From contig CP121450.1 of assembly GCA_029689965.1 (NCBI GenBank), forward strand, positions 620,001 to 684,000: a DNA stretch of 64,000 nt. The letters run 5' to 3'. Of the stretch, positions 1 to 64,000 are shown piece after piece. The first letter of the stretch is position 1, and each line of letters starts with the position of its first letter. The notes below the pieces were generated by a model, which saw nothing but the letters and a program-made list of their open reading frames with translations, did no database searches and was not told where the DNA came from. Made by a program: the position numbers and the translations under genes. Source of the stretch: Curtobacterium flaccumfaciens. Lineage in GTDB: Bacteria > Actinomycetota > Actinomycetes > Actinomycetales > Microbacteriaceae.

Positions 1-193
1 CGCGCGCGATGCCGGCGTCGACCGAGTCCTGGTCAGCGGTGTCGATCACGACGCCGTCCGCGACGCCGCCGGCGCTCCGGGAGGCGACGACGACCGTCGC
101 CCCCTCGGCACGGAGTCGATCGGCGACGGCTGCGCCGATGTACCCCTTCCCTCCGACGACGAGGGCGACGCGGTTCTTGAGTTCGAGGTCCAC
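1..193 (-). CDS. SDR-family oxidoreductase, C-terminus beyond the window edge
   Basis: Only about the first 64 residues are present; the gene runs off the left edge. It opens from a GTG at 193 with a beta strand (VALVV) followed by the glycine motif GGKGYIG at about residues 14-20, a variant of the TGxxxGIG dinucleotide-binding loop of short-chain dehydrogenases. An alpha helix (AAVADRLRAEGA) and second strand (TVVVASRS) follow, the usual start of a Rossmann fold. Substrate and catalytic Tyr/Lys lie outside the window. It diverges from the small gene and MarR-type regulator to its right, so it may be that regulator's target. Confidence 0.7.
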   Translation of the reverse strand, partial: MDLELKNRVALVVGGKGYIGAAVADRLRAEGATVVVASRSAGGVADGVVIDTADQDSVDAGIAR

Positions 194-256
194 GTTGCAA
201 CGCTATGCCGCCCGCGGGGCGGCCGGTCGAATGACACCGATGTAGTTCACCTCGTG

Positions 257-297
257 GAACAGTTCGCCGCGCGAACCGTACAGAACGGAAACTGTTC
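257..297. promoter_or_regulatory. Inverted repeat in the divergent SDR/regulator intergenic region
   Basis: GAACAGTT (257-264) and AACTGTTC (290-297) form 8-bp inverted arms 25 bp apart between the SDR gene and the rightward genes. The rest of 194-374 is relatively AT-rich and shows no gene. An operator for a nearby regulator is plausible but unproven. Confidence 0.3.
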
Positions 298-374
298 GTT
301 GCGTTGATCGTTCATTCTGTGAAACACTTCTGTCGTCCGCAGGGACAGCACGGAAGCAGGAAGGCGGGATCGCA

Positions 375-556
375 ATGCACAGCACGTACACCGGGATGCC
401 GCGACAAGCACGACTCGGGGAACGCACACCCGCGTCGGCCTGACCGACCCGGCCGTCATCGACGCCTACGTCGAGCGTCGCATCCAGGACCCGTCGCTGC
501 TGTCCGCTCGCACCGAGCCGTCCTACGCGGACTTCTTCACCGCGCCCGCAGCGTAG
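375..556 (+). CDS. Small hypothetical protein (frameshifted)
   Basis: An ATG at 375 opens MHSTYTGMP. After a one-base shift near 395-405 the frame continues through TTRGTHTRVGLTDPAVIDAY and ends FFTAPAA at a TAG at 554-556, giving about 60 residues. The second half has a plausible helix (DPAVIDAYVERRIQDPSLL). I do not recognise the family. The shift most likely reflects a missing base in the GCCGCGAC stretch. The gene lies just upstream of the MarR-type gene and may share its transcript. Support is codon usage and continuity only. Confidence 0.35.
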
Positions 557-612
557 GGCCCGAGCCGCCGCACCCTCCACAGTTCCACGAGGCAGAGAGA
601 CCACCCGACCAG

Positions 613-1168
613 ATGCCGCTGACCGTCGTCCGCCGTGAGCACATGCACCTCTACGCCCGGGAGCCCGGTCGCGCTCGGCGAAGGTCGCCGTCGACGCGCT
701 CCTCCGGCTGCAGCACGCCGAGGAGCAGCAGCTGGAACAGGCCCGTTCGGAGAGCGGTCTCACCAAGAACGAGTTCCTCGCCGTGCGGTACATGCTCCAG
801 GCGCACCGCGACGGTCGGCCGATGGGCCCCAGGACCTCGCCGTCATGCTCAACGTCTCCAACGCGTCGGTGACCAAGATCGTCGACGGGCTGGTCGCCAA
901 GGGCGACTTCGTCCGGGCACCGCACCCGACCGATCGGCGAGCGCAGGTGCTCGAGCCCACCGCCCAGGCGGAGAAGAAGATCGACGCGTCCTACGCCCGC
1001 TTCCACGAGGCCGTGGTCGAGGTCATGGACCACCTGTCGAACGAGGACAACGACGTCCTCGCCCGGTGCCTCGCCCAGATCACCGAGGCCCTGGCCGAGG
1101 GCAGGCCCGTTCCGGTCGACGAGTACACCGTCGCTCCGGCCGGCGCGGTGGAGCCCGACGACTCCTGA
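613..1168 (+). CDS. MarR-family transcriptional regulator (two frameshifts)
   Basis: The C-terminal two thirds read as a winged helix-turn-helix: DLAVMLNVSNASVTKIVDGL is the recognition helix region, and HPTDRRAQVLEPTAQ is the wing with the DxRxxxL-type signature of MarR proteins, followed by the dimerisation helix ending AQITEAL. The N-terminal part (LTKNEFLAVRYMLQ) lies in two other frames, so shifts are needed near 665 and 830. The start is set at ATG 613; ATG 643 is an alternative. MarR proteins bind palindromic DNA as dimers and usually release it on binding small aromatic ligands. No target is proven here, although the divergent SDR gene is a candidate. Confidence 0.75.
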
Positions 1169-1235
1169 GCGGGAGCCGGGTGACGAGGCCGAGCCGGGCC
1201 TCCCGGAAGAAACCTTCCAGCGGTAAGTTGGCAGG

Positions 1236-1848
1236 ATGACGCACCCATCCGACGACGAAGCGGCCGCGCCGCGGCGCGGTGGGTACCGCAAGGGTGCCGA
1301 GCGACGCACCCAGATCCTCGACGAGACGATCCGGATGGTCGCGGACCAGGGCGTCGACGCATCGTCGCTGCGGTCCGTCGCCGACGCGCTCGGGATCACC
1401 CACGCCGCGCTCCGGCACTACTTCCCGAGTCGTGACGAGCTGCTGCTCGCCGTGTACCGCGAGCACGAGGTCCGGGAGCAGGGGGCGCCGGACCGGATGA
1501 AGTCCGCGATCGGGGACATGCGGGACAGCGCCGCGCGGAACCGTGCGGTGCCCGGGCTGGTGCAGCTTCTACACGACCCTCGCTGCCGACGCGGTGCAGG
1601 AGGGACACCCGGCGACGCGGGAGTTCATGCACGAGCGGTTCACCCGCCTCCGGGCCGAGCTGGCCGCCCTGATCGAGGCCGACCAGGCGGCCGGACGCAT
1701 CCGTGGGGACCTCGACCCGGTCGACCTGGCGTCCCTGAGCATCGCCGCGTCGGACGGGTTGCAGGTGCAGTGGCTGCTCGACCCGGAGGCGGTGGACGGC
1801 GAGCGGGTGCTGCGTCTGCTCGAGCAGATCGTGCCGGCGGCGGACTGA
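1236..1848 (+). CDS. TetR-family transcriptional regulator (frameshifted)
   Basis: The N-terminus carries a TetR helix-turn-helix (RRTQILDETIRMVADQG, then ITHAALRHYFPSRDELLLAV at about residues 54-73), the canonical recognition helix and HYF motif. The C-terminal ligand domain continues in another frame from about 1565; removing the extra T in AGCTTCTAC restores LVQLYTTLAADA, which fits this helix. Corrected length is about 203 residues, normal for the family. The gene ends against a strong palindrome and faces the oxidoreductase gene. Ligand and target are unknown. Confidence 0.85.
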
Positions 1849-1907
1849 GGCTCGACGAGCCGCAGTACGCGCGCCGCAGCACGCGCTCCGCAGCCCGATC
1901 ATCGGGT

Positions 1908-1943
1908 GAGCAGAAGACGTCGGGTACCCGACGTCTTCTGCTC
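1908..1943. terminator. 36-bp perfect palindrome between convergent genes
   Basis: The sequence from GAGCAGAAGACGTCGGG to its exact reverse complement forms an uninterrupted palindrome with no loop bases. It sits between the ends of the TetR gene (+) and the oxidoreductase gene (-). Neither side has a T-tract. A bidirectional terminator is the simplest reading. Confidence 0.6.
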
Positions 1944-2001
1944 CGCGGAGTACGACCGGGCGACTGCGCGACCGTGCGACCGCGCCGCCGGGCGACCTCG
2001 C

Positions 2002-3104
2002 CTACGCGGTGAGCACCGCGGCCGACGGGTCGAAGTCCTCCGGCAGCGGCGGGATCGCGTCCACCGTCGATGTGATGTCGACTGCGGACCCCGACTCCGC
2101 CGCGTCGCGGATGCCGAGCAGCACGTCGAGGACGTGCAGCGCGACCGTACCCGAGGCACGCTCCGGGCGGCCCTCGGCGATCGCGCGGGCGAGCTCGACG
2201 ACACCCGTGCCTCGGCCCCACGTGGAGCCGACCGCGGGGAGCGTCTCGGGCTCCTCCTGGCCGTAGCGCCACAGCTGCGACGCACCCTCGAACGTGTTCG
2301 GGTCCGGGAGCGAGATCGTGCCGAGCGTGCCGTTGATCTCGACGAAGCCCATGCGCGGCAGGGCGTGCTGGAACGAGAACGTGGACTGGGCGGACTGGCC
2401 GCCGGCGAACTCGATCAGGGCCGCGTGGTGCGTCGGGACCTCGACCGGGAACGTCTCGCCGGCGCGGGGGCCCGACGCGATCGTGCGCCGGTCGAGCGAC
2501 TTCGACGAGACGGCCTGCACGCGCGACGCCGTCCGAACGCGTGCACGAGGGTCGTGACGTAGTACGGGCCCATGTCGAACAGGGGACCGGCACCCGTGGC
2601 GAACAGGAAGTCCGGGTTCGGGTGCCACGCCTCGGGACCGGGGACGTGGAACAGCGTCGTCGCGGACAGTGGCTCGCCGATGTCACCGCGGGCGATGGCC
2701 CGCAGCGCCGTCTGGATGCCCGCACCGAGCACGGTGTCCGGAGCGGTCGCGACACGGAGGTTCCTCGACGCGGCCGACGAGAGCACCGCGGCGGCCGAAT
2801 CGTGGTCGGTCGCGATCGGCTTCTCGCTCCACACGTGCTTGCCGGCGTCGATGATCTGCTGGTCGACCTCGGCGTGCGCGGCGGGGATCGTCAGGTTGAT
2901 CACGATCGAGATGTCGTCGCGGGCGAGGAGCTCCTCGACCGAGCCCGACGCCGCCACGCCGTACGCCGCGGCCTGGGCGGCGGCACGGTCGAGCAGCACG
3001 TCGGCGACGAAGCGGACCTCGACGTCGGCGAACTTCGTCAGGTTCTCCAGGTACTGCGTGGAGATGTTGCCGGCACCGATGATGCCGATCCCGACACGGG
3101 TCAC
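2002..3104 (-). CDS. Gfo/Idh/MocA-family NAD(P)-dependent oxidoreductase (frameshifted)
   Basis: The N-terminal Rossmann domain begins GIGIIGAGNIS (GxGxxG) and contains the family's SEKPIATDHDSA, whose EKP motif helps bind the nicotinamide ring. The C-terminal half carries FDMGPYYVTTLVHAFG, the D-x-G-x-Y/H-x2-D-type substrate signature, and a beta-rich dimer domain. A missing G near 2530 shifts the frame between HAFG and VQAVS. The GTG start at 3104 overlaps the stop of the upstream sugar isomerase by four bases, so the pair is translationally coupled. Together they suggest oxidation and isomerisation of a sugar, inositol or related polyol; the exact substrate cannot be read from sequence. 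Confidence 0.88.
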
Positions 3105-3901
3105 CTGTCGTTCTCCTGCAGCCAGGCGAGGGACTCGGCGATGCCCTCGAAGACGTCACCCTTGTACGCGTCGAACTCGACGACGCGGATGGCCTGCGGC
3201 GCCGCGGCGAGGATCGCGGGGACGTCCACGTCGCCCTGGCCGGCCGGCGTCTGGTTCTCGAAGGCGCGCTGGAGGGCCTCGGGGACGATGAGGGCGCTCT
3301 CGGACGAGGGCAGCGCGGTGCGGATGTCACCGTCGACCTGGCCGTCCTTGACGTGGATCGCGACGACGCGGTCCCCCAGCGAGCGGAGCACTGCGGGGGC
3401 GTCGGCGCCGCCGACGGTCGCCCAGAAGGTGTCGACCTCGAGGACCGTCTCCGGGCTCAGCTGCGACACGAACAGGTCGTAGACGGGGCGACCGTCGACC
3501 TTGTTCGTGAACTCCCACTGGTGGTTGTGGTACCCGAACCGCAGGCCGCGGGCGGTGGCCTCGGCGGTGAGCTCGTTGACGCGCTCGGCGATCTTCGCGA
3601 CGTCGTCGGCGGTCTGCCAGCGGTCGGTCGGGATGAAGGGATCGATCACGGTCGTGATGCCGAGGCGCTCGGCGGCGTCCCAGATCGGCGTCGTGTCGTC
3701 GGCGTCGATCACGGCGACGTGACCCGACGGAGCCTTGAGGCCGGTCGCGGCGAAGGCGCGCTCGAGGTCAGCGGCACGCTCGACGAACGCGTACGGCTCG
3801 ACGTTCTCGTAGCCGATCTCGCGCACCCGGGCGATGGCCTTGTCGAGGTCTTCGGCGACGGCGTCGCGCAGCGAGTACAGCTGCACAGAGGTGGTGGGCA
3901 T
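3101..3901 (-). CDS. Sugar phosphate isomerase/epimerase (xylose-isomerase-like TIM barrel)
   Basis: This is an intact 266-residue protein starting MPTTSVQLYSLRDAV at an ATG at 3901, preceded by AAGGAG. It has the AP-endonuclease-2/xylose-isomerase-like TIM barrel pattern: IGYENVEPYAF, the metal-site strand GYHNHQWEF (with the conserved H-N-H), LEVDTFWA and AIHVKDGQ. These supply the His/Glu/Asp ligands of a divalent metal. Such enzymes isomerise or epimerise free or phosphorylated sugars and inositol derivatives. It is the first gene of a two-gene unit with the oxidoreductase and diverges from the MFS transporter, which may import the same substrate. Confidence 0.88.
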   Translation of the reverse strand: MPTTSVQLYSLRDAVAEDLDKAIARVREIGYENVEPYAFVERAADLERAFAATGLKAPSGHVAVIDADDTTPIWDAAERLGITTVIDPFIPTDRWQTADDVAKIAERVNELTAEATARGLRFGYHNHQWEFTNKVDGRPVYDLFVSQLSPETVLEVDTFWATVGGADAPAVLRSLGDRVVAIHVKDGQVDGDIRTALPSSESALIVPEALQRAFENQTPAGQGDVDVPAILAAAPQAIRVVEFDAYKGDVFEGIAESLAWLQENDR

Positions 3902-4031
3902 TGCGGAGGCTCCTTCGGTCCTGACTGGGTGTCGCGACACGCGGGTGTCGCAGTCCGTCGAGGAGCGATGCTCCGCGGCGAGATCGGGTACGACGCTACC
4001 CCAAAACCACCCGCTGTGTAGTTTTAGTCGC

Positions 4032-5239
4032 ATGACGACATCGCCGGTCGACGAGGACCGCAAGCAGCTCACCGCGTGGCGGAACGCCGTCATCGTCGCG
4101 TTCGCGATCGGCGGTGTGAGCCTGGCGGCGTGGGGTCCGCGCCTGCCCGAGCTCCGCGCCGAGCTCGGCGTCGACGTCGGCACCATCGGGCTCATGCTCG
4201 GCGGGGTCACGATCGGGTCGATCGGTGGGCTGCTCAGTGCGGCTCCACTGCTGCGGCGGCTCGGCGGCCGCCGCGCGCTCACCGCGGTGGTCGTGCTGGT
4301 CCCGGCCGCGATCGCCGTCATCGGGAGCGCGGCGGCGCTCCACTCCGCCCCGCTCGCCGCGGTCGGGTTCGTGGTCGCCGGCGCGGGGATCGGCGCCCTC
4401 GACGTCATGGCGAACGTCGAGGGCACCGCCATCGAGGCGCTCGCCGGGCGCACGCTGCTCCCGTTGATGCACGCCGCCTGGTCGGGAGGCGCTGCTCTCG
4501 GCGCCGGGATCGCCGCCCTGTGCGCGTGGCTGGGCATCTCCCCGTCGGCCCAGTTGGCGGGAGAGGCGATCGTCATCCTCCTGGTCGGCGTCGTCGCCCT
4601 GCGCGGCGTCCCGGACGGTACGCGTGCCGAGGAACACGACACGACCCTCATGCCCCGGCAGCGCCTCCGCCAGTGGGCGCGTGGCTGGGCCGACGTGCGG
4701 CTGCTCCTCATCGGGGTCGTGATGCTCGGTGTCGAGCTCGGCGAGGGCTCGGCCAACAACTGGCTCGCCCTGGCCACCACAGACGGGCACGGTCAGACCG
4801 CGGCCGTCGGGGCGCTGTTCTTCACGGTGTTCGCGGTCTCCGAGGCCGCGACGCGCGTGTTCGCGGGGCCCGTCGTCGATCGTCTCGGGCGGGTCCGCAC
4901 CGTGCGGTGGACCACGGCGCTCGGCATCGTCGGTGCCGTCCTGTTCATCGTGGGCGGAGCTGGTGGCTCACCCTCGTCGGGGTCGTGCTGTGGGCGATCG
5001 GTGTGTCGATGGGCTTCCCCCTCGGCATGTCCGCTGCCGCGCAGAGCGGACCGAACCCGGCGGCCCGGGTGAGCGTGGTCGCCTCCATCGGGTACTTCGC
5101 GAACTTCGCCGGACCGCCCGTGGTCGGTGCGATCGCCGAGCAGGTCGGTGCGCTGAGCGCGCTCTGGCTGGTCGCCGTCCTGTTCGTCGCGGCCTTCGCC
5201 GCGTCCGGTTCCCTGCGTCCCGTCGTCCGACGCGACTGA
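4032..5239 (+). CDS. MFS transporter, YbjJ-like (frameshifted)
   Basis: Corrected length is about 402 residues with roughly twelve hydrophobic segments. Recognisable pieces are GPRLPELRAELGV in the first loop, GSIGGL in TM2, DVMANVEGTAIEA in the TM4 region, ELGEGSANNWLAL in TM7 and MGFPLGMSAAAQ near TM10. The same pattern recurs in the MFS gene at 12096-13415, so the two are paralogues. One base is missing near 4960 (GGAGCTGG read where GGAGCCTGG is expected); correcting it restores FIVGGAWWLTLVGVV. The gene diverges from the sugar isomerase and ends at a strong hairpin. Substrate unknown; a sugar or drug is possible. Confidence 0.85.
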
Positions 5240-5243
5240 CGAC

Positions 5244-5285
5244 GGCCGGGAGGCGCGGGACGGCGCCGCCCCGCGCCTCCCGGCC
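5244..5285 (+). terminator. Strong 16-bp-stem hairpin after the MFS gene
   Basis: GGCCGGGAGGCGCGGG (5244-5259) pairs perfectly with 5270-5285 across a 10-base loop, starting five bases after the MFS stop codon. There is no U-tract, as is common for actinobacterial terminators. A related GGGAGGC stem occurs at 57886-57925. Confidence 0.65.
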
Positions 5286-5327
5286 GCCTCCTGGTCGCCT
5301 CCTGGTCGCGCTGAGTAGCGTGGGCGG

Positions 5328-6648
5328 ATGCTCGACGCCGCCTCGCCGACCTGGGACCCGCCCGCCGGACGCATCACCGGCACCGTCGACGGGAGCGTGG
5401 TCCGCGCACTCGGGATCCCCTACGCGCGGGCCGAGCGCTTCGCGCCACCCGGACCGATGCCGGTCTTCGACGCGCCGTACCCGGCGACGACGCCGTCGCC
5501 GGTCGCGCCGCAACCCCGGGCGACCTTCGTCGACCAGCTGCTCCACCCGGTGGAGGGACTCGTCGTCGACGAGCACTGCCAGCGGCTGTCGATCACCGCG
5601 CCGTCCGACCTGGAGCCGGGCGAGCGGCTCCCGGTGATGGTCTGGATCCACGGCGGCTCCTACGTCATCGGCGGTGGCGACCTGCCGATCTACGACGCGC
5701 GCGACCTCGTGACCGAGCAGCGGATCGTGTTCGTCTCGGTGACCTTCCGGCTCGGCGTCCTGGGGTTCCTCGGCGACGGGGAGGTCGTGCCCGCCAACCT
5801 CGGGCTCCTCGACCTCATCGAGTCGCTCCGCTGGGTGCGGGCGAACATCGCCGCCTTCGGCGGCGACCCGGACCTCGTGACGGTGGCCGGCCAGTCGGCG
5901 GGAGGCGACGCGGCGGCGCACCTCATGATCAGCGCGGGCACTGCGGGGCTGTTCCGGCGCGCGATCGTCCAGAGCGCCCCGCTCGGCCTGTCGCGGGGCC
6001 GGGCGCGGATGAACCGTGCGATGCTCCGTGCCGTCGGGGCGGTGCACCCGGACGCGCCGCTCGACGACCTGCTCGAGCGGCAGGCACTCGGATCCGTGCG
6101 GCGGCGCCGTTCGGGCTGCCCGGCGGGATGCCGTACGGCACGCAGTACGGGTACGCGCCGCTGCCGGCCGAGCGCGACGTCGACCGGGCATGGAGCGCGG
6201 TCGCGCGCGACGTCGACGTCCTGATCGGCTCCGGAGCCGACGAGACGGGCATGTACGTGCCGCTCGTCCGGGGCTGCGGTCGATCGCGCGGCTCCGTGCC
6301 GTGCGGCCGCTGCTGCGCTGGCTCCTCGTGCGGCCGTCGTCCGAGGTCATCTACGGGCGCGACGTCCGGCGGTTCACCGCACGGCACCGGGCGGCGGGCG
6401 GGCGCGCGATCTCGTACCGACTGCACCGCGGCGTCACCACGAAGCCGACGGGGGCGGTGCACATGAGCGACCTGCCGTTGTTGCTCGGCGGTCGGGACGC
6501 GTGGGCGGGCACCCGGTTCCTGCCGGTACGGGACTGGCCGGAGGCCGAGCGGCGCGGCAGGGCCTTCCGGGCGGTCTGGGCCGAGTTCGCGCGGACCGGC
6601 CGGGTGACCGCGGCCGACGACGAGACGCTGACGTTCGACCGCGGCTGA
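5328..6648 (+). CDS. Carboxylesterase, type B (para-nitrobenzyl esterase-like; two frameshifts)
   Basis: An alpha/beta-hydrolase of the type-B carboxylesterase family. The oxyanion-hole segment is VMVWIHGGSYVIGGG (HGG), the following strand is VSVTFRLGVLGFL, and the nucleophile elbow is VAGQSAGGDAA (GxSxG, catalytic Ser). The acidic residue probably lies in the SGADETGMY region, and the His in AVHMSDLP near the C-terminus. Corrected length is about 440 residues, slightly short for the family. Shifts near 6100 and 6278 (GGGG for GGGGG) break the frame. No signal peptide is seen, so it is probably cytoplasmic. It hydrolyses carboxylic esters; the natural substrate is unknown. Confidence 0.85.
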
Positions 6649-6715
6649 GGCCGGGAAGGTCCGTCCCCAGAACTGGCGGTCGCGGGCGGCCTTCGCGAGC
6701 CGGAGAATCGACGGC

Positions 6716-7306
6716 ATGCCCGAGTCCGACGCCGACCTGCGCGCCCGCATCGTCCAGGGGGCGATCGAGGCGTACCGCGCGGCCGACTTCCACACGGTCG
6801 GTGTGGCCGAGGTCGCCGCACGCGCCGAGGTCGCCGAGCCCGAGGTCCGTCGTGTCTACCCGCTGTGGGACCTGCTCGTCGTCGCCGTCATGGACCGCTG
6901 GAACAACGGCAGCCGAAGGTCGCTCTGGGCCGTCGCGGAACGCTCGGGCGCCGTCGCCTACCTGCGCGCCCGACTCGAGGCCGGCCGTGACGATCCGGCC
7001 CTCGTGCGCCTGCGGGTCGCCCTGCTGAGTGCCGCCTCGAGCCCCGAGCACCCGGCCGCCGGGTGGTTCCGCGGCCAGTACACCCGCTCGTTCGAGGACG
7101 TCACGCTCGCCCTCGTGCGTGACGTCGTCGCCGGCCGCGAGCCCCGCGGCACGTCGCCGCGGCACGCCGCCGAACAGCTCGTGGCCCTGTACGAGGGGCT
7201 GCAGCTGCAGTCGTTGCTCCGCGACGACGCCGAACCGCTCGCCGGGTTCGACCGGGCGGTCGCGCGCATGCGGGCGGGGTGGGCGGCCGCTGCCGTGACC
7301 GTCTGA
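6716..7306 (+). CDS. TetR-like transcriptional regulator
   Basis: An intact 196-residue protein from ATG 6716. The N-terminal 50 residues (ARIVQGAIEAYRAADFHTVGVAEVAARAEVAEPEVRRVYPLWDLL) match the three-helix TetR DNA-binding domain, although the usual HYF of the recognition helix is replaced by RVYPLWD. The remaining helical part, with a C-terminal LYEGLQLQSLL helix, is typical of the ligand/dimer domain. It lies between the esterase and the NUDIX gene on the same strand with short gaps. Its target is unknown; the esterase upstream is one candidate. Confidence 0.75.
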   Translation: MPESDADLRARIVQGAIEAYRAADFHTVGVAEVAARAEVAEPEVRRVYPLWDLLVVAVMDRWNNGSRRSLWAVAERSGAVAYLRARLEAGRDDPALVRLRVALLSAASSPEHPAAGWFRGQYTRSFEDVTLALVRDVVAGREPRGTSPRHAAEQLVALYEGLQLQSLLRDDAEPLAGFDRAVARMRAGWAAAAVTV

Positions 7307-7384
7307 CGGCCGCTGCGGCTCGTCGGCCGCACGGTACCGGCGCGGCTCGCCGGCCTCGCGGCCCCGACCTGGCATGGTCGGCGG

Positions 7385-7825
7385 ATGGAGTACACGGACT
7401 ACGACACCCGGCTCGCCGCCTACGGTGTGATCACGGACGGGGACCGCGTGCTCCTGGCGAAGCTCCGGTTCCCCGAGGCCGGCACGTGGACGCTCCCCGG
7501 CGGCGGGGTGGAGTTCGACGAGACCGTCGAGCAGGCGGTCGTGCGGGAGGTCCGCGAGGAGACCGGGTACGAGGCCTCGGTCGGGCAGCTGCTCGGCGTC
7601 CGCCACCACATCGTCCCCGCCGAACGACGCATCCACGCGAACGGCCGGCCGATGAAGGCCGTGCAGGTCGTGTTCCGTGCGGCGATCACCGGCGGCGTGC
7701 TCCGCTCCGAGGAGGACGGCTCGACCGACGAGGCCGCGTGGGTGCCGATCGCGGAGCTGCCCCACCACCGCCACGGCCTGATCGTCCCGATCGCCCTCGG
7801 CTGGGCCGGCGCGCTCTCCCGCTGA
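7385..7825 (+). CDS. NUDIX hydrolase
   Basis: A 146-residue protein containing a complete NUDIX box at about residues 38-60: GGGVEFDETVEQAVVREVRE followed by ETGY, matching Gx5Ex7REUxEExGU. The glutamates bind the Mg/Mn ions that activate water for cleavage of a nucleoside diphosphate linked to another moiety. A helix and strand (VQVVFRAAITGG, AAWVPIAEL) complete the fold. The specific substrate cannot be assigned. The last 20 bases, including the stop, are exactly duplicated downstream. Confidence 0.88.
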   Translation: MEYTDYDTRLAAYGVITDGDRVLLAKLRFPEAGTWTLPGGGVEFDETVEQAVVREVREETGYEASVGQLLGVRHHIVPAERRIHANGRPMKAVQVVFRAAITGGVLRSEEDGSTDEAAWVPIAELPHHRHGLIVPIALGWAGALSR

Positions 7826-7845
7826 CCGGCGCGCTCTCCCGCTGA
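7806..7845. repeat. 20-bp tandem duplication spanning a stop codon
   Basis: CCGGCGCGCTCTCCCGCTGA occurs twice head to tail; the first copy ends with the NUDIX stop codon and the second is non-coding. Confidence 0.8.
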
Positions 7846-7854
7846 CCGCCGCGG

Positions 7855-8223
7855 CTACTCCTCGAGCACGCTGAGGACGTTTCCGGACGGGTCGGTGAAC
7901 CACGCGATGAGCGGGCCGCCCTCCCGGTTCACGCCCTTCTCGTCGGTGACGCCCTCGTACTGCAGGAAGGCCACACCCTTGGCGGTGAGGTCGTCCACGG
8001 CGGCGTCGACGTCCGGCACCGGGAAGTTCAGCACGGTGAACGACGCCGGCTCGTGCGCGGGCCCCTTCGGGTACACGAGCACGCCGTGTCCGTCGCCGAG
8101 CTGCAGGAAGAGCATGCCGTGGTCCTCGGTGACCCCGAGCCCCAGGACGTCCTGGTAGAACGTCTTCGCCTCCGGCACGTCGCGCACCGAGAACCCGCTG
8201 AACGCCTTCGTCGCATCGACCAT
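7855..8223 (-). CDS. VOC-family (glyoxalase/bleomycin-resistance-like) protein
   Basis: An intact 122-residue protein: [20 protein letters not shown], then [16 protein letters not shown], and a second module with [14 protein letters not shown] at the C-terminus. The paired beta-alpha-beta-beta-beta modules and the closing DPxGN motif are typical of the vicinal oxygen chelate superfamily. Metal ligands are incomplete in what I can see, so enzyme activity is uncertain; many such proteins are uncharacterised. The ATG at 8223 faces away from the kinase-like gene, giving a 55-bp divergent spacer. Confidence 0.85.
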
Positions 8224-8278
8224 GCGGCAAGTGAACCACCGACCGCCCGCTGTCGGCGCGCTCTGCCAGGATGAACGC

Positions 8279-9043
8279 GTGCTCCCGCCCGAGATGTCCG
8301 TCGACGAGGCGGTCGAGCGCGCGATCGTGCTCGCCCGCGGGCGGCCCCGCGCCGTGCTCGGCGTGGCCGGGGCGCCCGGAGCGGGCAAGTCCACGCTCGC
8401 CCGGCGGATCGTCGCCGCGGTGGACGCCGCACTGGGCGCCGGCACGGCCGTGCAGGTGCCGATGGACGGCTTCCACCTGTCGAACGCGGCACTCGACGCC
8501 CTCGGACGCCACGACCGCAAGGGCGCGATCGACACCTTCGACGGCGAGGGGTACGTCGCGCTCGTCCGTCGGCTCGCGAGCAGCGGCGCGACCGGCGCGA
8601 CCGGTGCGACCGGTGCGACCGGTGCGACCGGCGGGGCCGACGCCTCCGGCGGAGCCGACACGGTCGACGGGGCCAGCGGGGCCGACACCGCCGACGCTGC
8701 CGTCCGGTCCGGGCCGGTCGTCTGGGCTCCCGACTTCGACCGCCGGGTCGACGAACCGGTCGCCGGCAGCATCGCCGTCCCGCCGAGCGCCCGGCTCGTG
8801 GTGTCCGAGGGGAACTACCTGCTCGACGACGCCGAGCCCTGGTCGGCGCTGACCGCCCTGTTCGCCGAGACCTGGTACTGCGAGGTGGACGACGACGTCC
8901 GCGTCGACCGCCTGGTCGGCCGGCATGTGCAGCACGGCCGTGACCACGAGGAGGCCCGCCGGTGGGCGACCGAGGTCGACGGCGTGAACGCCGCGAGGGT
9001 CGCGCCAACGGTGATCCGTGCCTCCAGGACCGTGCGGACGTGA
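8279..9043 (+). CDS. Nucleoside/nucleotide kinase-like P-loop protein with a low-complexity insertion
   Basis: The Walker A loop [15 protein letters not shown] is at about residues 24-38. It is followed by the uridine-kinase/PanK-like segments [12 protein letters not shown] and [14 protein letters not shown], then [18 protein letters not shown] and [12 protein letters not shown]. These match the nucleoside/nucleotide kinase family of actinobacteria, which transfers ATP phosphate to a small acceptor. Between GYVALVRRL and the VWAPDF strand lies an insertion of about 45 residues built on a 9-bp repeat encoding Ala-Thr-Gly, followed by Ala/Gly/Asp-rich sequence. The GTG at 8279 is chosen because AGGA lies seven bases upstream. 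Its 3-prime end merges into a 16-bp repeat array. Confidence 0.8.
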
Positions 9044-9243
9044 CGCCGTGCGGACCTGGCGCCGTGCGGACGTGACGCCGTGCGGACGTGACGCCGTGCG
9101 GACGTGACGCCGTGCGGACGTGACGCCGTGCGGACCTGGCGCCGTGCGGACGTGACGCCGTGCGGACGTGACGCCGTGCGGACGTGACGCCGTGCGGACC
9201 TGGCGCCGTGCGGATGCGACGCCGTGCGGACGTGATGCCGCGG
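9029..9243. repeat. Array of about 13 tandem 16-bp repeats
   Basis: Unit GCCGTGCGGACGTGAC repeats with perfect 16-bp phase from about 9029 to 9237. Units at 9045, 9125 and 9189 share the variant ending CGGACCTGGC; units at 9205 and 9221 carry point changes. The first partial unit encodes the last residues and stop of the kinase gene. The period is not a multiple of three and the array lies between convergent genes, so it is not coding. Confidence 0.9.
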
Positions 9244-9277
9244 ACTCACCTGCCCTCGGGAGCCCGCTGGGCGCGCC

Positions 9278-10534
9278 TCACGCGACGCGCCGCGCCGCGG
9301 TCGTCCCCACGATCCCCAGCGTGAGCACCGCGACGAGCACGACGAGCAGCGGTGCCGTCCAGTCCCCGTCGCCCCGTGCAGCGACCCGGCGACGAGCGGC
9401 CCCGCTGAGCCGATCAGGTAGCCGCCGCCCTGCACGAACGCGGACATCCGGCGGGCGTCGGCGTCGCTCGACACGATCCGGACGATCACGATGAAGATGA
9501 CCGTGATGCCACCGCCCTGGGCAGCACCGCCGAGCACCGACCAGAGCAGCCAGAAGCTGCGGCGCGAACAGCAGCCCGAGGGGCATCGCGAGCCACAGGA
9601 CGGCGACGAGGGCGATGATCGCGCGCGGACGCCACCTCGACGCGAGCACCGGCACACCGAGCGCGCCGACGACCGCGAGGATCTGGAACACCGACGAGCT
9701 CGCACCGGACGAGGCCTTCGAGAACCCGATCTCGTCGTGCAGGAGCGTCGGGATCCACGCGGTCAGGGCGTAGTACGAGAACGCCTGACCGCCGAACGCC
9801 AGGGTCAGCCCCCAGGTGATCAGACGGCGGGCCGGGCGGACCGGCTCGGCGTCCGCGGCCGGCACGGTGCGGATCGCGCCCGTCCCGAGCACCTGGTCGA
9901 CGGGCCCCGTCACGGGGAGCGGCTCGCCGCTGGCGGCGACGGGGCGCGCCCAGGCCGACCGCGCCCCGACAGCGTAGGTCCACGCCAGACCGGCGACGAC
10001 GGCGAGCGCCGCCCACACCGCGATCGCGACGGGCCAGCCCCAGGCCGCGGCGATCGGTGCGGTCCCGAGCGAGGTGATCATCGACCCGACGTTGAGCGCC
10101 GACGTGTACACGCCGGTGACGAGGCCGACGCGCTCCGGAGCGGTGTCACGGCGGATCACCACCGGGATGACCACGTTGCCGATGGTGATGCCGACGCCGA
10201 TCACCGCCGTGCCGATGAGCAGCGCCGCCGCCGAGGGCATCGACCGGACCACCGTGCCGGCGAGCACGATGACGAGCGACAGCGACAGTGCCCGCTCGGG
10301 ATCGGCCTTCGCGATCACCCAGCTCGCGAAGGGCGTCGCGAGGGCGAAGCAGAGCACGGGGATGGTCGTCAGCAGCCCGGCGACCGTGGCGGTGAGCCCG
10401 AGGTCGACGCGGACGTCGCCGATCACGGGAGCGGGCGCGACGATCGGCCCGCGCAGGTTCAGCGCGACGAGGACGATCGCGGCGGGCAGGACCCAGGCAG
10501 CACCGCGCAGACCGGTGCGGGCAGCGGCGCTCAC
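9278..10534 (-). CDS. MFS transporter, CynX/NimT-like (two frameshifts)
   Basis: The N-terminus VLVALNLRGPIVAPAPVIGD is the hallmark of the CynX/NimT (cyanate/nitroimidazole) branch, followed by GLLTTIPVLCFALATPFASW, the TM4 region IGVGITIGNVVIPVVIRR and the TM7 region FGGQAFSYYALTAWIPTLL. About 12 membrane segments are expected in about 418 residues. Two compensating errors displace TM10-TM11: an extra T at 9553-9558 (GAAGCT, minus-strand AGCTTC) and a missing G near 9370. Correction gives LFAPQLWLLWSVLGGAAQGG and later GDWTAPLLVVL. The GTG start overlaps the HAD phosphatase stop by four bases, so the two form one unit. Confidence 0.88.
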   Translation of the reverse strand: MSAAARTGLRGAAWVLPAAIVLVALNLRGPIVAPAPVIGDVRVDLGLTATVAGLLTTIPVLCFALATPFASWVIAKADPERALSLSLVIVLAGTVVRSMPSAAALLIGTAVIGVGITIGNVVIPVVIRRDTAPERVGLVTGVYTSALNVGSMITSLGTAPIAAAWGWPVAIAVWAALAVVAGLAWTYAVGARSAWARPVAASGEPLPVTGPVDQVLGTGAIRTVPAADAEPVRPARRLITWGLTLAFGGQAFSYYALTAWIPTLLHDEIGFSKASSGASSSVFQILAVVGALGVPVLASRWRPRAIIALVAVLWLAMPLGLLFAPQLLAALVGARRCCPGRWHHGHLHRDRPDRVERRRRPPDVRVRAGRRLPDRLSGAARRRVAARGDGDWTAPLLVVLVAVLTLGIVGTTAARRVA

Positions 10535-11203
10535 TCGGGGACGACCGTCCCGGGCAGCAGGATCGGGAGCAGGTCCAGCGGGGTCGCCGCCTGCGCGATG
10601 GTCCCCTCGGCCTCGGCGGGGAGCCGTACCCCCACTCCGCGAACACCACCGGGACGCCGTGCACGGCAGCGCCCTCGACGTCGTGCAACCGGTCGCCGAC
10701 GAGCACCGGACGGCTGGTGTCGAAGCCGCGGGCGTCGAGCCGCCTGAGTGCCTCCGCGACCACGTCGGCCTTGCTCGACCGCACCTCGTCGTCGCTCGCG
10801 CCCGTGATGATGTCGATGTCGCCGGTCAGCCCGTAGTGCTCGAGGATGTACGTCGCCGGGTCTCGGGCTTGCTCGTCGCGGTCGAGATCGGCAGCCCCGC
10901 CCGGTGCAGGGTGCGGAGCACGACGTCGATCCCCGGGAACATGGCGGAGTCGAGGGCGCCGTGCGAGAAGTAGTGCTCGCGGTACACCGCGAGGGTGCGT
11001 TCGGCGCGCTCCAGGTCCATCCCCATGGCCGTGCGGAACGTGTCCATGATCGGCGGCCCCACGAACGACATCAGGGTCGCGTGGTCCGGGACGGGGACGC
11101 CCACCTTCCGGAAGGTGTGGGTCAGGCTCTCGAGGATGCCCGGCGCGGAGTCGCTGATGGTGCCGTCGAGGTCGAAGAGGATGGCGGTGAACGGGCGCGT
11201 CAT
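10531..11203 (-). CDS. HAD-superfamily hydrolase, phosphoglycolate-phosphatase-like (two frameshifts)
   Basis: HAD motif I is AILFDLDGTISDS near residue 8 (nucleophile and acid Asp). Motif II is ISTATSKP (Thr/Ser), and motifs III/IV are ADVVAEAL and VLVGDRLHDVEGA with the metal-binding Asp pair. The helical cap between motif I and II (FRKVGVPVPDHATLMSFVGPP) is the C1 cap of phosphoglycolate and beta-phosphoglucomutase-like phosphatases. A missing C near 10860 and another near 10616 interrupt the frame. Corrected length is about 224 residues. It probably dephosphorylates a small phosphorylated metabolite. It is followed by, and overlaps, the CynX-type transporter. Confidence 0.85.
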
Positions 11204-11300
11204 GTCCCGCCCAGCCTAGCCGTGGCAGTGGACGCGACCGGTGACGGGCCTGAGCGCGCGCGGCGGCGGCGAGCCGTGCCTCCCGTCCGCCCGTGCGCCG

Positions 11301-11362
11301 GGAACCAGGTTCCGGACACCACACCGTGCGCTTTCGCGGTGCTGTGTCCGGAACCTGGTTCC
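11301..11362. repeat. Inverted repeat with nested GGAACC palindromes, copy 1
   Basis: GGAACCAGGTTCCGGACAC (11301-11319) is exactly inverted at 11344-11362 around a 24-base loop that itself can pair through CACCG/CGGTG. Each arm contains the palindrome GGAACC-N-GGTTCC. A second copy lies at 57944-58001. The rest of 11204-11389 shows no gene. Confidence 0.85.
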
Positions 11363-11389
11363 GGACGGGGCCGCCGGCCGGCGGCCGCG

Positions 11390-12085
11390 TCAGAACAGGC
11401 GGGTGTGCCCGCCCTCGATGCCGCGCATCGCGTCGTAGTCGAGCACCAGCACGCGGATGCCGCGGTCCTCCGCGAGGGTGCGCGCCTGCGGCGCGACGGT
11501 CTGCGCGGCCAGCACGCCCTGCACCGGGCGGAGCAGCGGATCGCGGTTCATCAGCTCGAGGTACCGCGTCAGCTGCTCGACCGCGTCGATGTTCGCGTTC
11601 CGCTTCATCTCGACCGCGACGCTCGCACCGGCATCGTCGCGCGCGAGGATGTCGACCGGACCGATGGCGGTCATGTACTCGCGACGGACGAGGGTGTGCC
11701 CGTCGCCGAGGAGCTCGATCTGCTCCGCGAGGAGCTGCTGCAGGTGCGCCTCGACCCCGTCCTTCACGAGCCCCGGGTCGACGCCGAGGTCGTGGGTCTC
11801 GTCGGCGACGACCTCGTGGATGCTCACGATGAGCCGGTCCTGGGTCTTCTTCTGCGTGACCGTCCACACCTGCGTGATGCCCGCGCTCGCCTGCTCCTCC
11901 GAGGGCTCGCCCATCTCGATCGAGCAGGGCGGGCTCATCCAGTTGAGCGGCTTGTAGCTGCCGCCGTCCGAGTGGACGAGCAGCGAGCCGTCGGCCTTCA
12001 GCATGAGGAGACGGGTCGCGAGCGGCAGGTGGGCCGACAGGCGTCCGGCGTAGTCGACGGAGCAGCGGGCGATGACGAGACGCAC
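11390..12085 (-). CDS. nucS: Endonuclease NucS (EndoMS)
   Basis: This intact 231-residue protein opens from GTG 12085 with [20 protein letters not shown] and contains [14 protein letters not shown], both diagnostic of NucS. The C-terminal RecB-like nuclease domain shows [12 protein letters not shown] and [10 protein letters not shown], giving the D/E-x-K catalytic residues. NucS cuts both strands at G-T, G-G and T-T mismatches and underlies non-canonical mismatch repair in actinobacteria, which lack MutS/MutL. The C-terminal GGHTRLF resembles the beta-clamp-contacting tail of the family. It begins 10 bp after the end of an MFS transporter gene on the same strand, so it is probably co-transcribed with it. 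Confidence 0.95.
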
Positions 12086-12095
12086 GACCGAGAGC

Positions 12096-13415
12096 CTAAC
12101 GGGCGTCGCGGCCTCCGCCGGACGAGGCCGGGTCCGTCATGGTGTCGTCGGCCTGGAGGCGCGGCTCGCCTCCGCCGTGCCCCTCGCCGCGGCGGCCGGT
12201 CGGCCGGGCGGCGGCGCCGCGCTCGCGGGCCGCACCCGACGCCAGACCCGCCGCGATGATGAACACGAAGACCACCAGGAGCGCACCGAGCAGCCCCACG
12301 TGCTCGCCGAGGAACCCGATGAGCGGCGGTCCCGCGAGGAACGCCACGTACCCGATCGTCGCGACGGCGCTCACGCGCAGCGCGGCCGTCCGCGGGTCGT
12401 CGGCAGCGGCGGACATGCCCATCGGGAACCCGAGGCTGGCGCCGAGACCCCAGAGCACGACACCGACGATCGCGAGCGGGACGTCGTCGATGAAGATGAG
12501 CATGCCGAGGCCGACCACGGCGACCGCGGCGCTGGTCCGGAGCACGGGGACGCGTCCGAACCGGTCGATCAGCGGACTGCCGGCGACCCGTCCGGCGGTC
12601 ATCGCGGCGAGGAACACCGTGAGGACGGCCGAACCGGCGGCGTTGTCGAGGCCGTGCCCGTCGATCATCGCGAGGGGGAGCCAGTCGTTCGCGGAGCCCT
12701 CGGCCAACGCCATGCCGAGCACGATCACGCCGATGAGGAGCGTCGACGGCTGCGCCCACACCTGCCAGCGGCTGACCTGCGTCGGCACCGGGCTGGTGTC
12801 CGTGGCGACGTGCTCCTCGAAGCGGTGCTCGTCCTGGAACCGGCTGACCGCGACGAGCATGACGGCGCTCGTGACGAGCACGAGGACGATGAAGTGCCAG
12901 GCGACCGGGACCTCGAGCGCCTCGGTGAGGGCGCCCAGGCCCGCGCCCGCCAGGGTGCCGAGGCTGAACGCGGCGTGGAACAGGGGCATGATCGTGCGGC
13001 CGCCGGCCTTCTCGGCGGCGGCGCCGGACACGTTCATCGAGACGTCGCACAGGCCGTTGCCGAAGCCGAACGCGATCAACGCGATCCAGATGGCGGCGAA
13101 GCCCCAGCCCAGGGTGACCGCGAGTCCCGCGAACACCATGCCCGCGGTCAGGCAGAGGGCGGCGACCTGGACGCCGCGGCGGGCGCCGAGCTTCGCCACG
13201 ATGTGACCGGCGAACGTCAGGCCGCCGATCGAGCCGACGGCCATGCCGAGCACGAGCAGGCCCATCTCGAACGTGCTGGCGTGGAGCGAGTCGCGGACGC
13301 TCGGGATCCGGCCGAGCCACGTCGCGATGTCGAGGCCGGACAGCGTGAAGACGACGAACACCGCGGTGATCCAGGCCCTGGTGCTCGGGGTGGTGCGGGC
13401 GGACGGCGTCGTCAT
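12096..13415 (-). CDS. MFS transporter, YbjJ-like (paralogue of the gene at 4032-5239)
   Basis: An intact 439-residue membrane protein with about 12 hydrophobic segments. It shares [17 protein letters not shown] loop 1, [42 protein letters not shown] and [14 protein letters not shown] with the gene at 4032. The cytoplasmic C-terminus is long, Gly/Arg-rich and probably disordered. The ATG at 13415 lies about 140 bp from a perfect 16-bp palindrome, and a LacI gene is divergent, suggesting control by that regulator. nucS follows after 10 bp. Substrate unknown. Confidence 0.9.
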
Positions 13416-13487
13416 GGTGGTCCCATCGTGCTGCGGTGCGGCGATCGTGGTGCGTGTCGCGGGTGATGCGGGTTGCGGGTTGCGCTG

Positions 13488-13529
13488 GCCGTGCGGTGCG
13501 GGCCGTGCGGTGCGGGCCGCCCGGTGCGG
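13488..13529. repeat. Three tandem 14-bp units
   Basis: GCCGTGCGGTGCGG occurs at 13488 and 13502, with a variant (GCCGCCCGGTGCGG) at 13516. It shares GCCGTGCGG with the 16-bp repeat at 9029-9243. It lies in the divergent spacer between the MFS and LacI genes. Confidence 0.7.
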
Positions 13530-13553
13530 GCCGCCGGCGCGTGTCGCGCTCGT

Positions 13554-13569
13554 GTCGAATCGATTCGAC
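13554..13569. promoter_or_regulatory. Probable LacI-family operator
   Basis: GTCGAATCGATTCGAC is a perfect 16-bp palindrome in the spacer between the YbjJ-like MFS gene (-) and the LacI regulator (+). LacI-family proteins bind such even, symmetric sites with a central CG. A TACGCT -10-like hexamer lies just to the right. Autoregulation plus control of the MFS gene is inferred. Confidence 0.55.
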
Positions 13570-13793
13570 CGGTGTTTCCGGCTACGCTAACGGGCGATGG
13601 ACGAACCGGCAACACGACCCGGCGCGTCGCGGACCGACTCCCCCGCGCCGACGCCGACGGTGCCCCGCGCGCCGGGACCGACCGGCCGACGCCAGGGAGC
13701 CCCGGGCGTGCCGAACGCCCCGGGCCTGCCGAACGTGCCGGGCGTCCTGCGGGTCGCGTGCGTGCACGCTCCGGGTCGGACGACTCCGGTGTC

Positions 13794-14863
13794 GTGCGCC
13801 GCGCCCGTCCGACACTCGCCGCCGTCGCCCGCGCGGCCGGAGTCGCGCCGTCCACGGCCTCCCTCGCGTTCAGCGGGAGCGGCCCGGTGTCCGAGGACGC
13901 CAGGGCGCGCGTCCTCGCCGCCGCCGCCGAGCTCGGCTACGGCGGACCCGATCCGCGTGCCCGGTCCCTCCGGCGGGGCCGTTCCGGCGTGATCGGGGTC
14001 GTCATGGACGAGCGCCTCAGCGACGCCTTCCGCGACCCGGTCAACGTGCTGACCCTCGACGGCATCGCCGAGGTGGCCGGCGCCGCCGGCGCCTCGCTGC
14101 TGCTCGTCCGGAGCCCCCTCGACGACGAGCAGGGGCGGTGCCGCTCGTCGACGCCCCGATGGACGCCGTGGTGCTCGTCGGCTGCAACGTCCGCATCGAC
14201 CCCGCGGTCGCGGTGCTCCGACGTCGCCAGATCCCCGTCGTCGCGATCGAGGCCGACGACATCGAGGGCGCCGTCCCGATCCAGCTCGACAACCGCGAGG
14301 CCTCCCGCCGTGCCGCCGCCTTCCTCCGCGACCTCGGACACGAGGCCGTCACGACCGTCACCCTGCCCCTCGACGGCTCCCACCGGCGGGGCCTCGTCGA
14401 TCCCGAGCGCGAGGCCGAGGGCATCGCCTTCACCTCGCTCGAGCGGCTCCGCGGGGTGCGCGGCGTCTACCCGGAGTCGGTCGCGATCGAGGCGGCGGGC
14501 AGCTCCGTGGAAGAGGGCCGCATCGCCGGTACCGCGCTCTTCGCGCCCGGCGGGCCGCGGCCGACGGCGGTGGTCGCGCAGAGCGACGTCCTCGCGGTGG
14601 GGGTCATCTCGGCGGCCCTCGACGCCGGGCTCCGCGTGCCGGAGGACGTCAGCATCGTCGGGTTCGACGGCATCACGGTGGACGACAGCCTGTTCCACCG
14701 CACCCGCATCCGGCAGCTCACGACGCTCGTGCAGCCCTTCGTGCAGAAGGGCCAGGCCGCCGCCCGGGCCGCGTTGGCCATGCTCGAGGGCGCCGAGCCG
14801 CAGCCGGCCGCCTTCCGCTCCGAGCTCCGCATCGGCGACACGACGGCACCGCCGCGCGCGTAG
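13794..14863 (+). CDS. LacI-family transcriptional regulator (frameshifted)
   Basis: The DNA-binding domain is RPTLAAVARAAGVAPSTASL followed by AFSGSGPVSEDARARVLAAA and LGY, the typical LacI HTH and hinge. The periplasmic-binding-like domain follows with SGVIGVVMDERLSDAF, LVGCNVRIDP, TAVVAQSDVLAVGVISAALDAG and VSIVGFDGI, with QLTTLVQPF near the end. One G is missing in GAGCAGGGGCGG near 14145; restoring it gives about 356 residues. The GTG at 13794 gives normal family length; an ATG at 13597 would add a Pro-rich leader but needs another frame correction. It likely senses a sugar and controls the divergent transporter. Confidence 0.85.
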
Positions 14864-14884
14864 TGCCGCCAGTCGGCTCGCGCT

Positions 14885-15010
14885 GGCCCCGAGTCTCGCG
14901 TTGGCCCCGAGTCTCGCGTTGGCCCCGAGTCTCGCGTTGAGCCCGAGGCACGCGTTGAGCCCGGGGCACGCGTTGAGCCCGAGGCACGCGTTGGCCCCGA
15001 GTCTCGCGTT
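14885..15010. repeat. Seven tandem 18-bp repeats
   Basis: Units of 18 bp alternate between GGCCCCGAGTCTCGCGTT (14885, 14903, 14921, 14993) and GAGCCCGAGGCACGCGTT-type variants (14939, 14957, 14975). They occupy the spacer between convergent lacI and MATE genes. A related GAGTCTCGGGGCC lies at about 15058. No reading frame with sensible composition covers them. Confidence 0.9.
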
Positions 15011-15106
15011 GGGCGACGACTCTCGTGCTCGCGCGCCCGAGACTTGTCGCTCACGCCGAGTCTCGGGGCCGGCTGCGTCTCCTCCGGCTGCGCGAGTCTC
15101 GGGCCG

Positions 15107-16421
15107 TCAGCGCGCCAGGGCGACCGCGATCCACCCCTGACGGTGTGCGCGCACCCCGAGCGTGACCGCACGGATGCCGATGTACCCGAAGGCGAACGCC
15201 GCCCACAGCCCCGCGAGGCTGCCGCCGCCCACCACAGGAGCGGCAGGTAGACCACGAGGTTCACGCCGCCCGCCAGCGCGAGGTACCGGGCATCCCCGCA
15301 CCGATGAGGACGCCGTCGAGGACGAACACGTACCCGGCCACCGGCATCCCGATCGCGACGAGGAGCAGGACGACCGGCAGTGCGGAGCGGACCGCCGCCG
15401 AGTCCGAGAACGCCGGGCCGAGCACGCCGCTGACCAGGAGCGTCAGCACGCCGAGCAGCACACCGCCCGCGATCCCGAGCACCACCAGTCGCCGTGTCAC
15501 GAGTGCGACCCGGTCGGGATCTCGCGCGCCGAGGCCGTGGCCGACGAGCGCCTGACCCGCGATCGCCAGGGCGTCCAGCGCGAACGCCAGCGTCGAGAAC
15601 ACCGTGAGTCCGACCTGCGTGGTGGCGAGCCCGGTCGTGCCGAGACCGGTGGCCGAGGCGACGGTGGCGAGCATCGCGATCCGGAGCGATGCCGTCCGGA
15701 GGAACAACCACGCCCCCGAGCGGAGCGCCCGGACCACGCCCGAGGCCCCGGGACGCAGCGGAGCGCCGGACGACCTGGCCTCCCGCACGGCGATCGCGAC
15801 GTAGACCGCTGCCATCGCCCACTGCACGATGACGGTGCCCGCCGCCGATCCCTCGACGCCCCAGCCGGCGCCGTAGATGAGCACCGCGTTGAGCAGCCCG
15901 TTCGCCACGAAGCCGACGGTCGCGACGACGAGCGGGGTGCGGGTGTCCTGCAGGCCGCGGAGCAGTCCCGTCGACGCGGTCACCAGGAGGATCGCGGGCA
16001 GCCCGACGAGTGAGAGCACCAGGTACGAGGTCGCCGCGTCCGAGACCGCGCCCGATGCGCCGAACGCATCGACCAACCCGTCGGCGAGCGGCCAGCCGAC
16101 CAGGGCGAGCAGGACGCCGAGCACGAGGGCGAGCCACATCCCGTCGATGCCCGCGTGCACGGCACCGCGGCGGTCCCCACCGCCGAGAGCACGGGCGACC
16201 GCGGGCGTCGTCGAGTACGCGAGGAAGACGAGCAGCCCCGTCACGGTCTGCAGGACCGCGCTCGCCAGACCCACGGCGGCGAGCGGCGTCGCGCCGAGGT
16301 GGCCGACGAGCGCCGTGTCCGTCATCAGGAACAGCGGCTCGACGACGAGGGCGCCGAGGGCCGGCACGGCGAGCCGGACGATGTCCCGGTCGACGATCCG
16401 GGTGTCAGGGGAACGGCGCAC
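15107..16421 (-). CDS. MATE-family efflux transporter, DinF-like (two frameshifts)
   Basis: About 438 residues after correction, starting from GTG 16421 with VRRSPDTRIVDRDIVRLAVPALGALVVEPLF split over an N-terminal tail and TM1. The DinF-like MATE pattern continues with TDTALVGHLG, GRGLQDTRTP-type loop (LLRGLQDTRTPLVV) after TM5, and FALDALAIAGQALVGHGLGA in the second half. Twelve membrane segments are expected. Breaks near 15297 and 15235 shift the last two helices, which continue as GDARYLALAGGVNLVVYLPL and then GLWAAFAFGYIGIRAVTLG. MATE proteins export cationic compounds using H+ or Na+ gradients; the substrate is unknown. Confidence 0.88.
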
Positions 16422-16451
16422 CGGGACATTCTCCCGGGATACGCTCCGCAC

Positions 16452-17123
16452 GTGGACATCACCGCGCTCGTACCGGGAGCGATCGGCATCGCGCTGAGTC
16501 CGCTGACCGTCGCCTCGATCGTGTTCCTGCTCGGCCACCGGCGCGGGTACGGATCCGCGGTGGCGTGCGCCGTGGGGTGGATCGCCACGATCGTGGTGGC
16601 GCTCGTCGTGTCGGTGCTCGTCGGGGAGCGGCTGCCGGCGCCCTCGGCGGACGGGCCGCCCGTGCAGGCGATCGTGGCGCTGTGCGCGTCCGCGCTGTTG
16701 TTCGCGCTCGCGGCGTGGCAGTGGGTCCGGCGCCGCCTGCCGGACGGGTCGCCCGCGAGCTCGCAGTGGTCGGACGCGGTGGAGGCGATCGGTCCCGCGC
16801 GGGCCCTCGGACTCGGCGGGCTGCTGTTCCTCAGTCCGAAGCTGTTCGTCCTGTCGCTCGCGGCCGGACTGGCGTTCGGGGACGCCGACCCGGGGGCGGC
16901 GGAGACGATCGTCGCCGGTGCGGTGTTCGTGCTCGTCGCGGGGTCGACGGCGCTGCTGCCGATCGTGCTCGCGGTGACGCTGGGGTCGCACGCACGCCGG
17001 GCGCTCGCCGCGATGCGCGCGTGGATCGCCCGGTGGGGCTCGCTGTCGCTCGTGGCGGTGCTCGTCGTGCTGGCGGTGGTGCAGTTGGTGATCGGGCTGC
17101 TGGGGCTGGTCGGCTCGCGCTGA
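16452..17123 (+). CDS. GAP-family membrane protein (Sap/sulfolipid-addressing-like)
   Basis: An intact 223-residue membrane protein from GTG 16452. The opening PGAIGIALSPLTVASIVFLL and later LGLGGLLFLSPKLFVLSLAAG are the repeated S-P-x-x motifs of the GAP family (Pfam Sap_sulf), which has six predicted helices. Members in mycobacteria assist export of glycolipids (sulfolipid-1, glycopeptidolipids), but in Microbacteriaceae the role is unknown. The gene diverges from the MATE gene by 30 bp and ends 4 bp before the stop of the convergent permease gene. Confidence 0.82.
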   Translation: MDITALVPGAIGIALSPLTVASIVFLLGHRRGYGSAVACAVGWIATIVVALVVSVLVGERLPAPSADGPPVQAIVALCASALLFALAAWQWVRRRLPDGSPASSQWSDAVEAIGPARALGLGGLLFLSPKLFVLSLAAGLAFGDADPGAAETIVAGAVFVLVAGSTALLPIVLAVTLGSHARRALAAMRAWIARWGSLSLVAVLVVLAVVQLVIGLLGLVGSR

Positions 17124-17127
17124 GCGG

Positions 17128-18462
17128 TCAGTCCGCGCGCGGTTCGGCGGGACTGCGCCGGTGGCCGCATGTGCCTCGTCCGACACGGTGGACGTCGGCT
17201 CGTCGGTCCCCGGGCCCGGCCGACGAGGTCCATCAGGTGGTAGACGACGATCGCCGCGATGGTGCCGAGGATGATGCCGCCGAAGCTCGCCTCGCCGAAC
17301 GAGAACGTGAAGTCCGCGATGCCGATGATGAGCGCGATCCCCGCGGTGAGCTGGTTCTTCGGTTTGGCGAAGTCGACCCGGTTCTCCACCCAGATCCGGA
17401 TCCCGATGACTCCGATCAGGCCGTAGAGCGCCGTGGTCGCACCGCCCAGCACCCCGGCCGGGACGGACGAGATGACGGCGCCGATCTTCGGGGACAGCCC
17501 GAGCAGGACGGCGACGATCGCCGCCACCCAGTAGGCCGCCGTCGAGAACACCCGGGTCGCCGCCATCACGCCGATGTTCTCGCCGTACGTGGTCGTCGCC
17601 GAGCCGCCGCCGACGCCGGCGAGCACGGTCGAGATGCCGTCCGCGAAGAGCGCGCGCCCGGTGAGCGGGGTGAGGTCGCGCCCGGTGAGCTGTCCGACGC
17701 CCTTGACGTGTCCGACGTTCTCCGCGATGAGCGCGAGGACGACCGGGACGAACGCCAGGTAGATCGCGAGCTGCGATCCATCGAAGGCGGGAGCGGTGAA
17801 CTCGGGCAGGCCGATCCACGCGGCCTTGCCGACGGCGTCGAACGAGACCTCGCCGCCGATGAGTGCCGCGACGTACCCGACGATGACACCGATGACGATG
17901 GACAGGCGTCCGATGAGGCCCTTGAAGAGGACGGTCACGAGGATGATCGCCGCGAGGGTGATCACGGCGACGACCGGGGCCTTGGTGAAGTTGTCGCGGG
18001 CGGCCGGGGCGAGGTTGAAGCCGATGAGCGCCACGATCGCGCCGGAGACGACGGGTGGCATGAGTCGGTCGATCCACCCGGCACCTGCCAGGTGCACCAC
18101 GACACCCACGATCGCGAGCAGTGCCCCGACGACGATGATCCCGGAGAGCGCGAGGGGGATGCCGCCGATCTTCGTCGCGGCGGCGATCGGCGCGATGAAG
18201 GCGAAGGAGGACCCGAGGTAGCTCGGCAGCCGGTTCCCGGTGACGAGCAGGAACAGGATCGTGCCGATGCCGCTGAAGAGCAGGGTCGTCGACGGCGGGA
18301 AACCCGTGAGGAGGGGACGAGGAACGTCGCGCCGAACATCGCCACCACGTGCTGCACGCCGAGCCCGATCGTGCGACCCCATGCGAGCCGTTCGTCCGGC
18401 GCCACGATCGTCGTCGCGGAGACGGTCTTGCCGTCTCCGTGCAGCTTCCACGGAAGTCCCAT
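17128..18462 (-). CDS. uraA: Uracil/xanthine-type nucleobase permease, NCS2 family (frameshifted)
   Basis: NCS2 permease. The start MGLPWKLHGDGK at ATG 18462 is followed by GLGVQHVVAMFGATFLVP, the TM1 quartet region. A C is missing near 18315, after which LLTGFPPSTTLLFSGIGT continues in the other frame. FAFIAPIAAA, ALIAENVGHVKGVGQLTG (TM8 Glu of the substrate site) and GGGSATTTYGENIGVMAATR (TM10 Glu with the NCS2 NxGxxxxTR motif) identify the family. The tail after VYHLMDLVGRARG is in doubt; the stop at 17128 is preferred because it does not overlap the neighbour. It imports uracil, or xanthine, with protons. Confidence 0.9.
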
Positions 18463-18568
18463 GGTGATGACCGTACCGGCAGTTCTCCACAGGTGACGGC
18501 AGACGGCTTCCACCCTCCGAGCGACCTGTATAGAGTGTGTGACGTATCAGTGAGGAGCACCCGTCACC

Positions 18569-20006
18569 ATGTCGCACCACGTCCGCCCACCCCGCATCCG
18601 CCGCACGGCCGCCTGCGTCGCGGCGCTCGCCGTCGCCTTCACCCCGGTCGTCCTCGTGTCCGGCACGGTCGGCGCGGTCGCCGCGCCGGAACAGCGCCGC
18701 GCGAGCCCCACCGCCGACTTCACCGCCGGTGTGAAGTCGATCAACCACGGCCTCGGCATCGTGCGGTTGATCGGGACTGGCCCGATCGGCGGGAGCATCG
18801 GCATCACCGGTGACGGCGTCGAGACCACCTGGACGGAGTCGACTGCCTCCGGGACCTGGTCCGCCGACGTCCGGGTCCGGTCGGGCGACCGGGTCCTGCG
18901 CGTGACCTCGCAGGTCAACGGGAAGGCGATCGACGTGCACGCCTCGGTACTGATCCTCCGGCCACCGGAGATGCTCGCGATCGTGGACGGCATCGCACGG
19001 ACGATCGACCTCGACGGCACCGGGCACCCGGGGGCGCACTTCGTCATCAGGGAAGGCAGCGAGACGCTCGCCGAGGCGGACGTCGACGACGAGGGCTCGT
19101 GGTCGGCGACGCTCACCGGGCTCGCGTTCGGCGAGCACCACATCGAGGCGTGGCAGTACTTCGACGGCGAGCACAACGGCGGGGTCGACGAGGTCTACAC
19201 GCTCTCGGGTGCGGCCGTGGTCACGGCGGCCTCGGCCTCGCGCGAGACCGAGCGCATCCACCTGGCGGGCCGAGCACCCGCCGACACCACGCTGCGCTTC
19301 TCGGACGCCCAGGGACCGGTGCTCGGGGCCGACGGCGAGCCCGTGGCCGTGACGGTGCCCGCGTCCACCCGGTGGGACGTGCAGCTGCCGATCCCGGAAG
19401 CAGCGCGGTTCCACACGGTCACCGTGACGACGTCCGACGGTGACACCCCGCTCGGCGCCACCGACGCGCGGGTGACGGTGCCGCTCGCGATCACCGGTTC
19501 GGCGGAGGAACTGCCGGACGGCTCGGTGAAGCTTCTCCGGCACGGGCGAGGTCGGCGGTGTCGTCGCCCTCGAGACCGACAGCGGACAGCCCGTGGTCCG
19601 CGAGGACGGCGAGCAGATCACGACGATGATCGGTCGGTCATGGGAACTCGTCGTCGCCCGCGACGACCTGCCCGCCGATGTGGTGATCGCGCGGCAGCGC
19701 GTGGACGGGGTCGAACAGGGCGCGCTCCGGCTCGTCCTCCCGAAGCTGCCGGTGCGACCCGGACCGGACGAAGGCGTCGCCGGCGGCTCGGGCCCCGGCA
19801 TCTCGATCGGCACCCACCCCTCGGTCGCCCACGCGTCCGCCGCGCAGATCACCGCGAGCCCGTCGACGAAGCGGCTCGCCTACACCGGCGACGACCCGTC
19901 CCTGCCCCTCGGGATCGCGGGATCGCTGCTCGCCGCCGGGCTCGTCCTGCTCGCCGCGGTGCCGTTCCTCCGCTCCGTTCACCGGCGGCCGTCGCACCGA
20001 GGCTGA
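18569..20006 (+). CDS. Sortase-anchored (LAxTG) Ig-like surface protein (frameshifted)
   Basis: Signal peptide at residues 1-41 (RRTAACVAALAVAF, cleavage near GAVAAPE). The body is made of beta-sandwich-like modules with periodic Gly/Val/Thr strands (GSIGITGDGVETTWT, GSWSATLTGLAFGEHHIEAW, GRAPADTTLRFSDAQG). The C-terminus has the sorting signal LAYTG, a hydrophobic helix (GIAGSLLAAGLVLLAAVPFL) and a basic tail (RRPSHRG). LAxTG is the motif used by class E sortases of high-GC Gram-positives. An extra T in AGCTTCTCC at 19530 breaks the frame; removal gives DGSVKLSGTGEVGGVVAL. Corrected length is about 478 residues. TATAGA and GAGGAG lie upstream of the ATG. It probably displays adhesion or binding domains on the wall. 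Confidence 0.82.
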
Positions 20007-20045
20007 GGGACCGCGCACCAGGGAGTGGTGGCTATCGTGGACGCC

Positions 20046-22009
20046 ATGACCGACGTCGCAAGCACCTCCGGCATCCGTACCGATGAGCTGGACGCCACGG
20101 TCCGCCCGCAGGACGACCTCTACCGCCACGTCAACGGCTCGTGGATCGACGCGACACCGATCCCCGACGACAAGGCGCGGTACGGCTCGTTCACGGTGCT
20201 GGCCGAGGCCGCCGAGATCGCCGTGCGAGAGATCATCGAGCGCTCGCAGCGGGCGGAGCCGGGCACCGAGGAACGCAAGGTCGGCGATCTCTACACGTCG
20301 TTCATCGACGAAGAGCGGCTCGAGGCGCTCGGCACCGCCCCGATCGAGCCCCTGCTCGCCGAGATCGCGGCGATCGACTCCGCCGAGGACGTCGTCCGCA
20401 TGGTCGGGCGGTTCGAACGGCTCGGGCTCCCGAGCTTCCTGCAGCTCTTCGTCGACAACGACCCGGGCGACCCCGAGTCCTACGTCGTCTTCCTCGAGCA
20501 GTCCGGCCTCGGACTGCCCGACGAGTCGTACTACCGCGAGGACCGCTTCGCCGACATCCGCACGAAGTACCGCGAGTTCGTCGCGGCGATGTTCCCCCTC
20601 GCCGGGTTCGAGGACGGCGGCGACCGTACGGAGCACGTCATCGCGCTCGAGACCGCTCTGGCAGGGAAGCACTGGGACAACGTCACCACGCGCGACAGCC
20701 AGAAGACGTACAACAAGCTCCCGTGGGCCGAGGTCGCCGCGCTCGCCGAGGGCATCGACCTCCAGCTTCTGGTGGCAGGCGATCGACGCCCCCGTCGGCG
20801 CCTTCGAGACCGTGGTGGTCCGGGAACCGTCGTTCGTGACGGGTCTGGCGGAGCTGCTCCGCGCCGAGCCGCTGGACGTCTGGAAGGACTGGCTCCGCTG
20901 GCAGGTGATCCGGGCCTCCGCTCCGTACCTGACGAGCGCCTTCTCGGCGACCAGCTTCTCGTTCTACGGAACCGCGCTGACCGGCGCGCCGAAGCAGCGC
21001 GAGCGCTGGAAGCGCGGCGTCTCCCTGGTGGAGGGCGCGATGGGCGAGGCCGTCGGCCGCATCTACGTGCAGGAGCACTTCGACGAGACCTCGAAGGCGA
21101 CCATGGACGACCTCGTCGCGAACCTGGTCGAGGCGTACCGGCTGAGCATCACCGGACTCGACTGGATGACCGACGACACGCGTGCCCGGGCGCTCGACAA
21201 GCTCGACAAGTTCACGCCGAAGATCGGGTACCCGGTGAAGTGGCGCGACTACGCGGCGCTCGAGATCTCCGCCGACGACCTCATCGGCAACGTCCGCTCG
21301 GTCGCGAGCTTCCAGGTCGACCGCGAGCTGGGCAAGATCGGCAAGCCCATCGACCGCGACGAGTGGTTCATGACGCCGCAGACCATCAACGCCTACTACA
21401 ACCCCGGTTTCAACGAGATCGTGTTCCCGGCGGCGATCCTGCAGTTTCCGTTCTTCGACGCCGATCGTGATGCCGCGGCGAACTACGGTGCGATCGGCGC
21501 GGTCATCGGGCACGAGATCGGCCACGGGTTCGACGACCAGGGTTCCCAGTACGACGGCGACGGCCGGCTGGAGAACTGGTGGACCGAAGCCGACCGCACG
21601 GCCTTCGAGGACCGCACGAAGGCCCTCATCGCGCAGTACGACGCCCTCGTGCCGACCGAGGTCCCGGACGGTCACGTCAACGGCGCGCTGACGATCGGCG
21701 AGAACATCGGCGACCTCGGCGGGCTGTCGATCGCGTGGAAGGCGTACCTGCTGTCCCTCGACGGGCAGGAACCTCCGGTCGTCGACGGACTGACCGGTGC
21801 CGAACGCTTCTTCCTAGCTGGGCGCAGGCGTGGCGGATGGCCATCCGCCCGAGGAAGCCGCTCGACTGCTGAGCATCGATCCGCACTCGCCGACCGAGTT
21901 CCGCTGCAACCAGGTCGTGCGCAACATCGACGTCTGGTACGACACCTTCGGCGTGACCGAGCGGGACGCGATGTACCTCGACCCGGGCGAGCGCGTCTCG
22001 ATCTGGTGA
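20046..22009 (+). CDS. pepO: M13-family zinc metallopeptidase, PepO-like (three frameshifts)
   Basis: About 654 residues after correction. The zinc site is AVIGHEIGHGFDDQG (HExxH) with the downstream glutamate in TIGENIGDLGGLSIAW (ENxxDxxG). NAYYNPGFNEIVFPAAIL is the substrate-binding NAY/F motif of neprilysin-type enzymes, and the protein ends VSIW as usual (CxxW-like without Cys). There is no signal peptide or membrane helix, so it is likely cytosolic like bacterial PepO/PepM13. Breaks: an extra T at 20764 (AGCTTCTGG), a missing base at about 21815 and another at about 21853. It cleaves short peptides on the N-side of hydrophobic residues. The stop overlaps the next ATG by one base. Confidence 0.93.
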
Positions 22010-22964
22010 TGGCGGAGCCGGACGCGGCTCCCTCCTCGGAGCCGGGAGCGGCTCGCCGGTCGCGTCGACGACAGCACGCCGGCGGGCCGGACGGGCGTGC
22101 CCGTGGCCGTCACCGCGGTGGCGCCGACGAGCGCTTCGGGTCCACCCTGGAGTCGCTGGGCACGCTCGCCCGGGAGGGCGCGTCGGTGAGTGCCTCGATC
22201 ATCGACACCTCGACCGGGAAGGCGCTGCTGGCGGTGGACGACACACTCGTCCAACCGGTGGCGAGCCTGGGCGTGTGCTGCTCCTCGTCGAGGTCGCGGC
22301 GCAGCTCGAGGACGGCGGACTGCACGGCGACCGGCTGCAACGGATGGCACGGGACACCGCGACCGGTGCCGGACTCTGGCAGTTCCTGCAGGAGCCGACC
22401 ATGCAGGTGTCCGACCTGGCGACCCTGGTGGGGTCGAACGCCGACGCCTGGGCGATGAACACACTGCTGACGACGGTCGGGATCGACGCCGTCCGCGAGC
22501 GCGCGGAGTCGCTCGGGATCGAGCGCACGGCCCTCATCGACCGGGTGCGGGACCGTCGTGGCCCCGATGACGCCCCTGACTCCTCGGTGGCTCCGACGGG
22601 AGAGCTCGCGTGGCTCATGCGCGGACTGGCGCTCGGTGAGGTCGTGGACGAGGCGGTGTCCAACCGGGTGCTCGGGTGGTTGTCGCTCGCGAGCGACCTC
22701 AGCCTCGTCGCGGGGTCGTTCGGACTCGATCCGCTGGCGCACCGCGCGCTCGACCACGGGCTCCAGGTCGTGGCGGCGACCGGTTCGAGCACGGGCGTCC
22801 GCGCCGAGGCCGGGATCCTCCGCGGTCCCGGGTCGTCCGTGAGCTACGCGGTGACGGTGACGTTCGACGACGCGTCGCTGCAGCGGCGGTTGGCCGTCGT
22901 CGAAGCGCTGCGGACGATGGGCACCGAGGTGCTCGAGGCCGTGCACGAGCCGGCCGTGCGCTGA
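22009..22964 (+). CDS. Class A beta-lactamase-like serine hydrolase, degenerate motifs (frameshifted)
   Basis: The fold is suggested by the ASVSASIIDTSTGKALLAVD strands, then VQPVASLG followed in another frame by VLLLVEVAAQLEDGGLHG, which aligns with the SxxK active-site helix of class A enzymes. Later come DLATLVGSNADAWAMNTLL, at the place of the SDN loop, and AGILRGPGSSVSYAVTV, at the place of the KTG strand. As read, the Lys of SxxK falls in the damaged region (GGCGTGTGCTG at about 22268), SDN is SNA, and KTG is RGP. It may be a peptide-binding or non-lactamase hydrolase. No signal peptide is evident. Its ATG overlaps the M13 peptidase stop. Confidence 0.65.
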
Positions 22965-22975
22965 GCGCCTCCCGC

Positions 22976-23819
22976 TCAGGACACGATGCGGGTCCCGATG
23001 AGCGAACCGACCCAGTCGTCGAAGCGTTGCCGGAGCACCCGCCCGTCGATCTCCGGCCGGCCGATGCCCGCGTAGTTCGGCGCCCAGGTCTCGACGGAGG
23101 TGTCCGCCCGGGCCGCAGCGATGACGTCCCACGCGTGGACGTCCGCCACCCGGCGACGTGCGGCCGTCTCGTAGGCGCGGATGAACCGGTCGGCCGCCGT
23201 CGTGGACCCGAGCAGGACGAGGTCCTGGCGACACCAGGCGAGGTCGACGCCACGCGGGGCGGAACGGGCACCCGACCAGTCGACGATCCCGCTCAGCCGG
23301 TCGCCGGCCCACACCGTGTTCCCGCTCCAGAAGTCACCGTGGGTGAGCACACGGTCGGGCTCGAGGCTCGAGCCAGGCCTCGTGCGCGGCAGCCGCGAGA
23401 CGACCGGCGCCGCGCTCGGGCCGTCGAGCGTCGTCCGGTAGCCCGGTCGGTTCGAGCCCGTGGATCGCTGCGAGTGCGACCCCGAGTTGCTCAGCGATGG
23501 CCTCGGGGTCGAGGTCCGGGGCCGGAGGCCCTCCGGGCAGTGCCTCGGTCACGATCACCGGATGGCCGGCGGCCGTGCCGTGGGCGAGGAGTCCCGGTGC
23601 CAGGCGTCCGAGCGGGCCGAGGCGGTGGAGCACCTCGAGTTCGCGGTCGACCGCGTCGTCGGCGCGCGGAAACATCCGGACGACCGCGCGGTCCTCGCTG
23701 TCGGCGACCAGGAGCGTGCGGGCGTGCTGGCCACCGGTGAGCTCCCGCACGAGGGCCAGCGGTCGTCCGAGCAGGTCAGCGGCGGCACCGACGAGGGCCG
23801 GTGCAGTGATCGCGTCCAC
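22976..23819 (-). CDS. Aminoglycoside-phosphotransferase-family protein (frameshifted)
   Basis: APH/choline-kinase fold. The N-lobe contains ELTGGQHARTLLV and AVVRMFPRADDAVDRELEVL, and the hinge is VIVTEALPGG. In the C-lobe, in another frame, come LTHGDFWSGNTVW (the HxDxxxxN catalytic loop) and [19 protein letters not shown] (the DFG-equivalent D-W). The frame changes near 23365, between the helix AAAHEAW and LEPDRVLTHGD. The GTG at 23819 gives about 281 residues. Family members phosphorylate aminoglycosides, homoserine, choline or other small molecules; resistance cannot be inferred from this alone. It follows the DUF4232 lipoprotein gene after 47 bp. Confidence 0.83.
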
Positions 23820-23866
23820 GGCGACGAGCGTACTGCCCGGCCCGCGCCCCGCGACCGCCTCCGGCG

Positions 23867-24544
23867 TCAGTCCGCTGCCTGGCCCTCGGCCACGAGCGCC
23901 TGGACGTTCAGCACCGTCACATCGGTGGACCGGCAGGCGGTGTGGTCGCCGTCCTGCACGAACAGGGACTGCTTCGACCCGGGCGGGTAGACCCGGAAGC
24001 CATCGGGCGACACCGGGTCGCACTTGCCCGACGGGTAGTTCTCGGCGTTCGTGATCTTCAGTGGCGCGACGGCCTTCTGCCCAGCAGCGAGGGTGACGGT
24101 CGGGTGCGCGGAGCCGCGGTCCTCGGTCGCTGCGTTGCCGATCTGCGTCCCGTTCGTGTCCCCGACGAAGGACACCCCCGGCCACCCCTGCAACGTGCAG
24201 GGCTGCGAGCCGGTGTTCTGCAGCGTGAGGTGGACGTACGTGCTGCCGGCGGCTCCGCCGCTACCGGCCTCGACGCCGCCCGTGAGTGAGGACGTCGCGC
24301 AGCGGGCGGGCGAGCCCGATCCGTCCGCGGAGGATCCGCCCGCGGACGACTCGCCTGAGGACGGCGCCGGACCGGAGCCGGTGGACGAGGCCGACGACGA
24401 CGGGCCCGTGGTGCTCGGCGTCGCGGTGACCGTCCGCGTCGCCGTCGCCGAGGGGGTCTCCGTTCCACTCGACGAGCAGCCGGCGAGGAGGCCGACCGCG
24501 ACGATGCAGGTGACGACGGACGGGATGACGGAGCGACGTTGCAT
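23867..24544 (-). CDS. DUF4232-domain lipoprotein
   Basis: An intact 225-residue protein from ATG 24544. The signal MQRRSVIPSVVTCIVAVGLL ends in the lipobox LLAGC, so it should be lipidated and anchored to the outer face of the membrane. A Ser/Thr/Gly-rich linker of about 75 residues follows. The C-terminal domain (RCATSSLTGGVEAGSGGAAG, HLTLQNTGSQPCTLQGWPGV, CRSTDVTVLNV) matches DUF4232, a beta domain with conserved Cys pairs common in actinobacterial lipoproteins. Function unknown; a cell-wall binding or sensing role is often assumed. It diverges from the small acidic gene at 24650. Confidence 0.85.
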   Translation of the reverse strand: MQRRSVIPSVVTCIVAVGLLAGCSSSGTETPSATATRTVTATPSTTGPSSSASSTGSGPAPSSGESSAGGSSADGSGSPARCATSSLTGGVEAGSGGAAGSTYVHLTLQNTGSQPCTLQGWPGVSFVGDTNGTQIGNAATEDRGSAHPTVTLAAGQKAVAPLKITNAENYPSGKCDPVSPDGFRVYPPGSKQSLFVQDGDHTACRSTDVTVLNVQALVAEGQAAD

Positions 24545-24649
24545 GTCCCCACGCAACCACTGTTCCCGGGGTACAGCACTCGGACGGTACCCAGCCGTCA
24601 CGAGCACACTCGCGAGCACGAGTCAGGCTCGCGAGCAACGGAGGTCGAC

Positions 24650-24922
24650 ATGGCAGGGAAGCACGAACAGGCACGGGGCGACGAGGGCCGTGCGGACGGT
24701 GTCGAGCCGCGGGCGGGGCGTTCACGGACAGTGAGATCCCGGGGAGACGCCCGTCGGCTCGAACGAACCCGCCGGCGAGTTCGTCTCCAGCGACATCCCC
24801 GGCGAGACCCGGCCCGACGGGGACGACGGCGAGGGCGAGTACGTCGAGTCGGACATCCCCGGGAAGTGGAGCCCACTCCCGACGGTGAGGTCGGCCACTA
24901 CACCGACACCGACCGCTCCTAG
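24650..24922 (+). CDS. Small acidic protein with repeated IPGE motifs (compensating frameshifts)
   Basis: From ATG 24650, with GGAGG seven bases upstream, the product begins MAGKHEQARGDEGRADGVE and ends EVGHYTDTDRS. The middle reads in another frame as FTDSEIPGETPVGSNEPAG, then EFVSSDIPGETRPDGD and EYVESDIPG, so two base errors offset each other. The corrected protein is about 91 residues, acidic, without signal or membrane segment, and contains three (S/D)-x-I-P-G-E repeats spaced about 20 residues apart. I do not recognise a named family. It is probably disordered; the repeats could be short binding motifs. Confidence 0.5.
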   Translation: MAGKHEQARGDEGRADGVEPRAGRSRTVRSRGDARRLERTRRRVRLQRHPRRDPARRGRRRGRVRRVGHPREVEPTPDGEVGHYTDTDRS

Positions 24923-24943
24923 ATCGATCCCGGGTCCGGACAG

Positions 24944-25324
24944 CTAGTCGATGAGCTCCGCAGCCACCAGACGACGGAGCGTCTCCACGCCTGCGGGCGG
25001 GCAGCGGTCCGCGTCCGCGGAGGTGACCCACTCGACCTCGTCCACCTCGGCGGACGCGATCGGCGTGGCGGAGTCGAGCGTGCCTCCAGGTCGAACCAGG
25101 AACAGCGCCATCGCGACCATCGTGCCGGGTGCTTGCCCGTGCGCGGGCTCGGTGACCGTGCCGAAGGGCTCGACGTCGTCCGCGATCAGCCGCAGGCCGG
25201 TCTCCTCGAGCGCTTCGCGGATGACTGCCTCGACGTCGCTCTCGTGCGGTTCGGCCTTGCCGCCGGGCAGGTAGAGGACGTCGCGCGCTCGGGCGCGCAC
25301 CATGAGCACACGTCGGTCGCGCAC
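24944..25324 (-). CDS. NUDIX hydrolase downstream of hemA
   Basis: The NUDIX box is complete: [20 protein letters not shown] followed by LEETGL, matching Gx5Ex7REUxEExGU. Downstream [12 protein letters not shown] and [16 protein letters not shown] are the usual strands. The start is uncertain: no ATG or GTG precedes the first strand [12 protein letters not shown]. The GTG at 25324 is the first usual codon but would remove part of that strand; a CTG or an upstream start overlapping hemA is possible. It is about 47 bp from the hemA stop on the same strand and likely co-transcribed, although no link to heme synthesis is implied. Substrate unknown. Confidence 0.8.
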
Positions 25325-25371
25325 CAGCAGCAGCGCACTGACGCGCAGGGTGACGGGGTCGGCGGGGAGGC

Positions 25372-26700
25372 TCAGCTCGCGTCCGCCTCGTCGGCACGGT
25401 CCGCGACGCTTCGCTCGGGCGCGGTGCGCTCTGCCAGCGGCACGACGGGCGAGGGCAGCTCCGCCTCGGGCTCGGGACGCACACCGAACAGGGCGTCGAG
25501 CGCCCGACGAACTCCTCCCCCGTCCAGCGCGGCCGAGTTCGCGCGCGCGCACCGAAGGGCGGTGCAGCAGGACGCCGACGAGGTGCCGGAGCGCCCGTTC
25601 GGTCTGCGCCGCGGACTCCTCGTCGCCGTCGGCACGACGCTTCGCGCGGTCGATCTCGTCGTCGAGGATGTCGAACACGTGCTTGCGGAAGGCCACGAGC
25701 GCCGGGGTCGTCGACTGCTCGAGCGCCTGGGCGCGGAAGCGGGACACGGCGTCGTCCACCATCGCGCGGGCCTCGGACTCGGCGTTCAGCTCGGCGATCG
25801 GCGCGTGGATGCTGATCGTCTCGAGGTCGAGGAGCTCGACGCCGTCGACGTCGGCGGCATCGGGGTCGACGTTGCGGGGAGACCGAGGTCGATGACGATG
25901 CGGCGGACGCCGTCGTCGAGGTCGGCCGGCTCGACGACGGGGACCTCGGTCGAGGTGCAGGTGATGACGACGTCGCTCCGGCCGATGGCCCGGCGGAGGT
26001 CGCGTGCGGCGACGAGGTCGTGCTTCGCGGCGAACCACGGTGCCCGTCCCGAGGGGGAGAACACCTGGATGTCGGCGGCACCGCGGTCGCGCAGCGCAGC
26101 GATGGTGGTCGCGGCGTAGCTGCCGGTGCCGACGAGGAGGACCCGGGTGCGGCCCCAATCGGTGACGCGGGACGACGCGAGCTCGAGGCTGAGGCGGACG
26201 AGCGAACGGCCGGCGGCGCCGATCCGGGTGCGGGTCTTCACGCCGCGGGAGGTGTGCGCTGCCTCTTGGAACAGCCGTTCGAGGGGCGAGGTGGTGGTGC
26301 CGTTCGACCGGGCGTCCTCGAGCGAGCGACGCACCTGCCCGGAGATCTCGGTCTCGCCGACGACGACGGACTCCAGGCCGCTCGAGACGGCGAAGAGGTG
26401 CTGGACGACGTCCTTCCCGCCGAGCGCCTCGACGGACCGCAGGACCTCGGCGGGATCGAGGTCGCTGGCGGTGGCGACGGCGTCGACGGTGGCCGACACG
26501 GCGGAGTCGCGGTCGTCGCCGGCGATGTCGAGGTAGGCCTCGAAGCGGTTGCACGTGGCGAGGACGACGGCCCCGTCCAGCACGTCGGAGTCCGTGACGA
26601 GACGGCTCGCGGCGGTCGGTGCGCCGATGCTCAGTCGCTCCAGGAGATCGAAGCTGGCGTTGCGGTGCGACGCCGTGAGACAGATGAGCACGTCATCCAT
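25372..26700 (-). CDS. hemA: Glutamyl-tRNA reductase (two compensating frameshifts)
   Basis: First committed step of C5 tetrapyrrole synthesis: NADPH-dependent reduction of glutamyl-tRNA(Glu) to glutamate-1-semialdehyde. The catalytic Cys is in [33 protein letters not shown] and [19 protein letters not shown] are the conserved tRNA-binding and linker segments. The Rossmann domain has [19 protein letters not shown] is missing near 25878 (CTCCCC for CTCCCCC), and a GC dinucleotide repeat near 25545 shifts the C-terminal dimerisation domain back. The C-terminal 60 residues are a divergent tail. The ATG at 26700 is divergent from hemE, with about 80 bp between them, an arrangement allowing joint control. 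Confidence 0.95.
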
Positions 26701-26780
26701 GGTAACTCGCCCCGGCGAGCTCCCTGTTCGCTCGTCGCGTGCACGGCCTCCGTCCGGACGCACGGTGGGAGAATCGTCCG

Positions 26781-27904
26781 GTGACCGACGCCCAGACCGC
26801 CGCCCTCCCCGACACGCACCCCCTCGCCTCCGGCCTGACCAGCGGTTCGCCGCTCGTCCGTGCGCTCCGGGGAGAGCGCCCGAGACGCTCCCCGTGTGGT
26901 TCATGCGCCAGGCGGGTCGGTCGTTGCCGGAGTACCGGGAGCTCCGCGTCGGCACCGCCATGCTCGACGCCTGCCTCGACCCGGTGATGGCGTCGGAGAT
27001 CACGCTGCAGCCGGTCCGTCGGCACGGGGTCGACGCCGGCATCTTCTTCAGCGACATCGTCGTGCCGATCAAGCTCGCGGGCGTCGACGTCGAGATCGTC
27101 CCCGGTCGCGGGCCGGTGCTCGGGTCCCCGATCCGCACCGCGGCCGACGTGGACGCGCTCGGCGCCCTCGACCCCGCGTCGCTCGCGCCCGTCACCGAGG
27201 CAGTGGCGCGCACCGTCGCCGAGCTCGGCAGCACGCCGCTCATCGGGTTCGCCGGTGCACCCTTCACCCTCGCCGCCTACCTCGTCGAAGGCGGCCCGTC
27301 CAAGGACCACATCCGCGCCCGCACCCTCATGCACGCCGACCCCGGGACGTGGTCGCGTCTGCTCGACTGGGCCGCGGACGTGTCCGGGACGTTCCTCCGG
27401 GCGCAGGTGCTCGCCGGCGCCTCGGCCGCGCAGCTCTTCGACTCGTGGGTCGGTTCGCTCCCGCGTGCCGACTACCTCGAGCACGTGGCGCCGCACTCCG
27501 AACGCGCGTTGTCGCACGTCGCCGACCTCGGGGTCCCGCGCATCCACTTCGGCGTCGGCAGCGGTGAGGTGCTCCGTGACATGACGACGTTCGGCGGCGA
27601 GGACGTCGCGGTGGACGGGGTCGGCGTCGACTGGCGCATCCCGCTCGACGAGGCCGTCCGCCGCGTCGGCACCGGGGTGACGGTCCAGGGCAACATCGAC
27701 CCGGCGATGCTGGCCGCACCGTGGGAGGTGCTGGAGGCCCACGTCCGGGACGTCGTCCGACGCGGCGGCGCGGCGCGGGCCCACGTCGTGAACCTGGGCC
27801 ACGGTGTCCCGCCGGAGACCGACCCGGCGGTCCTGACCCGGATCGTGTCCCTGGTCCACGAGCTCGGCGACGGGACGGACGGGACGACCGGGGCCTCGGC
27901 GTGA
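26781..27904 (+). CDS. hemE: Uroporphyrinogen decarboxylase (frameshifted)
   Basis: Decarboxylates uroporphyrinogen III to coproporphyrinogen [23 protein letters not shown] is the signature near the N-terminus (Arg pair binding propionates), [14 protein letters not shown] follows, and [20 protein letters not shown] and [13 protein letters not shown] are conserved barrel segments. A C is missing at about 26878 (GCGCCCGAG for GCGCCCCGAG); the frame after it runs to the stop at 27904. Corrected length is about 375 residues. GTG 26781 is the likely start. The stop overlaps the GTG of the following oxidase gene by four bases, so these two are coupled and form the divergent partner of hemA. Confidence 0.96.
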
Positions 27905-29217
27905 CCGACGTGGTCGTGGTCGGGGGCGGGGTCGCCGGCCTCGTCGCCGCGCGCGACCTCGCGAAGGGCGGCGCGCACGTCGTCCTCGTCGAGGGCTCCG
28001 GCGTGCTCGGCGGCATGGTCCGCCGGCACACGGTCGCCGGGCTCGACCTCGACATGGCCGCGGACTCGTTCGCCACCCGCACCGACGCGGTCGGCCGTCT
28101 GGCGATCGAGCTCGGCCTCGGCAACGAGATCACCACGCCGGATGCACGCGGTGCGTGGCTGATGACCCGGGACGGTCGGACGGCGCCGATCCCGGAGACC
28201 GGCCTGCTCGGCGTCCCGGGGAGTCCGATGGCGGCCGACGTCCTCGCGGTGATCGGACAGAAGGCGGCGCTCCGAGCGCAGATGGACGCGCTGCTGCCGT
28301 CGCTCGTCGGGTCGAAGTCGACCTCGCTCGGCGCGATGGTGCGGGCGCGGATGGGCGAGCGGGTCCTCGACGACCTGGTCGTCCCGATCGTCGCGGGCGT
28401 GCACTCGACGCACCCGGACGACCTGGACCCGGACCGTGTGGCCCCCGGGTTGCGCGCCGCCCTGCTCCGCGAGGGGTCGCTCGCCCGGGCCGTCCTCTCG
28501 CTCCGGGCCCGGGCGACGGCCGGCTCCGCCGTACAGGGGCTCCGCGGCGGCATCGTACGGCTGGTGGACGAACTCGTCGCCGACATGGAGACCTACCGGG
28601 TCGACGTCCGCCTGCGCACCCGGGCGACCGCGATCGAGGAGCACGCGGTCGAGGTCCTGCCGGCCGGCGGACAGCGCGAACGGCTGTCGGCCGAGCACGT
28701 CCTCGCCTCCACGCCGGACCCGCGCCGCACGGCCCCCGCCGCACGCACGGGGATCGAGCTCGTCACGCTCGTGGTCGACCAGCCCGAGCTCGACGCGGCT
28801 CCGCGGGGCACGGGGATGCTCGTGCACCCCGCCACCCCCGGCGTCCACGCGAAGGCGATCACACGCGCGACGGTGAAGTGGCCGTGGCTCGCCGAGGCGG
28901 CGGCGGGCAGACACGTGCTCCGACTCAGCTCCGCGACGACCGCGGCCGACGGGGCGGCCGTCGCCACGAGCCTCCAGGTCGACCCCGAGGACGCCGTCGG
29001 GACCCGCTCCACCCGCGACGCGACCGCGCTGCTCGGCGTGCCGATCGCCCCGCGCGCGGTCGTCGGCGCCGCCCGGGTCCGGTGGAACGGGCCCGACACG
29101 ACCGCAGCGGGTCTGGCGGACGGCGTCGTCGGCATCGGCGAGGCGTCGACCGGCCGAGGGCTGGCGGGGATCGTCGCATCGTCGCGCACCGCCGCTGAAC
29201 GCATCCTGGATTCCTGA
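27901..29217 (+). CDS. hemY: Coproporphyrinogen III oxidase, HemY/CgoX type
   Basis: An intact 438-residue FAD enzyme. The FAD-binding motif is [20 protein letters not shown] at residues 4-23, and the C-terminal FAD motif is [20 protein letters not shown]. The middle holds [11 protein letters not shown] and [12 protein letters not shown], typical of HemY-type oxidases. In Gram-positive bacteria with ChdC and CpfC, as here, this enzyme makes coproporphyrin III from coproporphyrinogen III (CgoX) rather than acting on protoporphyrinogen. No membrane segment is present. The GTG start overlaps hemE. The gene is free of frameshifts. Confidence 0.92.
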
Positions 29218-29315
29218 ACGCGCGCCACGCTGGGGAGGGCTACTGTTGCAGGAACGCCGGACGTATTCCGTTCAGCGCATGACCACCGCACACTGACCAA
29301 ACGGAGGAATCGCAC

Positions 29316-29570
29316 ATGCGAGGCAAGCTCCTGTTCGTCGCCGGCGCCGCACTCGGGTACGTCCTGGGATCGAGAGCCGGACGGGCGCGGTACGAGCAGA
29401 TCAAGACCGTCACCGGCAAGGTCTGGAACAGCAACGGTGTCCAGAAGGGCGTCCACGTCGCCGAGGACTTCATCGCCGACAAGACGCCTGACGTCGCCGA
29501 GTTCGTCGGTGAGCAGACCAAGAAGGTCGTCCGGAAGGTCGGGCAGAAGAAGGACGACGCGACCTCATGA
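29316..29570 (+). CDS. YtxH-like small membrane-associated protein
   Basis: An 84-residue protein from ATG 29316 with GGAGG upstream. It begins MRGKLLFVAGAALGYVLGSR, a single glycine-rich membrane helix followed by AGRARYEQIK, the YtxH family signature. The rest is a basic amphipathic helix (VGEQTKKVVRKVGQKK). The function of YtxH-like proteins is unclear; many are linked to stress or the cell envelope. It is the first of three small genes, overlapping the next by four bases, between the hemE-cgoX and chdC-hemL units. Confidence 0.8.
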   Translation: MRGKLLFVAGAALGYVLGSRAGRARYEQIKTVTGKVWNSNGVQKGVHVAEDFIADKTPDVAEFVGEQTKKVVRKVGQKKDDATS

Positions 29571-30025
29571 CCGACACCCGCGACCGCAAGCCGCGTTCGC
29601 TGTTCGGTCTGGTAGGCGACGTCCCCAAGCTCGTCAAGGAGCTGGTCAAGGGCGAGCTGAACCTGCTCAAGGCCGAGATGCTGACGAAGGCGAAGATCTT
29701 CGGCCTCGCCGCGGGTCTCCTCGTGGGTGCGCTCGTCATCGTCCTCTACGCGATCGGCGTCCTGCTGACCGCGGCCGTGATGGGACTCGCGACCGTCATG
29801 CCGGCGTGGCTCGCGGCACTCGTGATCGCCGTGGTGATGCTGATCGTCGCCGCGATCCTCGGACTGATCGGCTGGAGGCGCCTGAAGAAGGGGCTCCCGA
29901 TCACGCCGAAGCGCACGATCGACAGCGTCAAGAACGACATCAACGCGGTGAAGGGCATGGGCAAGAAGCCGACGCCGCCGACGCAGTACGGCACCCGCAA
30001 GCCGGACGTCGGTGGCCGCTTCTAG
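29567..30025 (+). CDS. Phage-holin-family-like (actinobacterial holin-X) membrane protein
   Basis: A 152-residue protein. After a cytoplasmic amphipathic helix (VGDVPKLVKELVKGELNLLK) it has two membrane helices (AAGLLVGALVIVLYAIGVLL and LAALVIAVVMLIVAAILGLI) and a basic C-terminal tail. This layout matches the Pfam holin superfamily III/DUF1469 group found in many actinobacterial chromosomes without a phage. There is no other phage gene nearby, so lysis is unlikely. The ATG overlaps the YtxH-like stop. Confidence 0.8.
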   Translation: MTDTRDRKPRSLFGLVGDVPKLVKELVKGELNLLKAEMLTKAKIFGLAAGLLVGALVIVLYAIGVLLTAAVMGLATVMPAWLAALVIAVVMLIVAAILGLIGWRRLKKGLPITPKRTIDSVKNDINAVKGMGKKPTPPTQYGTRKPDVGGRF

Positions 30026-30061
30026 CGGTGCGGCCCCGCACCACCCCCTCGGAGGAACCAC

Positions 30062-30271
30062 GTGACCGATCAGCACGACGACCTGGCCGACCGCGTCGCG
30101 GCGACGCGCGCCCAGCTCTTCGACACCCTCGACGCGATCGAGGACAAGCTTAACGTGCCGAAGCAGATCGGCATCGCGGCGTCGAGGGTCCGGCGCGGCA
30201 TCGACGAGAAGCCCGTGCCGTACCTGGCCGGGCTCGCAGCCGGTGTGGCGGTGGTCGGGGTATCGTCGTAG
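30062..30271 (+). CDS. DUF3618-family protein
   Basis: A 69-residue protein from GTG 30062, with GGAGG upstream. RVAATRAQLFDTLDAIEDKL is the conserved helical part of DUF3618, and LAGLAAGVAVVGVSS is a short C-terminal membrane helix. DUF3618, YtxH and holin-X genes commonly occur together in actinobacteria; their joint role is unknown. The codon CTT at 30149 (AAGCTTAAC) is out of character for this genome and may be a base error for CTC. Confidence 0.8.
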   Translation: MTDQHDDLADRVAATRAQLFDTLDAIEDKLNVPKQIGIAASRVRRGIDEKPVPYLAGLAAGVAVVGVSS

Positions 30272-30281
30272 CGGTGCTCCG

Positions 30282-30299
30282 ACGGCGGTAGACCGCCGT
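30282..30299 (+). terminator. Short perfect inverted repeat after the DUF3618 gene
   Basis: ACGGCGGT (30282-30289) pairs exactly with ACCGCCGT (30292-30299). It begins 11 bases after the DUF3618 stop and precedes chdC by 78 bases. It may terminate the small-gene transcript or attenuate the heme operon. Confidence 0.45.
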
Positions 30300-30376
30300 G
30301 TCGGTGGTCGCCGACGGGAGGGCGCTCGCTCGGCAAAGGGGGCCGGCGAACCATTCCCCTGGCAACCGATAGGACA

Positions 30377-31117
30377 ATGGATTCCATGAGTTCCACCGCG
30401 CCCTCGCCCGCGCACGACGCCCACGAGACCGCCCCGGACGGTGTCGACCCCAACCTGCTGACGGCGTACGCCCTCTGGGCCGTGTTCCGCCGGCCCCTCG
30501 GCCCGATCCACACCGTCGGTGACGACGCCGTGGCCGAGCTCGACGCCGTCGTGACCGCCGCTGCCGAGCGTGGCGTGACCATCCGCGGCTTCTACGACGT
30601 CTCCGGCTTCCGCGCCGACGCGGACGTCATGGTCTGGCTGCACGGCGACGACGCGCAGGCGATCCAGGCGGTCCTGCGCGAGATCCGCCGCACCGGGCTG
30701 TTCCAGGACGCCGAGCCGGTGTGGCACGCGATGGCGATGCACCGCGAGGCCGAGTTCAACAAGCGGCACACCCCCGCGTTCCTGCGCGGCAAGGACCCCG
30801 AGGCGTGGATCACGGTCTACCCGTTCGTCCGCTCCTACGAGTGGTACCTGCTGCCCGAGGAAGAGCGGTCGAAGATGCTCCGCGACCACGGCATGCAGGG
30901 CGCGAAGTACCGCCGCGTGCTGACCCACACGATCGCCACGTTCGCGCTCAGCGACTACGAGTGGATCCTGCCGCTCGAGAGCCCCGACCTGGTGGACCTC
31001 GTCGACCTGATGCGCGACCTGCGCTACACCGAGGCGCGCCTGCACGTGCGCGAAGAGGTGCCCTTCTTCACCGGTCGCCGGGTGACGACCGACGAACTGC
31101 CGGAGGTGCTGTCATGA
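30377..31117 (+). CDS. chdC: Coproheme decarboxylase (HemQ/ChdC)
   Basis: An intact 246-residue member of the chlorite-dismutase-like superfamily. It converts coproheme to heme b by two H2O2-dependent decarboxylations, the last step of the coproporphyrin-dependent route. [20 protein letters not shown] holds the conserved catalytic Tyr (YPF) and WY of actinobacterial Chd[21 protein letters not shown] and [12 protein letters not shown] are the conserved heme-pocket segments. The N-terminal extension of about 25 residues is variable; ATG 30386 is an alternative start. Its stop overlaps the ferrochelatase ATG by four bases and it opens the six-gene heme operon. Confidence 0.95.
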
Positions 31118-32348
31118 CCGACACGAGTCACATCACGAACGGTCAGGCGGTCATCGGTGCGACCCCGGCCGCGGCCGACGGCCCGGAACACGTCGAGGTC
31201 CCGGTCGCGTACGACGCGATCCTGCTCGCGGGCTTCGGCGGGCCGGAGGGGCAGGACGACGTGATCCCGTTCCTCCGCAACGTCACCCGCGGCCGCGGCA
31301 TCCCGGACGAGCGTCTGGAGGAGGTGGCGCACCACTACCGTCACTTCGGCGGCGTGAGCCCGATCAACGACCAGAACCGTGCGCTCAAGGCCGCGCTCGA
31401 GGGCGAACTCGCGAAGCGCGGCGTGGACCTGCCGGTGCTCTGGGCAACCGCAACTGGGACCCGTACCTCGAGGACGTGGTCAAGGAGGCCGCCGACAAGG
31501 GCTACGGGAACCTCATCGCGATCGCCACCAGCGCGTACTCGTCCTTCTCGAGCTGCCGGCAGTACCGCGAGGACTTCGCCCGCGTGCTCGACTCCACGGG
31601 ACTCATCGACACGGTGAAGATCGACAAGGTCCGGCAGTTCTTCGACCACCCGGGCTTCGTCGAGCCGTTCGTCGACGGTGTCCGCGACGGTCTGGCGAGG
31701 GCCATCGCCGAGAACGACGGGCTCGACGTCGCGACCGAGGTGCACGTGCTCTTCTCGACGCACTCCATCCCCTCGACCGACGCCGCCAGGTCGGGCCCGG
31801 ACTTCCGCGGGTTCGGCGAGGGTGGGGCGTACGCGGCCCAGCACGAGGCCGTCGCGCAGGTCGTCCTCGACCGGGCGTGGGTGGAGCTGCTCGAGCGGCC
31901 GGAGCACGAGTCGCTCCGCGGCACGAGCAAGCCGGCGTGGAAGCTCGTCTACCAGTCGCGTTCCGGCCCGCCGAGCATGCCGTGGCTCGAGCCCGACATC
32001 AACGACTACATGAACGAGACGCTCAAGGGCGGCCCGACTCGTGCGGTCCTCATCGTCCCGCTGGGGTTCGTGAGCGACCACATGGAGGTCATGTGGGACC
32101 TCGACGAAGAAGCCACCGAGACCGCCGAGGAGCTCGGCTTCTGGTCGGTCCGCACGCAGACCCCGGGTGTCGACCCGGCCTACGTCGCGGGTCTGGTCGA
32201 TCTCGTCCTCGAGCGCGTGAACGGCACGCCGACGAGCGAGCGCCCGCACGTGACCGACCTCGGCCCCTGGTACGACGTGTGCCGTCCGGGCTGCTGCGAG
32301 AACGTCCGCGCCGGGTTCAAGCCCGCGGCCGCCGGGCTCGCGCCGTGA
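31114..32348 (+). CDS. cpfC: Coproporphyrin ferrochelatase (frameshifted)
   Basis: Inserts Fe(II) into coproporphyrin [23 protein letters not shown] opens the fold. THSIPSTDA holds the catalytic His, and [20 protein letters not shown] is the conserved C-terminal motif with its metal-near Glu. The C-terminal [12 protein letters not shown] and the internal [10 protein letters not shown] supply cysteines expected for the [2Fe-2S] cluster of actinobacterial ferrochelatases. A G is missing near 31445 (CTCTGGGC for CTCTGGGGC); the corrected join is [14 protein letters not shown]. Length is about 411 residues. Both ends overlap neighbouring genes. Confidence 0.95.
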
Positions 32349-33385
32349 CGGATGCCACCGTGCCCGACACGACCGCCGACGGCCCGGCCCCGATCCGCCT
32401 CGGCACCCGCGCCAGCCGCCTGGCGGTCGCACAGTCGCAGGACGTCGCCGACCGCCTGGCCAAGGCCTCGGGCGCCCGGTCGAGCTCGTCACGGTGACGA
32501 GCGAGGGCGACACGAACCGGGCGTCGCTCGCGAGCCTCGGCGGGACCGGGTGTTCGCCAGCGCGCTCCGCGAGGCCCTGGTCGCGGGCGAGGTCGACGTG
32601 CTCGTGCACTCGCTCAAGGACCTGCCGACCGCGCCGTACCCGGGCCTGACAATCTCTGCCGTGCCGAAGCGTGCGGACGCCCGGGACGTCCTGGTCGCCC
32701 GGAACGCCGCCACCATCGAGACCCTGCCCGAGGGTGCGAAGGTCGGCACGGGGTCGCCACGCCGCGTCGCGCAGCTGAGGGCGCAGCGCCCGACCTGGAC
32801 GTGGTCGACATCCGCGGGAACATCGACACGCGGCTCGGTCGCGTCGACGACGACCTGGACGCGGTCGTGCTCGCCGCCGCGGGGCTCGGCCGGATCGACC
32901 GGCTCGACGTCGCGACCGAGATGCTCGACCTCGGCTTCTGGCCGAGCGCTCCCGGCCAGGGCGCGCTCGCGATCGAGACGCGCGCCGACGAGTCCGACCG
33001 GAACCTGCTCGCCGCGCTGCGGAAGATCGAGCACGCGCCGACCCGCCTGACCGTGACTGCCGAGCGAGAGGTCCTCGCGAAGCTCGAGGCGGGCTGCTCC
33101 GCACCGATCGGCGCCACCGCCATCGTCGACGCCAAGCTGCTGCTCGTCTCCGCGACGGTCTACGCGCCCGACGGTTCGGAGCACCGGACCGCGTCGCACG
33201 CCGCGGTGCTGGAGGGCTCGGCGCAGGACCGACTCGACGAGGCGCTCGCCCTGGGCTCCCGCGTGGCGACGGAACTGCTCGAGAGCGGTGCCGCGAGCCT
33301 CGCCGACCTGGGGAGCTCCGGCGCGGGCGCCACGACGGACGGCGACCGTACCGTGGGTCCCGGGCTCGCGACCCCGGCGGAGTAG
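32345..33385 (+). CDS. hemC: Hydroxymethylbilane synthase (three frameshifts)
   Basis: Polymerises four porphobilinogen units. [20 protein letters not shown] opens domain 1. [10 protein letters not shown] and [19 protein letters not shown] are conserved cofactor and substrate loops. The cofactor-binding Cys is in [11 protein letters not shown]. Three G/C-run deletions (near 32478, 32548 and 32784) each shorten a run of four by one and break the frame; fixing them restores [29 protein letters not shown] and [11 protein letters not shown]. Length is about 347 residues, with a C-terminal tail rich in Gly/Ser/Thr. The GTG at 32345 overlaps the ferrochelatase stop. Confidence 0.95.
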
Positions 33386-33388
33386 GCG

Positions 33389-34323
33389 GTCACCACGGAC
33401 GGCACGCGTCGCGTCGCGGACGAGGCACGGCACCCGGTCGTCCTCGTCCCGCGTGGCGGTGCGTGGGGCGAGTCGGTCGCAGCGGCGGCCCGAGCGCGTG
33501 GCCTCGACCCCGTCGTGGTGCCGCTCATCGCGGACGCGCCGCCCAGGGACCCGGCACCGCTGGTCGCCGCGCTCGACCGGCTGACCGGCCGGGCCGAGCG
33601 CGCGGTCGGCGTGCCGTCGGACCGCATGCCCCAGGACCGGGCGCGGCCGGGTGGGCTGACGGACCGCGACCGGCCGGAGCGCGAGCGGCCGGAGCGCGAG
33701 CCGCAGGGCGGGGTGCCGCTCGCGACGGACCGCGCCGACGATGAACGAGCCGGGTACGGGTGGCTCGTGGTGACCAGTGCGACGGCCGTCAGGGTGGTCG
33801 CCGGACGCGTGCCGTGCCTCCCGTCCGACGTGCGTGTCGCCTGTGTCGGCGAGGCGACCGCTCGAGCCGCACGCGATGCGGGCTGGCGGGTCGACGTCGT
33901 GCCGGCGGACGCCAGCGCGGCCGGCCTCGTCGGCGCGCTCCCGGCCGACGCCGACCGTGTCCTGTACCCGCGCTCGGAGATCGCCGCGAGCACGCTCGTC
34001 GACGGCCTGCGCGCCCGCGGGATCGACGTCGACGACGTGGTCGCGTACCGTACCGTGGGGACCGGCGACGAGCCCGTCGTCCTCGACCCCCGCCCGACGC
34101 CGTGCTCGTGACCAGCGGCAGCGTGGCACGCCAGGTGGCTCGCCGGATGGCGCCGCTCGACCGGCGCACCGTGGTGGCCTGCATCGGGCCGCGAACCGCG
34201 GCCGATGCCCGCGCCGCCGGGCTGGCCGTCCACGTCGTCGGCCGGACCCGTTCCGCCGTGTCGCTGCTCGACGCCGTCGCCACCGAACTCCACTCCCGAT
34301 CCGAACAGGAAGGCACACCGTGA
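33389..34323 (+). CDS. hemD: Uroporphyrinogen-III synthase (frameshifted, start uncertain)
   Basis: Cyclises hydroxymethylbilane with inversion of ring D. This family is poorly conserved, but position between hemC and hemB, the two-domain pattern ([20 protein letters not shown], then [32 protein letters not shown] and later [13 protein letters not shown]) and [17 protein letters not shown] support the call. No ATG or GTG stands at the expected start; the coding frame opens at GTC 33389, four bases after the hemC stop, so a GTG misread as GTC is suspected. About 35 residues of Arg/Glu/Pro-rich sequence ([14 protein letters not shown]) interrupt the first domain. A C-run error near 34090 shifts the frame. 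Confidence 0.85.
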
Positions 34324-35374
34324 CCGGCCGCTTCCCCAGGTCCGCCCCCGTCGGCTCCGCGCCACTCCCGCGATGCGGCGGCTCGTCGCCGAGACCCGAC
34401 TCCACCCCGCCGAGCTCGTGCTGCCGATGTTCATCCGCGAGGGCGCGACCGAGGCCGTCCCGATCTCGAGCATGCCGGGGGTCGCGCAGCACTCCCTCGA
34501 CTCGTTCCGCCGGGCGCTCGTCGAGGCCGCCGAGCAGGGCATCGGTGGTGTCAACCTGTTCGGCGTGCCGACGACGAAGGACGGGCAGGGATCCGGCGCG
34601 ACCGACCCGGCCGGCATCCTCAACGTCGCGATCGGCGTCGCGCGGGAGGAGGTCGGCGACGCCCTCGTCGTGCAGTCCGACCTGTGCCTCGACGAGTTCA
34701 CCGACCACGGGCACTGCGGCGTCCTGGCGGCCGACGGCTCGGTCGACAACGACGCGACCCTCGAACGGTACCGGGACATGGCGGTGGTGCAGGCCGAGGC
34801 AGGTGCCGAGCTCGTGTGCATGAGCGGCATGATGGACGGGCAGATCGCCGCGGCCCGCGACGCCCTCGACACCGCCGGACACGCGGCGACCGCGCTCCTG
34901 GCGTACTCCGCGAAGTACGCGTCCGCGTTCTACGGTCCGTTCCGCGAGGCCGTCGACTCCTCGCTCGTCGGCGATCGCCGGACGTACCAGATCGACGCCG
35001 CCGACGGTCGGCAGGGTCTCCGCGAGGTCGCGCTCGACATCGACGAGGGCGCGGACATCGTCATGGTGAAGCCCGCCATGAGCTACCTCGACGTGCTCGC
35101 CGAGACCGCAGCGACGTCACCGGTGCCGGTCTGGGCGTACCAGATCTCCGGGGAGTACGCGATGATCACGGCGGCCGCGCAGAACGGCTGGATCGACCGG
35201 GACGCCGCCGCGATGGAGGCGCTCGTCGGCATCAAGCGCGCGGGCGCCGACGCGATCCTCACCTACTTCGCCGTCGACATCGCGCGGAAGCTTAACCAGG
35301 AGTCGGGTCTCCGCGCCTCGGGGAGCACCGCGGACGTCGCCGGCATCGCCTCGACCGGGAAGGCCCCCGAATGA
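34320..35374 (+). CDS. hemB: Porphobilinogen synthase (frameshifted near the start)
   Basis: Condenses two 5-aminolevulinates. [10 protein letters not shown] and [20 protein letters not shown] are N-terminal barrel segments; [14 protein letters not shown] is the metal-binding loop, with two of the Cys positions and an Asp typical of this region. The Schiff-base lysines are in [18 protein letters not shown] and [12 protein letters not shown]. The GTG at 34320 overlaps the hemD stop, and the first residues VTGRFP shift frame at a CCCC run near 34335, where a C is missing; corrected, it reads [19 protein letters not shown]. Length is about 351 residues. AAGCTTAAC at 35288 contains an atypical CTT codon. 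Confidence 0.95.
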
Positions 35375-36702
35375 CCACCACCAACGACCAGCTTCTTCGG
35401 CCGGGCGAAGAACAGCATCCCCGGGGGCGTGAACTCGCCGGTCCGGGCGTACGGGTCGGTCGGCGGGACCCCGCGCTTCCTGACGAGCGCGAAGGGCGCG
35501 TACGTCACCGACGCCGAAGGGCGCGAGTACGTCGACCTCGTGGCGTCCTGGGGGCCGGCGATCCTCGGCCACGCCCACCCCGCGACGGTCGAGGCCGTGC
35601 AGCAGGCGGCCTCCCGCGGACTGAGCTTCGGGGCGTCGACCCGGGGGAGACCGAGCTCGCCGAGCTCGTCAAGCAGCGGGTGTCGGTCGACGGCGACGGC
35701 CCGATCGAGAAGCTCCGTCTGGTCTCGACCGGCACCGAGGCGACGATGACCGCGATCCGGCTGGCCCGCGGCTACACCGGCCGTGACCTCCTGGTGAAGT
35801 TCGCCGGCCACTACCACGGGCACTCGGACTCCCTGCTCGCCGAGGCTGGTTCGGGCGTGGCGACGCTGGCGCTGCCGGGCAGTGCGGGCATCACCGCCGA
35901 GACCGCCGCGCAGACCCTCGTGCTGCCGTACAACGACCTCGAGGCCGTCCGCCGCGCGTTCGAGGAGCACTCCGAGCGCATCGCCGGCGTCATCGTCGAG
36001 GCGGCCGCGGCGAACATGGGCGTCCTCGCCCCGGAGCGCGGGTTCAACCGGGCACTGGCGCAGATCGTCCAGTCCCACGGCGCACTGCTCATCGTCGACG
36101 AGGTGCTCACCGGGTTCCGGGTCGGGCCGTCCGGCTGGTGGGGCCTCGAGGCGTCCACGGTCGTCCCGGACGGTGCCGGCTGGAAGCCCGACCTGGTCAC
36201 GTTCGGCAAGGTGATCGGCGGTGGGATGCCCCTCGCCGCGCTCGGCGGTCGACGCGAGGTGATGGACCACCTCGCCCCGCTCGGTCCCGTGTACCAGGCC
36301 GGCACCCTGTCCGGGAACCCGCTCGCGGTCGCTGCGGGCATCGCCACGCTCCGGGCCGCGACGGCGGACGTGTACGCGCACCTCGACCGCACGGCGTCGG
36401 TCATCGCGGACGCCACCAGCGAGGCGCTGTCCGCCGAGGGGGTCGCACACACCGTGCAGCACGCCGGCAACCTGTTCTCCTTCGCGTTCACGGACACCGC
36501 GCCGCGGAACTACGACGACGTGCGGGCCCAGGAGACGTTCCGGTACGCGCCGTTCTTCCACGCGATGCTCGACGCCGGGGTGACGCTGCCGCCGAGCGTG
36601 TTCGAGGCCTGGTTCGTCACCGCCGCCCACGACGACCGGGCCGTCGGTCGGGTGCTCGAGGCGCTGCCGGCCGCGGCGAAGGCCGCAGCAGCAGCCGCCT
36701 AG
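35371..36702 (+). CDS. hemL: Glutamate-1-semialdehyde 2,1-aminomutase (two frameshifts)
   Basis: PLP enzyme that makes 5-aminolevulinate from the HemA product. [20 protein letters not shown] is the conserved N-terminus, [13 protein letters not shown] follows, and [20 protein letters not shown] is the phosphate-binding region. [14 protein letters not shown] carries the Asp for the PLP ring, and [12 protein letters not shown] holds the Schiff-base Lys. An extra T at 35390-35394 (AGCTTCTTC) separates MTTTNDQL from [11 protein letters not shown], and a missing C near 35640 shifts back at [13 protein letters not shown]. Length is about 443 residues. It closes the operon; the ATG overlaps hemB. Confidence 0.96.
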
Positions 36703-36788
36703 CGCGCCGCAGCCGTGTCGTGCACCGGGGGCGGACTGGAGGCGCGGGTCGACCGGGACGCGTGGCTCGCGTCCGTCACACTGCTCGT

Positions 36789-37583
36789 CTAGGACGCGCG
36801 CCGTGCGGCCCAGCGGCCCTCCGCCCGGAGGATGGCGAGCGGGAAGTCGAAGGCGTGCGAGACCGCCGCTGAGGCGATGACCTCGTCCGAGGTGCCCTGC
36901 GCCACGGCGACGCCGTCGCGGAGGAGCATCGCGTGCGACGTCGACGCCGGCAAGTCCTCGAGGTGGTGGGTGACCATGACGCTGCCGAGCGCCGGGTGAC
37001 GGTGCCGGAGGGTGTCCACGGTCTCGAGCAGGTGCTCGCGGGCCGCGACGTCGAGCCCGGTCGCGGGCTCGTCGAGCAGGAGCAGCCGCGGCTCGGCCAT
37101 GAGCGCCCGGGCGATCAGGGCCCGGCCACGTTCGCCCTGGGAGAGGACGGGCCAGCGTGCCTCGCGGCGAGCGGTGAGCCCGACGTCGGCGATGTGCCGT
37201 TCGGCGGCGGCGAGCTGCTCCGCCGTCGGCTCCCACCGCATCATGAGGTCGGTCGTCCCGGTGAGCCCGGTCAGCACGGTCTCGAGGACCGTCAGCGGCG
37301 AGAGCATCCGGTGGCGGGGGTCGACGTGCCCGATGTGCTCCCGGAGCTCCCGGACGTCCACGCGCCCCAGCCGACGGCCGAGCAGTTCGACCGAGCCGGC
37401 CGTCGGGTGACCGGTCGCCCCGAGGACCGCGAGCAGGGTGGACTTGCCCGCACCGTTCGGCCCGAGGAGCGCCCAGTGCTCGCCGCGCCGGACGGTCAGG
37501 TCGAGGTCGTGCAGGAGGTCGCGGCCGGACCGGGTCACGCGGACCCCGGTGGCTCGGACGAGGACGTCGTCGGTGCTGCTCAC
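36789..37583 (-). CDS. Stand-alone ABC transporter ATP-binding protein
   Basis: An intact 264-residue ATPase from GTG 37583. Walker A is LLGPNGAGKSTLLAVL, the Q-loop region is IGHVDPRHRM, the ABC signature is LSQGERGRALIARALMAEP, Walker B is LLLLDEPATGLD, and the switch His is in VMVTHHLEDL. No permease gene is adjacent, so it may act with a distant permease or serve as a YlmA/ModF-like soluble ATPase. It is convergent with hemL across an 86-bp spacer with no recognisable gene. It lies 19 bp downstream of the GntR regulator. Confidence 0.88.
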   Translation of the reverse strand: MSSTDDVLVRATGVRVTRSGRDLLHDLDLTVRRGEHWALLGPNGAGKSTLLAVLGATGHPTAGSVELLGRRLGRVDVRELREHIGHVDPRHRMLSPLTVLETVLTGLTGTTDLMMRWEPTAEQLAAAERHIADVGLTARREARWPVLSQGERGRALIARALMAEPRLLLLDEPATGLDVAAREHLLETVDTLRHRHPALGSVMVTHHLEDLPASTSHAMLLRDGVAVAQGTSDEVIASAAVSHAFDFPLAILRAEGRWAARRAS

Positions 37584-37602
37584 GAGTCCATCGTGGCGCA
37601 GG

Positions 37603-38310
37603 TCAGCGCTTGCGGCCGGTCTGCGTGAGCGTGCGCTCGGTCGGGGCGACCTCGCGGACGTGGTCGGTGTGCTCCTCGACGGTCGCCGTGAGGGACCGGA
37701 TCGACGCGCCGGCGGCCTCGCCGTCACGCTTCTTGATCGCCGCCCGGAGCGGGTCGATGAAGTGCTTGACATCCCAGAACAGTCCGCTCGGGTGCGTCAG
37801 CGAGAGGAAGTTCGTCCGGGCAGGAGCGATACGGAGAAGCTGGCTGAGCAGATCGTTGTCGGCAGCGACGATGAGTCCGGTGACCACCCGGCCCAGCTGC
37901 TGCGACATGACGGCGCGGTCCTCCGCGTCGGCAGCTGCTCGCAGCGCCTCGAGGGCGTCCAGCAGGTCCTTCGCCGACCCGTCGTCGAGCTTCGGGACGG
38001 CCCACCGCGCGGCGAGCTCCGTGAAGCCGCCGAGCACCTGGAGCGTGTCGTCGAACTGCTTCAGCGTCGGGGTGGCGACGCGGGTGTACCGGTTGGCCTC
38101 CATCTCGACCAGGCCGTAGTCGACGAGCTTCGCGATCGCCTCGCGGATCGGGGTGCGGCTGACGCCGAGCCACTGCACGAGCTCGTCGTCGTTGAGGCGC
38201 TCGCCGGCCTGCAGGGTGCCGTCCTGGATGGCGGCGAGCATCTTCTCGAGGACGACGTCGCGCAGGAGCTTGCGCGGCGAGTTCTCGACGGTCGACTTCG
38301 GTACCGGCAT
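37603..38310 (-). CDS. GntR-family transcriptional regulator (FCD-like)
   Basis: An intact 235-residue protein. The winged HTH is at residues 14-75: AIQDGTLQAGERLNDDELVQ then WLGVSRTPIREAIAKLVDYG, the GntR pattern with the SRTPVREAL-like recognition helix. The C-terminal part is all-helical, as in the FCD class that binds small carboxylates through metal-coordinating His/Asp residues, but the His set is not obvious, so the ligand class is unclear. The upstream 95 bp is unusually AT-rich and contains palindromes, including a LacI-type site, suggesting layered control. The ABC ATPase lies immediately downstream. Confidence 0.85.
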   Translation of the reverse strand: MPVPKSTVENSPRKLLRDVVLEKMLAAIQDGTLQAGERLNDDELVQWLGVSRTPIREAIAKLVDYGLVEMEANRYTRVATPTLKQFDDTLQVLGGFTELAARWAVPKLDDGSAKDLLDALEALRAAADAEDRAVMSQQLGRVVTGLIVAADNDLLSQLLRIAPARTNFLSLTHPSGLFWDVKHFIDPLRAAIKKRDGEAAGASIRSLTATVEEHTDHVREVAPTERTLTQTGRKR

Positions 38311-38347
38311 CCCGGGCTCCTCACAGGCTGAGTTGTTCCGTACTCCA

Positions 38348-38399
38348 ATCCTAGCGTGTCAATGTGCAAGCGCTTGTAAAACATCAATGTCCTGACATT
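38348..38399 (-). promoter_or_regulatory. Promoter/operator region of the GntR gene
   Basis: On the minus strand TAGGAT (38353-38348) fits a -10 box. Just upstream lie CAAGCGCTTG (38367-38376), a palindrome like the core of LacI/CcpA-family operators, and the inverted repeat AATGTC-CT-GACATT (38386-38399). The AT-rich composition is unusual for this window. Confidence 0.5.
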
Positions 38400-38408
38400 C
38401 CAGTGCCG

Positions 38409-39384
38409 TCACCGGTCCACTGCCACCACGGTGCGACCGTGCACGCGGCCGGCGACGACCTCCGCACCCGTCGTGATCGCGTCCCGCAGCCCGACGGTAC
38501 GGGTGACCCCGGCGAGCAGCGCGGGGTCCAGGTCGGTCGCGAGTCGCTCCCACGCGCGCCGGCGGAGGGACAGCGGCGCGTCCACCGAGTTGACACCGAG
38601 CAGCGAGACCGCCCGCAGGATGAACGGCATCACCGAGGTCGGCAGCGCCGAGTCCTGCGCCAGACCGCACGCCGTCACCGCTCCGCCCCACCGCGTCGAC
38701 GCCAGGACGTTCGCGAGCGTCGCACCGCCCACGCTGTCCACCGCGCCGGCCCAGGTCGCGCGCTGCAGGGGCTTGCCGAGGTCGGACAGGCCGGCTCGGT
38801 CGACGACGTCGTCCGCGCCGAGGGCCCGGAGCGACGCCTCGTTGCCGGTCCGGCCGGTGGACGCGCTGACGCGGTACCCGCGCGCGGCGAGCAGGGCGAT
38901 CGCCACCGTCCCACCCCGCCCGAGGCGCCCGTCACGAGCACCGGTCCGTCACCGGGCTCGACGAAGCGCTCGAGGGCGAGCACGCTGAGCATCGCCGTGA
39001 ACCCCGCCGTGCCGATGGCCGCGGCGAAGGCGTCGTCCACGGTCTCCGGCAGGACCACGAGCGACCCGGACGGCACGACGGCGTGCGCCGCCCAGCCGCC
39101 GTGGCGGGTCTCACCGAGTCCGGCACCGTTGAGCACGACGCGGTCGCCGATCGCGACGTCGTGCACGCCCGGGCCGAGGGCCGACACCGTGCCCACCGCG
39201 TCGATCCCCGGCACCAGGGGGTCGAGGCGGGCCACGCCGGGGTTCCGGGCGAGCGCCAGGCCGTCCTTGTAGTTGACGCTCGAGTACGTCACGTCGACGA
39301 GGGCCTCGCCCTCGGCCGGGTCGGGGAGGTCGACCTCGGTGACGGCGGGGAGGCGGAGCTGGAGACGAGGACTGCGCGGGTCAC
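38409..39384 (-). CDS. MDR-family NADPH oxidoreductase, acrylyl-CoA-reductase (AcuI/YhdH)-like (two frameshifts)
   Basis: Zinc-free medium-chain reductase. SSVNYKDGLALARNPGVARL is the YhdH/AcuI signature, with GIDAVGTVSALGPGVHDVAIGD (split here: GIDAVGTVSALGPGV) and GDRVVLNGAGLGETRHGGWA following. The nucleotide loop is VLVTGASGGVGTVAIALLAA after correction; YRVSASTGR contains the NADPH-phosphate-binding residues. Breaks lie near 39365 (before QLRLPAVTEV) and 38908. The start is GTG 39384, about 325 residues in all. Family members reduce acrylyl-CoA, quinones or other activated alkenes; the substrate here is unknown. It precedes the GntR regulator gene on the same strand. Confidence 0.85.
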
Positions 39385-39517
39385 CCGTCGGACGCTACCC
39401 GTGCCTCTCCCCACCGGCACGGCCGGACCGCCGCTGGCGCGTCGCCCCGGAACCGGCGGCGTGGGCCCAGGCCCTGGCGAAGGCGCGCGCGGACGCGGAC
39501 GCGGACGCGCCGCGAAC

Positions 39518-40545
39518 TCAACCGAACAGGATGGCGGCCTCGTCGTAGCGGTCCTGCGGGACGGTCTTCAGCTTGCCCAGCGCGTCCTCGAACGACACGT
39601 GCACGATGTCCGTGCCCTTGAGCGCGACCATCCGGCCCCACCGCTCCTCGACCACCGAGTCGATCGCCGCGAGACCGAGCCGCGTCGACAGCACGCGGTC
39701 GTACGCGGTCGGCGTGCCGCCGCGCTGGATGTGCCCCAGCGTCGTCGCACGGGTCTCGATGCCCGTCATCTCCTCGATGAGCGGTGCGAGGCGCTCGCCG
39801 ATCCCGCCGAGCCGCGGCCGCCCGAACGCGTCCAGACCGCGCTCGGTGTGCGCGTTGTCCTCGTGGTCCGGGACGAAGCCCTCGGCCACGACGACGAGCG
39901 GCGCGCGACCCCGGTCGTACGCCGAACGCACCCAGTTCGCGATCTGCTCCATGCTCGTCTTCTGCTCCGGGATGAGGATCGCGTGCGCGCCCGCCGCCAT
40001 CCCCGAGTGCAGGGCGATCCAGCCGACGTGGCGCCCCATGACCTCGGCGACCATGCAGCGCGAGTGCGACTCGCCCGTCGTACGGAGGCGGTCCATCGCC
40101 TCGGTCGCGATCGCGACGGCGGTGTCGAACCCGAACGTGTAGTCCGTCGCGCCCAGGTCGTTGTCGACGGTCTTCGGGACGCCGACGATCTTCAGCCCGG
40201 CGTCGGTGAGCCGTTTCGCCGCCGCGAGGGTGCCCTCGCCGCCGATCGCCACGATGGCGTCGATGCCGTGCCGCTCGAGCATCCGCTCGATGTTCTCGAC
40301 GCCGCCGTTCGGGCCCTCGAAGGGGTTCGTGCGGCTCGTCCCGAGGATGGTGCCGCCCTGCTTGGCGATGCCCTGGATGTCCTTCCGCCGAGCGGGACGA
40401 TGTCGCCGTCGACGACGCCGCGCCAGCCGTCCCGGAACCCGACGAACTCGTGGCCGTGGATCGCGATGCCCTTGAGCACGATGCCGCGGATGACCGCGTT
40501 CAGGCCGGGGCAGTCGCCTCCGGAGGTGAGGATGCCGATGCGCAT
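39518..40545 (-). CDS. pfkA: 6-phosphofructokinase (frameshifted)
   Basis: Glycolytic kinase, about 342 residues. [18 protein letters not shown] is the N-terminal nucleotide loop; [13 protein letters not shown] has Gly at the position that is Asp in PPi-dependent enzymes, pointing to ATP use; [20 protein letters not shown] has the catalytic Asp and the Lys (PKT) more typical of PPi-type and actinobacterial group III enzymes. [13 protein letters not shown] and [19 protein letters not shown] complete the fructose-6-phosphate site. One base is missing near 40390, between DIVPLGG and the next [15 protein letters not shown] 40545 diverges from the glycosylase; a GGGACGTCCC palindrome lies in the spacer. 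Confidence 0.94.
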
Positions 40546-40618
40546 GGGAACTCCGTCGTCGCGTGGTGGTGGGACGTCCCAATCATGACTGACGGTGGTT
40601 CCGCATTACCATCCCCGT

Positions 40619-41580
40619 GTGTCCCTCGCTCCGCCCGCCTCTGCCACCGGTCGCGTCGACGACGCGGCGTCGCGGGTCGACACGGTGTACCGGCCTGGAG
40701 GCACGGTGGACGTCCCCGCGACGCTCCGGCCCCTGCAGCGCGGCTCCGGCGACCCGGCCTTCCGGGTGGTCGGCTCCGTCGTGTGGCTCGCGCTCCGGAC
40801 GCCTGCCGGGCCGGCCTCCGTGGCCGTCCGGCCAACCGGCGAGGCGATCACGGTGTCGGCGTGGGGCGCCGGCGCGGAGTGGGCGGTCGCGCACGCACCC
40901 GAGCTCCTCGGCCGCGGGGACGACTGGTCCTCGCTGGACGTCTCGGGCACCCGTTCCTCGCCGACGCCCGGCATCGACAGCCCGGACTCCGACTGGTCCG
41001 CACGAACACCGTCGCGGCGATGCTCGTGCCGGCGATCATGGAGCAGAAGGTCACCTCGCGGCAGGCGTGGCGGGCCTGGCGGTACCTGCTCCGCCGTCAC
41101 GGAGCCCCGGCGCCCGGCCCCGCGCCGGAGGGCATGTACGTGCCTCCGACCGCAGCGGGATGGGCCGCGATCCCGAGCTGGGAGTGGCACCGGGCCGGCA
41201 TCGAGCCCGGGCGCTCGGCCACCGTGATGCGGGCGATGCGCGTCGCGCCGGCGCTCGAGCGGACCCTGGCACTGGGCCGCGGTGGCTCCGTCGTGTCCGA
41301 ACGCCTGCAGTCGGTGCCGGGCATCGGGAAGTGGACGGCGGCGGAGACGGCGCAGCGCGCGCACGGCGACCCGGACTCCCCGAGTGTCGGGGACTTCCAC
41401 GTGCCGGCGCTCGTCGGGTGGGCGCTGACCGGGGGACCGGTGGACGACGACGGGATGCTCGAGCTCCTCGAGCCCTGGCGCGGGCACCGGGAGCGGGTCG
41501 TCCGGCTCATCGGCGGCTCCGGGTTCCGGAAGCCGTCGTTCGGCCCCCGCATGACGATCCAGGACCACCGCCACCACTAG
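40619..41580 (+). CDS. AlkA-like DNA-3-methyladenine glycosylase family protein (frameshifted)
   Basis: Base-excision repair glycosylase of the HhH-GPD superfamily. LVRTNTVAAMLVPAIMEQKV is the conserved helix before the helix-hairpin-helix; SERLQSVPGIGKWTAAETAQ is the hairpin, and DSPSVGDFHVPALVGWAL carries the catalytic Asp (VGDFH). The N-terminal beta domain (TVDVPATLRPLQRGSGDPAF) is AlkA-like. A missing G near 40950 separates DVSG from HPFLADARHRQ. Length is about 320 residues from GTG 40619. It probably removes alkylated purines. The stop is 6 bp from the stop of the convergent lipoprotein gene. Confidence 0.85.
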
Positions 41581-41585
41581 GACGG

Positions 41586-42122
41586 TCAGCGGTGCTCGGA
41601 CCCGTCCGGTCCACGGCGTACCAGACCCCGCCAACGCCCTGCCCGGTGACGTCGCCCGGCTTCCGGTCTGCCGCGTACGTGTAGATCGGCCGCCCGTCGA
41701 CCGTGACCTGGAGCTTCCCGTCCTCGCCGGTGATCGTGCCGATCGTGCCGGTGACACCGGACACCGAGGGAGCGGCGGCGGCGGACTCGATCGCCGGCCA
41801 GGCCGAGGCGCACCCACCCGTGCAGGTGCTCTTCCCGGACCCCTTGACGTCCTTGTCGTAGAAGTACGCGGTCATGCCCTTCCCGTCGACGATGACCGTG
41901 CCGAGCGAGGTCGACGCGGTCCCGATGCCGTCGTCGGCCCCCGGCCGCCACCGTCGCCGCCGTCGTCGGAACCGTACAGACCCCGGACGACGACGAAGAC
42001 GAAGCGGCGGCAGGTGAACTCGACGATCCCGACGACGGCGTCGACTGCGTCGCGCAGCCCGCGAGTGCCAGCGCGCCGAACGCGACTCCGGCGACCATGA
42101 GCAGTGAACGTGTGGAACGCAT
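41586..42122 (-). CDS. COG4315/SCO0930-like lipoprotein (frameshifts)
   Basis: The signal peptide MRSTRSLLMVAGVAFGALAL ends in the lipobox LALAGC, and a Ser-rich linker follows. The C-terminal domain has two related repeats: LGTVIVDGKGMTAYFYDKD with STCTGGCASAWPAI, and VDGRPIYTYAAD with GQGVGGVWYAVD. This is the secreted repeat of COG4315 found in predicted surface electron-transfer or copper-linked lipoproteins; the conserved Cys pair and Trp are present. Breaks near 41945 and 41621 are homopolymer errors; the corrected end is AVDPDGSEHR. Divergent from the YceI-sigma-anti-sigma operon across the paired palindromes, so likely co-regulated. Function not established. Confidence 0.8.
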   Translation of the reverse strand: MRSTRSLLMVAGVAFGALALAGCATQSTPSSGSSSSPAAASSSSSSGVCTVPTTAATVAAGGRRRHRDRVDLARHGHRRREGHDRVLLRQGRQGVREEHLHGWVRLGLAGDRVRRRRSLGVRCHRHDRHDHRRGREAPGHGRRAADLHVRGRPEAGRRHRAGRWRGLVRRGPDGSEHR

Positions 42123-42201
42123 GGGTGACCCCTGTCCTGCGGACCCGGGCCGGGCCTCCCGGCTGCAACGGATCCGCTCATGAGGTGACACGGCGCGACG
42201 G

Positions 42202-42241
42202 GCCGGATCGTTCGATCCCGACCCGGATCGAACGATCCGGC
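42202..42241. promoter_or_regulatory. Paired palindromic operator between lipoprotein and YceI genes
   Basis: Two 14-bp palindromes, GGATCGTTCGATCC (42205-42218) and GGATCGAACGATCC (42225-42238), lie with centres 20 bp apart, about two helical turns. Together they also form one 17-bp-arm inverted repeat (42202-42218 and 42225-42241). The position in the divergent spacer suggests cooperative binding of two repressor dimers. Which protein binds is unknown. Confidence 0.65.
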
Positions 42242-42262
42242 GACCTGCCTCGTTGACCGGGT

Positions 42263-42946
42263 GTGAAGAGACGAACGAAGGTCCTGCTCGGCATCGCCGC
42301 CGGTGTGGTCGTCGTCGGCGCCGCGGGCGTCGTCGGCGGCCCGATCGTCTACGCGAACTTCGTGAACGACGCCGCGGACGCAGCGCCCTCGCTCGCGCCG
42401 ACCGGAGGCGCCACCCTGAGCGCGACCGAGGTGGACGGCACGTGGGCCTCGACCTCCAGCGGTTTCGCGGGGTACCGGGTGCACGAGGTCCTCCGGGGCC
42501 AGGATGTGACCGTGACCGGACGTACGAAGGACGTCGATGCCCGAGCAACCGTGGCGGGCGGATCCCTCACGGCGGCAACGGTGACGGTGCAGGTCGCGTC
42601 GATCAGCACGCCCGAGTCCGCTCGTGACGACTACTTCCGCGGGACCGCGATGCAGACGGACCGCTTCCCGACGGCGACGTTCCGGGTGACCGCGCCCGTC
42701 GACGTCCGTGCGGCGCTCGCCGGGACGGACCCCGACGTCGCCCTGCGCGGTGAGCTCACCCTGCACGGCGTCACGAAGGCCGTGACGGCGGACGCGCAGC
42801 TCGGTGTCGACCGGGACGGACACGTGCAGGTCGCCGGTTCGGTCCCGATCACGTTCGCGGACTACGGCGTGCAGGCCCCGGACCTCGGCTTCGTGCGGGT
42901 CGACGAGCACGGTGCGGTCGAGTTCTCGGTCGAGCTGGCGCGGTGA
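42263..42946 (+). CDS. YceI-family protein, membrane-anchored
   Basis: A 227-residue protein from GTG 42263. The N-terminus RRTKVLLGIAAGVVVVGAAG is a membrane anchor or signal. The rest is the YceI beta-barrel (lipocalin-like): GYRVHEVLRGQDVTVTGRTK, ATVTVQVASISTPESARDDY, FRGTAMQTDRFPTATFRVTA and GELTLHGVTKAVTADAQLGV. YceI proteins bind polyisoprenoids or quinones in the barrel. It overlaps the sigma factor gene by four bases, so it is made together with the regulatory pair. An outer-surface lipid or quinone-binding role is likely. Confidence 0.88.
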   Translation: MKRRTKVLLGIAAGVVVVGAAGVVGGPIVYANFVNDAADAAPSLAPTGGATLSATEVDGTWASTSSGFAGYRVHEVLRGQDVTVTGRTKDVDARATVAGGSLTAATVTVQVASISTPESARDDYFRGTAMQTDRFPTATFRVTAPVDVRAALAGTDPDVALRGELTLHGVTKAVTADAQLGVDRDGHVQVAGSVPITFADYGVQAPDLGFVRVDEHGAVEFSVELAR

Positions 42947-43458
42947 CCGTGGACGCCCGGCCCGCCGACGAGCTCCTGACGGCGCTGTACGCCGAGCACG
43001 GGGACGCGCTCGGTCGGTACGTGCTGCACCTCACGACGGACCGGGCGCTCGCCGAGGACGTCGTCCAGGAGACCCTCGTGCGTGCCTGGCAGCGGCCCGC
43101 GGTGCTCGAGCGCGACGCCGATGCGGCCCGTGCCTGGCTGTTCACGGTCGCGCGGAACCTCGTCGTCGACGATGCGCGTTCCGCCCGGCGCCGCCGCGAG
43201 GTCGGCTCCGACCTGCCCGTCGATGAGGTCCAGCCCGACCGCACGGACGCCGTCCTCGACGGGATCGTCGTCGCGGACGCGCTCGCCGGCCTCTCGCCGG
43301 AACACCGACGGGTCGTGGTAGACGCGTACTGGCTCGGCCACACCGTGCCCGAGATCGCCCGACGCCACGGGATCCCGGAGGGCACCGCGAAGTCGCGGCT
43401 GCACTACGGTCTCCGCGCGCTCCGGCTCGCACTGCAGGAACGAGGGGTGACCCGATGA
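42943..43458 (+). CDS. ECF RNA polymerase sigma factor
   Basis: A 171-residue sigma-70 family protein. Region 2 is YAEHGDALGRYVLHLTTDRA then LAEDVVQETLVRAWQRP (region 2.2/2.3) and ARAWLFTVARNLVVDDARSA (2.4). Region 4 is LAGLSPEHRRVVVDAYWLGH followed by TVPEIARRHGIPEGTAKSRL, the HTH that reads the -35 element. It is an ECF factor of the SigK/SigL-like group. It overlaps YceI upstream and its anti-sigma factor downstream, and probably drives this operon. Target promoters elsewhere are unknown. Confidence 0.92.
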   Translation: MTVDARPADELLTALYAEHGDALGRYVLHLTTDRALAEDVVQETLVRAWQRPAVLERDADAARAWLFTVARNLVVDDARSARRRREVGSDLPVDEVQPDRTDAVLDGIVVADALAGLSPEHRRVVVDAYWLGHTVPEIARRHGIPEGTAKSRLHYGLRALRLALQERGVTR

Positions 43459-44152
43459 CCGACGACCGCTACCGGGACTGGGACGCCGCGTACGTGCTCG
43501 GCTCGCTGCCGACCGACGAGCGGCTCGAGTACGAACGGCACCTGGAGACGTGCGCCGCGTGCCGCGCCGCCGTCGCGGAGCTGGCCGGGATGCCGGGGCT
43601 CCTGGGGCGGCTGCCGGCCGAGGACGCGGTCGCGATCGCAGAACCGGACGGGAGGCCGATCCGGCCCCGCAGCACTCGCTCGCCGTGGTCGCGCACCGCG
43701 TCCGCACCCGTCGGCGCCGTCGCCGGGTGCTGGTCGCGTCCACAGCGGGGCTGGCCGTCGTCGCGGCGGTGCTCGGCGGGGTCGCGTTCGGTACCGGCGG
43801 CGTCCCCGCTCCGTCGTCGTCGCCGTCGTCGGTGCGGGCCGGGGAACGCTACGCGATGACGTCGGGCTCCGGGCTCACGGTCGACCTCGACGTGACGGGC
43901 CGGGCGTGGGGGACCCGGTTCGACTGGGGCTGCGAGTACGGCGGTCGCGACTGGGGAACGGACAACGCGGTCCGGTACGACCTCGTGGTGGTGCGGAAGG
44001 ACGGCACCGACGAGACCGTGGCGTCGTGGAGCGCCTCGGGTCGACGGGCCGCCGGCCTGGCGGCGGCGACGGACGTGCCGCTCGCGTCGATCGCATCGGT
44101 GGAGGTGCGGCTGCACGGGCAGGGGCGGGCGCTGGCGACCGTCGCGCTGTAA
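43455..44152 (+). CDS. Zinc-finger anti-sigma factor (frameshifted)
   Basis: The N-terminal domain WDAAYVLGSLPTDERLEYER then HLETCAACRAAVAELAGMPG contains the HxxxCxxC zinc-binding motif of anti-sigma factors (zf-HC2/ZAS). One membrane helix follows (RVLVASTAGLAVVAAVLGGV) and an outside domain (GTRFDWGCEYGGRDWGTDNA) of RskA type. A base error near 43660 changes frame between the cytoplasmic domain and the helix. It should hold the ECF factor at the membrane until an envelope signal triggers release, often by proteolysis. ATG overlaps the sigma gene stop. It ends 3 bp from the convergent amidohydrolase stop. Confidence 0.85.
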
Positions 44153-44155
44153 AGG

Positions 44156-45575
44156 TCAGCGGATCGAGCGCGCCGCGGCGATCCGTTCCTGCACACCGGC
44201 GAGCTCGGTCAGCGGTCGCCACCGGCCGGCGCGGACCACGCCCGTGATGTCGTGGAGCGCCGCCGTGCTCCCGAGCGGGTCGGAGCCGAGGACGACGAGG
44301 TCGGCACGTCGACCGGCGGAGACGGTGCCCTGGTCGGCGGTCGTGCCGAGGAAGCGTGCAGGGTTCAGCGTCGCCGAGCGGAGGACGGCGAGGGGCGTCA
44401 GGCCCGCGGCGGCCAGCTCGTCGAACTCCTGGTGGAGCGAGTGCCCGGGACGACCCACCCCGCGCCGCACGCGTCGGTGCCCGCGAGCAACGGCACGGCG
44501 GCGTCTTCGAACAGCTTCGTGAGCCGGAGCTGCAGGGCGTAGTTGCGGCGGTAGGTCGCGCGGGTCTCGGGGGTGGCCTTCGCGAAGCGCGCGGTGGCGG
44601 CCCGCCACGTCTTCAGGGTGCCGGGCGGACGAAGCGGAGCGCCGGGTCGGCCGTGTGCACCGGGTCGTCGGCGAGCTGCTGGGTGCGGACACGGATGAGC
44701 GTCGGGCACTGCCACGTGTCGTTCCGGACGAACTCCGTCGCGACGGCACGGGCCCGTTCCTCGTCGAACGTCGCGTCGGCACGCTCGAGGAGCGCGACGT
44801 CCGTGGCGGTGTTCGCGGTGACCGGGTTGACCACGAGCCGGCGGATCACGCGCTCGATCACCCGGGACGCGCCGGGGAGCCGCAGCTTCGGCAGCCGGAT
44901 GGACTTCGCGCCGGCAGCGGCCTCGGCCAGGATCGTGTCCTGGTCCGCCGAGGTCGCCGCTGTGATGCCGACTCCCGGCCCGAGGTGCTCGATGCAGCGC
45001 ATGCCCCGTCGGGAGGCCTCGCGGACGTCGATGCCGTTCGGGAGGTGGCCCGCCACGGGGATGCCGACACGAGCGGCCTCGTCGAGCACGGCGAGCAGGA
45101 CGGCGGGCGTCACCGACGCGGCCTTGAGGAAGTCGGCACCGGCGTCGTGCTGCTCCCGCACGGTCCTGACGGCGTCCTCGACCGTTCCGGCGTTGACCGG
45201 CGTGAGCAGGTCACCGGGCATCGCGACCAGCTCGGGGCCGTCGACGGGCAGGCCGAGGCCGTCCGCCGCCCTGGTGGCGAGCAGCGCCGCGGACCCGCTC
45301 ATCTGCCGGAAGCCGGTGATGCCGTACGTCCCCATCAGCTCCAGCGCCTCGGACGTCCCCGGTCGACCGAGCGGGTGCGCGTGCATGTCGACGTACCCGG
45401 GGACCACGAACCGTCCCGCGGCCTCGACGACCTGGACGCCGTCCACCGGTTCGCTGCCGGTCGGGTCGATCGAGGTGATGCGCCCGTCGGTCACGAGGAC
45501 GTCGAGGTCGGGCAGGAGCCTGCCCGCCTCGACGTCGACGACCGTGGCGGCGCGGAGCAGGAGTGCGGTCGGCAT
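44156..45575 (-). CDS. Amidohydrolase-family protein, imidazolonepropionase/prolidase-like (two frameshifts)
   Basis: Metal-dependent hydrolase of the amidohydrolase superfamily. After a small beta domain (LLRAATVVDVEAGRLLPDLD), the metal motif is VVPGYVDMHAHPLGRPG (HxH); later metal or catalytic residues are in IPVAGHLPNGID, CIEHLGPGVG and LLAGTDACGAG (Asp). ATLNPARFLGTTADQGTVSA and ADLVVLGSDPL are typical C-terminal segments. Breaks near 44625 and 44450 are G/C-run errors. Length is about 474 residues. Members cleave amides, lactams or peptides. An IclR-type operator, TTCCACCCAGTGGAA, lies 43 bp upstream of its ATG. Confidence 0.85.
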
Positions 45576-45617
45576 GGGCAGAACGGTACGGGCCGCGGTG
45601 TACGGCAGGTCCGCGAG

Positions 45618-45632
45618 TTCCACCCAGTGGAA
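45618..45632. promoter_or_regulatory. IclR-type operator, copy 1
   Basis: TTCCACCCAGTGGAA (arms TTCCAC/GTGGAA around CCA) lies between the divergent amidohydrolase and IclR genes, overlapping the region just before the IclR start. An identical site precedes the second amidohydrolase at 46458. Confidence 0.75.
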
Positions 45633-45643
45633 GGATGGCGCGC

Positions 45644-46453
45644 ATGGTGGACCGACGGAGCCGAGCGGGCGTGGTCGACCGCGCCTTCGCCGTGCTCGGC
45701 GCGTTCGGGGACCGGCACCGGGCACTCCCGCTGTCGACGATCGCGCGCCGCGCGGGGCTCCCGGTCAACACGACGCTGCGGATCGCCCGCGACCTCGTCC
45801 GTCTCGGTGCGCTCGAGCGGCGCGAGGACGGGACGTACGTCGTCGGCCTCCGCCTCTTCGAGATCGCCGCCCTGGCACCGCGGAGTCACGGTCTGCGCCG
45901 GGTCGCGATGCCGTACCTCGAGGACCTGCACGCCGTGACGGAGGAGCACGTCCTGCTCAGCGTGCGGGAGGACGACGAGGCGGTCCTCGTCGAACGGTTG
46001 TCCGCACGCGGGGCCGGACACGTGCGGTACCGCGTCGGCGGACGGATGCCCCTGGTCCGGACCGGCGGCGGACTGGTGCTGCTCGCGCACGCGCCCACGG
46101 GTCTCCAGGAGGCGGCGATCGCGACCGCGGACACGGACGGGACGGCTCCGCTCGGGGCTACGGGCGGGGCCCCGGGCGGCGAGCTGCGGCGACGACTGGC
46201 GGCGATCCGACGGGAACACGTCCTCGTCGCCGCGGAGCCCCCTCCGGCGGAGCCCCCGCGGCCGGAGCGCGCTCCGGCCGTTCGGCCGGCACCGATGGCG
46301 ACGGTCGCGGCGCCCGTCACGGGTACCGACGGCTCCGTCGTCGCAGCGGTGTCGGTCGTGCGTCCCGCCGGTCCGGAGACCGCCGCCGCACTCGTCCCCG
46401 TCGTCCGGACGACGGCGAGGGCGATCTCCCGGGCACTCGCGCGCGGCGGGTGA
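45644..46453 (+). CDS. IclR-family transcriptional regulator
   Basis: A 269-residue protein. The N-terminal winged helix is VVDRAFAVLGAFGDRHRALP with LSTIARRAGLPVNTTLRIAR, RDLVRLGALERREDGTYVVG. The effector domain follows (LEDLHAVTEEHVLLSVREDD, GRMPLVRTGGGLVLLAHAP, APVTGTDGSVVAAVSVV). A Pro-rich stretch (EPPPAEPPRPERAPAV) interrupts the usual effector-domain sequence. IclR proteins usually repress or activate catabolic genes in response to an aromatic or organic acid. Identical palindromes at 45618 and 46458 suggest it controls itself and both neighbouring amidohydrolases. ATG 45635 is an alternative start. Confidence 0.9.
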   Translation: MVDRRSRAGVVDRAFAVLGAFGDRHRALPLSTIARRAGLPVNTTLRIARDLVRLGALERREDGTYVVGLRLFEIAALAPRSHGLRRVAMPYLEDLHAVTEEHVLLSVREDDEAVLVERLSARGAGHVRYRVGGRMPLVRTGGGLVLLAHAPTGLQEAAIATADTDGTAPLGATGGAPGGELRRRLAAIRREHVLVAAEPPPAEPPRPERAPAVRPAPMATVAAPVTGTDGSVVAAVSVVRPAGPETAAALVPVVRTTARAISRALARGG

Positions 46454-46457
46454 CGTC

Positions 46458-46472
46458 TTCCACCCAGTGGAA
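46458..46472. promoter_or_regulatory. IclR-type operator, copy 2
   Basis: TTCCACCCAGTGGAA, identical to copy 1 at 45618-45632, sits 5 bp after the IclR stop and 43 bp before the GTG of the downstream amidohydrolase. Confidence 0.75.
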
Positions 46473-46514
46473 GACGCTGCCCTCGGCGTCTTCGCCGACC
46501 GTATCGTCCCGGAC

Positions 46515-47458
46515 GTGCCAGACCGCTTCACCGACGTCCACGCCCACTTCCTGACCGACGAGTACGTCGCCGCCGCGCGCGCCGCCGGCATCGAGCACCC
46601 GGACGGCATGCCCGGGTGGCCGGGCTTCTCGCTCGACGAGCAGCTCGCCGCCATGGACCGTCGGGGCATCGACCGCGCCGTGCTGTCGATCTCCTCGCCG
46701 GGCGTCCACCTCGTCCCGGGCGACGACGACGGCGCACTCGCCCTGGCCGGTCACGTCAACGACGCCGCGATCGGGATGGTCCGCGCCCACCCGGAGCGGT
46801 TGGCGTTCCTCGCGTCCGTGCCGCTGCCGGACGTGGACGCGTCGGTCCGCGAACTCCGCCGGGCGATGGACGCCGGAGCCGTGGGGGCGATCGTCGAGTC
46901 GAACGTGCACGGCCGCTACCTCGGCGACCCGGCGTTCGAGCCGCTGTGGGCCGAACTGACCCGGCGTCGGGCGTGCTGCTCGTCCACCCGACGTCGCCGC
47001 CGGCGTGGGAGCAGACGTCGCTCGGTCTCCCGCGGCCGATGCTCGAGTTCATGGTCGACTCGACTCGCACGGTCGTCGACCTGCTCGTCGCGGGCGTCGT
47101 GGCGCGCCACCCCGCGATGCGCGTCGTGATCCCGCATTCCGGCGCCGTGCTCGCGGTCCTCGCCGACCGCGTCTCCGCGTTCCTGCCGATGCTCGTCGGG
47201 ACGGAGGTCGGGGCGGCGTGGGACAGCCAGCTCGGGAAACTCTGGTTCGACACCGCCGGCACGCCGTTCCCACGGGCGGTCCCCACGCTGACGAGCCTCG
47301 TCGGCACCGATCGGGTGCTCTACGGGAGTGACTCGTGCTGGACACCGCCTGCGGGCGTCGACGCCCAGCTCGCGACGATCGACGCCGCCCCGGCACCGGA
47401 GGGCGCTGCCTCCTGGCGGTCGCTCACCGCGGCGAACGCCGAGCGGTTCATCGGCTGA
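46515..47458 (+). CDS. Amidohydrolase-2/ACMSD-like metal-dependent hydrolase or decarboxylase (frameshifted)
   Basis: A TIM-barrel protein of the ACMSD branch. RFTDVHAHFLTDEYV has the HxH zinc motif at the N-terminus; VLLVHPTSPPAWEQ follows the barrel, HPAMRVVIPHSGAVLAVLAD supplies a further His, and VLYGSDSCWTPP the closing Asp. ACMSD-like enzymes decarboxylate aromatic acids or hydrolyse related compounds without NAD. A G is missing near 46968 between TRR and GVLLVHP. Length is about 314 residues from GTG 46515. It lies downstream of the IclR gene, behind a copy of the same operator as the other amidohydrolase, so the two may act in one pathway. Confidence 0.87.
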
Positions 47459-47488
47459 GGGCCGTGTCGGTCCTCCTGGACGGTGCAC

Positions 47489-47957
47489 CTAGTCGGCGGC
47501 GAGCTCCTCGTCGGGGCCGATCGCGTCCTGGACGCGAGCACTGGCGGACCGCAACGTGCCGGCGTCCGTCCCCACGGGCCTCCAGAACAGGTCCTCGAGC
47601 GCACCCGTGTGCGCGCGGATGGCGGCGAGCACCGCGCGACGTCCGTCCGGGTCATCACGACCCAGCTGCCGCGACCGTCGGTCGGGCAGTCCGCCCGCTC
47701 CACCAGCCCGCGCGCGACCATCCGCGTCACCTGGTGGCTGACGCGCGACTTCTCCCAGCCGATGCCGGACGCGATGTCACGGACCCGCAGCCGGTGGTCG
47801 GGGTCTCGGTGGAGCCCGATCAGGATCTCGAACTCCGGGACGGAGATCCCGGCCCCTGCTGCACCGCCCGGTCCAGTGCCCGGTCGAGGCGCCGCCAGGC
47901 GTCGTGGTAGGCGTCCCACGTTGCCCAGTCGTGGCCATCGGCGCCCTCGTTCGACAT
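47489..47957 (-). CDS. MarR-family transcriptional regulator (two frameshifts)
   Basis: Begins MSNEGADGHDWATWDAYHDA at ATG 47957. After a break near 47855, ISVPEFEILIGLHRDPDHRL, RVRDIASGIGWEKSRVSHQV (recognition helix) and RMVARGLVERADCPTDGRGS (wing) are clear MarR features. A second break near 47660 precedes the dimerisation helix and the end IGPDEELAAD. Corrected length is about 156 residues. It diverges from putA with a short spacer, so control of proline catabolism or of itself is possible; it has no other neighbour on its strand. Confidence 0.85.
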
Positions 47958-48074
47958 GGCGTCAGCGTACCGACCGCGGCCGCGACCGCGGCCCCGACCG
48001 CCGGCGCGGACGACTCGGAGGACGCACTCGGCTCGCTCCGAGGTGCGGTCGGAGGTCCGGCATACGATCGGTGC

Positions 48075-51000
48075 ATGCCGAGCGCGCGACTGCAGGACTG
48101 CACCGACGACGCCGTCGCCCTCGTCCGGCGGTGGCTGGCGGCGTCCGCCGGGGTGAAGCCCGACGCCGGGGCTGCCCGGCTGGCCGACGTGCTGCGCGAC
48201 GAGCACGGTCTGGACTTCACCCGCGGGTTCGTGGACCGGGTGATCCGGCCGGAGGACCCGCGGGTCGCCGCGCGCAACCTCGAGAAGGTCAGTCAGGACG
48301 TCCCCGAGTTCCTGTCCTGGTACCTCCGCGGAGCAGTGACGCTCGGCGGCGGCTTCGCGACCATGGCCCCGTGGGCCGTCATCCCCACCGCCCGCCGGAT
48401 CCTGCGCCGGATGACCGGGCACCTCGTGATCGACGCCACCCCCGCGAAGCTCGGGCCGGCGCTCGCGAAGATCGGTGGCCCAGGCACCCGGTTGAACGTG
48501 AACCTGCTCGGCGAAGCGGTGCTCGGCAGCGCCGAGAGCGACCGGCGACTGCAGGGGACGACGGACCTGCTGGCCCGGGACGACGTCGACTACGTGTCGA
48601 TCAAGGTGAGCGCCGTGGTGCCGCAGATGTCGATGTGGGGGTTCGAGCAGACCGTCGAGCGCGTGGTCGACCGGCTCGTCCCGCTGTACCGGCTCGCGGC
48701 CGCTCCGCTCGCGTCCGGGCATCCGGCGAAGTTCATCAACCTCGACATGGAGGAGTACCGCGACCTCGACGTCACCCTCGCCGTGTTCCGGACCCTGCTC
48801 GGCCGCGACGAGTTCCTCGGGCTCGAGGCCGGCATCGTCCTGCAGGCCTACCTGCCCGACGCCGCCGGCGCCCTGGACGAGCTCACGGCCTGGGCGGCGC
48901 AGCGGCGAGCCCGGGGCGGAGCCCCCATCAAGGTCCGCCTGGTCAAGGGCGCCAACCTCGCGATGGAGCGGGTCGACGCGATCCTGCACGAGTGGCCGCT
49001 CGCCACGTGGGACTCGAAGCGCGAGACCGACACCGCGTACCTCCGGATGATCGACACCGCGCTCACGCCGGAGCGCCTCGACGCGGTGCGGATCGGGGTG
49101 GCGGGCCACAACCTGTTCGACCTCGCCACAGCGTGGACCCTCGCCCAGCGCCGCGGGGCCACCGACGGGATCGACGTCGAGATGCTGCTCGGCATGGCGT
49201 CCACCCACGCCGAGGCCGTCCGTGCAGACGTCGGTCAGGTCCTCCTCTACACGCCGGTCGTGCAGCCGGATCAGTTCGACTCCGCCATCGCCTACCTCGC
49301 CCGACGCCTGCAGGAGAGCGCGAGCCCGGAGAACTTCATCGCGAGCGCCGCCGACATCGACCACGACGAGAGCGTGTTCGAGCGGGAGCACGGCCGGTGG
49401 CTGGCGTCGATCGAGGCGCTCGACGAGCCCGTCGTCGCCACGAACCGGACGCAGGACCGCAATCGGCCCATCGGCGAACCGGTGCACCGTGACGGGTTCG
49501 AGAACGTCCCTGACACCGACCCCTCCATCGCGGCCAACCGCTCGTGGGCGCTCGACGTCCTCCGCCGGGTGCCGCGGTCGCAGCTCGGTGCGCAGACGAT
49601 CCGCGGCGCGAAGGTCGCCGACCGCTCGACGCTCGAGCGCATCGTGGCACGCACCGCTCAGGCCGGCGTGAACTGGGGACGGCAGGACCCCTCCGACCGC
49701 GCCGAGCTCCTCGACCTCATCGCGCACGAGCTGGAGGTCCGCCGTGCGGACCTCATCGAGGTGATGGCTGCCGAGACCGGCAAGACCCTCGGCGAGGCCG
49801 ACGCCGAGGTGAGCGAGGCGATCGACTTCGCGCACCACTACGCCGACGGCGCCCGGCACCTGGCCGTCCTCGACGGTGACGGCGCCCGCTACGTCCCCCG
49901 CGACTCACGGTGGTCGTGCCGCCGTGGAACTTCCCGGTGGCGATCCCGGCCGGCGGTGTGCTGGCGGCGCTCGCGGCGGGCAGCGGGGTCGTCCTCAAGC
50001 CTGCTCCGGAGGCGAAGCGCTGCGGTGCCCTGCTCGCCGACGTGCTCTGGGACGCCGGTGTCCCGCACTCCCTGCTGCAACTCGTCGACCTCGAGGAGAA
50101 CGAGCTGGCCGTGACCTCATCGCGCACCCCGCGGTGGACCGCATCATCCTGACCGGTTCGGCCGACACCGCGCGGTCGTTCCGCTGGTGGCGGGCCGGCC
50201 TGCCCCTGACGGCGGAGACGAGCGGCAAGAACGCGATCGTCGTCACACCCAGCGCGGACCTCGACCTCGCCGTCCAGGACATCGTCCAGTCGGCGTTCGG
50301 GCACGCGGGCCAGAAGTGCTCCGCCGCGTCCCTGGTGATCCTGGTCGGCCCAGTGGGCGAGAGCGAGCGGTTCCGCAGGCAGCTCGTCGACGCCACCCGC
50401 ACCCTCCGGGTCGCCTGGCCGGACGACCCGACGGCGCAGATGGGGCCGGTGATCGCCGAGCCGGCAGGCAAGCTGCGCAGCGGGCTCACGGAACTCGGAC
50501 CGGGGGAGTCCTGGCTCGTGCAGCCGGTGCCGCTCGACGACTCCGGTCGCCTCTGGTCCCCGGGGATCCGAGACGGTGTCCGTCCGGGCAGCGACTTCCA
50601 CCAGGTCGAGTACTTCGGCCCGGTGCTGGGTATCATGCGCGCCGAGACCCTCGAGCAGGCCCTCGCGATCCAGAACGGCACCGACTACGGACTGACAGCG
50701 GGCATCCACTCGCTCGACACCGACGAGGTCGCGGACTGGATCGCCGGCGTCCAGGCCGGCAACCTGTACGTCAACCGCGGGATCACGGGCGCGATCGTCC
50801 GCCGCCAGCCGTTCGGTGGGTGGAAGCGCTCCGCGGTCGGCACCGGTACGAAGGCCGGTGGCCCGATGTACGTCGCGACGCTCGGCCGATGGGAACCGCT
50901 GCCCCGCACCGTCCACAAGAGCGTCCAGCTGCACGGGCTGCCGCCACGGGTCACCGCGGTGATCGAGGCAGCACGGAGCGGACTGTCGTTCGAGGAGTTC

Positions 51001-51648
51001 GACCAGGTCCGCGCGGGGGCGCTGAGCGACGTCCGCGCGCGTGCCACGGAGTTCGGCGTCTCGCACGACCCCTCCGCGCTCGTGGTGCAGCGGAACGTGC
51101 TGCGCTGGCGCCCGCAGTCCGTGATCGTGCGGCAGGCCGAGGGCGCCACGACCGGGGACCTCGTCCGTGTCCTGGCCGCCGCGACCGCGGCCAGGGCCCA
51201 CGTGCTGCTGAGCAGCGCTCGACCGCTCCCCGGACCGCTGACGCAGCTGCTCGCGTCGAGCCGATCCCCGCTCGACGTCGTCGACCACCTGGTCGAGTCC
51301 GACGAGGAGTTCCTGCGCCGGGCGGCCTCGGGCGAGGTCTTCCGCGAGTCGTGGACGAGTGGCGAGGACGACACTCAGGACGCGCTCGAGACCGTGCTCT
51401 CGCAGGGGCAGGAGCCGCCCGCGCACACGGCGTTCGGTGGCCCTGGTGCGCGCATCCGGCTCGTCGGCGGCGACCCCCTCGCACTCGAGGAAGCACTCGG
51501 CGCGAGCGTCGACGTGGCGATCCACGACGCCCCCGTGGTCGAAGCCGGGATCATCGAGATGCTGCCGTTCCTGCGCGAGCAGGCGGTGTCGATCACGGCG
51601 CACCGGTTCGGCGACCTCGACCCCGACCTCTCGGAGCTGCATGTCTGA
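48075..51648 (+). CDS. putA: Bifunctional proline dehydrogenase/L-glutamate-gamma-semialdehyde dehydrogenase (two frameshifts)
   Basis: About 1191 residues. The N-terminal FAD barrel oxidises proline: LNVNLLGEAVLGSAESDRRL, DYVSIKVSAVVPQMSMWGFE, FINLDMEEYRDLDVTL, LQAYLPDA, IKVRLVKGANLAME and the substrate motif WDSKRETDTAYLRMID. The C-terminal aldehyde dehydrogenase makes glutamate: VVVPPWNFPVAIPAGGV, ILTGSADTARSFRWWRAGLP, the Glu in LTAETSGKNA and the catalytic Cys in GHAGQKCSAASLV. Frame breaks lie near 49908 and 50113. No N-terminal DNA-binding domain is present, so regulation is by a separate factor, perhaps the divergent MarR. The next gene overlaps by 8 bp. Located at the inner membrane through quinone reduction. 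Confidence 0.96.
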
Positions 51649-52369
51649 CGACCGCACCCTGCACGCCGACGGCCTGTTCAACGGGCGTGACCTGGGCGGC
51701 CTCCCGCTGGAGGGCGGTGGGTCGACCCCGACCCGTCGCGTGTTCCGGTCGGAGAGCGTCGACCGTCTGACGGCCGACGGCTGGCAGGCACTCCACGACG
51801 CCGGCATCCGGACGATCGTCGACCTGCGGGCGCCGTCCGAGACTGCGAAGGATACCGGCGCTCGTCCGGACTGGCTCACCACCGTGGTGATCGACCACGA
51901 CGGGCTCGACGACGCCCCGTCGTTCTGGTCGGCCTACTGGGAGACCGGCCTGGTCGGCACCCCGCTGTACTACGGCCCGCACCTCGACGAGCTCCCGGAA
52001 CGGACCGGGTCTGTGCTGCGGGCGATCGCCCGCGCCAAACCAGGCGGTGTCCTGTTCCACTGCGCCGGCGGACGGGACCGCACCGGCATCATCGCGCTCG
52101 CGCTCCTGACGATCGCGGGCGTCGAACCCGAGGCGATCGTCGCGGACTACCTCGTCACGGTCGAGAACGCGCCGGCGCTGCTCGCCTCCATCGGCGTGCC
52201 GTCGAACGAGGCGAAGATCGAGGCCCTGTGCGCCGAGCACGGCACCACGGTGGAGGGCGCGTTCCGCGCTGCGCTCGACCCGTTCGACGTGGTGCGGTTC
52301 GTCGAGCGATCCGGTCTCGACGACGCCGACCTGGAGGCACTGCGCACGTTCCGCGCGCACGTCGCCTGA
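51641..52369 (+). CDS. Tyrosine-protein phosphatase, PtpB-like
   Basis: An intact 242-residue protein. FNGRDLGGLPLEGGGSTPTR and VFRSESVDRLTADGWQALHD are N-terminal signatures of the Y_phosphatase3 (PtpB) family, and LFHCAGGRDRTGIIALALL is the catalytic P-loop (HCxxGxxR; Cys nucleophile, Arg phosphate). IRTIVDLRAPSE provides another family motif. Members dephosphorylate tyrosine and sometimes phosphoinositides. It overlaps putA by 8 bp, so it is translated with it; whether it acts on that pathway is unknown. No signal peptide is seen. Confidence 0.9.
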   Translation: MSDDRTLHADGLFNGRDLGGLPLEGGGSTPTRRVFRSESVDRLTADGWQALHDAGIRTIVDLRAPSETAKDTGARPDWLTTVVIDHDGLDDAPSFWSAYWETGLVGTPLYYGPHLDELPERTGSVLRAIARAKPGGVLFHCAGGRDRTGIIALALLTIAGVEPEAIVADYLVTVENAPALLASIGVPSNEAKIEALCAEHGTTVEGAFRAALDPFDVVRFVERSGLDDADLEALRTFRAHVA

Positions 52370-52402
52370 GCGGTCGGTACGGCCCGGCGACGCGCCGCCG
52401 GA

Positions 52403-52600
52403 TCAGTCCTCGGTGTCGCCCGCTGCTTCGTCCTCGACGCCCGTCTCGTCCATGCGGTCGCGGAGGCGGTCTGCCATCGCCCCGGCGCCCTCGCCCGCGT
52501 GGTCGTTGTCGACCTGCTCGATGAGGCCGTGCAGCTTCTCGTGGTTGGTGGCCTCGGTGGCGCCGTCCATGACGGGCTCGGTCTGTTCGTGATCGCTCAT
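52403..52600 (-). CDS. Small acidic hypothetical protein
   Basis: A 65-residue product (MSDHEQTEPVMDGATEATNH, then EKLHGLIEQVDNDHAGEGAG) rich in Asp/Glu, with no membrane helix. The ATG at 52600 stands alone in a region where other frames are poorer in expected codon bias. It ends 33 bp from the phosphatase stop. I recognise no family; similar small, charged proteins are common in Microbacteriaceae. Confidence 0.6.
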   Translation of the reverse strand: MSDHEQTEPVMDGATEATNHEKLHGLIEQVDNDHAGEGAGAMADRLRDRMDETGVEDEAAGDTED

Positions 52601-52631
52601 GTCGCGGACGCTACGCCGCGGCGCATGGGCG

Positions 52632-53195
52632 TCAGACTCCGGTGCGCGCTTCTCGGAGCGCGCCGTCCGTCGAGCGGTAGTGCAGCTCGACCGCTCCGCC
52701 GCTGAACGGGATGGTCCCCACCAGCTCGAACACCAGCGTCGGCGCGGCCACCGGCAGCAGGGGTGATCCGGCGCCGAGCGCGATCGGCATCACCGTCACC
52801 CGGAGTTCGTCGAGCAGTCCTGCCTGCTGGTACTGCGCCGCGAGCAGTCCGCCGCCGACGACCCACACGTCGCGCTCGCCGGCCGCACGTTCGACGACCG
52901 CCTGGTGGTCCGCGACCGATCCCGACACGAAGTGCACCTCGGCGCCGTCCGCCACGGGCAGGTCGCGCGTCGTGAACACCCAGGTCGGCAGGTCCGGGTA
53001 TGCCCAGGTGTCGTCGTGGGCGAGCAGCCACTCGTAGGTGGTCGACCCCATCACGATCGCGCCGACGCCCGCGAAGAAGCGGTCGTAGTGCTCCTGGAAC
53101 GGCTCGAAGCCGAACTGCAGCAGCCAGTCGAGGTCGTCACCGGGGGCGGCCACGAACCCGTCGAGGGAGGAGGCGACGGAGTAGGTCGTGCTCAT
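52632..53195 (-). CDS. Dihydrofolate-reductase-like (RibD C-terminal) family protein
   Basis: An intact 187-residue protein: VASSLDGFVAAPGDDLDWLL is the N-terminal signature (SLDGFIA), IVMGSTTYEWLL and DLPTWVFTTRDLP follow, and VWVVGGGLLAAQYQQAGLLD is the NADPH-binding GGG segment; DELRVTVMPIALGAG is the last conserved part. The family includes pyrimidine reductases and bifunctional deaminase-reductase domains, but stand-alone members of this type are of unknown function. It is convergent with no gene nearby and leads a minus-strand run of hypothetical genes. Confidence 0.87.
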   Translation of the reverse strand: MSTTYSVASSLDGFVAAPGDDLDWLLQFGFEPFQEHYDRFFAGVGAIVMGSTTYEWLLAHDDTWAYPDLPTWVFTTRDLPVADGAEVHFVSGSVADHQAVVERAAGERDVWVVGGGLLAAQYQQAGLLDELRVTVMPIALGAGSPLLPVAAPTLVFELVGTIPFSGGAVELHYRSTDGALREARTGV

Positions 53196-53205
53196 GTTCC
53201 CGACG

Positions 53206-53850
53206 CTAGCGACGACCCCCGACGCTGCGGTGGCGACGGGCGCCGGCACGGCCGGAACCGACGGCCGCGACCTCGGCGATCGCGAGTTCCGCGGAGATCC
53301 AGAGTTGTCCGACGGCGAACCGTCGCCGTCGAGGATCTGCGACGGCGACCGGGACCATCGTCACCCCGTGTCGCCGCACCGCGTAGGCGACCCGGTCGGC
53401 CGCGGGTCGTCGCTGCTGCGCCACCGCCCACTTGTACGGCAGCCCGGTCGCCACGCGTGCACCGATGGTCGGTGCGAGCTTGCCGGCGTCGAGCGAGAGG
53501 AACACGACTCCGTGCTGCCCCCGGTCGTCGACGGTGTAGACGCGGACGTTCACCTCGATGAAGTCCCCGACGCGGCCGACGGAGACCGGTGGGAAGCGCG
53601 TGTCCGAGAACCGGAACGCGATCAGGCCGACCCAGGTGGTCGCGCCGTCGTCGACGCCGTCGAGGCCGTCGACGCCGAGGGTGTCCGGCCGCGTGCCCGC
53701 CGGCAGCAGTGGGGCCACCGCCGACACGTCGACGCGCCAGTGCACGAAGACGACGTCCCGCCACGCCTGTTCGATCCAGGGGCGTCCGGTCAGGCCGGGG
53801 GCGACTGCCGGGAGGCGCGGATCGCCTCCGGCAGGCGCGGTCGCGGTCAC
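53206..53850 (-). CDS. DUF2071-family (YqjF-like) protein
   Basis: A 214-residue protein. [20 protein letters not shown] and [20 protein letters not shown] open the family's beta fold; [40 protein letters not shown] and [20 protein letters not shown] continue. The end, [20 protein letters not shown], looks shorter or different from the usual C-terminus, so a frame error or truncation there is possible. YqjF-like proteins have no firm function. The GTG at 53850 overlaps the nitroreductase stop by four bases. Confidence 0.78.
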
Positions 53851-54679
53851 GGCGTGGTCGTCTCCGGGGCGATGCGCCCCGCCACGGGCGCGTCGTCCCA
53901 CCCCTGCTGCGGGGTGTCGCAGGTCCCGCGGAACACGTACTGCGACGGGCGCTTCCGTTCGCTGGAGGTCCAGTCGATCGCGGGACGCCGGCGCTCGGGC
54001 GGCAGGTACCCGATCCGGTAGACGGCCATCAGCTCGAGCGACTCGGGGACGCGGAGCAGGCCCTCGATCTCCGCCCACGCGCCCGGGGTCTCCATCGGGA
54101 AGGACACGAACTGGATCCCGAGGCCGAGCTCGGTGGTGGCGAGCCAGATGTTCTCCACCGCCGCCCCCATGCTGAACACCGAGTAGAAGCCGGAGAGCTC
54201 CTCCTTCCGGTACTCGTGCCGGTCGAGCATCACGCCGAGCAGCAGCGGCGCCCGGCCACGAGCTTCCGGTTCTCCTCGCCGAGCGTGTGCGGCACCCGGA
54301 GCGTGTTCATCAGGAGCTGCCCGCGCTTCGTGAACACCTGTTTCGTGAACGGCTTGAGCGGCCCGGGAAGCTTGTCGAACAGCATGCCGTCGCGACGCTC
54401 GTCCATCTCGGCCTGCGAGAACCGGAAGTACGGGCGGTACCGCTCGAAGAAGGTGCCCTCGGCCATGGTCCTGGTCATCGACGAGCCGCTGATCTCGGCG
54501 ACGCGGTCGATCGTGGCGCGCTCCTCGACCAGGACGAACCGCCACGGCTGGCTGTTCAGCTGCGAGGGCGCCCGGCCGGCCAGCTCCATGAGCAACCGCT
54601 GGTGCTCCTCGGAGACCGGGTCGGGCAGGAACGCCCCGTTGGTCGTACGCCGCCGTCGGATCGCCTCGAAGAGCTCCAC
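53847..54679 (-). CDS. Nitroreductase-family protein (frameshifted)
   Basis: FMN oxidoreductase fold. [20 protein letters not shown] has the N-terminal FMN-binding RRR motif, [20 protein letters not shown] contains the APSxxNxQPW substrate/FMN segment, and [20 protein letters not shown] then LGIQFVS are the GxAxxNxxLxA helix and following strand. A break near 54252 divides the protein between NRKLVAG and [10 protein letters not shown]. Corrected length is about 278 residues from GTG 54679. NfsA/NfsB-like proteins reduce nitro groups, quinones or flavins; the physiological substrate is unknown. Upstream of the DUF2071 gene and coupled to it. Confidence 0.86.
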
Positions 54680-54704
54680 TGCTGTCCCTTGTTCGTGAAC
54701 GCGG

Positions 54705-55025
54705 TCACCGACGTGCGAGCAACGCCCCCAGGTAGGACGGTGCGGCGGCGACCGCGACTCTCCAGTGTGCTCCGGAGCGCGGGTTCGTGCGTGGGGCGGC
54801 GGCGAGTGGCACGAGCGCGGGCAGCAGGAACAGCGCACTCCGGTCACGCGTCCAGAGCGGCGTCGTCGCGGCGACTCCGGTGAGCGTGGCGGTCACGACG
54901 AACAGGCCGTGGTGCACGATCCGGAGCTTCTTCGTGCGGATGACGCGCACGGCCACGGCCGTGCCCCACAGACAGTTCGCGAGGTAGGCGGCGGACGCGG
55001 CGGTGACCAGCTGACGGGCCGTCAC
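54705..55025 (-). CDS. Small hypothetical membrane protein
   Basis: A 106-residue protein from GTG 55025 with three or four hydrophobic stretches ([55 protein letters not shown]). Basic residues between them (RVIRTKKLR) suggest a multi-pass membrane protein. I recognise no family. It lies between the Lrp regulator and the nitroreductase on the minus strand with short spacers and could be part of either transcript. Confidence 0.6.
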
Positions 55026-55086
55026 GGACCGTCCTGGAGGCACGCCGCGCCTCCAGGCTGTCGTCTTCCGTCCGATGCGTGGGACG

Positions 55087-55524
55087 TTACGCGGTCTCGC
55101 GACTGACGAGCTTGGAGAGCACGATCGCGGAACGCGTGTGGTCCACCTGGGGTGCCAGACGGACCTTGTCGAGCGCTTCCTCGAGTGCGGAGAGGTCCTT
55201 GGACCGCATGTGCACCACGGCGTCCGCGCTGCCCGTGACGGTGCCGGCGTCGATGACCTCGGGGACGGTGTCGAGCAGGGAGCGCAGTTCGTCCGGGGAG
55301 ACCGTGCCGCGGCAGTAGAGCTCCACCCAGGCCTCGGTGCCGCGGTCCTCCACGGCCGGGTCGACCTTGATCGTGAAGCCCTGGATGACCCCGTCGCCCA
55401 CGAGCCGGTCGACGCGACGCTTCACGGCCGAGGCCGAGAGTCCGACCACCGACCCGATGTCGCCGTAGCCGGCACGGGCGTTGTCCCGGAGCTGGTCCAG
55501 GATGCGGTGGTCGAGCGAATCCAT
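55087..55524 (-). CDS. Lrp/AsnC-family transcriptional regulator
   Basis: An intact 145-residue protein. The HTH is DHRILDQLRDNARAGYGDIG followed by SVVGLSASAVKRRVDRLVGD (recognition helix), and the RAM effector domain follows (FTIKVDPAVEDRGTEAWVEL, EVIDAGTVTGSADAVVHMRS). Lrp-type proteins bind amino acids and regulate amino-acid catabolism as octamers or hexamers. The ATG at 55524 diverges from the dimethylargininase-rocD operon, so an amino acid such as arginine or ornithine is a likely effector and this operon the likely target. Confidence 0.92.
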   Translation of the reverse strand: MDSLDHRILDQLRDNARAGYGDIGSVVGLSASAVKRRVDRLVGDGVIQGFTIKVDPAVEDRGTEAWVELYCRGTVSPDELRSLLDTVPEVIDAGTVTGSADAVVHMRSKDLSALEEALDKVRLAPQVDHTRSAIVLSKLVSRETA

Positions 55525-55761
55525 CGGACCCCATGGTACGCGGACTTGTTGCACGGGCGACGGCTTCCGCGCACGAAACCTGCGTCACCCGAACGGGTGC
55601 CACACCGTGACCAGGTCGTGACTGCACCGATCGGACGGTGCTGTCTAGACTCGTCGCAGGCGTTGACCTGGTCCGCCTCCGGCGAGTGAGCCTGCATCTC
55701 GTCGGAGCTCTCACCGTGGTGGTTCCTGGCAGGCTCGGGCCCTGAGTCCCAGGAGGACTGC

Positions 55762-56649
55762 GTGTCGAACACCGCTACCCAGACCGAGACCCCGCAGCGC
55801 ACGGCGACGAAGCGCACGATCCTGATGTGCAAGCCGACGCACTACACGGTCAGCTACCGGATCAACCCGTGGATGCACCCGGAGGACCCGACCGACACCT
55901 CGAAGGCCGTCCAGCAGTGGCAGTCGCTCGTCGACGTCTACGAGCGACTCGGCTTCGACATCTCGTACATCGAGCCGATCGAGGGCCTGCCGGACATGGT
56001 CTACGCCGCGAACGGCGGCTTCGTGCTCGACGGCATCGCCTACGGTGCGAAGTTCCAGTACCCCGAGCGGCAGCCCGAGGGTCCCGCGTACATGGAGTGG
56101 TTCGCCGCGAACGGTCTGACCGTCGCCGACCCCGAGCAGACCAACGAGGGCGAGGGCGACTTCCTGCTCGTCGGGAACACCATCTTCGCCGGCACCGGCT
56201 TCCGCTCGGACAGCACCTCGCACGAGGAGCTCGCCGGCATCTACGGCCGCGAGGTCGTCACGCTCAAGCTGATCAACCCGAACTTCTACCACCTCGACAC
56301 CGCGATCGCCGTGCTCGACCCGGAGCCCGCCGCCGACGGCACGTCGAACATCGCGTACCTCGAGAGCGCGTTCGACGAGCCCTCGCTGGCCATCCTGCGC
56401 GAGCGCTTCCCGGACGCGATCATCGCGACCGAGGAGGACGCCGCGATCCTGGGCCTGAACTCCTACTCGGACGGGTACAACGTCGTGATCGCGTCCCGGG
56501 CTGTTCGGTTCGCCGAGCAGCTGCGCGAGAAGGGCTACAACCCGATCGGCGTCGACCTGTCCGAGCTGCTGCTCGGCGGTGGCGGTGTGAAGTGCTGCAC
56601 GCTCGACCTGCACCCCGTCGGCACCGGCAACTCGGTGGCGCGGTCCTGA
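55762..56649 (+). CDS. ddaH: Dimethylargininase-like guanidino-group hydrolase (amidinotransferase superfamily)
   Basis: An intact 295-residue protein from GTG 55762, with AGGAGG upstream. The beta-alpha propeller pattern includes [34 protein letters not shown], the catalytic His in [16 protein letters not shown] and the catalytic Cys in [17 protein letters not shown]. Family members hydrolyse methylated arginine or arginine to citrulline, or, in ArgZ-like cases, arginine to ornithine. With rocD directly downstream overlapping by one base, an ornithine-yielding route is an attractive guess. A 236-bp upstream region separates it from the divergent Lrp gene; no known riboswitch is seen in it. 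Confidence 0.85.
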
Positions 56650-57871
56650 TGGGCGCCGCACTCGGGACGGCGACCGCTGCGGCGCTCGCCGTCGAGGACG
56701 GCTCCCTGGCGCACAACTACAGCCCGCTGCCCGTGGTCATCGCCTCGGGTTCCGGCGCGTGGGTGACCGACGTCGACGGCAAGCGCTACCTGGACGGCCT
56801 CGCCGCCTACTCCGCGGTGAACTTCGGCCACGGGAACCCGCGGTTGCTCGACGCCGCCCGCGCGCAGCTCGACCGGGTCACGCTGACGTCGCGCGCGTTC
56901 GTGAACGACCGCCTCGGTCCGTTCGCGTCGGCACTGGCGTCGTTGACGGAGACCGAGATGGTCCTGCCGATGAACACCGGTGCCGAGGCCGTCGAGTCCG
57001 CGATCAAGGTCTCCCGTGCCTGGGGCTACCGGGTGAAGGGGGTCCCCGCGGGACAGGCCACGATCGTCGTCGCGTCCGGGAACTTCCACGGGCGGACCAC
57101 GACCATCGTGTCGTTCTCGGACGACCCGTCGCGCACGACGACTTCGGCCCGTTCACGCCAGGGTTCCGCACCGTGCCCTACGGCGACGCCGCTGCCCTGC
57201 GCGAAGCGATGGACGAGACCGTCGTCGCCGTGCTGCTCGAGCCGATCCAGGGCGAGAGCGGCGTGGTCGTCCCGCCGGCCTCGTACCTGCCCGACGTGCG
57301 AAGCATCTGTGACGAGTTCGGTGCCCTGTTCGTCGCCGACGAGATCCAGTCCGGCCTCGGACGGACCGGGCACACCCTCGCCGTGCAGCGCGTCGGGGTC
57401 ACGCCGGACCTGATCACCCTCGGCAAGGCGCTCGGCGGCGGCATCGTCCCCGTGTCCGCCGTGGTGGGACGTCGCGACGTGCTCGGTGTGCTGCGTCCTG
57501 GTGAGCACGGCTCGACCTTCGGCGGCAACCCGCTCGCCGCCGCCGTCGGCTCCGAGGTCGTGGCGATGCTCGACGAGGGCACGTTCCAGCAGCGGGCGCT
57601 CGACGGCGAGCCGTTGCTCCGCGGACTGCTCGACGAGCTCGTCGGCCACGGTGTCGTCGCGCACCGCGTCGCCGGGCTCTGGGCGGGCATCGACATCGAC
57701 CCCGCGCTCGGCACGGGCAAGGAGATCGCGCACGACCTCGCCGACCGGGGCGTGCTCGTGAAGGACACGCACGGGTCGACGATCCGGTTCGCGCCGCCGC
57801 TCGTCGTCACCGACGACGAGATCCGCCTCGCGATCGGGACGCTCGGCGAGGTCCTCGCCGCGCGACGCTGA
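56649..57871 (+). CDS. rocD: Ornithine-oxo-acid aminotransferase (frameshifted)
   Basis: PLP class III aminotransferase. [20 protein letters not shown] is the RocD signature; [20 protein letters not shown] is the phosphate site; [20 protein letters not shown] carries the Asp of the PLP ring; [20 protein letters not shown] the Schiff-base Lys; and [16 protein letters not shown] the conserved loop. It transfers the delta-amino group of ornithine to 2-oxoglutarate giving glutamate semialdehyde, which PutA's second domain can oxidise. One base is lost near 57128, between SFSDDP and DDFGPFTPG. Length is about 407 residues. Its start overlaps the dimethylargininase-like gene. Confidence 0.95.
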
Positions 57872-57885
57872 CGCGCGCACGCGCA

Positions 57886-57925
57886 GACGGGAGGCGCGGT
57901 GCCGACCAGCGCCGTGCCTCCCGTC
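57886..57925. terminator. GGGAGGC hairpin after rocD
   Basis: GACGGGAGGC (57886-57895) pairs with GCCTCCCGTC (57916-57925), extended by weaker pairs inward. It starts 14 bases after the rocD stop and resembles the hairpin at 5244-5285. Confidence 0.6.
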
Positions 57926-57943
57926 GGCCCAGCCGCAGAACGC

Positions 57944-58001
57944 AACCAGGTTCCGGGCACAGCACCGCGAGAATCCGTGGTTCCGTGTCCGGAACCTGGT
58001 T
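57944..58001. repeat. Inverted repeat with nested GGAACC palindromes, copy 2
   Basis: AACCAGGTTCCGGGCAC (57944-57960) is inverted at 57985-58001 (GTGTCCGGAACCTGGTT) with one wobble position. It closely matches copy 1 at 11301-11362, and both are preceded by GTGCCTCCCGTC. Confidence 0.8.
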
Positions 58002-58023
58002 CCGCACCTGCACCGCCTGTCCG

Positions 58024-59015
58024 TCAGACCTGCCAGCGCTCCGCGAAGCTGGTCCATCAGGGCGTCGAGCCGCTCGTCGACGACCTGCGCGTCGGGGTTC
58101 GCCTCGTACCACGCGAGCACCTCGCGGACGCCGTGCCGGTACGGCGTCCGCGGGTGGAACCACGGTACGAGTGACCGGACCTTGCTGTTGTCGAACACCG
58201 AGCTGTTCGCCTTGTCGCCGAGGAGTGCCGCACCCCACTCGGGGTCCGCCGCCGCGATCGCGTCCGCCGGCACGTGCACGATCCGCAGGTCGTCGACCCC
58301 CGCCGCCGCGGCGATCTCCTGCGCGATGGCGTTCCACGTCGGTGCTTCGTCGCTCGTGATCGTGAAGGCCTCGCCGATCGCCTCCGCCCGGTCGAGCAAA
58401 CCGGTGAAGCCGACCGCGAAGTCCCGGCTGTGCGTGATCGTCCAGAGGCTCGACCCGTCGCCCGTGATGATGATCGGCTTGCCCGCCCGCATCCGCGCGA
58501 CGGCCGTCCACCCGCCGGTCAACGGCAGCTTCGTCTCGTCGTAGGTGTGCGACGGCCGGACGATCGTCACCGGGAAGTCCTGCTCCCGGTACGCCGCCAT
58601 GAGCAGGTCCTCGCACGCGATCTTGTCCCGCGAGTACTGCCAGTACGGGTTCTTCAGCGGCGTCGACTCCGTGATCGGCAGGTGCGTCGCCGGCGTCTGG
58701 TACGCCGACGCCGAGCTGATGAAGACGTACTGCCGGGTCCGGCCCGCGAAGTACTCGACGTCGGCCTGCACCTGGTCCGGCGTGAAGGCGATCCAGTTCA
58801 CGACGACGTCCCAGTGGCGGTCGCCGAGTGCGTCCGCCAGGGCGGCGCGGTCCGAGACGTCGGCCTGGAGGCGCGTCACGCCCTCCGGGATCGGCCTGCC
58901 CCGGTGGTCCCCGGTTGAGCACGGTGACGTCGATCCCCTGCTCGACGGCTTCGCGGACGCAGGCCGCGCTGATGACCCCGCTGCCGCCGATGAACAGCAC
59001 GCTCGGTCCCGACAT
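58024..59015 (-). CDS. NAD-dependent epimerase/dehydratase-family protein (frameshifts at both ends)
   Basis: Extended SDR. SVLFIGGSGVISAACVREAV has the GGSGxIS dinucleotide loop. After a break near 58915, VTRLQADVSDRAALADALGD, WDVVVNWIAFTPDQVQADVE and YVFISSASAYQTPATHLPIT continue; YWQYSRDKIACEDLL holds the YxxxK catalytic pair. VTIVRPSHTYDETKLPLTGG and ITHSRDFAVGFTGLL are C-terminal segments of the isoflavone-reductase/mRNA-binding-like epimerases. An extra T in AGCTTC at 58045-58050 moves the end; corrected it reads DQLAERWQV with the stop at 58024. About 330 residues. Substrate unknown, likely a nucleotide sugar or sugar derivative. Confidence 0.85.
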
Positions 59016-59073
59016 GGATGCTCCTTCGCTCCCGGCGGTGCACCACTGCACCGCAACCCTTCCGATCCTGCAC

Positions 59074-59488
59074 CTACCCGTCAGGACGAGCGCGGAGCGA
59101 CGTGGTGTCCGCAGCCCAGAGCGCGGCGTGCGGGCTGATCCAGCCGAGCAGTTCGAGTGCGTAGTCGTGGTCCCGCTGGAGGTCCCGCGCGTGGACGGGT
59201 TCGTGGTGCGCTGCGCGGTTGCGGACGAAGTGCGTTGCTGCAGTCGACGTGTGACCTCGCTCCGCCGGACACGCAGATCGTCCGGCCCGTGCGGGAAGGC
59301 CCGGTGCAGATCGGGCACCCAGAGCGAGGTGTGGTACCGCGACTCGACGAGGTACCGCCAGAACCCGAACGTGAGTTCCGCGATGACCCGCCCGTGGACT
59401 TCGTGCCAGCCGAGGACCCTATCCGCTCGGTGTACGAGCGGAGCCGGTCGGCGGTGATCAACCGCTCGAGTTCGTCTTCCTGCGTCAC
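59074..59488 (-). pseudogene. Fragment of an Abi-like (HEPN) protein
   Basis: From GTG 59488 one frame reads VTQEDELERLITADRLRSYT. The next reads VLGWHEVHGRVIAELTFGFW and YLVESRYHTSLWVPDLHRAF, and a third reads HFVRNRAAHHEPVHARDL then ELLGWISPHAALWAAD. The RNRAAHHEP segment is the Rx4-6H HEPN RNase motif, and the pieces match the Abi-like family widespread in actinobacteria. The usual central part of roughly 100 residues, between RLRSYT and the FGFWRYL segment, seems absent, and at least two frame changes are needed. This goes beyond the single-base errors seen elsewhere, so a decayed gene is favoured, with moderate confidence. Confidence 0.55.
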
Positions 59489-59676
59489 GCCCCTGTCTGC
59501 TTTCGTTGTCCTCGAAGCCCCGGGACGATCCCTGGCCAGGCCACATCGCCGGGGTTTGGTCTTTCCTGCCGACTTCTGATACATCACCGTACAGTTCCTT
59601 CCTCACGCCGATGGCTCGAGGACTACCGTCACTCGCGGAGCCGCACCGACGCGGCCACGACAGGAGTGACACGCAC

Positions 59677-60684
59677 ATGGAGTACCGCTACCTCGGCAAC
59701 TCGGGCCTCAAGGTCTCCGAGATCACCTACGGCAACTGGCTCACCCACGCCTCCCAGGTCGAGAACGACGCCGCGATCGCCTGCGTCCGGGCAGCGCTCG
59801 ACGTGGGCATCTCGACGTTCGACACCGCTGACGTCTACGCGAACACCGGCGCCGAGGCGGTCCTCGGTGTGGCGTTGAAGGGGGAGCGACGGCAGTCGCT
59901 CGAGATCGCCACGAAGGTGTTCGGTCCCACCGGTCCGAAGGGACACAACGACACAGGGCTCAGCCGGAAGCACATCCTCGAGTCGATCGACGGATCGCTC
60001 GAGCGTCTGCAGACCGACTACGTCGATCTCTACCAGGCGCACCGGTTCGACCATGAGACGCCGCTCGAGGAGACGATGATGGCGTTCGCCGACGTCGTCC
60101 GGCAGGGCAAGGCGCTCTACATCGGCGTGAGCGAGTGGACGGCGGAGCAACTCCGCGCGGGACACGAGCTCGCGGAGGACCTCGGGTCCAGCTCATCTCG
60201 AACCAGCCGCAGTACTCCGCGCTCTGGCGGGTCATCGAGGGCGAGGTCGTCCCCACGTCCGAAGAGCTCGGCGTCTCACAGATCGTCTGGTCGCCGATCG
60301 CGCAGGGGTCCTGACCGGGAAGTACCAGCCCGGCCAGCCGCTGCCCGAAGGGTCACGCGCCACCGACGACAAGGGCGGCGCGAAGATGATCCAGCGGTTC
60401 ATGCGTGACGAGGTCCTCTCGGCCGTGCAGGACCTCGGGCCGATCGCGGACGAACTGGGCTTGTCGATGGCGCAGCTCGCCGTGGCGTGGGTGCTGCAGA
60501 ACCGGAACGTGGCGTCCGCGATCATCGGTGCATCGCGACCCGAGCAGGTGCACGACAACGCCGGCGCCGCCGGGTGTCGATCCCGGCCGAGGTCATGTCC
60601 CGGATCGACGACGCGCTCGGCTCCGTGGTCGAACGGGACCCGGCGAAGACGAACGACAGCAGCCCGAAGACCCGCGAGGCGTAG
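59677..60684 (+). CDS. Aldo/keto reductase, voltage-gated K-channel beta-like (three frameshifts)
   Basis: MEYRYLGNSGLKVSEITYGN starts at ATG 59677. The AKR catalytic residues are Asp and Tyr in FDTADVYANTGAEAVLG, Lys in EIATKVFG and His in VDLYQAHRFDHETPLEET. Later NQPQYSALWRVIEGEVVPTS, VWSPIAQGVLTGKYQPG and SAIIGASRPEQV are the conserved NADPH-binding parts. Breaks near 60187, 60310 and 60570 are each explained by one lost base. Corrected length is about 336 residues, usual for the YghZ/Kv-beta branch. These reduce aldehydes and ketones with NADPH; the substrate is unknown. It is convergent with the tRNA operon. Confidence 0.9.
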
Positions 60685-60716
60685 CCGGCTGCCGGTCCCG
60701 ACCGGTCGGGAACGCG

Positions 60717-60743
60717 AAAAGGCCCCCTGCCGAAGCAGGGGCC
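60717..60743 (-). terminator. Rho-independent terminator of the tRNA operon
   Basis: Read on the minus strand, GGCCCCTGC, a UUCG-type loop and GCAGGGGGCC form a stable hairpin (60743-60721) followed by TTTT (60720-60717). It lies 8 bases after the 3-prime end of tRNA-Phe. It may also end the aldo/keto reductase transcript on the other strand. Confidence 0.88.
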
Positions 60744-60751
60744 GTTCACCG

Positions 60752-60824
60752 TGGCTGGACACGGCATCGATCCGTGGACCTTTCGATTTTCAGTCGAACG
60801 CTCTACCAACTGAGCTATCCAGCC
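60752..60824 (-). tRNA. tRNA-Phe (anticodon GAA)
   Basis: A 73-nt cloverleaf: 7-bp acceptor (GGCTGGA/TCCAGCC), D-arm GCTC...GAGC, anticodon stem TTCGA/TCGAA around CTGAAAA (anticodon GAA), T-arm CACGG/CCGTG and discriminator A. CCA is not encoded. The T-loop reads ATCGATG, with A rather than T at position 54. It is the last of three tRNAs in one minus-strand operon. Confidence 0.95.
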
Positions 60825-60828
60825 GTGG

Positions 60829-60902
60829 CGACCCTGACGGGACTTGAACCCGCGACCTCCGCCGTGACAGGGCGGCACGCTAACCAACTGCGCTACAGGG
60901 CC
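60829..60902 (-). tRNA. tRNA-Asp (anticodon GTC)
   Basis: A 74-nt cloverleaf with acceptor GGCCCTG/CAGGGTC (one G-T pair), anticodon loop CTGTCAC (anticodon GTC), T-arm GCGGG/CCCGT-type with loop TTCAAGT, and discriminator G, the Asp identity base. CCA is not encoded. It lies 4 bp from tRNA-Phe. Confidence 0.97.
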
Positions 60903-60962
60903 ATGTGGAATTACTCGTTCTTGCTGTGGTCTCACTCTGCTTGCTTGCTCACCCACAAAGAG

Positions 60963-61035
60963 TGACCCCAACGGGATTCGAACCCGTGCTGCCGCCGTGA
61001 AAGGGCGGTGTCCTAGGCCACTAAACGATAGGGCC
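60963..61035 (-). tRNA. tRNA-Glu (anticodon TTC)
   Basis: A 73-nt cloverleaf with acceptor GGCCCTA/TGGGGTC, anticodon loop CTTTCAC (anticodon TTC), T-loop TTCGAAT and discriminator A. CCA is not encoded. It is the first tRNA of the Glu-Asp-Phe operon; the spacer of 60 bp to tRNA-Asp is AT-richer than average. This tRNA also feeds HemA when charged with glutamate. Confidence 0.97.
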
Positions 61036-61194
61036 GCAAGCGGTGCAGTGCGCTACCGAGGGACAAGCATACGGATGCCCCACGGGTTTCACAAATCGGA
61101 CCCGGGCGGAGCGGCATCCCCGGCGTGTCGCAGGAGCGACCGAAGCGACCGGGGCTTCACTCACCCTGGGGCACCAGGCCCCGATTCGTGCTGT

Positions 61195-61216
61195 CGATGC
61201 TCGGATGCGAGCATCG
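61195..61216. other. Perfect 9-bp stem-loop in a 301-bp gene-free spacer
   Basis: CGATGCTCG (61195-61203), loop GATG and CGAGCATCG (61208-61216) lie in the spacer 61036-61336 between the tRNA operon (-) and the M23 gene (+). Other pairing stretches occur nearby. The spacer must also hold the tRNA promoter. No known riboswitch motif was found. Confidence 0.5.
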
Positions 61217-61267
61217 TCGTCGACCCCGTGTCCCTCGTGCGAGGGGGTGCGCGGGTGCGACACCTGT

Positions 61268-61323
61268 TGTTACTGTTGCGCTTGTTAACAGTGTTACGTG
61301 CGTGAGCCTTGCCGCGCTGTTAC
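61268..61323 (+). promoter_or_regulatory. TGTTAC repeats upstream of the M23 peptidase gene
   Basis: TGTTAC occurs at 61268, 61292 and 61318, with TGTTAAC at 61283, in an AT-rich patch ending 14 bases before the ATG. Direct GTTAC repeats are typical of MtrA response-regulator sites at actinobacterial cell-wall hydrolase genes, but the spacing here (24 and 26 bp) does not match exactly. Promoter elements are likely within this patch. Confidence 0.4.
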
Positions 61324-61336
61324 GAAATCGAGATAC

Positions 61337-62602
61337 ATGTCGACCTCACCATCGCTGTCACTCCGCCCCCGCCGCCGCGTCATCGCCGCCGCGGTCGCCG
61401 TCGCGCTCACCGCCGGCACCCTCGCCGCCCTGGCCCCGGTGACGGCCGCCAACGCGGCGTCGTACCCGAGCTGGTCCGACGTCCAGAAGGCGAAGGCCTC
61501 GAAGTCGGCGCAGCAGGCCAAGGTCACGGAGATCAAGGCGCTCATCGCGGACCTGACCACGAAGGCGTCGGCCGCGAAGAAGTCCGCCGAGGCCGCGGGC
61601 ACGGCGTACCAGACCGCGCAGACGAAGTACGACGACGCGACGCTCACGCAGCAGAAGCTGCAGTCGCAGGCGGACGACGCCGAGAAGACCGCTGCCGCGT
61701 CGGAGGAGCAGGCCGGCCAGCTCGCGGCCCAGCTCGGTCGGGCGAGCGCCAACGACGTGACGACGGACATCCTCACGCACCCCTCGAAGTCCGGGGACCT
61801 GCTGTACGAGCTCGGCGCGATGTCGAAGCTCAGTGAGCAAGCGGACGGCATCTACTCGCAGGCGACGCAGGACCGGGGCGTCGCCCAGGGTCTCGCCGAC
61901 AAGGCCGACCTCGCCAAGGACGCCCTCGGCAAGCTCGCCGACGCTGCGCAGCAGAAGATGCAGGCCGCCCAGAGCGCCGCTGACGAGGCGCAGTCGGCCG
62001 TCGAGGCGCAGAGCGACAACCAGTCCCGGCTCGAGGCGCAGCTGACCCTGCTCACCACGAGCGAGAAGAACGTCGAGGCGCGGTACAACAAGGGCGTCCA
62101 GGTCGAGAAGGCGCGCCAGGCCGCCCTCGCGGCAGCGGCCGCCAAGGCCGCGGCGACGAGCCAGGGCGGTTCCGGCGGCGGCTCACCGAACTCCTCCGGC
62201 TGGGTGCGCCCGTCCGGCGGGTACCAGACGAGCCCGTACGGCTACCGCGTCGACCCCTACACGCACTACCGCGCGCTGCACGCCGGCGTGGACCTCGCTC
62301 CCGCTTGCTACGCCCCGATCTACGCAGCCCACTCGGGCACGGTGACGTTCGCAGCCAACGGCGGCGGCTACGGCAACGAGGTCGTGCTCGACAACGGCGG
62401 CGGGATCTCCACCGCCTACGGGCACATCGTCGACGGCGGCATCCTCGTGTCGGTCGGCCAGCACGTCAGCGCCGGGCAGCAGATCGCGAAGATCGGGTCG
62501 ACCGGCTGGTCGACCGGGTGCCACCTCCACTTCGAGACCCGGATCAACGGTTCCGCCGTCGATCCGGTCCCCTTCATGGCAGCGCGGGGGATCTCGGTAT
62601 GA
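61337..62602 (+). CDS. M23-family peptidoglycan endopeptidase with N-terminal coiled coil
   Basis: An intact 421-residue secreted protein. The signal peptide is RRRVIAAAVAVALTAGTLAA with cleavage after ANAA. A long Ala/Gln/Lys-rich coiled coil follows (residues about 45-270) containing DDVTTDILTHPSKSGDLLYE-like and LGAMSKLSE segments (read as NDVTTDILTHPSKSGDLLYE). After a Gly/Ser linker, the LytM/M23 domain has YRALHAGVDLAP (HxxxD), GNEVVLDNGGGISTAYGHIV and TGCHLHFET (HxH), the zinc ligands. It cuts stem-peptide crosslinks in peptidoglycan; the coiled coil may be held inactive by a partner such as an FtsX-like protein. The NlpC/P60 gene follows after 31 bp. Confidence 0.93.
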   Translation: MSTSPSLSLRPRRRVIAAAVAVALTAGTLAALAPVTAANAASYPSWSDVQKAKASKSAQQAKVTEIKALIADLTTKASAAKKSAEAAGTAYQTAQTKYDDATLTQQKLQSQADDAEKTAAASEEQAGQLAAQLGRASANDVTTDILTHPSKSGDLLYELGAMSKLSEQADGIYSQATQDRGVAQGLADKADLAKDALGKLADAAQQKMQAAQSAADEAQSAVEAQSDNQSRLEAQLTLLTTSEKNVEARYNKGVQVEKARQAALAAAAAKAAATSQGGSGGGSPNSSGWVRPSGGYQTSPYGYRVDPYTHYRALHAGVDLAPACYAPIYAAHSGTVTFAANGGGYGNEVVLDNGGGISTAYGHIVDGGILVSVGQHVSAGQQIAKIGSTGWSTGCHLHFETRINGSAVDPVPFMAARGISV

Positions 62603-62633
62603 CCATGCGCGCGCCCGGAAGGCCCTGAACGTC

Positions 62634-64000
62634 GTGAAGCAGTCCGCTCGCTCCCTGTCCGGCGGGATCGCCGTGGTGGCCGCCCTCGGGATCGGTCTCT
62701 CCGTCGTGATGGCAGGCCCCGCCCAGGCGGCACCGTCCGCTCCGAGCTGGGACGACGTGCGAGCGGCGAAGGCGGACACCGCACAGGCACAGGCGACCGT
62801 CGACGAGCTGAGCAGTCGGCTGCAGACCCTGCAGGACACGGCCGACAGTGCATCGGTGGCGGAGATGCAGGCCGGGCAGACGTACGCCCTCGCGTCGTCG
62901 CAGCAGCAGGAGGCGCAGTCCACGCTCGACGACCTCACCGCGCAGGCGAAGCGTGCGAAGAGCAAGGCGGACGACTCCGCGTCGCAGGTCGCCGGGCTCG
63001 TGGTCGAGCTGTCGCGCACGGGCGGTGGAGACCTCTCGACGACGATGCTCATCGACGCGGAGGACTCGAAGGACCTGCTCTACCGGGTCGGCACGATGTC
63101 GCACCTGTCCGAGCGCTCGGCGACCGTCCTCGCGCAGGCCCGGGCGGACCAGAACACCGTCGACTCGATCGCCGCGCAGCAGTCCGCGGCGACGAAGGCC
63201 CTCGCGAAGGCGACCGAGGTCACGAAGCGCGCCCTCGACGACGCCAACGACACCGCTGCGTCGGCGCAGAGCCGACTGCAGAAGGAGCAGGAGCAGCAGG
63301 ACGAGGTCCTCCAGCAGCTCGCGTACCTCAAGGGCACGAGCGTCGCCACCGAGACCGCGTACTGGAACGCCCAGCAGGCGAAGCAGGCCGAGGCGCAGCT
63401 CGCCTCGCGGACGTCGACCGCGGCCGACGGCGGCGGCACCGGCGGGACGACGAGCCCGTCGAAGCCGAGCACCGGCGGCGGCTCGGGCAGCGCGGCCCGG
63501 CCGAGCACGCCGAGCAGCCCGTCGAAGCCGAGCACGCCGAGCACCCCCGCGAAGCCGTCCACCCCGAGCACGCCGTCCAAGCCCAGCACACCGTCGACGC
63601 CGAGCACCCCGAGCACGCCCAGCAGCCCCTCGAAGGCCGCGGGCGCGATCGCCTACGCCCGAGCCCAGATCGGCAAGGCGTACGAGCTCGGCGGCGCCGG
63701 CCCGAACACCTGGGACTGCTCCGGCCTCGTGATGATGGCGTACAGCTCGCAGGGCATCGCCACCGGCGGCCACAACGTGGTGTGGCAGTACAACTACTTC
63801 CAGTCGATCGGCCGCCTCGTCCCGCTCTCGCAGCGCCAGCCCGGCGACATCCTCTTCTACTCGAAGACGGGAACCGCTTCGGGTGGTTACCACGACTCGA
63901 TCTACACCGGAAACGGGATGATGGTCGAGGCGGCGAAGCCCGGCGTCGGCGTCGTCGAGCGCGCGGTCTGGCTCCCGAACGAGCTGCTGCCCTACGTCGC
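62634..64000 (+). CDS. NlpC/P60-family peptidoglycan hydrolase (runs past the window edge)
   Basis: From GTG 62634, VKQSARSLSGGIAVVAALGI is a signal peptide ending near AQAAPSAPSW. The coiled-coil domain resembles the preceding gene (GDLSTTMLIDAEDSKDLLYR, VGTMSHLSE). A linker of Pro/Ser/Thr/Lys repeats (SPSKPSTPSTPAKPSTPSTP) follows. The catalytic domain starts IAYARAQIGKAYELGGAGP, with the Cys nucleophile in TWDCSGLVMMAYSSQG and His in GYHDSIYTGNGMMVEAAKPG; the third residue and end lie beyond 64000. NlpC/P60 enzymes cut D-Glu to diamino-acid bonds in stem peptides. RipA/RipC-like proteins have this layout. Probably co-transcribed with the M23 gene. Confidence 0.92.
   Translation, partial: MKQSARSLSGGIAVVAALGIGLSVVMAGPAQAAPSAPSWDDVRAAKADTAQAQATVDELSSRLQTLQDTADSASVAEMQAGQTYALASSQQQEAQSTLDDLTAQAKRAKSKADDSASQVAGLVVELSRTGGGDLSTTMLIDAEDSKDLLYRVGTMSHLSERSATVLAQARADQNTVDSIAAQQSAATKALAKATEVTKRALDDANDTAASAQSRLQKEQEQQDEVLQQLAYLKGTSVATETAYWNAQQAKQAEAQLASRTSTAADGGGTGGTTSPSKPSTGGGSGSAARPSTPSSPSKPSTPSTPAKPSTPSTPSKPSTPSTPSTPSTPSSPSKAAGAIAYARAQIGKAYELGGAGPNTWDCSGLVMMAYSSQGIATGGHNVVWQYNYFQSIGRLVPLSQRQPGDILFYSKTGTASGGYHDSIYTGNGMMVEAAKPGVGVVERAVWLPNELLPYV

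Follow-up and report, generated by a model that had tools for sequence, protein, structure and literature searches.

Putative back-to-back promoters of a SigL-like ECF sigma factor within an inverted repeat of the Curtobacterium flaccumfaciens genome

The window, by which we mean the whole 64,000-nucleotide stretch of Curtobacterium flaccumfaciens DNA that was analysed, carries an inverted repeat between a lipoprotein gene on the minus strand and an operon on the plus strand that encodes a YceI-domain protein, an ECF sigma factor and an anti-sigma factor. The features are arranged as follows:

41507 to 42122, minus strand: SCO0930-type lipoprotein with Lipoprotein_15 repeats, COG4315-like (Pfam PF03640, E 9.5e-29)
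42202 to 42241, no strand: 17-bp perfect inverted repeat, holding two opposite-facing -35 boxes with their flanks
42263 to 42946, plus strand: YceI-domain protein, first gene of the operon (Pfam PF04264, E 2.5e-23)
42943 to 43458, plus strand: ECF sigma factor, SigL-like (NCBIfam NF007227, 217.5 bits, cut-off 202)
43455 to 44152, plus strand: anti-sigma factor with an HxxxCxxC zinc finger, zf-HC2 (Pfam PF13490, E 1.8e-6, first frame)

A reading made from the letters of the window (hereafter the sequence-only reading) had already named the lipoprotein gene and the YceI-ECF-anti-sigma operon, and the Pfam and NCBIfam matches confirmed these identities. We take NF007227 to be the model of the SigL subfamily. 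The ECF protein shows sigma regions 2 and 4 by Pfam, and its best match in the PDB is Mycobacterium tuberculosis SigL (6dv9, E 7.4e-49, residues 10-171). The lipoprotein was also matched by NCBIfam NF040526 (E 1.8e-30), with a score of 106.2 bits that is under the cut-off of 275 for that model. By eye, we observed a hydrophobic N-terminus in the YceI-domain protein and a hydrophobic stretch in the second frame of the anti-sigma gene. In the assembly of the window the lipoprotein gene and the anti-sigma gene are each broken across two reading frames. The former is a single open frame in 7/7 sister loci and the latter in 51 of the 53 loci examined. The other two are the window itself and L008, a locus running into a contig end for which no second piece of the gene turned up. 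The estimated completeness of the window's genome is 65.5%, compared with 99-100% for most same-genus genomes, which suggests that it contains many sequence errors; with a completeness this low, split genes here may often be such errors.

When we examined the repeat, we found that positions 42205-42218 match GGATCGTTCGATCC and positions 42225-42238 its reverse complement, both without mismatch and with centres 20 bp apart. The two 14-bp palindromes that the sequence-only reading described are thus both present and mutually inverted, although each of them consists of two 6-bp arms flanking a non-complementary TT or AA and is not a perfect palindrome when taken alone. The arms of the longer inverted repeat lie at 42202-42218 and 42225-42241, with a 6-nt loop between them. 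The pair of 14-mers sits between the lipoprotein start (42122, minus strand) and the YceI start (42263, plus strand), as had been said, though not exactly between them: it is off-centre, with 82 bp to the lipoprotein start and 24 bp to that of YceI. A search of the 3.84-Mb genome for further copies, as had been proposed, found the exact pattern GGATCGWWCGATCC at only the two described sites and its reversed-pattern control nowhere, an occurrence that exceeds chance. Allowing one mismatch added two places in the genome. Within the window, the pattern with up to two mismatches gave 3 matches where 1.39 were expected, so that loose copies carry no meaning.

As RNA, the region 42202-42241 has a strong predicted fold (-36.3 kcal/mol, z -5.45 against shuffles), which would be consistent with an RNA hairpin or a transcription terminator formed by the 17-bp inverted repeat. 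However, there is no T run after the repeat, and the eight sister loci of the lipoprotein clade retain both exact 14-mers in just four cases (one 14-mer in three loci, none in one). Moreover, the repeat is located upstream of both predicted divergent starts and would therefore not be transcribed from them. We rejected the hairpin or terminator on its position and on the missing T run, and consider it extremely improbable.

The two 14-mers each contain a box with a GAAC core that faces outward, and each core is followed by a CGT at the same distance. The putative promoter elements are:

42186 to 42192, minus strand: -10 box CGTGTCA of the lipoprotein-side promoter, its CGT 17 nt from GAAC
42205 to 42213, minus strand: -35 box GAACGATCC of the divergent lipoprotein-side promoter, within the first 14-mer
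42230 to 42238, plus strand: -35 box GAACGATCC of the YceI-side promoter, within the second 14-mer (GAAC-N17-CGT in 53/53 same-genus loci)
42251 to 42256, plus strand: -10 box CGTTGA of the YceI-side promoter (CGT in 53/53 same-genus loci)

On the plus strand, GAAC begins at 42230, CGT comes 17 nt later at 42251, and the GTG of YceI follows 9 nt after it, at 42263. On the minus strand, GAAC runs from 42213 to 42210 and, after 17 nt, CGTGTCA runs from 42192 to 42186, which leaves about 60 nt to the ATG of the lipoprotein gene at 42122. The -35 boxes stand back to back, 14 bp apart, and the arrangement of GAAC and CGT on the two strands is, as judged from the DNA sequence, the layout of two divergent ECF promoters. 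The -35 consensus of SigL is TGAACC. The exact pattern GAACGATC-N13-CGT occurs in the window's genome solely at the two described sites. With one mismatch, the promoter pattern was found at 156 places in this genome (83 + 73), compared with 4 + 3 for the reversed control; a large regulon was not drawn from these matches, since the reversed pattern was judged a poor control for a motif so rich in GATCG. As the distance from GAAC to the start codon is 33 bp, the YceI mRNA would be leaderless or nearly so, with a start that probably lies at or very near the start codon. The 5′ leader predicted for the lipoprotein mRNA (42123-42183, minus strand) contains GCCGGG-AGG-CCCGGC in 8/8 sister loci, sitting within a predicted outer stem of varying sequence (alifold -32.7).

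The ECF protein was searched for in 66 same-genus genomes at E 1e-20 or better; 53 encode it and 13 do not. In all 53 loci, YceI is directly upstream and the anti-sigma gene directly downstream of the ECF gene, and the divergent lipoprotein gene is present in eight. GAAC-N17-CGT was found within 130 bp upstream of YceI in 53/53 loci, and GAAC-N16-CGT and GAAC-N18-CGT in 0/53 each over the same 130 bp, while GAAC-N20-CGT, found in 31 loci, was interpreted as the second CGT of CGTCGT -10 boxes. The core is TGAAC in 48 loci and CGAAC in five, the window among them. Counted from the G of GAAC, an ATG or GTG is located at exactly 33 bp in 47 loci and an ATG at 34 bp in four, with neither in the remaining two. 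For the lipoprotein side, GAACGATC-N13-CGT on the minus strand was present in 7 of the 8 loci that possess the divergent gene and in none of the other 45, one of which carries a bare minus-strand GAAC-N17-CGT. In G051, a genome of the lipoprotein clade, the minus side has no GAAC and shows GAAAGATC instead.

The symmetry is far less widespread than these boxes. The half-site TGAACNATC is kept without its mirror half in 45 of the 53 loci. When we aligned the 45 loci that have no lipoprotein gene, TGAAC and the ATC at +5 to +7 were invariant and +4 was a G in 40, with varying bases to the left of TGAAC; among the six possible arm pairs, 37 of these loci have at most two, seven have three and one has four. 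Since all 53 loci share the half-site with its N17-CGT and most lack the mirror half, it is the promoter that has been conserved, with the palindrome as one of its local variants. The outcome against which the sequence-only reading had set itself, relatives that keep the genes and lose the sites, is therefore found for the palindrome (45/53) but not for the -35 half-site, which all 53 loci retain. By these comparisons, the palindrome look is restricted to one sublineage within the genus and elaborates, in a lineage-specific manner, on an already known type of promoter. It arises because the GGATC upstream of each GAAC mirrors the GATCC downstream of it, and because the two -35 boxes face apart.

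Beyond the genus, loci were collected in searches of family (249 genomes), order (396) and class (394), all of which are samples of larger groups. The family and order loci, together with those of a named genome collection, make up 230 distinct wider loci, collapsed from 235 by identity of the last 120 upstream bases. TGAAC-N17-CGT was found on the gene strand within 1 kb upstream in 198 of them, and the reversed motif in none. When the other spacings from N10 to N25 were counted, the highest were N13 (21 loci) and N20 (20), with 5 for N16 and 0 for both N15 and N18. The class-level set consists of the loci returned plus 40 picked for genus diversity, excluding most g205 and many g190 rows as well as L406, a repeat; here the motif was found in 52 of 61 loci, or 49 of 58 after dropping three loci that were already in the first set and gave no pair (L425, L434 and L450). 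For one class-level locus, L438, the upstream sequence is shorter than 150 bp. TGAAC-N17-CGT was thus absent within 1 kb upstream in 32/230 wider loci and 9/61 class-level loci. In the family subset, it was upstream on the gene strand in 27/27 loci, with 0 for the reversed motif, for N15 and for N19, and a divergent pair was present in 15 of the 27. Twelve of these SigL-like family loci also have Lipoprotein_15/SCO0930-type homologues, seven divergent and five on the same strand.

The back-to-back arrangement is recurrent, as a divergent pair occurs in 83 of the 230 wider loci. Gaps of 2-127 bp separate the paired -35 boxes, in a search that extended to 150 bp, and there is thus no fixed spacing. 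The 83 gaps hint at clusters near 8-14, 23-26, 33-38 and 44-46 bp, which were not replicated in the eight further pairs described below. The idea of helical phasing arose after the gaps had been seen, and the plan for its replication was fixed in advance. For a periodicity of 10.5 bp, the 62 genus-collapsed gaps gave R(10.5) = 0.23 (p 0.046-0.058), the 53 gaps up to 60 bp R = 0.29 (p ~0.013-0.015) and the 27 gaps of 16 to 60 bp R = 0.45 (p 0.003-0.004). The replication had eight new pairs, from eight genus labels outside the discovery labels (four discovery genera are known only by name, and overlap is possible), and gave V = 0.12 with a V-test p of 0.32, a sample too small to exclude a weak effect. 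Helical phasing of the divergent -35 boxes is consequently not claimed here (replication p = 0.32, n = 8).

These comparisons bear on what the sequence-only reading had predicted, namely that two dimers of a separate transcription factor occupy the palindromes as operators, cooperatively and on one face of the DNA, and that both gene sets are controlled in this way. The 14-mers are nearly perfect palindromes with a 20-bp spacing, and in 8/8 loci of the lipoprotein clade the GGAT to the left of the plus-strand GAAC is kept while parts of the -35/-10 spacer vary, as would suit such operators. However, 45 of the 53 same-genus loci retain the operon without the mirror half, and the spacing of paired boxes varies among relatives, so that cooperative binding at a fixed geometry is not supported. 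Perfect copies of the 14-mer elsewhere do not favour operators either. The 66 genomes contain 18 of them, 11 at the YceI-ECF locus, and the seven off-locus copies have no common promoter setting: GAAC-N16-18-CGT was found beside none of them, and only three, in G024, G025 and G058, have context in common. In these three genomes (L214, L215 and L217, at 1501), the same 14-mer stands elsewhere in the genome within a conserved shared context. We rejected the dimeric operator, which we hold to be very unlikely, because the mirror half is not conserved and because the other copies in the genus lack a common promoter setting, save for the three that share context. As a separate observation, G010 carries GGATCGAACGATCC twice, head to tail and 15 bp apart (L220, 1198-1226), near the 3′ end of what by eye is an apparent amidohydrolase gene; this tandem is probably a chance duplication.

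In our opinion, the two sites are very probably the -35 elements of back-to-back promoters for the SigL-like ECF sigma factor that is encoded 0.7 kb downstream. The claim that they control both divergent gene sets would accordingly be borne out by the conservation of the promoters, and the regulatory element, as far as genome comparison can tell, is real, conserved and was spotted correctly, having been misread as dimer operators. The invariant GGAT of the eight sister loci is not required by a plain promoter. It could be that in this sublineage the -35 boxes were extended into symmetric sites, where a second dimeric regulator, or a pair of sigma-polymerases that exclude or assist one another across the 14 bp, tunes both promoters; we regard this as unlikely. 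If true, it would make the promoter pair a switch and not two independent promoters.

Which sigma factor reads these back-to-back promoters can be approached through genomes that lack the ECF gene. GAAC-containing -35 boxes are common to many ECF groups, and the window's genome has 30 first-look sigma-like candidate frames, of which one reaches E 1e-20 or better, so another ECF sigma of the cell could be the main one to recognise the pair. Among the 13 same-genus genomes without the ECF, 12 have a YceI homologue (49-55% identity), and within 250 bp upstream of these homologues we found GAAC-N17-CGT in 0/12. The promoter is thus absent where the ECF is absent, and most of the loci, drawn from many genera, have it ahead of this ECF gene; recognition mainly by another ECF is, against this, distinctly unlikely. 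The boxes, their spacing, their conservation and their co-occurrence with the ECF gene can be read directly from the genomes. The pattern alone is not diagnostic, since GAACGATC-N13-CGT occurs somewhere in 59 of the 66 same-genus genomes, eight of the 13 ECF-less ones among them. Upstream of the ECF-independent YceI homologues (L253-L264) we observed, by eye, a CGTGTCA[AC]CGT box in 10 of 12, with the longer form TGACGTGTCACCGT in eight of those ten. This box differs from the ECF promoter. In its CGTGTCAC core it is similar to the -10 of the window's lipoprotein gene, and it may be the site of another sigma factor or regulator.

The lipoprotein gene can be followed in a similar way. Five same-genus genomes have their best lipoprotein homologue (66-69% identity) at another place, and the 420 bp that precede its matched part contained no GAACGATC promoter; a single match to a looser pattern in these five regions falls within the coding part. 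The lipoprotein is consequently not a fixed member of the regulon, and we dropped the idea that the lipoprotein gene of these five genomes is regulated in trans.

The solved relative of the sigma factor offers a comparison for the -10 boxes. According to PMC6372665, the -10 element of M. tuberculosis SigL is T-G-N-C/A-A-G, with C-G preferred just before it, His54 and Asp60 determine the preference at '-12' and '-11', and the SigL holoenzyme transcribes sigL's own promoter. Set against the consensus given there, the lipoprotein-side -10 (CGTGTCAC) fits at every specified position except the last, and the YceI-side -10 (CGTTGACC) has a T rather than the key G at '-11'. In an alignment read by eye, His54 and Asp60 both align with arginines in the window's ECF, and the SigL -10 rule is for that reason not simply transferable. 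These two residues are a trait of the M. tuberculosis protein and are not known to define the SigL group. It is plausible that the window's ECF has a different or relaxed -10 preference.

From the arrangement described above we infer recognition by this particular ECF, as well as the start sites, the signal and the co-induction of the two gene sets. An envelope signal would free the sigma factor from its membrane anti-sigma factor, and the sigma-polymerase would read GAACGATCC-N12-CGT in both directions: rightward to give a probably leaderless mRNA for YceI, sigma and anti-sigma, and leftward to give the lipoprotein mRNA. Rightward transcription would amount to positive autoregulation with a built-in anti-sigma feedback, and both gene sets would be induced together once the sigma factor is released. 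With a distance of only 14 bp between the -35 boxes, one polymerase may hinder the other.

A hypothetical operator is hereby replaced with a promoter model that can be tested. TGAAC-N17-CGT, which within the genus is mostly TGAACGATCC, is a likely -35/-10 signature of SigL-like ECFs in many actinobacterial genera, and the model would connect a sigma factor of the envelope type with YceI proteins and with SCO0930-type lipoproteins. In the open-access library searched, we found nothing joining Curtobacterium with an ECF sigma factor, nothing joining ECF sigma, YceI, Actinobacteria and promoter, and nothing joining SigL with the promoter consensus. No new mechanism emerges, the control being most likely of an ordinary bacterial kind.

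As in the SCO0930 family and the Lipoprotein_15 (COG4315-type) proteins, whose models both match it, the divergent gene of the window encodes a lipoprotein, though with an NCBIfam score that stays under the cut-off. Autoregulation is common among sigma factors, according to PMC4821874, and as in autoregulated ECF operons generally, the sigma and anti-sigma genes of the window are adjacent and lie behind an ECF-type promoter; the window differs in that its -35 boxes are back to back, 14 bp apart, within a perfect inverted repeat. PMC2877774 describes the SigL-RslA complex, in which RslA is a zinc-binding anti-sigma factor with a redox-sensitive zinc site. The window resembles this M. tuberculosis system, which contains the best solved relative of its sigma factor, in having an anti-sigma gene with a zinc-finger motif next to the sigma gene. 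In contrast to that system, a YceI gene precedes the sigma gene and a divergent lipoprotein gene is present (in 8 of the 53 same-genus loci), and compared with P-sigL of M. tuberculosis, the -35 is extended (GAACGATCC) and the plus-strand -10 is without the G at '-11'.
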